Source: an uncultured Bacteroidota bacterium (GTDB lineage Bacteria > Bacteroidota > Bacteroidia > Bacteroidales > P3). Taken from it: a stretch of 32,016 nucleotides of DNA. Each line of letters begins with the position of its first letter. The first letter of the stretch is position 1. A program made the translations under genes and the position numbers. The stretch covers positions 1 through 32,016 of the forward strand of contig CACZWL010000025.1 of the NCBI GenBank assembly GCA_902784865.1, read 5' to 3'. The notes under the pieces were generated by a model. It had not been told where the DNA came from, made no database searches, and saw only the letters and a list, made by a program, of their open reading frames with translations. Below, one piece after another: positions 1-32,016 of the stretch.

Positions 1-571
1 TTTCATATCCGCCGTCAGGGAACACCTGCCCGATGCCGTGCAGATATTCGACCACTTCCACATCGTCAAACTGATGAACGAGAAGCTGGACAAAGTGCGG
101 CGCGACACCTACAACCAGGAGACAGACGAGAACAAACGCCGCCTCATAAAGGGCCAGCGGTGGCTGCTGCTGGCATACGGAGACAACCTCTCGCCCAAGG
201 CCGAGGAACGCCTGTTCAAGGCCCTGGGCATCAACCGCCCGCTGGCTACCGCCTACTACCTCAAGGAATCCCTGCGTCGTGTATGGTGGCAGGATGACAG
301 GCAGGATGCCGCAGCCATACTCGACGACTGGATTGAACAGGCCAGACAGTCAGGACTTAGACCGATTGAAAGCATCGCAGACACCCTCGCACGCCACCGT
401 GATGGCATACTTGCCTGGTACGACTACCGCATCTCAAACGGAAAACTCGAAGGTATCAACAACAAAATCAAAACCATGAAACGTCAAGCCTATGGCTACC
501 GAGACATGCCCTTTTTCAAACTCAAACTCCTATCCCTGCACGACTCCACCTATCCATTTAGCGGATGAACC
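1..571 (+). mobile_element. Right end of an ISL3-type insertion sequence, cut by the window edge
   Basis: The element consists of the transposase 3' part plus a few bases. The likely terminal sequence, read inward on the minus strand, is GGTTCATCCGCTAAATGG, ending near 571, three bases after the transposase stop codon. The DNA beyond (572-634) reads as the start of a minus-strand gene that runs into the element, so the boundary is placed where that reading frame meets the IS-like end. The other terminus and the target duplication lie outside the window, so the exact end is uncertain by a few bases. Confidence 0.7.
2..568 (+). CDS. ISL3 family transposase, C-terminal part
   Basis: DDE transposase that cuts and joins the ends of its own element. 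The reading frame is open from base 2, so the start lies upstream of the window and no start codon should be assigned. The segment begins with the motif FDHFHIVKLMNEKLD, typical of the ISL3 catalytic core just after the second aspartate. It ends with RISNGKLEGINNKIKTMKRQ followed by AYGYRDMPFFKLKLLSLH, the highly conserved ISL3 C-terminus. The glutamate in KLEGINN (codon 449-451) is the likely third catalytic acidic residue. The stop lies only three bases from the putative IS end, usual for compact elements. Family assignment is confident; whether the full element is intact cannot be judged. Confidence 0.9.
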   Translation, partial: FISAVREHLPDAVQIFDHFHIVKLMNEKLDKVRRDTYNQETDENKRRLIKGQRWLLLAYGDNLSPKAEERLFKALGINRPLATAYYLKESLRRVWWQDDRQDAAAILDDWIEQARQSGLRPIESIADTLARHRDGILAWYDYRISNGKLEGINNKIKTMKRQAYGYRDMPFFKLKLLSLHDSTYPFSG

Positions 572-634
572 ACCTTTTTTAGGCTCTATAGCCTCACTGA
601 TATCTTCATACCATTTTTTCTTGTTCTCTTCCAT
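572..634 (-). pseudogene. 5' fragment of a small gene cut by the ISL3 element
   Basis: An ATG at 634-632 on the minus strand opens MEENKKKWYEDISEAI followed by EPKK, after which the frame enters the insertion-sequence end and stops at once. It lies 43 bases downstream of the natural end of the broken dehydratase gene at 678 and on the same strand, so it was probably the next gene of the same polysaccharide operon. About 20 native residues are too few to name a family. There is no strong ribosome-binding site before the ATG, so the start is plausible, not proven. Confidence 0.5.
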
Positions 635-677
635 ATGATATTTCTGAATGATGTTAAACGTTAATTGGATCGTGAAA

Positions 678-1779
678 CTACTTCACGACATTCACCACCC
701 CTTTCAACTCATTCTGAATGTACTCCAGGCTGGCAATCTTCTCCTTGGTCTATTCGAGGTTGAGCCGGCGGGTATTGTCGGAGTTGAACTCCTCGATGGT
801 GGCTCGCTTGGTATCACCGTCCTTGAAGTACTTGTCGTAGTTGAGGTCTCGGTTATCGGCCGGAACTCGGTAGAAGTTTCCCATATCCTCGGCCTTAGCA
901 CATTCTTCCTTCGTAAGGAGGGTTTCGTACATCTTCTCGCCGTGGCGGATGCCGATGACGCGTATCTCAGGAGCCTCGCTGGTTGCAGGTTTCAAGTTGC
1001 AGGTTTCAGGTGTAATGACACTACGGTACTGGTGCTTGAAAAGCTCCACGACGGCTTCGACCTGGGTCTGGATGGTGCAGGCAGGAGCTTTCTGGACGAG
1101 GATGTCTCCGTTCTGCCTGCGTTCGTAAGCAAATAGTACCAGATCCACCGCCTCTTCTAGCGACATAATGAACCTTGTCATTTTCGGCTCGGTGAGGGTG
1201 ATGGGGTTGCCCTTGCGGATCTGGTCTATCCAAAGAGGAATAACACTGCCACGGGAGCACATCACATTGCCATATCGGGTGCAGCAGATCTTCGTCTGCC
1301 CGCTGTAGCGGCTCTTGGCCACCGCTATCTTCTCCTCGATGGCCTTGGTAATACCCATTGCGTTGATGGGATATGCCGCCTTGTCGGTAGAGAGGCAGAT
1401 GACGCATTTCACACCTGCATCGATGGCCGCATCCAGCACATTGTCCGTGCCGATGACATTGGTCTTCACGGCCTCCATCGGGAAGAACTCGCATGAAGGC
1501 ACCTGTTTGAGGGCGGCGGCGTGGAACACATAATCGACCCCCTGCATGGCATACTTGAGCGTACTCTTGTTGCGCACATCGCCAATGTAGAACTTGATTT
1601 TCCCGGCCACTTCCGGCATGCGCCTGGAAGTCGTGACGCATGTCGTCCTGCTTCTTCTCGTCGCGGGAGAAGATACGAATCTCCCCAATGTCCGTCCGCA
1701 GGAACCGGTTCAACACCGCATTCCCGAAACTCCCCATCCCGCCGGTTATCAATAATACCTTGTCTTTAAAAATGCTCAT
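678..1779 (-). pseudogene. UDP-N-acetylglucosamine 4,6-dehydratase-like SDR, broken by frameshift and nonsense codon
   Basis: Short-chain dehydrogenase of the Polysacc_synt_2 group (CapE/PseB/FlaA1-like). These enzymes make UDP-4-keto-6-deoxyhexoses for capsule or O-antigen. The start MSIFKDKVLLITGGMGSFGN carries the NAD(P) glycine motif, followed by SRDEKKQDDMRHDFQ. The frame then shifts at about 1614-1626, where CAGGCGCATGCCGG looks like CAGGCGCGCATGCCGG with one GC lost. The second frame continues with FYIGDVRNK, FHAAALKQVP and STDKAAYPINAMGITK, in which methionine stands where many relatives have the YxxxK tyrosine, and then IRHGEKMYETL. A TAG at 750-752 interrupts this frame, yet the following codons (TKEKIASLEYIQNELK, then GVVNVVK and TAG at 678) look like the genuine C-terminus. 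Restored length is about 367 residues. A 14-bp tandem repeat adds about 15 residues before the RHGEK motif. Loss of function seems likely unless the lesions are sequencing errors. Confidence 0.85.
982..1009. repeat. Two 14-bp direct repeats inside the dehydratase pseudogene
   Basis: GTTGCAGGTTTCAA is followed directly by GTTGCAGGTTTCAG. Read on the minus strand the repeat gives the peptide PETCNLKPATS, inserted just before the conserved RHGEK motif, where relatives have only a short loop. It belongs to the same motif family as the intergenic copies at 1832-1936. Confidence 0.8.
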
Positions 1780-2005
1780 ATATCTCGCTATTGTTTATTT
1801 CGGTTTTGTCACACAGAGCAGCAGAGCTGCTGGTTTCAAGTTTCAGAGTTAAGATTTCAAGCTTCGACTGGCTCAGCTACCGGTTGCAGGTCACGCAGAA
1901 AGCACAGAAAGGCCGGGGTTGAAGTTTCAAGTTAAGATGTAACCCCTATACCAATATACATACACGTATAAACGGACAAAACGCCTACACGCCGATAGGG
2001 TCGGA
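1780..2005. repeat. Intergenic stretch with degenerate GTTTCAAGTTTCAG-type repeats
   Basis: No reading frame of interest was seen. The stretch contains scattered copies of a 7-bp-based motif (GTTTCAAGTTTCAG at 1833-1846, ATTTCAAGCTTC at 1854-1865, GGTTGCAGGTCA at 1882-1893, AAGTTTCAAGTTAAG at 1922-1936). The same motif occurs in frame inside the neighbouring dehydratase pseudogene at 982-1009. No clear promoter of the Bacteroides type could be placed here. Confidence 0.5.
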
Positions 2006-2878
2006 TTAGAAGTTGACGATGTTGGTGTCGCCAATCCAGGAGGTGTTGACCGTAAAGGAGCCGGAAACACCGGCACTGTAGAGGGCACCATGGAGCTGCG
2101 TCACCTTGTTGCGCTGGAATGGGACATTGCTGACAACCTTGTGCGACACGGAGTTGCCTTCGCTGTCGAGGGCATCGAGGGTGACGTTCATCGTCTGCTG
2201 GTCGGTGGCAAGGAACAGATGGCTACGGAACTTGCTGATACCATCACTGGTGGTGGTGGGATTCTCAATCAGGTAGGTACAGCCAGTATTGGTGCTGGAG
2301 AGACCCGTGATTGGGTTGATGCCGCTGCCACCTGCAGCATAGGTAATTCGCACACTCTTGACGGCTTCAGGGACAGGGTCGGTGGTAAAAACCTCTAGAC
2401 GCGGCACAACACGTCCGAGGGGGGCGCTGATATCCACCGAGTTGGCCGTGTTGGATATGGTCACAGTCTGCGAGCCGACGAAGGTCTCGCGGACTTTGTC
2501 GGGCGTGAAGACCCACTCGGTCATACTGTTGCAGGTGGCGGGCAGCTCGTTGGCATAGCCCAGGACTTCCATCGTATAGTTGCCGATGGGGAGCATGAGA
2601 CTGAAGGAGCCGAAGGTCTCATAAGTTGTGGTGCCAGCACGCAGTTGCGTCGTGCTGTAGATTTGGTCGCCGTTCTCGTCGAAAAAGGCGAGAGTTATGG
2701 CCTTGACGTTTGTATAGGTGGCCACGGTCGAGGCATCCTTCGACGAGAATTCGCCTTGCGAGATGGCGAAATCGTCGACATTGACGTTTACGGGAACGAG
2801 GACATTGCTGTGTTCCTTGCTGCAGGCGCTGGTAAGCAGGACTGCAGCGACGAGGGTAAGTACTGTTGTTTTTCTCAT
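2006..2878 (-). CDS. Fimbrillin/Mfa2-like surface lipoprotein
   Basis: Predicted 290-residue lipoprotein. The ATG at 2878 gives MRKTTVLTLVAAVLLTSACS, a signal peptide with a lipobox ending at Cys19. A longer reading would need GTG at 2899 and puts seven polar residues before the signal, so the ATG is preferred. SKEH after the cysteine is compatible with the acidic/lysine surface-export signal of Bacteroidota. The mature part is rich in beta-strand-like Thr/Ser/Val segments. Near the end, NVPFQRNKVTQLHGALYS followed by TVNTSWIGD resembles the C-terminal strands of fimbrillin-associated (FimB/Mfa2 or DUF6562-like) proteins, so a role in fimbriae or surface adhesion is inferred. It lies between two nucleotide-sugar enzyme genes without being obviously part of sugar metabolism. 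The exact family is uncertain. Confidence 0.7.
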   Translation of the reverse strand: MRKTTVLTLVAAVLLTSACSKEHSNVLVPVNVNVDDFAISQGEFSSKDASTVATYTNVKAITLAFFDENGDQIYSTTQLRAGTTTYETFGSFSLMLPIGNYTMEVLGYANELPATCNSMTEWVFTPDKVRETFVGSQTVTISNTANSVDISAPLGRVVPRLEVFTTDPVPEAVKSVRITYAAGGSGINPITGLSSTNTGCTYLIENPTTTSDGISKFRSHLFLATDQQTMNVTLDALDSEGNSVSHKVVSNVPFQRNKVTQLHGALYSAGVSGSFTVNTSWIGDTNIVNF

Positions 2879-2938
2879 ATTTGTTTTTTTAGAAGTCACC
2901 CTAACATAAGGAATGCGTTCGCCTCCTTGCAGATAAAG

Positions 2939-4072
2939 CTACCCGTAGTATTCCTTGTACCACTCGGCGAAATGGCGGAGGCCTTCGCGAAGGGTTATCT
3001 TGGGAGTGAAGCCGAAATCACGCTCCAATGCGGCAGCGTCTGCATAGGTTGCGGGAACGTCTCCGGGCTGCATAGGCACCAGCTGCTTATGGGCCTCGAA
3101 GTCGTAATCCTGTGGCAGGACTTTGGCGCGCACCAACTCTTCCTGCAAGATCCGCACAAAGTCTAACAGGTTCTCCGGCTGGCCTCCGCCGATGTTATAC
3201 ACTTTGTAGGGTGGGACTGGAAGGCCGTCGTCGCCCGTCATACGCTCGGGAGCTTTGCCCATTACCCTTACTATTCCTTCTACGATGTCGTCGACATAGG
3301 TGAAGTCGCGGCGGCAGTTGCCATAGTTGTAAATCTGGATTGTATCGTCTTTCAATAACTTGTTAGTGAAGCCGAAGTAGGCCATGTCCGGCCTGCCCGC
3401 AGGGCCGTAGACTGTGAAGAAGCGCAGGCCCGTAGTGGGAATATCGTAGAGCTTGCTGTAGCAATGCGCAAAGAGTTCGTTGCTCTTCTTGGTGGCGGCA
3501 TAGAGGCTTATCGGGTGGTCGACATTATCGTCGGTGCTAAAAGGGACTTTCTTGTTGCCGCCATAGACACTGGAACTGGAGGCATATATTAGGTGCTGCA
3601 CGCCAGCATAGTGGGTAGTGGATGGGGGGCAGTGGGCAGACTTCTCTGCGGCATTACTGGCTGCTTGCAATGTAGCTAATTCTTTAGCGTGCCGAGAGGC
3701 TTCGAGGATATTGTAGAAGCCGATGATGTTGCTCTGGATGTAGGCATCGGGGTTCTCTATACTGTAGCGCACTCCGGCCTGGGCGGCGAGGTTGACGACG
3801 ATATCAAAACGATGCTCGGCAAAGAGTCGGTCGACAAGGGGTTTGTCGGCAAGGTCGCCCTTTATAAAGTTGAACGTTGAGGGCTGGTCGTTGAGCGCTC
3901 TTTTTTCAATCTGCTGTAGACGGTACTCCTTCAGGGAGGGGTCATAATAGGAATTCATATTGTCGAGCCCGACTATAGAGACAGGCTCCCCTTGGAAGCC
4001 CTCCTCCAAGAGTCTTAATACCAAGTTGGCGCCGATGAAACCGGCGGAGCCAGTGACAAGAATGCTTTTCAT
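2939..4072 (-). CDS. NAD-dependent UDP-glucuronate 4-epimerase-like SDR
   Basis: Extended short-chain dehydrogenase that probably converts UDP-glucuronate to UDP-galacturonate, a capsule or LPS precursor, in the cytoplasm. Starting from ATG 4072 (377 residues) the Rossmann motif TGSAGFIG lies at residues 8-15. NLAAQAGVRYSIENP (94-108), YASSSSVYGG (163-172) and YAATKKSNEL (191-200, catalytic Tyr191 and Lys195) follow, and then RFFTVYGPAGRPDMAY and FTYVDDIVEGI, all typical of the glucuronate epimerase branch. The reading frame can be opened six codons earlier with TTG, but the ATG places the glycine motif at its usual distance. Residues about 129-157 form an extra segment (see the repeat entry) absent from the usual form of the family, on an exposed stretch between two core strands. 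Specificity is inferred from motif spacing; a closely related sugar epimerase is possible. Confidence 0.85.
   Translation of the reverse strand: MKSILVTGSAGFIGANLVLRLLEEGFQGEPVSIVGLDNMNSYYDPSLKEYRLQQIEKRALNDQPSTFNFIKGDLADKPLVDRLFAEHRFDIVVNLAAQAGVRYSIENPDAYIQSNIIGFYNILEASRHAKELATLQAASNAAEKSAHCPPSTTHYAGVQHLIYASSSSVYGGNKKVPFSTDDNVDHPISLYAATKKSNELFAHCYSKLYDIPTTGLRFFTVYGPAGRPDMAYFGFTNKLLKDDTIQIYNYGNCRRDFTYVDDIVEGIVRVMGKAPERMTGDDGLPVPPYKVYNIGGGQPENLLDFVRILQEELVRAKVLPQDYDFEAHKQLVPMQPGDVPATYADAAALERDFGFTPKITLREGLRHFAEWYKEYYG
3601..3690. repeat. Repeat-like in-frame insertion in the epimerase gene
   Basis: The minus-strand reading AKELATLQAASNAAEKSA and HCPPSTTHYAGV interrupts the usual junction NILEAxRH-VxHLIYASSSSVYG. 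The DNA at 3611-3638 is G-rich (GTGGGTAGTGGATGG, then GCAGTGGGCAG). A related GAGTGGGTAGTGGGCG stretch lies in the spacer upstream of the gene at 4176-4191. The similarity suggests that repeat DNA has expanded the coding sequence without breaking the frame. Confidence 0.55.
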
Positions 4073-4197
4073 GTTTTCTAGGAATATCAAGATTGCGTGC
4101 GACTGATTTTATTCTCCTAGCCTTGTGGGCAGAAATCCATCAAATCTGATTTTTGATTTCTGACATCTGAGTTGGGAGTGGGTAGTGGGCGCATATC

Positions 4198-4297
4198 GTT
4201 TCTGTATCCTTTGTATAGTGTTTCTATACTCTTTGTATACTCGTTAGTATACTGTTTCTATACTCATTGTATACTGTGCGGATAGTGTGGAGATAGG
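4198..4297. repeat. 11-bp-periodic TATACT array
   Basis: Nine consecutive units, eight of 11 bases and one of 12. The core units are GTTTCTATACT and CTTTGTATACT, seen as a 22-bp pair three times (4198-4219, 4220-4241, 4254-4275). A 12-base unit (CGTTAGTATACT) sits between the second and third pairs. Two degenerate units (GTGCGGATAGT, GTGGAGATAGG) follow at 4276-4297. Most units end in TATACT or ATAGT. Confidence 0.8.
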
Positions 4298-4602
4298 TGG
4301 GAGTGAAGAATGAAGAATAACTTTTGATTTTTGAGTTTTATTCCTACGGGCTCCCGCTTCGCGAAATCTGTCAATCTTGTTAAATCTATTTCTTTCGAAT
4401 TCAGGGTATTTATCCTGTTCGCTGCGCTCTCGAAATCTGGGAATCTCGTAATTTTTATTTCTTAACTCAAAAGCCTAGTCTCTTTACTTTCTTCCATGGC
4501 GAAGGCCTGCCTTCGGGTCGTCTTTTTCGGGTTTTTAACATGCTTTTCATCTCATGTGTCTCGCCCTAAAAGTACGCCAGAAAGCCTATCGGTTTTTGAA
4601 GT

Positions 4603-4640
4603 GCAAAAGTACGACTATTTTCTAAAACCAAAAAATAATT
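4603..4640 (-). promoter_or_regulatory. Bacteroides-type promoter facing the epimerase gene
   Basis: On the minus strand the segment reads TTTTTTGG, about 17 bases, then TACTTTTGCAC (around 4602-4612), matching the TTTG/TAnnTTTG arrangement. The nearest gene in that direction is the epimerase at 4072, which would give an unusually long leader. The downstream hairpin at 4500-4515 lies within that leader. Confidence 0.5.
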
Positions 4641-4666
4641 TTTGCAACTTTATTTCTGTCAGTTTT

Positions 4667-5333
4667 TTATAAGTACATCAATGTATTAGTAGTCTGTTGT
4701 TTATATTGAAGAAAGCATTCTCTGCCACGTCGCCGCAGCAGGGGCAGAATCGTCTTCTTTACCAGCTCTTTTATCCCCATACGCTCTTTTTTTCTCTCTG
4801 TGGAGGCGCTGTCCCTCATGGACTTTTCGAGCTGCGACACTCCGTGCAGTAGAGCCCTGTCAATCATGTGGGCGTAAATCTCTGTGGTCCTTATGGTTGT
4901 ATGTCCACCGAGCCGACTCACGACATGTATCGCCGTTCCAGCAATATGTCTTTGACAGCCTCGCCAAGTCGTCATGTGTCAGGTGTACGCGGCTGGCACC
5001 TTTTGCGCTCGGTATCAGTGACTTGATGGGCGGCATGGGGTTGGCCGGAATGAGATGTGCCGCGACGGCGCGTTCAAGGATGGCATGCATCTTCTGCAGA
5101 TAGGTTCTCACGCTGCTCGGCGCCACCCGTTCCATTAAGAAGCCGGAAAAGGAGATGCAGAACTCCTCGGTGATGTCTGCCATACTGGGAACTTCTCCAT
5201 GGAACGCGTTGATATGGTGTAGCATAGCGTGGTTGACGCCCTGTGTGTTTGCCCGATGCTGGGCTTCGTGCAGGGTCACCAGTTCGGAGAAACTCTTCTG
5301 TGCGGAAACGGTCTTTACAAGCCTTGTGTTCAT
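4667..5333 (-). pseudogene. Tyrosine recombinase (integrase) remnant with internal deletion
   Basis: The minus strand opens at ATG 5333 with a typical N-terminal part of a Bacteroidota phage-type integrase. The core-binding region includes the segments SMADITEEFCISFSGFLM and VAPSSVRTYLQKMHAILERA, and it ends in RVHLTHDDLARL. That segment normally precedes the catalytic domain of about 170 residues. Instead, within some 20 codons a second frame (covering about 4667-4975) takes up the very end of the catalytic domain: AIHVVSRLGGHTTIRTTEIYAHM, cut here as GGHTTIRTTEIYAHM, with the H-x-Y signature. The Arg and Lys catalytic motifs between them are missing, so a deletion of roughly 130 residues with a frame change has killed the gene. 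It marks a former mobile or integrated element. It could also have been an invertase controlling surface loci, but this cannot be decided. Confidence 0.8.
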
Positions 5334-5513
5334 ATTGTTTGTGTTATGTTGATGAATAAGAATAATTGAAATATATAATTAACATATGAACGGGCATTTT
5401 TGTTCTTTTGCGGTTTTTGCACTTCAAAAGCACGGCTTTTGTGTAAGTTTCTTGTTTTCTTTTGTTTATGCTCTCTGGTGGTTGTTTTAGGAGGAGGGGG
5501 TGGGCTGAGGTAC

Positions 5514-5590
5514 TCTGGTAGGTGTCTGGTAGGTGTCTTGTTCGACTCTTGTTCGACTCTTGCTCGACTCTGGCACGGTTTGGACAGGTT
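5514..5590 (+). repeat. 11-bp ladder repeat, copy A
   Basis: Seven consecutive 11-base units: TCTGGTAGGTG twice, TCTTGTTCGAC twice, TCTTGCTCGAC, TCTGGCACGGT, TTGGACAGGTT. Copies B, C and D lie at 10975-11040, 16619-16662 and 30629-30683 in the same orientation. Confidence 0.85.
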
Positions 5591-5693
5591 GGAATGTTAA
5601 AAATCTATAACAGGTGGTTGGGCATAAACGTAAAACACTGAGAACAAGCAACATGAATAGAAAAGCAGTTTTTTTGTAGGTGGGAGTATAATA

Positions 5694-5713
5694 AAACGCG
5701 CGGGGGCGCGTTT
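5694..5713 (+). promoter_or_regulatory. GC hairpin in the tamB leader
   Basis: AAACGCG and CGCGTTT form a perfect 7-bp stem around a loop of one C and five G. The stem ends 12 bases before the proposed TTG start and a few bases before the GGGGAG ribosome-binding site, so it could affect translation. It is not followed by a T-run and is therefore unlikely to be a terminator. Confidence 0.5.
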
Positions 5714-5725
5714 ATATGGGGAGTT

Positions 5726-8700
5726 TTGAAGAAAGCTTGGAAGATAACGTCGCGGGTGCTGCTGGCACTGGCGCTGCTGCTGTACGTGGCGGTGGCGTTG
5801 CTGAATTATTCCCTGGTGCAGTCGTATCTGGGCGCTGCGGCGGGCAATTATTTCAGCAAGGAGTGGGGCGGCACGGTGCGCATCGGGTCGCTGCATGCGA
5901 TGCCTTTCGACCACTTGATTCTGGACGATATACTGCTGGTGTCGCCGACGAACGACACGATTTTCAAGGGCGAGACGTTGCGTGTAGGTTTCCGCCGTTT
6001 TCCGTTGCGCGACCACGGGCTGGAGCTGGACCATGTATACATGAGGAATGCCTACTACCACCTGGAGACGGGCGGCGAGCAGAAGATCAACCTGCAGTAT
6101 ATCATCGACTATTTCAAGCCCAAGAAGGAGAAGGAGGACGACGACGGGCCGAAGCGTCCGTTCACGGTGACGGCGCGGACGCTGGAGCTTGAGAACGTGC
6201 ACTATAAGATGGACCTGCCGGACAACCGCCAGACGGTGTACCCTTACGGGGTGCAGATTCCGCACATGGAATATTTGGACATCCACGCGAAATTCAAGAA
6301 TATCAAGGTGGTGAACGACGACATCACGTGCCGCATCGTCCATTTGCGGACGCGCGAGAGGAGCGGTTTCGAGGTGAAGGAGCTGTGCGGCCAGGTGCAC
6401 GTGAGCCGCTACGAGATTGTTGCCAAAGATTTCTTTGTGCGCACGGCGCGGAGCACGATTGCGTTTGACGGCGAGTTGCACTACGACACGTGGAAGGGGA
6501 TGAAGGGTTACCTGTCGACGGTGGACCACAAGGCCGAGATCAAGGAGGGGTCGCATGTGGCGATGAGCGATGTGGCCTACTGGGCGCCTGTGCTGTGGGG
6601 CGTGGAGGTCGAGGCCGAGGCGTGCGGCACGGCCAGCGGGACGATAGACTCGATGGTGGCGGACATGGATGTGCGGTGGGGGCGCCAGTCGGAAGGGCGG
6701 CTGGCCGGGACGATAGTGGGGCTGCCGCGGGTAGACACGACGACCTTCGACCTTGAGATAGAGCGTCTTCGCACCGACAGCGACGACCTGCGCGCGCTGC
6801 TGAGTTTTGTGAAGCTGAAAGAGAGGCTGTGGCGCCAGGTGGCGCCGCTGGGGACGGTAGACGTGGTGGGGAGCGTCCACGGCGGCTACCGCGACGGCGG
6901 CACGGTGAACCTGCAGGTGTCGAGCGCTCCCGGCACGGTGAGCATGGACGCTGCGATGCGCAAGACGCCGCAGGGGCGTGCGGTGACGGTGGAAGCTGGG
7001 AGCGAAGGCCTGGGGCTGGCGCTGCTGGGCAGCGACTGGCTGACGCGCAGCGGTTTTGAAATCAGCGCGGAAGGCGAGTTGAAAGCCCCCACGGCAGGCC
7101 GACGGGGGCTGCTGGATCGGCTGACGCTGCGGCTGGACGGCAACCTGACGAACAGCGTGGTCAAAGGGCACCATATAGGGTCGGCGACGGTGAGCGGCGA
7201 CGTGCAAGAGGGGTTGCTGACAGCGCAGATAGCGTCGGGGGACAGCCTGGCCGACCTGGAGGTGACGGCGATGGCCGACCTGCGTGACAGCGTGAACCGC
7301 TATGTGGCGAAGCTCGACATAGGGAACCTCGACGTGGGGCTCCTCCCCCACCCTGCTGGCATGCGGCTGGCGGTGACGGGCAGCGGCAACGACCTGGAGA
7401 CCCTGACGGGCAGCGTGGAAGCCAGCCATGTGCGCTACGGCGAGAGGCTGCTGGGCGACGCCACGGTGAACCTGGTGTCGAACGGCGAACGCAAATCGCT
7501 GCAGCTGCTGAGCGACATGGCCGAGGCCACGGTGGCGGGCCATTTCAGATATGAAGACCTGGGGCTGATGGCGCGCCACTTCGGCCAGCAGTACCTGCCG
7601 GAGATATTCAACAAGATGGAAGCCCTCGACAGCGTCGAGCTGGCGCGGCTGTCGGACAGCTACGCCACGTTCCACGTGTACTGGAAAGACGACGGGCGGC
7701 GGCTGCGCGGCCTGACCGACGCGGTGAGCATAGCGAAAGGGAGCCGTGTGGACGGCTCGTACAACTACGGCGAGCAGCTGAAGATGGTGGTGCGCAGCGA
7801 CTCGCTGCGGCTCGGGCCGGTACTGCTGGAGAATGTGGGTGCCAGCGGTCGCACGCTTGGCGACAGCTACACGCTGGAGGTCGAGGCGCAGAGCCTGAGC
7901 CTGGGGCGCATCGAGCTGCTGCGGCGTGTGGAAGCCACCCTGGGCTGCGCCCCGTCGCTGAGCACGATGGCGCTGAAGTGGGGCAGCGAGAGCGACGCCA
8001 CGCGCGGCGACATGGTGCTGGGGCTGGAGGGCAACAATGTGATGGTGATGAAGCCGTGGTTCTACGTCGGCGACAGCCAGTGGGAACTCGGAGCCGACCG
8101 GATGGCGATAGAGAACGAGGGGCGGCTGAAGATTGTCGCCGACGGGCTGAGCCTGGCCAACCAGGACCAGCGCATCGCCGGACGCGTCAGCCTGCGCGGC
8201 GAGGACAACGACTGCGTGGAGCTGACCTTCGACCGCTTCAGCCTGAACCTGCTGAGCGACGTGCTGCTACAGGACAGCCCGCTGGACGTGGAGGGCGACA
8301 TCAACGGGCGCTTCACCATGTATGGGCTCGACAAGACGCCCTATTTCAACGCCAACCTGCGCATCGACAGCTGCCTGGTGAACCGCCAGCCCCTGGGCAG
8401 CATGGACCTGCGGAGCAACTGGAACGCCGAGCTGAACATAGTGAACCTGGAGGTCGCCAACCGCCAGGTGCGGGCGCTGGGCTGGATGGGGCTTGGCGAG
8501 GGCAACGACGAGATGAACTTCAACATAGACTTCCACGGGCTGGAGCTGAAGCTGGCAGAGCCGCTGCTGGCCTCGTTCAGCAGCCATATCGACGGGCGGA
8601 TCGACGGCAGCTTCGACGTGCACGGCACGCTGAAGAAGCCCGATGTGACGGGGGAGGCTCACGTGGAGGGCGGCGAGCTGACGGTAGACCTCACGCAGGT

Positions 8701-10084
8701 GACCTACCATTTCAGCGACAGCCTGCGCTTCCGCGGCGACAGGATAGAGCTTGACGGCTTCAGGATCCACGACCCGCTGGGCAACACCGCGCTGGCCGAC
8801 GGCACGATGCAGTTCGCCGGCGACGAGGGTTTGCGGCTGAACATTGGCGTCAAGACCGACAACCTGCTGGTGCTCAACAAGAAGCCCAGCGACGACTTCT
8901 ACGGCACGCTGCTGGCGTCGGCCGACTGCCTGGTGACGGGGACACCGACCAACCTGGCCATCGAGGTGCGCGCACGCACCAATCCCGGATGCGAGCTGAC
9001 GGTGCCCATCAGCTACCAGCAGCAGGTCAAGTCGCAGAACTACATCACCTTCGTCAACGAAAACCCCACCATAGAGACCGAGCCAGAGAGCGAACGGCGA
9101 GGCGCCGGCTTCGGGCTGGAGCTGAACCTCAGCATCACGCCCGACGTGAAGCTGAACCTGCCGATGGACTTCAGCGAGGTGACGGTGGGTGTCGGCGCCC
9201 GCGGATCCGGCGACCTGCACGTGGGCCTCGGTGCCGGCAGCGCGCCGCAGATTATGGGAGCCTACGAGATCACGTCGGGGACCATGAAGGTGGGGCTGCT
9301 CTCGGTCTACGAGAAGGCCTTCACCCTGGAGAGCGGCAGCAGCATGAACTTCCAAGGCAACGTGCCCGACGCGCGCTTCGACCTACGGGCAGTCTACTCG
9401 CAGCGCGTCAACATGTCCACCCTCACCGGCAACCTCTCCACCATCGACAACACGCAGAAATACCTGCAGGTGGAGAACGTCATAGCCATCAGCGGCACAC
9501 TGCAAGACCCGACCATAGGCTTCGACATACGCCTGCCCAACGCCGACCAGAGCGTCGAGGAGGAGGTCTTCGCCTACATCGACCGCAACAGCGAGCGCGA
9601 CATGCTGAACCAGACCGTCTCGCTGCTCCTCGGCGGCAGCTTCTACAACGTCAGCAACAACAACGTCCCCGGCAGCAACCCCCTGGACATCGTCACCTCT
9701 TTCGTCGGCAACTCCCTCTCCGACATGGTGCAGTTTGTCGACGTCGACATCGCCTACAAGTCGGCCACCGACATGACCAACGAGCAGTTCGACGTGAACA
9801 TCAGCAAGGACTGGGGCCGCTGGTACCTGGAGAGCACCCTGGGCTACGGCGGCGACAGCCGCGAGCTGGAGGCCGACAATATCGGCGGCGCCATCATCGA
9901 CGCCCTCATCGGCTACCGCCTCAGCCCACTGGTACACCTCTTCGCCTACAACCGCACCAACACCAACGACTACACCCGCATCGACATGCCCTACAAGCAG
10001 GGCGCCGGCCTCAAGCTCACCAAGGACTTCGACCGCTGGGCCGACCTCTTCAAGCGGAAAAACAAAGCCAAAGGCAGCAAATAG
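5726..10084 (+). CDS. tamB: TamB/DUF490 translocation and assembly module protein
   Basis: Very large (1452 residues) envelope protein of the TamB/AsmA-like group, which spans the periplasm and helps move lipids or outer-membrane proteins between membranes. An N-terminal membrane anchor (about residues 8-28, RVLLALALLLYVAVALLNYS) is followed by more than 1000 residues of beta-rich repeats with the alternating hydrophobic pattern of the lipid-transfer groove. The last 400 or so residues match the DUF490 end, with FDVNISKDWGRWYLESTLGY and YKQGAGLKLTKDFDRWADLF near the C-terminus. The start is TTG at 5726, preceded at about 5718-5723 by GGGGAG; the ATG at 5716 is in another frame. No tamA-like gene is in the window. 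The phosphodiester glycosidase gene follows after nine bases and is probably co-transcribed. Confidence 0.9.
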   Translation: MKKAWKITSRVLLALALLLYVAVALLNYSLVQSYLGAAAGNYFSKEWGGTVRIGSLHAMPFDHLILDDILLVSPTNDTIFKGETLRVGFRRFPLRDHGLELDHVYMRNAYYHLETGGEQKINLQYIIDYFKPKKEKEDDDGPKRPFTVTARTLELENVHYKMDLPDNRQTVYPYGVQIPHMEYLDIHAKFKNIKVVNDDITCRIVHLRTRERSGFEVKELCGQVHVSRYEIVAKDFFVRTARSTIAFDGELHYDTWKGMKGYLSTVDHKAEIKEGSHVAMSDVAYWAPVLWGVEVEAEACGTASGTIDSMVADMDVRWGRQSEGRLAGTIVGLPRVDTTTFDLEIERLRTDSDDLRALLSFVKLKERLWRQVAPLGTVDVVGSVHGGYRDGGTVNLQVSSAPGTVSMDAAMRKTPQGRAVTVEAGSEGLGLALLGSDWLTRSGFEISAEGELKAPTAGRRGLLDRLTLRLDGNLTNSVVKGHHIGSATVSGDVQEGLLTAQIASGDSLADLEVTAMADLRDSVNRYVAKLDIGNLDVGLLPHPAGMRLAVTGSGNDLETLTGSVEASHVRYGERLLGDATVNLVSNGERKSLQLLSDMAEATVAGHFRYEDLGLMARHFGQQYLPEIFNKMEALDSVELARLSDSYATFHVYWKDDGRRLRGLTDAVSIAKGSRVDGSYNYGEQLKMVVRSDSLRLGPVLLENVGASGRTLGDSYTLEVEAQSLSLGRIELLRRVEATLGCAPSLSTMALKWGSESDATRGDMVLGLEGNNVMVMKPWFYVGDSQWELGADRMAIENEGRLKIVADGLSLANQDQRIAGRVSLRGEDNDCVELTFDRFSLNLLSDVLLQDSPLDVEGDINGRFTMYGLDKTPYFNANLRIDSCLVNRQPLGSMDLRSNWNAELNIVNLEVANRQVRALGWMGLGEGNDEMNFNIDFHGLELKLAEPLLASFSSHIDGRIDGSFDVHGTLKKPDVTGEAHVEGGELTVDLTQVTYHFSDSLRFRGDRIELDGFRIHDPLGNTALADGTMQFAGDEGLRLNIGVKTDNLLVLNKKPSDDFYGTLLASADCLVTGTPTNLAIEVRARTNPGCELTVPISYQQQVKSQNYITFVNENPTIETEPESERRGAGFGLELNLSITPDVKLNLPMDFSEVTVGVGARGSGDLHVGLGAGSAPQIMGAYEITSGTMKVGLLSVYEKAFTLESGSSMNFQGNVPDARFDLRAVYSQRVNMSTLTGNLSTIDNTQKYLQVENVIAISGTLQDPTIGFDIRLPNADQSVEEEVFAYIDRNSERDMLNQTVSLLLGGSFYNVSNNNVPGSNPLDIVTSFVGNSLSDMVQFVDVDIAYKSATDMTNEQFDVNISKDWGRWYLESTLGYGGDSRELEADNIGGAIIDALIGYRLSPLVHLFAYNRTNTNDYTRIDMPYKQGAGLKLTKDFDRWADLFKRKNKAKGSK

Positions 10085-10093
10085 CAGAATGCC

Positions 10094-10954
10094 ATGAAGA
10101 GACGCCTGCTGATACTGCTGACAACACTCGTTCCGCCGGTCCTCCATGCGCAGGTGGACTACACGGTGGACTCGCTGCGCGTGGCCAATGCCGAATGGCG
10201 TGTGGACAGCCTCGAGGGCTGTGTGCTGAAACGCTACCACTTCGGCGACGGCACCCTCTTCTGCTCGGCGCAGCACCTCTTCGTCATCGAGATTCCCGCA
10301 GGGTCGCCGCGGCGGCTGGCCTTTGCCCACGACGCCGACCTGGCGACGACCACCACCCTCGCCGAGCGTGCCGACGCGCTGGCTGCCATCAACGGCTCCT
10401 TCTTCGACATGCGCCACCGCCACCCCGTCTGCTACCTCCGCATCGACGGCACCCAGGTCGGCGAGAACACCCCCCACCGCAGCGACAGCATAAACCGCAA
10501 ATACTACCAGCACGCCGTACTCACCCTCGCCGGCAACCAGGTGCGGCTGCTCGTGCCCGACAGCAACCGCCGCTGGGAAGAGAGCCTCGGCCAGAGCGAC
10601 ATCATGACCGCCGGCCCCATGCTGCTGCGCCAAGGGCAATACGTGCCGCAACGCGACGACCGCACCTTCGTCACCCACCGCCACAACCGGACAGCCCTCG
10701 GCACAAAGCCCGACGGCACCACCCTGCTGCTCGTCGCCGACGGACGCTTCGCCCACAAGGCCGAAGGCCTCACCCTGACGGAGCTGGAACGCGTCATGCG
10801 GTGGCTCGGCTGCACCGAGGCCATCAACCTCGACGGCGGCGGCTCTTCAACCATGTATATCAAGGACAAAGGGGTAGTCAACTACCCCTCCGACAACGGT
10901 CGCCACGACCACGAGGGCGAGCGCCCCGTCAACAACGCCATTTTGGTACTCTGA
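10094..10954 (+). CDS. Phosphodiester glycosidase (NAGPA domain) family protein, exported
   Basis: Exported protein of 286 residues with a signal peptide (MKRRLLILLTTLVPPVLHAQ). The body matches the NAGPA-type phosphodiester glycosidase family, whose members remove sugars such as GlcNAc from phosphodiester-linked glycans. Visible family motifs are AAINGSFFD, the central RTALGTKPDGTTLLLVADGR, and LTLTELERVMRWLGCTEAIN followed by LDGGGSSTMY, which is the hallmark glycine-rich loop; the tail ERPVNNAILVL is also typical. It follows tamB by nine bases on the same strand. Substrate is not known; a role in cell-wall or exopolysaccharide turnover is inferred from the family only. Confidence 0.88.
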   Translation: MKRRLLILLTTLVPPVLHAQVDYTVDSLRVANAEWRVDSLEGCVLKRYHFGDGTLFCSAQHLFVIEIPAGSPRRLAFAHDADLATTTTLAERADALAAINGSFFDMRHRHPVCYLRIDGTQVGENTPHRSDSINRKYYQHAVLTLAGNQVRLLVPDSNRRWEESLGQSDIMTAGPMLLRQGQYVPQRDDRTFVTHRHNRTALGTKPDGTTLLLVADGRFAHKAEGLTLTELERVMRWLGCTEAINLDGGGSSTMYIKDKGVVNYPSDNGRHDHEGERPVNNAILVL

Positions 10955-11080
10955 CCCACCCTGACACGCACCCTCCTGCCAGGTATCTGGTAGGTGTCTG
11001 GTAGGTATCTGGTAGGTGAATACTTCGACTCTTTCCCACCATTTCCCATCGATGGGAAATAATGGATACTTTTTTTTCTC
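10955..11080. other. Spacer between convergent genes with ladder repeat and palindrome
   Basis: The spacer contains ladder copy B (10975-11040) and directly after it the perfect 20-bp palindrome ATTTCCCATCGATGGGAAAT (11041-11060), followed ten bases later by a run of eight T (11070-11077). The palindrome plus T-run may end transcription of the plus-strand glycosidase, though the gap between stem and T-run is longer than in standard terminators. Confidence 0.6.
10975..11040 (+). repeat. 11-bp ladder repeat, copy B
   Basis: Six consecutive 11-base units: CCTGCCAGGTA, TCTGGTAGGTG, TCTGGTAGGTA, TCTGGTAGGTG, AATACTTCGAC, TCTTTCCCACC. The unit order resembles copies C and D. Confidence 0.85.
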
Positions 11081-12004
11081 TCAGCGCACAGAACCGCCGG
11101 GTTGCGGGTACGCCTCAAGCCGGAAGTCCTCCGCCACACGCTCGGCCAACCGCGTGGCTCCGACGTGGGTGGGATGGATTGGGTCGTAGAAGAGGGAATT
11201 ATCCCGGAACTCCTCGTCTCTCGAATAGTCGTGATACTCCATGGGATAGGCGGCCTGGACTGTCTGGACGACGCGCTGCAGGTCGTCGTAATTGGCCTCG
11301 GGTGTCCATCCGATGTACAGGCTGCTCTGCGGCGGGGTGATGGCGATGAAGCGGACGCCATTCTCGCTGCATATATGCGCCAAGCGGGCAAGGTACTCTA
11401 TGAAGGCGTCGACGCTGCCTTGGTCGTTTAAGGTGGGCCTCCCATAGCCGGCAATCTCCTCGCCGCCCCACACGCCGGAGAGGGCCTGATAGCCAAGGGA
11501 ATCGCAGCGGATGTCAGGCCGGAAGTTCTTCAGACAGAAGCGCCCGGAGAGGAGCTGGGAGTGGCAGATGATGTTCTGCGGAAAGGTACGGCAGGGAATA
11601 TTCCACGACTTGGCGTATTCCACGCCGGAGTTGAGGTCGTCGCCGCCAACCGCGAGACCGCCGACAGCAAGCGGGTAGATGACGGCACGCAGGTTGGGCA
11701 TCTGCGGAATGTAGCGCCGCGCTATCTCGACGTCGTAGTAAATCATCCGCCCCATCTGTGCCGCATTGAACGCGCTGTCGCCGAGGACATGATTGTTGAA
11801 CGACAGCTCGAAAAAGCTGTTGCCGAGCAGCAGCGTGGAGATGGAGCCGAGGTTGGCCTCGATGTGTTGGCGCTTCCAGAGAAAATTGTTCTGCACCCTG
11901 TGAGCGTACAGCTCGACAGGCAGAACAAAGAAAAGGGCCCCCACGACGAGAACGACGGCAGCATCGCGAAGGAAGCAGTGCAAGGCTCCCGGGGTGCTAC
12001 TCAT
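11081..12004 (-). CDS. SGNH-hydrolase-like membrane-anchored protein
   Basis: Predicted 307-residue protein with one N-terminal membrane segment (about 14-34, AAVVLVVGALFFVLPVELYA). LLLGNSFFELSFN (58-70) occupies the place of the GDS block, with Ser63 as the possible nucleophile. DPIHPTHVGATRLAERV (from 274) is the DxxH block. These are signs of SGNH/GDSL esterases or the related acyltransferases that modify cell-surface glycans, but the middle of the protein is not recognised. ATG 12004 overlaps the stop of the upstream lipoprotein gene by eight bases, suggesting coupled translation; an earlier ATG at 12022 overlaps more. Its place after GH92 suggests glycan deacylation, an inference. Confidence 0.65.
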   Translation of the reverse strand: MSSTPGALHCFLRDAAVVLVVGALFFVLPVELYAHRVQNNFLWKRQHIEANLGSISTLLLGNSFFELSFNNHVLGDSAFNAAQMGRMIYYDVEIARRYIPQMPNLRAVIYPLAVGGLAVGGDDLNSGVEYAKSWNIPCRTFPQNIICHSQLLSGRFCLKNFRPDIRCDSLGYQALSGVWGGEEIAGYGRPTLNDQGSVDAFIEYLARLAHICSENGVRFIAITPPQSSLYIGWTPEANYDDLQRVVQTVQAAYPMEYHDYSRDEEFRDNSLFYDPIHPTHVGATRLAERVAEDFRLEAYPQPGGSVR

Positions 12005-12251
12005 TGCTGGGGGGATTGACATAGGCTATGCCGTTGGGGTCTATGTACTCGTTGCGCTCCACGCAGACACGGCTTGGCTCCCGGGTCAGCGAGGAACACG
12101 GCGTGTCGGAGTTGACGTAGTTCTCCTGCACGGCAGGGACTGCATTGGAGGAGTAGAGGTAGCAGTAGCAGAGCTTGCTGTCGCACGACGCGGCAAGCAT
12201 TCCGACGGCCAGCAGGGCGCCAAGGGCAAGGGGGGAGATTCTCTTTTTCAT
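11997..12251 (-). CDS. Small cysteine-rich lipoprotein of unknown function
   Basis: 84 residues. MKKRISPLALGALLAVGMLA followed by ASCDSK is a clear lipoprotein signal with acylation at Cys23. The mature part of about 60 residues has several more cysteines (CDSKLCYCY, PCSS, RVCVE) and no recognised domain. The gene sits between the GH92 gene (32 bases upstream) and the SGNH-like gene (8-base overlap) on the same strand, so it is part of the glycan operon and may be an accessory surface or periplasmic protein for it. Confidence 0.7.
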   Translation of the reverse strand: MKKRISPLALGALLAVGMLAASCDSKLCYCYLYSSNAVPAVQENYVNSDTPCSSLTREPSRVCVERNEYIDPNGIAYVNPPSNE

Positions 12252-12283
12252 GATATACTTTATTGTTTACGTTCTGTGTTGAG

Positions 12284-14923
12284 TTACTTGACAACTATCT
12301 CGTCGGCAAAGAGCCAGGCCTGCTGGCCGGCGCTGACGTGCCAGTGGGGCAGGGCTCCGAAGTTGCGGGCGGTGATGCGGAGGTGTCGCGCCTGGACGTG
12401 GCCGCTGACGGCAAAAGTGTGCTGCGTATAGTCCTCCTGGCGGGCGTGCTCGGCGGGGAAGAGGGTGTTTTGCACCCTGCCGAAGGGGTGCCACGTCTGC
12501 CCGTCGAGGCTGTACTCGACCTGCACCTCGCTGGGGAAGAATATCCAGGACCGCATATTCTGGAGGCAGTCGAGGCCAACGGATCGGACGGTCTGCTGTC
12601 GGTCGAGCTCGACGACGGCGACGAAGTCCTGCTGCCAGCCCTGCCAGCCGCCGATGCGGTAGTTGGTGGTGCCGCGGATGTTGTCCACCATGCCCTCGGG
12701 GCCGTTCTCGGTGTACTGCGGCGCAGGCTGGGTGAGGTAGGTGACGCGCTTGTCGGTGGCGGTCTTCACCTCCACGTGGCGCACCACTTGCGAAGGCAAA
12801 CGCCCAGGCCAACAGGCCGAGGTGTCGCTCACCTTGTCGCGGGTGCTTTGCATGCGCCAGTCGTCGAAGACAGGGCAGGGGGTGATGCGGAGGCTGTCGG
12901 GGCAGGTCTGGTCAGTGAGCACCACGGCCAGCGGCAGCCGCTCGAAGCCCTCCACCTTGAGCAGGGGCTCCGTCTCCACCCACACATCGCTTCCCGGACA
13001 CACCTCATACATGCCCAGCGAGGCTAGCACGTACCAGGCACTCATCTGTCCGCAGTCCTCGTTGCCGCAGAGGCCGTCGGGGGCGGAGGTGTAGAGTTCA
13101 CCCAGTATGCGGTGGACATACTTCTTTGTCTTCTCGGGCTGGCCCAGCATGGTGTAGAGCCAGGCGGCGTGGTGCGAGGGCTCGTTGCCGTGGGCGTACA
13201 TGCCGATGAGGCCGGTGACGTCGGCCTGATCGCGCCCGCTCAACTTATTGTTGCCTTCGAAGAGGCTATCCAAGAACGCAAGCGCACGCTCCCGGCCGCC
13301 GATGTGGCTGACCCAGGCGTCGATGTCGTGCGGCACGTAGGTGCTGTACTGCCACGAGTTGGCCTCGGTGTAGTGGTTGTTGACCTCGGTGGGGTCAAAG
13401 GGGGTGAGCCAGGCGCCGTTGCGCTTGGGGCGGGCGAAGCCGTTGCTGTCGATGACGTTCTGCCAGCTCTGGCTGCGGATCCAGTAAGTGCGGGCTGTAG
13501 CGGTGTCGCCGGCAATCTCAGCCATCTGGGCTATGCACCAGTCGTCGTAGGCATACTCGAGGGTCTTGCTGACGCTCTCGTTGTCCACCTCGGACGAGAG
13601 GTAGCCCTGGGCGGCGTAGGCACGATGCTCGGGTGTACGGTTGCTAGTGGCCACCATGGCAGCGAGCATCTGCTTGGGCGTGTAGCCCGCAAGGGTGCCG
13701 TCCGACTCGGCCAGGTGGATATAGGCCTCGAGCATCATCGGCACGGCGTGGTAGCCAATCATGCAGTGGGTCTCGTGGCTGGCCAGCTCCCACATAGGCA
13801 GCTCGCCTCCCTGCTCGTACTGCTTCATGGCGGTGTAGACGAAGTCCACCGTGCGCTCGGGCTCAATCTGCGTCAGCAGGGGGTGCAGGGCGCGGTAGGT
13901 GTCCCAGAGCGAGAAGACGGTGTAGACCTCGCGGCCGGGGTCCACGGTATGGATTTGGTTGTCGGTGCCACGGTAGCGGCCGTCGTGGTCGCTCCAGAGG
14001 TAGGGGGCGGTCATGCAGTGGTAGAGGGCTGTGTAGAAGCAGCGGCGCTGCTCGTCGGTACCGTCCTTGACCTTGAGCTTGCCGAGGGCGGCCTCCCAGG
14101 TGCTGTCGGCAGCTTGGCGGGCTTCGTCAAAGTCCTTATATTCAGCTGCGTTGAGGTTGCCGACGGCACCCTCGATGTCCACACCGCTGATGGCCACCTG
14201 CAACTCGACCTCCTTAGTGCCACTAGGCAGCATCAAAACCGCCTGTGTCGAATCGTCGTTATAACGAACTCCCTCAAACGGCACACTACTGCGGATGGCA
14301 TAGTGCAGGTGCTGGTCGGGGTTCCACGCATTGCTCTCGCGCCACCCTACGATAAGCCCGTCGCGCTGCATAATCTTGCCGCTGAGCAGCACATCGCGGT
14401 GGTGCAGGTCGAGGACGATGCCGTTGTGGTTTTCAGCGTAAGTGTAGCGATGATAAGCCACGCGGCGGTCGGCCGTGAGTTCCACCTGCTTGACAGACGT
14501 GATACGGCCTTTGAGCGGCATCACACTGTAATAGCCGGCTTGAGCCACCTCGTCTTTGTGAGAAAACCCGAAACAATAGCGCAACCGCATTGAGTCGCCA
14601 AACTCCATGTCACGGATCTGCAACTCGTCCACCGGCATCAGCAACACATCGCCGTAGTCCTCGCAGCCCGTACCGCTGAGGTGGGTGTGGCTGAAGCCAT
14701 AGATGGTGTCGTCGCTGTAGTGGTAGCCGCTGCAGCCGTCCCAGCCTTCGAGGCGCGTGTCGGGGCCGGGCTGTATCTGGCCGAAGGGTACGATGGCGCC
14801 GGGGAAGGTATGGCCGTGGCCGTCGGTGCCGACGAGGGGGTTGACGTAGGAGGTCAGAGGCTTGTCGGCGCAGGAAACGCACAGTGCCACCGCAAGCAAA
14901 AGGATATATGGTCTTTTCATCAT
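12284..14923 (-). CDS. GH92 alpha-mannosidase with C-terminal discoidin-like domain
   Basis: Exported glycoside hydrolase of family 92, calcium-dependent enzymes that strip alpha-mannose from N-glycans and yeast mannans. From ATG 14923 (879 residues; the next ATG at 14920 is equally possible) the N-terminus is a lipoprotein-like signal (LLLAVALCVSCADKP, Cys18). Family motifs follow: YVNPLVGTDGHGHTFPGAIV, FSHTHLSGTGCEDYGDVLL (about 77-95), and GNEDCGQMSAWYVLASLGMY (620-639), which carries the catalytic acid region. The last 150 or so residues (about 730-879), starting near YTENGPEGMVDNIRGTTNYR, look like an F5/8 type C/CBM32 fold. The open frame extends 56 codons upstream through the ROK end, but the composition there is not protein-like and no signal peptide would result, so the later start is chosen. 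The adjacent ROK kinase supports mannose use. Confidence 0.93.
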   Translation of the reverse strand: MMKRPYILLLAVALCVSCADKPLTSYVNPLVGTDGHGHTFPGAIVPFGQIQPGPDTRLEGWDGCSGYHYSDDTIYGFSHTHLSGTGCEDYGDVLLMPVDELQIRDMEFGDSMRLRYCFGFSHKDEVAQAGYYSVMPLKGRITSVKQVELTADRRVAYHRYTYAENHNGIVLDLHHRDVLLSGKIMQRDGLIVGWRESNAWNPDQHLHYAIRSSVPFEGVRYNDDSTQAVLMLPSGTKEVELQVAISGVDIEGAVGNLNAAEYKDFDEARQAADSTWEAALGKLKVKDGTDEQRRCFYTALYHCMTAPYLWSDHDGRYRGTDNQIHTVDPGREVYTVFSLWDTYRALHPLLTQIEPERTVDFVYTAMKQYEQGGELPMWELASHETHCMIGYHAVPMMLEAYIHLAESDGTLAGYTPKQMLAAMVATSNRTPEHRAYAAQGYLSSEVDNESVSKTLEYAYDDWCIAQMAEIAGDTATARTYWIRSQSWQNVIDSNGFARPKRNGAWLTPFDPTEVNNHYTEANSWQYSTYVPHDIDAWVSHIGGRERALAFLDSLFEGNNKLSGRDQADVTGLIGMYAHGNEPSHHAAWLYTMLGQPEKTKKYVHRILGELYTSAPDGLCGNEDCGQMSAWYVLASLGMYEVCPGSDVWVETEPLLKVEGFERLPLAVVLTDQTCPDSLRITPCPVFDDWRMQSTRDKVSDTSACWPGRLPSQVVRHVEVKTATDKRVTYLTQPAPQYTENGPEGMVDNIRGTTNYRIGGWQGWQQDFVAVVELDRQQTVRSVGLDCLQNMRSWIFFPSEVQVEYSLDGQTWHPFGRVQNTLFPAEHARQEDYTQHTFAVSGHVQARHLRITARNFGALPHWHVSAGQQAWLFADEIVVK

Positions 14924-14925
14924 AT

Positions 14926-14967
14926 TTCTAGTTATTCTAGACTTTCTAGATTTTCTAGCCATTCTAG
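14926..14967. repeat. Five TTCTAG boxes in a perfect 9-bp period
   Basis: TTCTAG occurs at 14926, 14935, 14944, 14953 and 14962, each separated by three variable bases. The array fills the whole gap between the ROK stop and the GH92 start. On the minus strand it places five TAG codons in the ROK reading frame, one every third codon; the first is the natural ROK stop. CTAG is normally rare in bacterial DNA. Confidence 0.9.
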
Positions 14968-15902
14968 TTCTTGGGCATCTTGAGCAAGGCGGCGGCGCCG
15001 AGGATGGCCACCTCGTTGGCCTTGAGCTCGGACATGCGGATCTGGCACGTGCCGGCGAAGATGTTGAGCAGGTAGCGGTCGAAGGCCTCACGGAGGGGTT
15101 TCAGCAAGGGCTCGCCGACCTGGGCTGGGCCACCCATGAGGAAGATGGCTTCGGGGGCCGAGAAGGTGACGGCATTGGCCATGGCCAGGCCCAGCTGGTC
15201 GCCCACGGTGGCCCAGGTCTTGAGGGCGACAGGGTCGCCTTGGCGGGCCAGCTCGCCAATGAGTTTGCTAGTTATGTCGGCGCTGACTGGAATGCCCTTC
15301 AACTCACAGTAAGTCTGCACGATACCACGGGCCGAGGTGTAGGTCTCGAGACACCCCTCGCGGCCGCAGGAGCACTTGCGCCCATGCTGGTAGAGGATGG
15401 CGTGGCCAAGCTCGCCGGCGGCGCCGGTAGAGCCGTGCACCAGCTTGCCATCGACAACGATTCCGCTGCCCACGCCAGTGCCGAGGGTGAACATGATGAA
15501 ATGCTTCATGCCCTTGGCGCCGCCGTAGACGTATTCGCCATAGGCGGCGGCGTTGGCGTCGTTGGAGAGGACGACGGGCACGTCGCGGTACTTGTGGATT
15601 TCGCGGCCGAAGTCGAGCACTCCCTTCATGGTGAGGTTGGGGGCGTTGTCGACACAGCCGGTGTAGAAATTGCCGTTGGGGGCGCCGACGCCGATGCCCT
15701 CGAGGCTGACGGCCTCGCCGTCGACGGCTTGCTGGTCGGCCAGCATCTGCTCCACCTCGCGCATGAAGTCGCGTATGTAGAGCGCGAAATCCGTGTAGGC
15801 GTTGGTCGGCATGTTGCGCCGCTGCACGATATTACCATTGACGGTCACCAGACCCATGTCCGTATTCGTGCCGCCCATATCTACTCCAATCGAATATCTC
15901 AT
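14964..15902 (-). CDS. ROK family sugar kinase (glucokinase/mannokinase-like)
   Basis: Cytoplasmic kinase of 312 residues that phosphorylates a hexose using ATP. Motifs in order: DMGGTNTDMG (8-17, phosphate binding), SNDANAAAYGE (113-123, with the catalytic Asp115), FTLGTGVGSGIV (138-149), GAAGELGH (160-167, sugar binding) and the zinc site CSCGREGCLE (177-186) that defines ROK proteins. The length is normal for the family. It is the first gene of the minus-strand run with GH92, so the released mannose is a likely substrate; glucose or N-acetylated sugars are equally compatible with the motifs. Its promoter lies just upstream at about 15929-15960. Confidence 0.92.
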   Translation of the reverse strand: MRYSIGVDMGGTNTDMGLVTVNGNIVQRRNMPTNAYTDFALYIRDFMREVEQMLADQQAVDGEAVSLEGIGVGAPNGNFYTGCVDNAPNLTMKGVLDFGREIHKYRDVPVVLSNDANAAAYGEYVYGGAKGMKHFIMFTLGTGVGSGIVVDGKLVHGSTGAAGELGHAILYQHGRKCSCGREGCLETYTSARGIVQTYCELKGIPVSADITSKLIGELARQGDPVALKTWATVGDQLGLAMANAVTFSAPEAIFLMGGPAQVGEPLLKPLREAFDRYLLNIFAGTCQIRMSELKANEVAILGAAALLKMPKN

Positions 15903-15928
15903 AAGACTCTATATATTAAAAATGCGGT

Positions 15929-15960
15929 GCAAAGATACACCCTTTTTCCGACATGGCAAA
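15929..15960 (-). promoter_or_regulatory. Promoter of the ROK-GH92 operon
   Basis: On the minus strand TTTGCCATGTCG (from 15960) is followed, 19 bases after TTTG, by TATCTTTGC (15937-15929). This fits the Bacteroides -33/-7 pattern exactly, and the gene starts 27 bases further on. The -33 box is the continuation of the T-run that ends the terminator of the TM2 gene. Confidence 0.85.
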
Positions 15961-15989
15961 AAAAAGTTGCCCCCATCCACGAGGGCAAC
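15958..15989 (-). terminator. Terminator of the TM2 gene
   Basis: GTTGCCC (15989-15983) and GGGCAAC (15972-15966) pair around a ten-base loop on the minus strand, followed by eight T (15965-15958). It is a standard intrinsic terminator placed 24 bases after the TM2 stop. Confidence 0.85.
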
Positions 15990-16012
15990 CACTTGCGATG
16001 CGCGCACCACCC

Positions 16013-16477
16013 TTAAATGATGCCGCCGAAAAGAGCCTGCGGATAGGAACCCTCATCCACCAGCCAGATAATACCTTCGATCAGGCCGATCAGACCAGGA
16101 ACACCAGTCCAGAAAAACACCAGGTGCCACAGACCGTGCTTCGTATCCCCGGTGTAGAAATGGTGGATACCGAAATCACCAAGGAAAATGGCAAGAATAG
16201 AAGCCACAATGCGGTTACCGCCAGCCTTCAGGTCCACCGTCGAGATGGCACCACTCTCAGTGGCAAACGAAACATCCTTCACCGTCGCAAAATCCACGTC
16301 CCCAATCTGCTGCAGAGCCTCCACATCAGACTTCGAAAGCGAATTCAGCAACTGCTGGGCCTTCACCATATTGAGGTCCTGAACCTCAGCGTTAGCCTCG
16401 AAAGCATCCTGCGCCATAGCCGCAGTTCCAAAGGTGAACAACGCCACCATTGCCAGTACGATTTTCTTCATTGTCAT
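16013..16477 (-). CDS. TM2 domain membrane protein
   Basis: 154 residues from ATG 16477 (152 if the second ATG at 16471 is used, MKKIVLAMVALFTFGTAAMA, which looks like the more usual signal-peptide start). After the signal peptide comes an acidic, helical segment of about 60 residues (FEANAEVQDLNMVKAQQLLN onward). The TM2 domain fills the C-terminal half: two hydrophobic helices around GDFGIHHFYTGDTKHGLWHL, with a final WLVDEGSY. TM2 proteins are common in Bacteroidota with no fixed function. It has its own promoter and terminator and stands alone between divergent and co-directional units. Confidence 0.85.
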   Translation of the reverse strand: MTMKKIVLAMVALFTFGTAAMAQDAFEANAEVQDLNMVKAQQLLNSLSKSDVEALQQIGDVDFATVKDVSFATESGAISTVDLKAGGNRIVASILAIFLGDFGIHHFYTGDTKHGLWHLVFFWTGVPGLIGLIEGIIWLVDEGSYPQALFGGII

Positions 16478-16523
16478 TGATTTTTAATGTGTTGTTTGAT
16501 TAATTGATTGAACGTTTACGCTG

Positions 16524-16557
16524 CAAAGATAAGCTAAAAAATCCAAACCCGCAAAAA
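16524..16557 (-). promoter_or_regulatory. Promoter of the TM2 gene
   Basis: On the minus strand TTTTTTGCGGG (16557-16547) is followed by TTATCTTTGC (16533-16524). Spacing is close to 19 bases. The ATG lies about 47 bases downstream. Confidence 0.75.
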
Positions 16558-16618
16558 AAAATTCATTTTTAACATCCCCGACCGCAAAAAAAGCTGAACG
16601 CCTCACATCCCCCAGGTG

Positions 16619-16662
16619 TCTGGTAGGTGAATACTTCGGCTCTGGTGCGATTTGGAGCGATT
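16619..16662 (+). repeat. 11-bp ladder repeat, copy C
   Basis: Units TCTGGTAGGTG, AATACTTCGGC, TCTGGTGCGAT, TTGGAGCGATT, preceded by a partial CCCCAGGTG. The last two units also contain a GCGATTTGGA direct repeat (16647-16666). Confidence 0.8.
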
Positions 16663-16750
16663 TGGAGGGGGCGCCCACCGACAATTAACATTAACACAAT
16701 GGTGCTCAAATATTTACACTTGCCCACCATCCACACCGGCAGAAAAAAGT

Positions 16751-16781
16751 TTTGCCATGTCGCACAAATTGTGTAATTTTG
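16751..16781 (+). promoter_or_regulatory. Promoter of the tsaD operon
   Basis: TTTGCCATGTCG starts at 16751 and TAATTTTG lies at 16774-16781, with exactly 19 bases between TTTG and TAATTTTG. The ATG of tsaD follows only 11 bases after the -7 box, so the leader would be a few bases long, or none, and no ribosome-binding site fits in it. Confidence 0.85.
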
Positions 16782-16792
16782 CACTCTGAATT

Positions 16793-17911
16793 ATGGTAAC
16801 CATATTAGCTATAGAATCAAGCTGCGACGACACGTCGGCAGCCGTACTGCGCGACAACGTGCTGATGAGCAACGTCATAGCCAGCCAGAAGGTCCACGAA
16901 CAATACGGCGGCGTGGTGCCCGAACTCGCCAGCCGCGCCCACCAGCAGAACATCATACCCGTGGTCGACGCCGCTATCCGCGAAGCCGGCATCGCCAAAG
17001 AAGATATCGACGCCGTAGCCTTCACCCGCGGCCCCGGACTCATGGGCTCACTCATGGTCGGCATCAGCTTTGCAAAAAGCTTCGCCCAGGCGCTGGGCAA
17101 ACCACTCATCGAGGTGAACCACCTGCAGGCGCATGTGTTGAGCCACTTCATAGCCTCACCCCCGACCCCTCTCCCGTGGGAGAGGGGGATGGACAGGCCA
17201 AACCTTTCTCACCCCTCTCCCATGGGAGAGGGGTCGGGGGTGAGGCCACCCACATTCCCATTTATGTGTTTATTGGTCTCGGGCGGGCACACGCAGATAC
17301 TGCTGCTGCGCGACCACTTCGACATGGAAGTGCTCGGGCAGACCATCGACGACGCGGCGGGCGAAGCCATCGACAAGGCAGCCAAAATCATGGACCTCGG
17401 CTACCCCGGCGGCCCCGTCATCGACCGTCTGGCCCACGAGGGCAACCCCGACGCCTACCGCTTCGCCACCCCTCAGATCGCGGGCTACGACTACTCCTTC
17501 TCCGGCATCAAGACCTCGTTCCTCTACTTCCTGAGGGACAGGCTGAAAGAAGACCCCGACTTCATCGAACACCACAAAGCCGACCTCTGCGCCTCGATAC
17601 AGAAAACCATCGTCAGCTTCCTGCTGAAGAAAGTGGAGCGCGCCGCGCTGGACCACGGGGTGACGCAGGTGGCCATCGCCGGCGGGGTAAGTGCCAACTC
17701 GCTGCTGCGCAGCGAGTTGCAGCGCATCTGCAACAAACACCATTGGCAGGCCTTCATCCCCCCCTTCAAATTCTGCACCGACAACGCCGCCATGGTCGGC
17801 ATCGCCGCCTACTACAAATACCTGCGCGGCGAGTTCGCCGACATCAGCCTGCCGCCGTACACCAGAAGCCTCACCCCCCAACCCCCTCTCCTTTCAAGAG
17901 AGGGGGTGTAG
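16793..17911 (+). CDS. tsaD: tRNA N6-adenosine threonylcarbamoyltransferase TsaD, with repeat-derived insertions
   Basis: Transfers threonylcarbamoyl to A37 of ANN-decoding tRNAs, together with TsaB and TsaE (not in this window). Core motifs are intact: LAIESSCDDTSAAV at the start, YGGVVPELASRAH, the metal-binding NHLQAH (His110, His114), LVSGGHTQ, AGGVSANSLLR and FCTDNAAMVG near the end. The protein has 372 residues, some 30 more than usual. Residues about 121-151 (SPPTPLPWERGMDRP and HPSPMGEGSGVR) are encoded by a pair of GC-rich palindromes. They lie in the loop between the metal site and the SGGHTQ strand. The last residues LTPQPPLLSREGV and the stop codon come from another copy. Both additions keep the frame and spare all motifs, so the enzyme is probably active. 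First gene of a four-gene run. Confidence 0.95.
   Translation: MVTILAIESSCDDTSAAVLRDNVLMSNVIASQKVHEQYGGVVPELASRAHQQNIIPVVDAAIREAGIAKEDIDAVAFTRGPGLMGSLMVGISFAKSFAQALGKPLIEVNHLQAHVLSHFIASPPTPLPWERGMDRPNLSHPSPMGEGSGVRPPTFPFMCLLVSGGHTQILLLRDHFDMEVLGQTIDDAAGEAIDKAAKIMDLGYPGGPVIDRLAHEGNPDAYRFATPQIAGYDYSFSGIKTSFLYFLRDRLKEDPDFIEHHKADLCASIQKTIVSFLLKKVERAALDHGVTQVAIAGGVSANSLLRSELQRICNKHHWQAFIPPFKFCTDNAAMVGIAAYYKYLRGEFADISLPPYTRSLTPQPPLLSREGV
17153..17246. repeat. GC-rich palindrome pair 1, inside tsaD
   Basis: Left arm GCCTCACCCCCGACCCCTCT with CCC and right arm GGGAGAGGGGTCGGGGGTGA with GGC are inverted copies. Each arm carries its own small hairpin (CCCTCTCCC/GGGAGAGG). The spacer between the arms is about 20 bases. 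The whole 94-bp element is translated in frame within TsaD. Confidence 0.9.
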
Positions 17912-18008
17912 ATAGACAAATTGAAGCGTAAAAAGTTCATAAAACTGCTGCTGATTGCTTTGGCAATCCACTCCCCTCTCCTGCAAGGAGAGGGGCTGGG
18001 GGTGAGGC
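17868..18008. repeat. GC-rich palindrome pair 2, enclosing the porP start codon
   Basis: Left copy 17868-17907 (begins GCCTCACCCCCCAACCCCCT) forms the tsaD C-terminus. Right copy 17969-18008 (ends GGGGCTGGGGGTGAGGC) is its inverted partner and encodes part of the PorP signal peptide. The 61-base spacer holds the TTG start of porP. The arms could pair in the mRNA. Confidence 0.85.
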
Positions 18009-18931
18009 TTTGGGCCCAGGACATCCACTTCTCCATGCTCGATCTGGACCCGCTGCTCTTCAACCCCGCCTACAGCGGCTTCTTCGACGGCGAAGGGCGC
18101 TTCGGCGTCATCTACCGCAACCAGTGGGCATCGGTGAGCACCCCCTTCCAGACCATCAGCGCCACCGCCGAATGGAGCCTCATGCAGAGTCGACGCAACC
18201 ACAACGGACTGAGCATGGGCCTCTGGGTCAGCGCCGACCGCGCGGGAACCCTCGACTACGGCTCCACCTCGGCCAGCGCCATCCTCTCCTACTACCAACG
18301 CATAGCCAACGACAACAACCTCATCTCGGTTGCCGCCGAAATCGGCGTCGGCCAGGCCGGCTTCAGCCCCGAGAACATCATCCTGCAGGACGGCATGGAA
18401 AGCTTCGTCCGCGAGAAAACACTCTACCCCACCCTCGGCACCGGACTGGCCTGGTTCCACCAACTCAGCGACGAGACCTACACCAAAATAGGCCTCTCCG
18501 CACGCAACCTGAACGAACCCAACATCTCGTACCTCGGCATGGACGACACACGCCTCAGCCGCCGCTACAACCTCTACGGCCGCGCCGAATGGCGCGGATG
18601 GCAACGCGTGAGCCTCCTCCCCGTAGTAGGCTTCCAATACCAGAAAGGCTTCTCCGAACTGGTCTACGGATGCGACGTGAAATGGTACCTCAACGAACGC
18701 CCCCGCCACTACTTGGCCCTGAGCGCCGGCCTCCTGGGACGACACGGCGACGCCGCAGCACTGAACCTCTCCGTGGAGTGGCAGGCCTGGACATTCGCCA
18801 TATCCTACGACGCCAACCTGTCGAAACTGGCCGAAGCCAGCCACACCCTCGGCGCCTTCGAGATAGGTATCATCTACAAACTCACCAAACACGACCGACG
18901 CCACTCGGCACTGCCCTGCCCGATCATATAA
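17921..18931 (+). CDS. PorP/SprF family type IX secretion outer-membrane protein
   Basis: Outer-membrane barrel of 336 residues related to PorP and SprF, which serve type IX secretion and gliding adhesin delivery. Family features: QDIHFSMLDLDPLLFNPAYS right after the signal peptide, FGVIYRNQWASVSTPFQTIS, repeated amphipathic strands and the end ASHTLGAFEIGIIYKL. Five final codons after KLTKHDRRHS are not family-like. The start is TTG at 17921, nine bases after the tsaD stop and in the same frame; no ATG is available before the signal sequence. The signal peptide KFIKLLLIALAIH is interrupted by SPLLQGEGLGVRL, encoded by a GC-rich palindrome, before the WAQ cleavage site. GAGAGGGGG of the upstream palindrome, about 15 bases before TTG, is the only purine-rich stretch available for ribosome binding. 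Confidence 0.88.
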   Translation: MKRKKFIKLLLIALAIHSPLLQGEGLGVRLWAQDIHFSMLDLDPLLFNPAYSGFFDGEGRFGVIYRNQWASVSTPFQTISATAEWSLMQSRRNHNGLSMGLWVSADRAGTLDYGSTSASAILSYYQRIANDNNLISVAAEIGVGQAGFSPENIILQDGMESFVREKTLYPTLGTGLAWFHQLSDETYTKIGLSARNLNEPNISYLGMDDTRLSRRYNLYGRAEWRGWQRVSLLPVVGFQYQKGFSELVYGCDVKWYLNERPRHYLALSAGLLGRHGDAAALNLSVEWQAWTFAISYDANLSKLAEASHTLGAFEIGIIYKLTKHDRRHSALPCPII

Positions 18932-18934
18932 ACA

Positions 18935-19074
18935 GCCTCACCCCCAGCCCCCTCTCCTTGCAAGAGAGGGGGAGACAGAAAAAGAATGAAGAACAATAAG
19001 TTCATAAAAATAATACTGCTACTGCTAGCCATCCACTCCCCCCTCCTGAAAGGAGAGGGGCTGGGGGCGAGGCT
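18935..19074. repeat. GC-rich palindrome pair 3, enclosing the PD40/OmpA start codon
   Basis: Left copy 18935-18972 (GCCTCACCCCCAGCCCCCTC and onward) lies between the genes. Right copy 19033-19074 (ends GGGCTGGGGGCGAGGCT) is in frame in the signal peptide. The spacer, including AAGTTCATAAAA and the CTGCT-rich signal sequence, is similar to that of pair 2, so the two pairs look like copies of one unit of about 140 bp. Confidence 0.85.
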
Positions 19075-20551
19075 CCATGCACAATACAAAGTAGTGCACC
19101 TGGAGAAACCGTTCAACACCCCCGGCAGCGAGACCGGCGCACTGGTAGTGGGCGACACCGTGCTGGCCTACTCCTCGATGCAGAAACCCGAAGGACGCAA
19201 CCGCCACTTCGACATGGGCAGCGGAGTGATGCAGGTCTACCAGGCACGCATAGCCAAAAGCGGCAAGATGAGCCGCCCGCGCCTCGACCGCTGGGGCATC
19301 AACTCGAAACGCGACCACACAGGCAACCTCGCCCTCGACCCACTGACGCAAGACCTATACTTCACCCGCGGCGACGTGGAGAGCCTACGCTGCGAGATAT
19401 ACTACGCCAAGAAGAAGGCACGCCGCGGATGGGAGAAGCCCGTGCGGCTGAAAGGCCCGGTCAACCTCGAAGGCACCACCTCGACCCACCCAGCCGTCGG
19501 GCGCCTGGCCGACAGCACCGTAATACTCTACTTCGTCAGCAACCGCCCCGGCGGCCTCGGCGGCACCGACATCTGGTACACCCTCGTCAAAAACGGCAAA
19601 AGCGGCGAATGCGTCAACCTCGGCCCTCAGGTCAACTCCATCGCCGACGAATACACACCCTTCTACGACCAGCGCAACGGGGTGCTCTATTTCAGCAGCG
19701 ACCGCATGGGCGGCAAAGGCGGACACGACATCTACTGCGCCGTGGGCAGCCGCAACACATGGCAAAAAGCCGAACCCGTCTGCGGATGCCTCAACAGCGA
19801 ACAGAACGACCTCTACTTCACCATCACCCAATACGACTCCACCACCTCGATGCCCGTGGCAGGCTACCTCGCCTCGAACCGCAGCGACAGCTACTTCCTC
19901 ACCGACTCCACCTGCTGCAACGACCTCTACCGCTGGGGACTCGACTCGCTGATACCGCAACAGGTAGTGCACATCGACACCGTGGAGACCATCGACACCA
20001 TCGTCCACCGCGTGCAACGCTTCATGTTCCCCCTCTTCCTCTACTTCCACAACGACGAACCCGACCCCCAAAGCCGCGAGACCGCAACCCCCACCGCCTA
20101 CCCCGACTGCCAGCGCCGCTACGCCGCCCTGCGCAGCGAATACATAGCCCGACAGCAAAGCACCGACGACTCGGCCATGATGGCACTCTTCTTCGACACC
20201 TGCGTCGTGGGCAACTACGAGCGCGTCGAACAGCTGTTCGAATACGTCGAGAGCCTCCTCGACGCGGGCCACAGCATCACCATCACCATCGCAGGCTACG
20301 CCTCGCCGGTCTACAAGAGCGACTACAACCGCAACCTCTCGCAACGGCGCATCGGCTCCTTTATTAATATGATACGCGCGTGGCACAACGGCGTCTTCCT
20401 AGACGCGCTGTCCGACGGCAAACTGCTCGTCGACCAGCGGCCCCACGGAGCCGTAGAACCGACCACCGAAAGCCGCTCGAAAGACCCTGTCTACGGCCTC
20501 CCCGCCGCCCTGGCGCGCAGAATAGAAATACTCTCTTGTGAAATCAGATAA
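18986..20551 (+). CDS. PD40 beta-propeller and OmpA-like protein, PorE-like
   Basis: Exported protein of 521 residues. The start MKNNKFIKIILLLLAIH is followed by SPLLKGEGLGARL, encoded by a palindrome arm, and the HAQ cleavage site. The middle is a WD40/PD40-type propeller, with motifs such as LYFVSNRPGGLGGTDIWYT and LYFSSDRMGGKGGHDIYCA (about 180-265). From about residue 400 an OmpA-like region follows (ITIAGYASPVYKSDYNRNLS followed by QRRIGSF), which would bind peptidoglycan. This combination directly after a PorP/SprF gene is typical of type IX secretion accessory pairs such as PorP-PorE. It lacks the TPR part of classical PorE, so the name is used only as a comparison. Cysteines are frequent (CCND, CGC). 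Confidence 0.82.
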   Translation: MKNNKFIKIILLLLAIHSPLLKGEGLGARLHAQYKVVHLEKPFNTPGSETGALVVGDTVLAYSSMQKPEGRNRHFDMGSGVMQVYQARIAKSGKMSRPRLDRWGINSKRDHTGNLALDPLTQDLYFTRGDVESLRCEIYYAKKKARRGWEKPVRLKGPVNLEGTTSTHPAVGRLADSTVILYFVSNRPGGLGGTDIWYTLVKNGKSGECVNLGPQVNSIADEYTPFYDQRNGVLYFSSDRMGGKGGHDIYCAVGSRNTWQKAEPVCGCLNSEQNDLYFTITQYDSTTSMPVAGYLASNRSDSYFLTDSTCCNDLYRWGLDSLIPQQVVHIDTVETIDTIVHRVQRFMFPLFLYFHNDEPDPQSRETATPTAYPDCQRRYAALRSEYIARQQSTDDSAMMALFFDTCVVGNYERVEQLFEYVESLLDAGHSITITIAGYASPVYKSDYNRNLSQRRIGSFINMIRAWHNGVFLDALSDGKLLVDQRPHGAVEPTTESRSKDPVYGLPAALARRIEILSCEIR

Positions 20552-20562
20552 CCCATCACACT

Positions 20563-21804
20563 ATGACACTTGACAGAACCAAACACCTACTCACCACCTA
20601 CCGCACACCCCTGCTGCTGCTAGCAGCACTGGTGCCCACCTTCTTCGCCGTGATAGACTACGCCTACAGCTGCAACAACGGCAACATGGGCACCGGCGCC
20701 TACTACTTCGTGGGCTACGAGACGGGCTTCGGCGGACGCAAACTGCTTGGCACCCTCTACGGACTCGTGCTGCCCGACCAAGTACGCTGGACCCACCTGC
20801 GACCCTTCGTCATCGGCATCAACATGCTGATGCTGCTGTCGTTCCTGCTCTTCGCCACCAAAGCCGTGCGGCGCCTAGACGACGACCGGCTGGCCGTGCC
20901 CCTGCTGGCCGTCTACCTCGCCGGCCCCTTCTCCATTCTGCAATGGGTGGGCAGCACCATGTCGCTCTACTTCACCGAGACCTACACCCTGACGCTCATC
21001 CTGCTGTGGCTGACCCTATACCTGGTATGCCCGCGGCGCTGGTGGTACTACCTGCTCTCGGCAGCCATCGCCGTCACCGCCTGCCTCATCCACCACACCT
21101 TCTGCTGCACCTTCTTCCCACTGATGGCGGCGCTGATGCTGCACGACAGCCTGCACGACGACGGCATCGACTGGCGGCGCGCCCTCCCCTACGGCGCCAT
21201 CTGCCTGGCACTGCTGGCACTGCTGGCGGCCATCTGGATGTTCAGCCACATGAACGTCGACTACGAGACGCTGCACCAGAGCGTCCTCGACCGCACCACC
21301 GAGGATGCCTACGGCCGCGGCAGCCTGATGTACGACTACTTCTACAAGTCGAACAGCGAGAACAGCCGCGTAGGCTTCATCACCTGGGAGAAACGCCTGC
21401 CGATGGAGTTCGCGCTGACCCTGCTCATGCTGCTGCCCGCACTGGCCGTGCTGGCGGCCCCCTGGCTGCTGGCCTCGCGCCACGCACTGGCATGGCGCTG
21501 GCGCTACTGGGCCGTGCTGGCGGCCGACGTGCTGCTGACCCTGCCCATGTTCATCATGGCCACCGACTACGGCCGCTGGTGGACGGCCCTGTGCTTCACC
21601 CTCTTCGCACTGCCACTGGCCGCCGCCGCCCGTGGCGACAAACCCCTGCGCGAAGCACTGCTGACGCTCTACGACTTCTTCCGCCGCCACCTGCTGCTGG
21701 CCGTGGCCCTCGTGGTCTACCTGCTGCAGCTGGCACCCAACCCCGACTTCCCATACTTCGGCATGCAGCAGGCCATGCGCCTGCGCGAACTGATGGGACT
21801 CTAG
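20563..21804 (+). CDS. Polytopic inner-membrane protein of unknown function
   Basis: 413 residues with about nine or ten hydrophobic helices, for example PLLLLAALVPTFFAVIDYAY near the N-terminus, FVIGINMLMLLSFLLFATKA, LTLILLWLTLYLVCP, and LLLAVALVVYLLQLAP near the end. The layout, with a soluble loop after the first helix (NNGNMGTGAYYFVGYETGF) and another after about residue 225, resembles GT-C glycosyltransferases or related polyprenyl-sugar enzymes, but no signature aspartate motif could be identified, so no function is assigned. It follows the PD40/OmpA gene by 11 bases and is the last gene of the tsaD run. Confidence 0.75.
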   Translation: MTLDRTKHLLTTYRTPLLLLAALVPTFFAVIDYAYSCNNGNMGTGAYYFVGYETGFGGRKLLGTLYGLVLPDQVRWTHLRPFVIGINMLMLLSFLLFATKAVRRLDDDRLAVPLLAVYLAGPFSILQWVGSTMSLYFTETYTLTLILLWLTLYLVCPRRWWYYLLSAAIAVTACLIHHTFCCTFFPLMAALMLHDSLHDDGIDWRRALPYGAICLALLALLAAIWMFSHMNVDYETLHQSVLDRTTEDAYGRGSLMYDYFYKSNSENSRVGFITWEKRLPMEFALTLLMLLPALAVLAAPWLLASRHALAWRWRYWAVLAADVLLTLPMFIMATDYGRWWTALCFTLFALPLAAAARGDKPLREALLTLYDFFRRHLLLAVALVVYLLQLAPNPDFPYFGMQQAMRLRELMGL

Positions 21805-21814
21805 CACCTCCCCT

Positions 21815-21840
21815 TGTAAGATTTCGCACCCTTCTGCGTC
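21815..21840 (+). promoter_or_regulatory. Possible ECF-type promoter of the sigma factor gene
   Basis: TGTAAG (21815-21820) and CGTC (21837-21840) are 16 bases apart, the layout of -35 (TGTAAC-like) and -10 (CGTC) elements read by ECF sigma factors. This suggests that the sigma factor drives its own gene. The TTTG/TAnnTTTG pattern used elsewhere in the window is missing here. Confidence 0.5.
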
Positions 21841-21880
21841 ATATAGATGTAAATGAACGACACCGCTATATGACGCAGAA
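21832..21880 (+). promoter_or_regulatory. Perfect 15-bp inverted repeat over the sigma factor start codon
   Basis: TTCTGCGTCATATAG (21832-21846) and CTATATGACGCAGAA (21866-21880) are exact reverse complements separated by 19 bases. The right arm contains the ATG (21870-21872) and codons 2-4. The left arm contains the putative -10 CGTC. It may act as an operator, or as an RNA hairpin hiding the start codon. Confidence 0.85.
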
Positions 21881-22355
21881 ACAATTCCTGGACCTCATGA
21901 TGCCGATGCAGCCCCGGATGCAGCTCGTGGCCGAGCGGCTGCTGGGCGGCGCGACCGAGGCCGAGGATGCGGTGCAGGAGACGTTCCTCGCCCTGTGGCA
22001 ACGCCAAGGCGAGCTGGAGCGGGCCCAAAACCCGGGCGGCTACGCCATGCAGACGCTGAAGCACCACTGCGTGAGCCAGCTGCGCAAACGGCGCACATGG
22101 GTGCCGCTGGAGAGCGCAGCCGAGATAAGCGACGAGGCGGCGGAGGCCGAAGCAGGCCTGATGGAAGAGCGCGCCGCACGGCTCGACGGCATGATGGCAC
22201 GCCTGCCCGAGCGGCAGCGCGTGGCGGTGAGGATGAAATACATCGACCAATTGAGCCACGAGGAGATGCAGCGGCGGCTGGGCATGACGAGCACCAACGT
22301 CTACGCCACCCTCTCGCGGGCCATGAGCACACTGAAATCAATGGTAAAACACTGA
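21870..22355 (+). CDS. ECF-type RNA polymerase sigma factor
   Basis: Sigma-70 family factor of 161 residues of the extracytoplasmic (RpoE-like) class. Region 2 includes AERLLGGATEAEDAVQETFL and ALWQR, with NPGGYAMQTLKHHCVSQLRK closing it. Region 4 is LPERQRVAVRMKYIDQLSHE followed by EMQRRLGMTSTNVYATLSRA, a helix-turn-helix for the -35 element. The long open frame upstream is a shadow of the membrane-protein gene; ATG 21870 gives MTQKQFLDLMMPMQ, the usual N-terminus. The next gene begins six bases after the stop and looks like the anti-sigma partner. Confidence 0.92.
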   Translation: MTQKQFLDLMMPMQPRMQLVAERLLGGATEAEDAVQETFLALWQRQGELERAQNPGGYAMQTLKHHCVSQLRKRRTWVPLESAAEISDEAAEAEAGLMEERAARLDGMMARLPERQRVAVRMKYIDQLSHEEMQRRLGMTSTNVYATLSRAMSTLKSMVKH

Positions 22356-22361
22356 ACAACT

Positions 22362-22988
22362 ATGGAAGAGAAAGAACTGCAACAGATGTTCGAAGCCAAG
22401 CGCACCACCGAGGCCAACCGGCGGAGGCAGGAGGAGCTGCGACGGCTGATCGAGGCCGAGGCGCAGCCGAAGAGCCGCCGGATGTGGCCGGTGTGGGCCG
22501 GAGCGGCGGCGGCCAGCGTGGCGCTGCTGCTGGTCACGCTACCCCTCCTGATGCGCAGCGAAGCGACGGAGCCAGTGCTGGTAGCGCAAGCCGAGGTGCC
22601 CGCGATGGATGCCCCCCCCGCAACCTCCGACCTCCAACCTCCAACCTCCGACCTCCAACCTCCAACCTCTGCCGCCCCGCAGGGAGAACCTGCGAGGATG
22701 GCACGCACCCAACCGTCCGCCGCTGAAGCCCCCGTCGTAGAGGAAGAAGCGCCCGTCGAGGCAGCGACGACGCCTGCCACTATCGAGACACCCATCGAAA
22801 TACCCACCGCTGAGCCTGCACCCGCCGAGGCCCCCAAGCCCCGCATCCACCGCCGCACCAGCACCCGCATGGTCAGCGTGCAGACGGCGCGGCACAAGGA
22901 GGGCGGCGCGGCAAGCCAGCTGTTGGCCGGCATGCTGGGCGCGCAAGAGAGCGAGCCGCTTTCGCTGAAAGAATTTGAATTGTCATAA
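22362..22988 (+). CDS. Single-pass membrane protein, probable anti-sigma factor
   Basis: 208 residues. The first 40 are highly charged and helical (MEEKELQQMFEAKRTTEANR onward), then comes a membrane segment (about 43-64, PVWAGAAAASVALLLVTLPL). The rest is Pro/Ala/Glu-rich and likely disordered in the periplasm, with a 21-bp tandem repeat (22621-22669) coding TSDLQPPTSDLQPPTS. The gene follows the ECF sigma gene with a six-base gap, and this layout suggests an anti-sigma protein. No recognised zinc-binding anti-sigma motif is present. The C-terminus (ESEPLSLKEFELS) is not informative. Confidence 0.65.
   Translation: MEEKELQQMFEAKRTTEANRRRQEELRRLIEAEAQPKSRRMWPVWAGAAAASVALLLVTLPLLMRSEATEPVLVAQAEVPAMDAPPATSDLQPPTSDLQPPTSAAPQGEPARMARTQPSAAEAPVVEEEAPVEAATTPATIETPIEIPTAEPAPAEAPKPRIHRRTSTRMVSVQTARHKEGGAASQLLAGMLGAQESEPLSLKEFELS
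22621..22669. repeat. 21-bp tandem repeat within the anti-sigma-like gene
   Basis: CAACCTCCGACCTCCAACCT plus C occurs twice exactly (22621-22641 and 22642-22662) and is followed by a partial CAACCTC. It is itself made of 7-bp pieces (CAACCTC, CGACCTC). It keeps the frame. Confidence 0.9.
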
Positions 22989-23003
22989 AAAACACCATCC
23001 ACT

Positions 23004-24314
23004 ATGAAACGCATCATAAACACCCTGGGCGACATCGTCAAGGCCGCCCTTCTGCTGGGCATCATCGGCACCACCATTTTCGCCGCCGGCTGCGTGCAGG
23101 CGCAGGACCTCTACCAAATCGAGCAACCCATCACCCATGAGCAGACCGTCAGCCGCCTGGAGATCCACCGCGGGTGGGACGTGCGCCTGACGCAGACACC
23201 TGCCGGAAGCAGTACGCGGGTGGTGGTCACAACGGCGTGTGCCGACTACTTCGAGGAGGGGGCCGAGCCGCAGGTGATGGAGGTGTACAAAGACTGGTAT
23301 ACCGTGGTGGAGAACAAAGGCATGCCGCACAAGACCGTTGTGGACATCTACACCGCGCAGCCCATCCGCGAAATCCACGTCTACCCGGGTGCGCGCCTGA
23401 CCATACGGCAGTGGGCATCGGACTCGACCCGGCTGGAAATCGAGGCGGACAGCGCCGGAAGGCTGGTGGTCGACTCGCTCGTGAACCCCGGCACCACAAG
23501 CATTACGGCGACCGACGCCACGGTGGACCTGCGATATATGCGCACACGGCTCCTGCACATCTATGCCCGCAAGGCGAGCACGGTGACCGAGGGCGAGGTG
23601 TGGTGGCACCGGCAGTGGATCCACCGCGGCGAACAGGCCTCGACCAGCATCGCCGCAACCGACTCGGCACGCCACGTGTACGTGGAGACAGCGAAAAGCT
23701 ACGACCGCGAGCGCAAGCAGATGTCCCTCAACCTCTACATCAAACTCGACCTGGCCAAACCCGCCTGGCTGGAGGGCAACCGCCACGACTCGCCCTACAA
23801 CACCAACCACGCGCTCGGCCTCAATTTCAACCTCGTCAGAAACCAAATGAAGATTGTCCACCGCCTGAGCTGGCAGTTCGGGGTGAGCGTGGGTGCGCGG
23901 TGGATGGAGCTGGACAACGTCGTCAAGGTGGAGGAGGACCGGCTGGTGCTCGACGCGAGCCATGGCGCCACGCCGCCGCGACAGGACCTCTACTCGTGGA
24001 GCGTGGGGGTGCCGCTGATGCTGACATTCGGCCTCGACCGGCGCTCGTCCTATTTCCTCTACGCCTCGCTCACGCCCACCTACATCTTCAGCCAACGCCT
24101 GGCCACGAGCACGCTGGGCGAGGACCACCGGCGGAGCCGCGAGCACGAGAAGGTGGAGGTGCTGCGCCCCTTCAACGTGCGCGCCGCCATAGGGCTTGGC
24201 ACCACCCTGCGGGGGGTGGGGCGGCTGGAATTCCACATCGACCTCCTGCCCACCTTCCGCTCCAGCGCCGGGGCGCCGCAGACACGCATGATGGGACTGA
24301 GCTACACCTTCTAG
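23004..24314 (+). CDS. Outer-membrane barrel-like protein with N-terminal adhesin-type beta domain
   Basis: 436 residues. The N-terminus is a signal sequence (KAALLLGIIGTTIFAAGCVQ, then AQD; lipoprotein processing at the cysteine cannot be excluded). Residues about 40-220 are rich in short strands with a repeated I-x-V pattern (VSRLEIHRGWDVRLTQT, IHVYPGARLTIRQW), resembling the DUF2807/GIN adhesin domain. From about 260 on, amphipathic strands (LGLNFNLVRNQMKIVHRLSW, GVSVGARWMEL, YFLYASLTPTYIF) and a terminal aromatic (MMGLSYTF) indicate an outer-membrane beta barrel. It follows the anti-sigma-like gene by 15 bases, so it is probably in the sigma factor operon. Function is not known. Confidence 0.72.
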   Translation: MKRIINTLGDIVKAALLLGIIGTTIFAAGCVQAQDLYQIEQPITHEQTVSRLEIHRGWDVRLTQTPAGSSTRVVVTTACADYFEEGAEPQVMEVYKDWYTVVENKGMPHKTVVDIYTAQPIREIHVYPGARLTIRQWASDSTRLEIEADSAGRLVVDSLVNPGTTSITATDATVDLRYMRTRLLHIYARKASTVTEGEVWWHRQWIHRGEQASTSIAATDSARHVYVETAKSYDRERKQMSLNLYIKLDLAKPAWLEGNRHDSPYNTNHALGLNFNLVRNQMKIVHRLSWQFGVSVGARWMELDNVVKVEEDRLVLDASHGATPPRQDLYSWSVGVPLMLTFGLDRRSSYFLYASLTPTYIFSQRLATSTLGEDHRRSREHEKVEVLRPFNVRAAIGLGTTLRGVGRLEFHIDLLPTFRSSAGAPQTRMMGLSYTF

Positions 24315-24343
24315 CACCGCCCCCCATATCGGTAGGCAGATAC

Positions 24344-24378
24344 AAGAACAGCCCTAGGTATCTCCTAGGGCTGTTCTT
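24344..24378. terminator. Bidirectional terminator hairpin
   Basis: AAGAACAGCCCTAGG and CCTAGGGCTGTTCTT form a perfect 15-bp stem with a TATCT loop. It lies in the 89-base gap between the convergent outer-membrane protein gene and the exonuclease gene and can serve both. Confidence 0.85.
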
Positions 24379-24403
24379 CGTCTGTTCTTCGTCCGCCACA
24401 ATG

Positions 24404-25264
24404 CTACCGGCTGCCGAAGTGGGATTTCAAATCGTTGATTTTCTTCTGTTTGCGGCGTTCCCAGATGGTGGTGATGAGGCGCTTGGTGGAGAGCGGGAAG
24501 TCGGACTTCATCATCCAGTCGTAGTAGGAGGGCTCCTTCTCGAAGACGGCCTCGACCGACTCGCCCTTGTGTTTGCCGAAGTTGAATATCTCACGGTGCT
24601 CCTTGTCGAATCCGATGTGGCCGACGAGGTCGGCCCACTGGCTGTTGGCGGTGAAGGCGCTGAGCGCGGCTATGTCGTTGACGACGGGCTGGCTGACGTG
24701 GCCGGAGCGGTCCTTGAAGTCGACGCCCTGGTAGCGGTCGAGCTGCGCCATGAGGACCTCGTAGGTGGCGATGGTGTCGGCGGCAGCGGAGTGGGCGTTC
24801 TCGAGCTCCTTGTCGCAGTAGAAGCGGTAGGCTGCCACGAGGGTGCGCTGCTCCATCTGGTGGAAGATGTTCTGCACGTCGACGCAGCGGCGGCAGGAGA
24901 GGTCGAAGTCGATGCCGGCGCGGAGGAATTCCTCGACGAGGAGCGGCACGTCGAACTTGTTGCTGTTGTAGCCTGCCAGGTCGGCGTCGCCGATATACTG
25001 CAGCAAGTTCGGTGCCAACTCTGGGAAGGAGGGCTTGTCGGCCACGTCGGCGTCGGTGATGCCGTGGACGGCGGTGGTCTGTTCGGGGATGTGGACGGTC
25101 TGGCCGTTGGCGTCGACGGGGCGGATGCGCTCCACGCGCGTGTCGGTCTGGCCGTCGGGGAGCACCTTATGGAGGCATATTTCGACGATGTGGTCGTGGC
25201 CGACCTGGACGCCGGTTGTCTCGAGGTCGAAGAAGATGATGGGCTTGGTGAGGTTGAGTTGCAT
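24404..25264 (-). CDS. DEDDh 3'-5' exonuclease with DUF3820-like C-terminus
   Basis: 286-residue nuclease of the DnaQ/exonuclease superfamily. Metal ligands are visible in IIFFDLETTG (Asp13, Glu15), YNSNKFDVPLL (Asp105) and AHSAAADTIATYEV (His158, Asp163), the DEDDh order. FNFGKHKGESVEAVF and YYDWMMKSDFP (227-257) form the short C-terminal region known as DUF3820. It acts on DNA or RNA 3' ends; whether it proofreads or degrades is not known. It is the last gene of the minus-strand operon, 54 bases after kdsA and just before a strong terminator. Confidence 0.9.
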   Translation of the reverse strand: MQLNLTKPIIFFDLETTGVQVGHDHIVEICLHKVLPDGQTDTRVERIRPVDANGQTVHIPEQTTAVHGITDADVADKPSFPELAPNLLQYIGDADLAGYNSNKFDVPLLVEEFLRAGIDFDLSCRRCVDVQNIFHQMEQRTLVAAYRFYCDKELENAHSAAADTIATYEVLMAQLDRYQGVDFKDRSGHVSQPVVNDIAALSAFTANSQWADLVGHIGFDKEHREIFNFGKHKGESVEAVFEKEPSYYDWMMKSDFPLSTKRLITTIWERRKQKKINDLKSHFGSR

Positions 25265-25318
25265 TGCTGGTTGTCTTTATTGTTGTTGGTTATAAGACCA
25301 ATAGGGCTTATGGTGGTT

Positions 25319-26137
25319 CTATAGTCCGTTGACAGTCTGCCGGATGGCCACGAGGCGTTTGAGGAGGGGTTCGACGAGGTCGAGGCGCAGCATGTTGGCG
25401 CCGTCGCTCTTGGCGACCCGCGGGTCGGGGTGTGTCTCCATGAAGATGCCGTCGGCGCCGACGGCTATGGCGGCACGGGCGATGGTCTCGATCATGTCGG
25501 GGCGGCCGCCGGTGACGCCAGAGGCCTGGTTGGGCTGCTGGAGCGAGTGTGTGACGTCGACCACGACGGGCACCTGGTTGCGCTGCATGACGGGCACGCC
25601 GCGGAAGTCGACGACGAGGTCCTGGTAGCCGAAGGTGGTGCCGCGCTCGGTGAGCATGAAGTCGTTGCTGCCGAAGGCGCGCATCTTGTCGGCGACCTGG
25701 ATCATGGCTTCGGGCGAGAGGAACTGGCCCTTCTTGACGTTGACGCAGCGGCCTGTGCGCGCGGCGGCGCGCAGCAGGTCGGTCTGGCGGCAGAGAAAGG
25801 CCGGTATCTGCAGCACGTCGACATACTCGGCGGCCCTGGCGGCCTCGGCCTCGCTGTGGACGTCGGTGATGACGGGGACGCCATAGCGATTCTTGATTTC
25901 GCGCAGCATCTCCAGAGCCTCGAGGTCGCCGATGCCGGTGAAGGAGTCGAGGCTCGAGCGGTTGGCCTTGCGGTAGGAAGCCTTGAAGATGAAGGGTATG
26001 CGCAGGCTGTTGGCGATTTCGGTCAGATGCTGGCAGATGAGGAAGGGCGTCTTGCGGTCCTCTATGACACAAGGACCGGCAATCAGAAAGAAATTGCCGG
26101 CCTCGGTGTGGTTGAGATGTAAAGATTTTGGGTACAT
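25319..26137 (-). CDS. kdsA: 3-deoxy-8-phosphooctulonate synthase KdsA
   Basis: Condenses arabinose 5-phosphate with phosphoenolpyruvate to Kdo 8-phosphate in the cytoplasm, the first committed step of Kdo for lipopolysaccharide. The 272-residue length is normal. FLIAGPCVIED (17-27), FKASYRKANRSSLDSF (51-66), FLCRQTDLL and VNVKKGQFLSP, GYQDLVVDFR, DVTHSLQQPN and GIFMETHPDP are all present. The asparagine in KANRSS and the cysteine in GPCVI both appear in other KdsA proteins; metal dependence is left open. Ten bases separate it from the upstream four-helix-bundle gene. Confidence 0.95.
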   Translation of the reverse strand: MYPKSLHLNHTEAGNFFLIAGPCVIEDRKTPFLICQHLTEIANSLRIPFIFKASYRKANRSSLDSFTGIGDLEALEMLREIKNRYGVPVITDVHSEAEAARAAEYVDVLQIPAFLCRQTDLLRAAARTGRCVNVKKGQFLSPEAMIQVADKMRAFGSNDFMLTERGTTFGYQDLVVDFRGVPVMQRNQVPVVVDVTHSLQQPNQASGVTGGRPDMIETIARAAIAVGADGIFMETHPDPRVAKSDGANMLRLDLVEPLLKRLVAIRQTVNGL

Positions 26138-26147
26138 CCAAAGGGGG

Positions 26148-26615
26148 TTAATAAGACATGTCGTCGGCGGGGCCGTAGGCGGGCTCGGAAGCTTCGTCGT
26201 GGCGGCGTTCGGAGGTGCGCTGCAGCGAGATGATGAGGGCGCCGATCATGCGGGTGAGCTCCATGAGGAACTCGCGCGACTGCTGGTGCTGGTCGTCGCC
26301 CATCATGCCGAGGTTGTGGGCCACTTCGGTGTACACGACGCACTCGCGGATGGCCGTTTTGGCAATCTTGAGGTAGTGGTCGAACTGGTTCTTGCTGCGG
26401 CTGGAGCCTTCGGCGATGTTGAGGGCGATGTCGAACGAGGAGTGGCAGAAGGAGTTGACCAGAGCTTTCTCGCTCTCGTTGCGGGGGCTGGTCATCTGGT
26501 TGGCCACCCAGGTGGCATAGTCGGTAGCTTTGCCGTAGACGCGGAGGTCTTCGAAGCGGAAGAAACTAACGTTGGGTTGTGCGGTCGGTTGGACCATTTT
26601 GTCATCTTGTTCCAT
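26148..26615 (-). CDS. Four-helix-bundle protein (S23/IVP family)
   Basis: 155 residues. FEDLRVYGKATDYATWVANQ, ALNIAEGSSRSKNQFDHYLK and IAKTAIRECVVYTEVAHNLG are clear signatures of the four-helix-bundle family first seen as proteins encoded in 23S rRNA intervening sequences. Here it is an ordinary chromosomal gene in an operon, far from any rRNA. The C-terminal 20 residues (SERRHDEASEPAYGPADDMS) are polar and probably disordered. The biochemical role is not established for the family. Confidence 0.88.
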   Translation of the reverse strand: MEQDDKMVQPTAQPNVSFFRFEDLRVYGKATDYATWVANQMTSPRNESEKALVNSFCHSSFDIALNIAEGSSRSKNQFDHYLKIAKTAIRECVVYTEVAHNLGMMGDDQHQQSREFLMELTRMIGALIISLQRTSERRHDEASEPAYGPADDMSY

Positions 26616-26651
26616 GGGTCAGTAATAAATGTTTAATGGTTTTAATTATTT

Positions 26652-27635
26652 TTATACAATTTTAGCGAAGTACTTCATGAACTGGGTGCGCATGGCCACG
26701 GAGGCCTTGTCGTTGGGCTGCACGGCGAGCTTGCCGCGGAACTGGGCGATGCTGTCGTAGCCTTTGCCCTGCATCCACTGCTGGAGGCCTTCGTTGAGGG
26801 TGCGGAGGGTGTCGATGCCGTTCTTGTAGAGGCAGCTGACCACCTGGACGGTGGTTGCGCCGGCGAGGAGCATCTTGACCACGTCCTCGGGGGTGTAGAC
26901 GCCGGTGGAGGCGGAGAGGTCGCAGCGCATCTTCTTGCTGAGGATGGCCACCCAGCGGAGGGTGTTGTAGATCTCGTCGGGGTTGGAGAGCCAGGAGGCG
27001 TTCTTGAGGGTCTCGGTGTCGGTGTCGATATCGACCTGGACGCTCTTGTTGAACATGGTGACGCCCTGGATGCCCATCCAGCTGAGCTGCTGCATCTGCT
27101 TGGCCATGTCGGTGAAGTAGGTGCCCACCTTGATGCTGATGGGGATAGAGATGGACTTGCGCAGGGTGTTGACAATCTGGTTGAAGGTGCGCTCGACATC
27201 GTCGGCCGAGAGGCTGGTCTCGTAGGGCAGGATGGCCATATTGAGCTCCAGCGCGTCGCAGCCTGCCTCTTGGAACTTGATGGCGTAGGTGAGCCAGTTC
27301 TCGTAGGAGTAGCAGTTGATGCTGCCGATGACGGGGATGGAGAGGCGGCTCTTGGCGTCGCGGATCATCTGGAAATGCTTGTTCAGCGAGTCGTCGGCCA
27401 CGTGCATGGCGATGTACTCGTAGCTGTCGCCATAGTTATCGGTAGGGGCCACCACATGGGTGTTGCGCTTGATATCGTAGATAATCTGCTCCTCGAAGAC
27501 ACTCTTGAGGATGACGGCACCGGCACCGGCGGATTCCATTTCGACCATCTTGTCGACGTCGGCAGTCAAACCGCAACTTCCGACGATGATCGGACTCTTC
27601 AATTCGAGGCCTAAATATTGGGTTTTAGTATCCAT
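26652..27635 (-). CDS. Dihydroorotate-dehydrogenase-like flavoprotein
   Basis: 327-residue TIM-barrel protein of the dihydroorotate-dehydrogenase-like group, FMN-dependent, cytoplasmic. The start at ATG 27635 (MDTKTQYLGLELKSPIIVGS) is preferred to an earlier frame opening at 27722, because a promoter lies between them. Visible blocks are GAGAVILKSVFEEQI, VIGSINCYSYENW, CDALELNMAILPY, ISIKVGTYFTDMAKQMQQ and STGVYTPEDVVKMLLAGATT. The NCYS stretch corresponds to the active-site loop region. Members of this group are common in Bacteroidota and separate from true PyrD, so its substrate is left open. First gene of an operon with the four-helix-bundle protein, kdsA and an exonuclease. Confidence 0.87.
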   Translation of the reverse strand: MDTKTQYLGLELKSPIIVGSCGLTADVDKMVEMESAGAGAVILKSVFEEQIIYDIKRNTHVVAPTDNYGDSYEYIAMHVADDSLNKHFQMIRDAKSRLSIPVIGSINCYSYENWLTYAIKFQEAGCDALELNMAILPYETSLSADDVERTFNQIVNTLRKSISIPISIKVGTYFTDMAKQMQQLSWMGIQGVTMFNKSVQVDIDTDTETLKNASWLSNPDEIYNTLRWVAILSKKMRCDLSASTGVYTPEDVVKMLLAGATTVQVVSCLYKNGIDTLRTLNEGLQQWMQGKGYDSIAQFRGKLAVQPNDKASVAMRTQFMKYFAKIV

Positions 27636-27654
27636 ATTCGTATAAAATTTCACA

Positions 27655-27700
27655 TTGCAAAGATATATAAAATATAAATATGAAAAAAAAAAAACTTTGC
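27655..27700 (-). promoter_or_regulatory. Promoter of the dihydroorotate-dehydrogenase-like operon
   Basis: The minus strand reads TATATATCTTTGCAA (27668-27654), a good -7 box, preceded by long T-runs (27680-27709) that contain the likely -33 region. The ATG is about 20 bases downstream of the -7 box. Confidence 0.7.
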
Positions 27701-27796
27701 TTTTTTTTTCATACAAACACATAAAATACTAAATAACAACAATTTGCAACATTAAAACAATTGCATTTTTTAACAAATGCATGAGAGAAAAAATAA

Positions 27797-27834
27797 TTTT
27801 CGGTGCCCAATTCACAAAATTTTTGTACTTTTGC
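27797..27834 (+). promoter_or_regulatory. Promoter of the TPR protein gene
   Basis: TACTTTTGC (27826-27834) is a clear -7 box; the -33 region is TTTTCGGTG (27797-27805) or nearby. It decides the start of the following gene, because an earlier in-frame ATG at 27777 lies upstream of it. Confidence 0.7.
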
Positions 27835-27878
27835 ACTTCGATTTTACACCCGACGAAACGAAAAAAAACAGCATATCA

Positions 27879-28553
27879 ATGAAAGAACAACTCGAAGAGA
27901 AAAACACCGAAATGGGTAACGTCATTACCCACACAGAGGAATTCATCCAGAAGAACCAGAAGATGATTATCGGCATTGCCGTGGCCGTCGTTGTGGTGGC
28001 CATAGCCATCTTTGGCTACATCAAGTGGGTCAAGCATCCGCGCGAGATGCGTGCATCCGAGGAGCTGTTTGCTGCCGAGAACTACTTCTTGAGCGGCGAC
28101 TACCAGAAGGCCCTCGAGGGCGACGACACGCACCGCGGCCTGCTGTCGGTCATCGACAACTACGGTTCCACCAAGGCCGGCAACCTGGCCAAGTACTATG
28201 CCGGCATCGCCAACCTGCAGCTGGGCAACTACGACGAGGCCGGCCGCTGGCTTGCCAAGTACAAGGGAAAGGACACCTTCACCAAGCCGATAGCCCTCAT
28301 GGCCCAGGCCGACGCCCTGGTCGAGCAAGGCAACACCGAGGCCGCCGCCAAGAAGTATGTGGAGGCCGCCCAGGCCGGCGACAACGCCATCACCGCCCCC
28401 TCGGCCCTCTTCAAGGCCGGCATGGCCTACCTCATGCTCAACAACAACGCCAAGGCGCTGGAGTGCCTGAAGCAGATCAAGAGCAAGTACCCGGAGAGCA
28501 CCGAGGCCCAGAGCCCCGACACCGACAAACTGATTGCCATCGCCGAGAACTAA
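27879..28553 (+). CDS. Membrane-anchored tetratricopeptide-repeat protein
   Basis: 224 residues. MKEQLEEKNTEMGNVITHTE is a soluble N-tail; a membrane segment follows at about 29-49 (MIIGIAVAVVVVAIAIFGYI), then a long helical region of TPR-like repeats: AAENYFLSGDYQKALEG, YYAGIANLQLGNYDEAGRWL, ALVEQGNTEAAAKKYVEAA, FKAGMAYLMLNNNAKALECL. The layout is like YfgM and similar periplasmic TPR proteins. The start at 27879 is chosen because the promoter's -7 box lies at 27826-27834. The gene stands alone and converges on elbB, sharing a terminator. Confidence 0.85.
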   Translation: MKEQLEEKNTEMGNVITHTEEFIQKNQKMIIGIAVAVVVVAIAIFGYIKWVKHPREMRASEELFAAENYFLSGDYQKALEGDDTHRGLLSVIDNYGSTKAGNLAKYYAGIANLQLGNYDEAGRWLAKYKGKDTFTKPIALMAQADALVEQGNTEAAAKKYVEAAQAGDNAITAPSALFKAGMAYLMLNNNAKALECLKQIKSKYPESTEAQSPDTDKLIAIAEN

Positions 28554-28573
28554 AGGCGCATGGCCCCAAAGCC

Positions 28574-28610
28574 AAGAGGCTGCCCCGACACGAGGCAGCC
28601 TCTTTTCTTG
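28574..28610. terminator. Terminator between the TPR gene and elbB
   Basis: AAGAGGCTGCC (28574-28584) pairs with GGCAGCCTCTT (28594-28604), followed by TTCTTG on the plus strand. It ends the TPR transcript and may also act on the converging elbB transcript. Confidence 0.85.
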
Positions 28611-28624
28611 TATGCCGCAGGGAC

Positions 28625-29311
28625 TTAGCCCAGCATCTGCTGTAGGGCGGCGACGAGGTTCTCGGCGCCGTCGAAGATCTCGCTGATGCGCGAGGCTGCC
28701 ATGTAGGCTGGGGTGGTGACGACCTTGTGGGTGGTGTCGACACAGACGTCGGTGGGGCCGCAGGCTTGCACCTGTGCGCCGAAGCCGCGAGCGAGCTCGG
28801 AGGCCTGGTTGTCGGCGGGGCCGAGGGTGAGGCACACCTCGTAGCGGCCGAGGACTTTGGCCAGGACCATGGGGGCTATGCACATGGCGACGACGGGTTT
28901 CTTGGCGCGGTAGGTCTCGAGGATGGCGTCGGCGACGCTGTCGACGACCGTCATGCGAGGCCCGTCGAAGGCGAAGGTGCTGAGGTTGCGCGCGGCGCCC
29001 ATGCCGCCGGGGAGGGCCAAGGCGTCGTAGTCGGCGGGGTTATACTGGTCGAGGGGCAGGAGGTTGCCGCGGGCTATGCGGGCGCTCTCGACGAAGATGT
29101 CGCGCTGCTCGGTGTCGACCAAGGTGCCCTCTTCAGCCTCGTCGTCGTCGACCACGTCGACGTGGGGGACGACCTCGAAGAAGCCTTCGGGGGCGAAACA
29201 CTGGTACTGCCAGCCGCGGCGGTCGATGGCCAGCATCAGGGAGAGGCTCTCTTGCAGCTCGCTGCCGTCGCGGTTGCCGCAGCCGCTGAGTATTACTGCT
29301 ATCTTTTTCAT
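28625..29311 (-). CDS. elbB: ElbB-like DJ-1/PfpI glyoxalase
   Basis: 228 residues of the class I glutamine amidotransferase-like DJ-1 fold. VILSGCGNRDGSELQESLSL, ALALPGGMGAARNLSTFAFD and VAMCIAPMVLAKVL (probable nucleophile Cys144), with TTPAYMAASRISEIFDGAEN near the end, match ElbB, a protein connected with isoprenoid synthesis in E. coli and reported to have glyoxalase activity. ATG 29311 is chosen over an upstream in-frame start because the preceding 20 codons are Ser/Arg-rich and overlap the neighbouring gene. It follows the PLP lyase gene with a single-base gap, so the two are probably co-transcribed. Confidence 0.88.
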   Translation of the reverse strand: MKKIAVILSGCGNRDGSELQESLSLMLAIDRRGWQYQCFAPEGFFEVVPHVDVVDDDEAEEGTLVDTEQRDIFVESARIARGNLLPLDQYNPADYDALALPGGMGAARNLSTFAFDGPRMTVVDSVADAILETYRAKKPVVAMCIAPMVLAKVLGRYEVCLTLGPADNQASELARGFGAQVQACGPTDVCVDTTHKVVTTPAYMAASRISEIFDGAENLVAALQQMLG

Positions 29312-29312
29312 A

Positions 29313-30518
29313 TCACTTGCGGCTCTCTTCGACGCTCTCTTTGATGAGCTGGAAGGTAGCCTCGATGTCATTGTCGAGACCCATGGAGAAGCGGATGAGG
29401 CCTTCGCTCATACCCATCTCGCGCTGGATGTCGTCGGGCACCTCGCTGGAGGTGGACTTGCCGCTGTTGGAGAAGAGGGTCTTGAAGTAGCCGAGGCTGA
29501 CGGCGAGGTAGCCGACGCCCTTCTTCTGCATGATTTCCATAATCCTGCTGGCGCTGTCGGCAGTGCCCATGTCGATAGAAATCATGCCGCCGAAGCCGTA
29601 GCCCTCGTTCATCATGGAGCAGAAGAGCTCGTAGTCGGGATGCTCGGGCAGGCCGGGGTAGTTGTACTTGAAGCCGACCTCTTTGAAGCGCTTGGCGAGG
29701 TACATGGCGTTCTCTCCGTGCTTCTTCATGCGGATGTGCAGGGTGTGGAGGTTCTTGAGGATGGAGGCGCTGCGCATGGGGTCGAGGACGGGGCCGAGGA
29801 GCATGCAGGTGCCGTTGTTGACGTCGATGAGGCTGCCGATGTACTCGGCGCTGCCGCAGATGGCACCGGCCACGCAGTCGTTGGTGCCGTTGATGTACTT
29901 GGTCATCGAGTAGACGGTGACGTCGGCACCCATGCGGCAGGGGTTGAAGATCATGGGGGTGAAGGTGTTGTCGACGATGAGCTTGGCGCCGACGGCGTGG
30001 GCCATCTTGCTGAGCTCGGGGATGTTGGCGATGCGCAACAGGGGGTTGTTCATGGTCTCGGTGTAGACGACCTTGGTGTTGGGGTGCTCGGCGAGGGCCT
30101 TCTTGACGGCGTCGAGGTTCTGCATGTTGACGAAGGTGCAGCTGACGTTGAACTTCTTGAGGTAGTTGGCCATGAAGGCGAAGGTGCCGCCGTAGGTGGT
30201 CATGGAGGCGACGATGTGGTCGCCGGCGTTGACTTCGTGGAGCAGGGCGCTGGTGATGGCGGCGAGGCCCGAGCCGGTGACCCAGGCGGCCTCGGTGCCT
30301 TCCATGGCTGCCAGGGCCTGGCAGAGGGCGAGGTTGGAGGGGTTCCAGTGGCGGCTGTAGAGGAAGAAACCCTCGGTTTCGCCGTGGAAGGTCTCGGTCA
30401 TGAGGTGTGCCTCGGGGAAGGTGAAGGTGGCACTGTCGCAGATTGCGGGGTTCACGCCGCGGTTGGCATCGCGGCCGTCGATACGCTGAATAGCGGTTGC
30501 GGGATCGAATTTTTGCAT
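29313..30518 (-). CDS. PLP-dependent Cys/Met metabolism enzyme, methionine gamma-lyase-like
   Basis: 401-residue enzyme of the trans-sulfuration family. FLYSRHWNPSN (52-62, Tyr and Arg for the phosphate), TGSGLAAITSAL (81-92), VYTETMNNPL, LIVDNTFTPM (Asp183) and VYSMTKYINGTND (202-214, Lys207 as the PLP lysine) are in place, and SVSLGYFKTLFSNSG-like residues occur near the C-terminus. Sequence motifs alone do not separate methionine gamma-lyase, cystathionine gamma-lyase and O-acetylhomoserine sulfhydrylase; the first is the most usual label in Bacteroidota. It shares a promoter with elbB. Confidence 0.88.
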   Translation of the reverse strand: MQKFDPATAIQRIDGRDANRGVNPAICDSATFTFPEAHLMTETFHGETEGFFLYSRHWNPSNLALCQALAAMEGTEAAWVTGSGLAAITSALLHEVNAGDHIVASMTTYGGTFAFMANYLKKFNVSCTFVNMQNLDAVKKALAEHPNTKVVYTETMNNPLLRIANIPELSKMAHAVGAKLIVDNTFTPMIFNPCRMGADVTVYSMTKYINGTNDCVAGAICGSAEYIGSLIDVNNGTCMLLGPVLDPMRSASILKNLHTLHIRMKKHGENAMYLAKRFKEVGFKYNYPGLPEHPDYELFCSMMNEGYGFGGMISIDMGTADSASRIMEIMQKKGVGYLAVSLGYFKTLFSNSGKSTSSEVPDDIQREMGMSEGLIRFSMGLDNDIEATFQLIKESVEESRK

Positions 30519-30561
30519 TGTTATTTAATATTTTAGATGTTTTTTATATAAATTTCCGACT

Positions 30562-30594
30562 GCAAAAGTACGAAACTTGCCCGACATGGCAAAA
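30562..30594 (-). promoter_or_regulatory. Promoter of the PLP lyase-elbB operon
   Basis: On the minus strand TTTTGCCATGTCG (from 30594) and TACTTTTGC (30570-30562) have 19 bases between TTTG and TACTTTTG. It has the same extended -33 block as the tsaD and ROK promoters. Confidence 0.85.
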
Positions 30595-30628
30595 TTTTTT
30601 TTTCGGAAGGGGGGCAACACGGCAGGCA

Positions 30629-30683
30629 TCTGGTAGGTGTCTGGCAGGTGAACACTTAGACTCCGTTGCGATTTGGCGCGACT
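30629..30683 (+). repeat. 11-bp ladder repeat, copy D
   Basis: Units TCTGGTAGGTG, TCTGGCAGGTG, AACACTTAGAC, TCCGTTGCGAT, TTGGCGCGACT. The fourth and fifth overlap the left arm of a 19-bp inverted repeat. Confidence 0.8.
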
Positions 30684-30724
30684 TGGAGGGTCAGGGTGCC
30701 CACACCGCGCCAAATCGCAACGGA
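30662..30724. repeat. Perfect 19-bp inverted repeat
   Basis: TCCGTTGCGATTTGGCGCG (30662-30680) and CGCGCCAAATCGCAACGGA (30706-30724) are exact reverse complements separated by 25 bases. The left arm belongs to ladder copy D. No T-run follows on either strand. Confidence 0.9.
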
Positions 30725-30781
30725 CACTTACAGACCGCATCGCACCTTCCAGGGCGAGACGGCGGAGAGGGCCGACCGGAC

Positions 30782-30877
30782 CAGCCCGCGAAGCGGGCGG
30801 CACTTTAATTAGCCGTGGGCGTGAGCCCTCGGTATGCGGGATACACGCCTCATGGAGCCCCACAGGGGCGGCACGCT
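30782..30877. repeat. GC-rich intergenic element with two GGGGCGGCAC hairpins
   Basis: AGCCCGCGAAGCGGGCGGCA (30782-30801) and GAGCCCCACAGGGGCGGCAC (about 30858-30877) share the form of a short hairpin followed by GGCAC. Between them lie TTTAATTAGCCGTGGGCG and GAGCCCTCGGTATGCGGGAT. Such stretches are typical of dispersed non-coding repeats; only one copy is in this window. Confidence 0.5.
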
Positions 30878-30931
30878 GGGAACAGACCAATCCATGCCAC
30901 GCGAAAAAGTTTCACCTCATCGGAAGAAAAA

Positions 30932-30964
30932 TTTGTTTTGTTTGCAAAAAATACCTTATCTTTA
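30932..30964 (+). promoter_or_regulatory. Promoter of the AT-rich two-gene unit
   Basis: TTTG at 30932-30935 (or TTTTG 30936-30940) and TATCTTTA at 30957-30964 form a fair -33/-7 pair. The ATG follows 30 bases later. Confidence 0.6.
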
Positions 30965-30994
30965 GTCTCGCTCAAAATATAAAACAGTATCCAT

Positions 30995-31198
30995 ATGATA
31001 ACAACAACAAATACAACAACTACTGAAGTATACATCTTCACAGATATTGATCCTGGGACTGCTGCCCGCAGTATGCACAGTGTAAAACGAATAAGGCAGC
31101 ATCTATACGATATAGAGGCTGCAAGTGCACTTGAACATAGAAAGAAACTTATAGACAACGGTAATAAAAATCACATTTTAAAAAGAGATTGGTTTTAA
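30995..31198 (+). CDS. Small hypothetical protein, first gene of an AT-rich pair
   Basis: 67 residues: a Thr-rich start (MITTTNTTTTEVYIFTDIDP), then a basic helical part (SVKRIRQHLYDIEAASALEH followed by RKKLIDNG), ending KRDWF. No signal peptide, membrane segment or recognised domain. The codon choice is AT-rich, unlike the GC-rich genes before it. The stop is two bases before the next ATG. A toxin-antitoxin role is imaginable from size and pairing but nothing in the sequence supports it. Confidence 0.55.
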   Translation: MITTTNTTTTEVYIFTDIDPGTAARSMHSVKRIRQHLYDIEAASALEHRKKLIDNGNKNHILKRDWF

Positions 31199-31200
31199 AT

Positions 31201-31728
31201 ATGAAATTGAAAAGTTATCAAAGAATCGTAGAGTTAAATCTAGACGGAACTAAACGTAAATATGTCAAAACTCCAGCTTTTGGCCGTCCTGGTTTTTTTG
31301 AAGTATTTCCTTATATTGAAGAAAAGCGAGAAGAAGCTAAAAACGGAACAAACACTGAGGAACCTCCGAAAAAAATCAAAAAAGTGTATCGTCGTCCTGC
31401 CAAAGGATTGGATTTAAATAATCACACACCCAATCATAGCCTGAAACAAGGAGTAGGAAGAGGGTTACTTGACCCTGCGGTAAATCCGTTTTTCTTTACT
31501 ACAGCCGGCAATCAACTTTTGCAAGGCAAGCCTCCTGCCATAGAGGACAATGCGAAAAGAACTGGTCCTGCCACAACAGAAAGTCATGACTGGGGAAGTG
31601 CTCCTGAAAGCGGTATTGATATGTGGGGTGTACCTCCTCTTGGAGTAACGGCTGAAAGAATAAAGAATAGACGAGGAGGCCTTGTCAATATATTAGAAAG
31701 ACCAAGTGTTTTGGAGTTTTCGGGGTAA
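31201..31728 (+). CDS. Hypothetical protein, second gene of an AT-rich pair
   Basis: 175 residues from ATG 31201; a TTG at 31189 would overlap the previous gene and is less likely. The N-terminus (MKLKSYQRIVELNLDGTKRK) is basic, then a Lys/Glu segment with PPKKIKKVYRRPAKG, and a Gly/Pro/Asn-rich remainder (NHSLKQGVGRGLLDPAVNPF) with no signal peptide. The last residues (ERPSVLEFSG) may be encoded by the end of the following insertion sequence, so the native C-terminus may be lost. No family is recognised. AT-rich composition matches the small gene before it and suggests recent arrival. Confidence 0.5.
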   Translation: MKLKSYQRIVELNLDGTKRKYVKTPAFGRPGFFEVFPYIEEKREEAKNGTNTEEPPKKIKKVYRRPAKGLDLNNHTPNHSLKQGVGRGLLDPAVNPFFFTTAGNQLLQGKPPAIEDNAKRTGPATTESHDWGSAPESGIDMWGVPPLGVTAERIKNRRGGLVNILERPSVLEFSG

Positions 31729-31756
31729 ACGACAAATGGTAGGCTGAAATCTTTGT

Positions 31757-32016
31757 ATGCCATGTACTAATCAACGCTTTGCTGCGTTGAAAAGCCATGA
31801 ACAAAAAAAATGCGTTTTTTGCGGAAGCCCGATTGTGAAGAAAAACGGCTTCAAAAAGGGTTTTCAAATGTACAAATGTCATGCCTGTGGGAGGCAATTT
31901 CAAGCTGGCGCGAGACTGGATCCCCATGTTTTATTGGACGAGTATGTGCATGGAAAGCAGACCTATGCCCAACTTGGAGAGAAGTACCATCGTTCGGCGA
32001 GGACAATACAGCGTCA
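31757..32016 (+). CDS. Transposase N-terminal part with zinc ribbon, cut by the window edge
   Basis: The frame is open from ATG 31757 to the end of the window (86 codons). A zinc ribbon is formed by CVFCGSPIVKKNGF and MYKCHACGRQFQAG (two CxxC pairs), followed by YVHGKQTYAQLGEKYHRSAR and TIQR, a helix-turn-helix-like segment. This order is seen in Bacteroidota transposases labelled as the zinc-binding variant of IS256 or related to IS1/IS1595; the catalytic domain lies outside, so the family is not settled. A run of eight A (31803-31810) inside the frame could allow slippage. The left end of the element probably lies between about 31700 and 31735. Confidence 0.75.
   Translation, partial: MPCTNQRFAALKSHEQKKCVFCGSPIVKKNGFKKGFQMYKCHACGRQFQAGARLDPHVLLDEYVHGKQTYAQLGEKYHRSARTIQR

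Follow-up and report, generated by a model that had tools for sequence, protein, structure and literature searches.

REPINs are described, in the part of the original report drawn on here, as inverted doublets of hairpin arms that are present in many copies and are separated by a spacer conserved chiefly in length (Bertels and Rainey 2011, PMC3116915). GTAG/CGTC REPs that lie inside conserved genes, among them repair genes, and that often occur as dimers or groups have been described in several species, e.g. Opitutus terrae and Rickettsia conorii (Di Nocera 2013, PMC3733652), and the Rickettsia palindromic elements (RPE) are short sequences of 105–146 bp carried in-frame in conserved proteins (PMC2229807, PMC3733652). 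The REPs of TnpAREP subclass 2.4, found in Cyanobacteria and Bacteroidetes, flank or enter tnpAREP genes (PMC6006769), and the heptameric repeats of Xanthomonas and Nostoc are scattered, intergenic 7-nt tandem repeats (PMC4692102). Comparisons with these systems below refer to the portions of the cited reports used here. In-frame palindromic elements and REPINs with length-kept spacers are both already known. The titles and abstract openings listed for REPIN/RAYT systems in Bacteroidetes, in-frame palindromes, interspersed Bacteroidales repeats, and heptamers describe neither the arm family reported below nor the turnover of its sites. What is new is a REPIN-shaped family, unlinked to RAYT and abundant within genes, whose slots are in this genus also taken by unrelated hairpin repeats.

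The window, which is the whole 32,016-nt stretch that was analyzed, carries three inverted pairs of an arm of ~40 bp at positions 17153–19073, in and around three genes of the forward strand. These are tsaD (16793–17911; Pfam TsaD PF00814, E 9.4e-92, matched in two stretches), which has a loop insert and a C-terminal extension, porP/sprF (17921–18931; Pfam PorP_SprF PF11751, E 1.4e-27), for which the TTG start is uncertain, and an ORF for a PD40-repeat protein, gene 3 (18986–20551; Pfam PD40, E 7.9e-06). Pair 1 (17153–17246, 94 bp) lies inside tsaD and consists of a plus-strand arm (17153–17191), a 16-bp spacer (17192–17207), and a minus-strand arm (17208–17246), forming an inverted repeat of 35 nt that is 97% complementary. 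Pair 2 (17868–18008, 141 bp) has its arms (17868–17909, plus; 17969–18008, minus) 59 bp apart on either side of the porP leader, and pair 3 (18935–19073, 139 bp) has its arms (18935–18976, plus, ending at 18975 or 18976; 19034–19073, minus) 57–58 bp apart around the gene 3 leader. The preliminary description had put the spacing at 20–61 bases, which is close, pair 1 having 16 bases with 39-nt arms or 24 with 35-nt arms. Every arm has its own stem of the form CTCTCC..GGAGAG, with imperfections in that of the last arm. Scanned for inverted repeats, the window gave five matches of score ≥16, of which the three pairs account for 33, 22, and 18 and the remaining two (16 and 19) lie away from them; five first-order Markov surrogates of the window contained no inverted repeat of this score. 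The paired arms and their small hairpins at 17153–19073, as earlier observed, are thus confirmed as real.

Five of the six arms fall within ORFs, as had been proposed, the porP case depending on the uncertain start; the arm at 18935 is intergenic. Two of the translated arms are in the TsaD loop, one forms the new C terminus of TsaD, and the leader regions of porP and gene 3 contain one each. The TsaD insert falls between the stretches that align to the solved TsaD chain 6n9a_D (query residues 3–125 and 156–353), which has two residues at this position. The stop of tsaD is replaced by the left arm of pair 2, which adds SLTPQPPLLSREGV, a 14-residue tail absent from the other 29 aligned TsaD proteins of the genus. 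In the leader peptides of porP, if its TTG start is correct, and of gene 3, the distal part is encoded by the right arm of pair 2 and of pair 3, respectively.

A covariance model built from the six arms was used to search the genome and returned at least 106 matches at E ≤ 10 from the best 150 of 1216 first-look candidates. When the best 55 of the 106 (E up to 0.0033) were kept and opposite-strand overlaps merged, 49 arms were obtained. Neighboring arms ≤200 bp apart face each other (+−) in 12 of 13 cases, the other being ++; widening the distance to 400 bp adds one −− and one −+ pair. Four places, namely tsaD, cinA, a mutS2 site, and a glycosyltransferase-like gene, carry units that measure exactly 94 bp and have a spacer of 16 bp; the intact unit is a 94-bp REPIN-shaped element. 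The four units have the terminal inverted repeats that, together with a target-site duplication, would mark a MITE; inspection by eye of the flanks of all four revealed no consistent duplication. According to a simple codon-based ORF caller, which favors open frames and would score gene-breaking copies as intergenic, 24/49 arms lie inside ORFs. Compared with the coverage of this caller (78% of the sampled 175 kb), the arms are depleted from genes (24/49 vs 0.78) yet are not confined to the space outside them. Eight of the arms outside ORFs begin 0–7 nt from the end of the upstream ORF. Depending on the gene, the plus arm is translated as LTPNPSP, PHPQPLS, or ASPPTPLP, indicating that the DNA and not the peptide is conserved; arm DNA is read in three frames and in both senses, and there are intergenic copies as well. 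The idea that the arms are adapted to be stop-free was rejected, with stops in 65/294 frames and 57.2 ± 6.3 in shuffles.

The architecture proposed in the preliminary description is borne out, as the family shares with REPINs (PMC3116915) the inverted doublet, the hairpin in each half, a preferred, length-kept spacing, many copies, and single arms that are likely remnants. In contrast to REPINs as described there, which are extragenic, about half of the arms (24/49) are in ORFs, no RAYT is linked to them, and GT[AG]G is not found 5' of the stem. Like the intragenic GTAG/CGTC REPs (PMC3733652), they are palindromic repeats, often dimers, within conserved genes, but they belong to another sequence family, lack the tags, and turn over at their slots between sister species. 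By eye, CCTC is present, but ACCCCC.. stands between it and the stem, which begins with C and not with the AT pairs of CGTC REPs. RPE are likewise short palindromic elements in-frame in conserved proteins and are set apart, going by their description, by host and by their size of 105–146 bp (PMC2229807, PMC3733652). The subclass 2.4 REPs (PMC6006769) are a precedent for REPs of Bacteroidetes inserted without frame breakage, whereas no convincing arm was found here in the 86 Y1/RAYT loci examined.

The same sites were compared in relatives, with one genome per species; G000 is the genome of the window and the other G numbers are these relatives. Arm matches are present in 19/61 genomes (own, genus, and order), with 0 to 80 matches in each genome of the genus. 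TsaD matches were found in 37 genus genomes, of which 30 were aligned. The element is present in three (G000, G006, and G011), a different inverted pair occupies the loop in G001 and G024, and the loop is short in 25/30, measuring 24–39 nt in the six examined as DNA. Sister species thus show occupied and short-loop versions of the site, as they also do in cinA and mutS2, and with 27/30 TsaD proteins of the genus lacking the element it is not ordinary protein sequence of all relatives. In G000, G006, and G011, respectively, 0, 3, and 2 nt separate a shared codon from the start of the element, and 8, 5, and 5 nt lie between its end and the conserved codon that follows; the reading frame in G011 differs from that in G000 and G006. 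Among the arms sampled from G000 and G011, a GATT loop was found in 22/26 arms of G011, both tsaD arms included, and in 0/34 arms of G000; these two lineages carry their own arm subfamilies. In cinA, the element is present in G000 and G011 at the same site and the same offset with different hairpin loops. A short host loop of a few residues is found in G008, G014, G018, G021, G022, G023, and G024, a different short loop in G002, and other inserts or longer loops in G001, G006, G009, and G035.

At mutS2 loop B a unit is present in G000 and a decayed remnant in G023. At loop A the arms of G000 and G001, which are nearly identical, flank the strand VVPFDLTL, and VVPF or VIPF is present at this position in 14/14 genomes. 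G023, although nested with G001 (AU p 0.04 on the combined tree; support 100/99 on MutS2 alone), lacks these arms, pointing to a clean loss, an exchange, or arms that were never there. The combined tree of MutS2, RadA, and TsaD covers 14 genomes and 1372 columns, with 10/11 inner branches well supported. Slot contents, labeled by eye, imply at least 6 changes on this tree in each of tsaD, radA, and cinA, 9 in the porP leader, and 2 and 5 in loops A and B of mutS2, respectively; if only presence or absence of the element is scored, tsaD requires at least three changes and cinA at least two. Independent insertion into the tsaD of three species would be the simplest reading and the one that fits best, although an old insertion followed by losses and homogenization could mimic parallel insertion. 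Within one genus, the tsaD, cinA, radA, and mutS2 sites can be found with a short loop, with the element, with a decayed remnant, or with another occupant, and insertion, decay, and replacement can therefore be studied there directly.

In pairs 2 and 3, what lies between the arms is the leader of porP and of gene 3, respectively, and the two pairs are 74% identical over 107 nt, spacer included. The porP leader between the arms is shared in part by several relatives (GGTTCATAAAA and similar), in which it is flanked by unrelated inverted arms such as (AAAATTG)n, (AAAAACT)n, (GTGGAAA)n, (AAAAGTG)n, and others. Comparison of porP between relatives, as the preliminary description had proposed, therefore finds the same slot occupied, but by unrelated arms around a partly homologous leader. 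As the arms flank host sequence here and at mutS2 loop A, they do not make up one inserted unit. In 11 genomes for which the porP leader was compared with shuffles (three genomes were not extracted), the inverted pair scored above all 60 shuffles in 10, the exception being G021. A second test, restricted to the last 150 nt, put the porP leader above all 60 surrogates in 9/13 genomes, the 13 including a G018 stretch cut too far upstream to show the arms, and the gene 3 leader in 6/13. The porP leader of G014 passed the first test and failed the second, and in G023 an inverted pair was found at neither leader.

When the porP and gene 3 leaders of the same genome were aligned, scores of 74, 70, and 64 were obtained for G002, G006, and G022, compared with 19, 43, and 44 for their best porP orthologues and 20, 48, and 39 for the best other cross pair. 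In these three genomes leader-to-leader copying is clear from the alignments. The corresponding scores of G000 and G001 (51 and 52) are below the orthologue score of 70 and the cross-pair score of 64, placing any such copying before the G000–G001 split, and the score is 2 to 14 in eight other genomes. The proposal that a unit of about 140 bp has been copied can thus be kept as far as pairs 2 and 3 are alike and copying is local and repeated, most clearly in G002, G006, and G022; these are not free 140-bp elements. A dispersed signal-peptide cassette was also considered and rejected, as the single leader pattern tried gave 2 matches in 14 genomes, both in G006. A segment inverted by a recombinase was a further reading considered.

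The slots that hold the arms in G000 are often filled in sister species by unrelated pairs of inverted repeats. The (AAAATTG)n pattern has 59 matches in the window's own genome and 4 to 159 in nine others, overlaps counted, compared with 0 to 2 for reversed-pattern controls, and its neighbors ≤250 bp apart are +− in 15/15 pairs among the matches listed, which form at least 85 clusters. Sister-species arms are often tandem heptamers. Like the heptamers of Xanthomonas and Nostoc (PMC4692102) these are scattered 7-nt tandem repeats, but here many are in inverted pairs and some are inside genes. A possible but rather doubtful generalization is that hairpin slots exist in this genus, set positions in leaders and essential proteins at which one hairpin family is repeatedly replaced by an unrelated one, both arms together, while the host sequence between them stays. 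If true, this would mean that some process writes matched inverted arms around host DNA and is indifferent to arm sequence.

The arms are probably copies of a short hairpin element, non-autonomous and REPIN-like in its behavior, with pair 1 as an intact unit in the TsaD loop and pairs 2 and 3 as half-units on either side of two adjacent leaders. The intact element would comprise two inverted hairpin arms of ~39 bp and a spacer of near-fixed length and loosely kept sequence, ~94 bp in all, and would move as DNA. Selection may tolerate those insertions in loops, gene ends, and leaders that leave the reading frame intact, and single arms may be decayed or half insertions. Local recombination probably led to an exchange of sequence between the two leaders before G000 and G001 diverged. 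As the arms of mutS2 loop A are missing in G023, precise loss or local exchange is also needed, and with no mobilizing enzyme found and no consistent duplication at the four units, transposition is not demonstrated. Our leading but tentative guess for the mover is a trans-acting HuH/Y1 enzyme, and its identity would tell whether RAYT-like systems require a linked transposase.

Movement of canonical REPINs by a resident RAYT, the mover named in the preliminary description, would be in keeping with the REPIN-like geometry and fixed spacing, but we consider it unlikely. A RAYT model found nothing above its cut-off in the four element-rich genomes of the genus, G000, G001, G006 (79% complete), and G011. 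The Y1 search proposed earlier did yield two IS200-like Y1 genes in the window's genome, with the motifs YIANQEEHH and YIASQEEHH; these resemble subclass 1.2, for which the table of the report, in the portion used here, gives no terminal hairpins (PMC6006769). Two larger HuH/Y1 proteins of the same genome (at L178, positions 1224–2231, and in an ORF of L179) match the RAYT model at 35.7 and 26.6 bits, below the cut-off of 80, have no Pfam match at E 0.01, and are candidates only. No convincing arm was found in 75 Y1/RAYT loci with 0.5–1.5 kb flanks (best E 0.083) or in 11 further loci, where the best match, weakly arm-like (20 nt, E 0.028), lies inside the L178 HuH gene. GT[AG]G of the AGTRG type is present 3' of the stem in 8/40 sampled arms of G000 and 13/27 of G011, but 5' of the stem in 0/40 and 0/27. 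A RAYT above the cut-off is present in 21/57 genomes searched, comprising 7/19 with ≥5 arm matches and 14/38 with fewer (Fisher p 1.0), arm counts being taken in part from a phylum search that scored no more than 16 per genome. Among genomes outside the genus, those rich in arms are slightly more often positive (7/11 vs 12/28, p 0.30), and within it the counts are 0/8 and 2/10. A canonical RAYT as resident mobilizer is accordingly not supported: there is no above-cut-off gene in these four genomes, no convincing arm at the 86 loci, and no association over the 57 genomes.

Arms near the porP and gene 3 starts could instead have been selected as regulatory RNA stem-loops whose arm sequence drifts freely, which would suit a porP leader pair that outscores its shuffles in 10/11 genomes despite unrelated arms, with the start region in the loop. 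Similar pairs are nevertheless found in coding loops of tsaD, mutS2, radA, and cinA, where there is no start codon, G023 is without any, and the second test was passed by 9/13 and 6/13 leaders, so that this reading has a low probability. Similarly improbable is that slippage and template switching build the arms where they stand, at sites of weak inverted repeats, with no transposition involved. Their frequent heptameric make-up in sister species and the host sequence between them would agree with such an origin, whereas arms resemble one another across many loci of a given genome, and the (AAAATTG)n repeats outnumber their reversed controls and have neighbors of a single polarity among the matches listed. 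Surface loops are tolerant of sequence change, and the inserts might on that ground be low-complexity loops or plain protein sequence inherited from a common ancestor. That arm DNA is translated in three different frames and in either sense, is found in intergenic positions too, and is missing from 27/30 TsaD proteins of the genus contradicts this reading and leaves it scarcely credible. The REPIN-like element is thus our preferred reading.

Beyond the genus and order, a search of the phylum found arm matches at E ≤ 1e-5 in at least 31 of 395 genomes, with weak matches lost, and a pair-pattern search, which favors one subtype, matched at least 118 stretches. The 80 loci listed contain 84 pairs, 34 of them full pairs by a strict test. 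A frame that stays open through the element and its 150-nt flanks, which is not proof of a gene, was observed for 18/19 Bacteroidales-labeled pairs and 12/15 pairs of Prevotella or Prevotellaceae, compared with 1/22 in Hymenobacter and 0/6 in Oscillochloris; the other 22 pairs among these loci are mixed (e.g. Bacteroidaceae 3/3 and Muribaculaceae 0/2 open). In this sample, most copies in Bacteroidales and Prevotella of gut and rumen fall within open frames, whereas in Hymenobacter and Oscillochloris most do not, raising the question of why genes are spared in one group but not the other. Full pairs of 94–95 bp are present in relatives among the 80 loci, and spacers have genome-typical lengths and partly kept sequence, including those of Hymenobacter, Oscillochloris, and others.

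The locus L059 of the same genome contains two arm pairs of 157–158 bp, at positions 3163–3319 and 3641–3798, which flank an 85-amino acid open reading frame. The spacers of both pairs are 73 bp long and nearly identical, and the whole unit has likely been copied recently. Four arms, in L064 (87–132), L073 (87–131), L074 (126–169), and L060 (3117–3159), are close to the end of a contig, at a distance of no more than about 170 nt; assembly may therefore break at the repeats, and the arms may be undercounted.

Two larger HuH/Y1 proteins are encoded in the genome, one of 336 amino acids in L178 (1224–2231) and the other by an open reading frame in L179 (86–2326) whose start is uncertain. Both show a distant likeness to RAYT, a search for Pfam matches to the two proteins returned none, and similar proteins are present in other genomes of the genus.

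Heptamer repeats are also translated in the window. Seven copies of CAACCTC at 22621–22669 lie in frame within the open reading frame 22362–22988 and are translated as PPTSDLQPPTS, and GGTTGCA repeats at 981–1011 lie within the open reading frame 750–1688 on the minus strand and are translated as CNLKPAT. The motif GGTGTCTGGTAGGT has seven plus-strand matches in the window with up to two mismatches (chance mean 0.17), at 5521, 10982–11017, 16615, and 30625–30649, arranged partly as an 11-nt tandem; the minus strand has a single match, with two mismatches, at 20596. A perfect 19-nt inverted repeat around GCGATTTGGCGCG, with halves separated by 25 nt, occupies 30662–30724, and a related motif is found at 16647.
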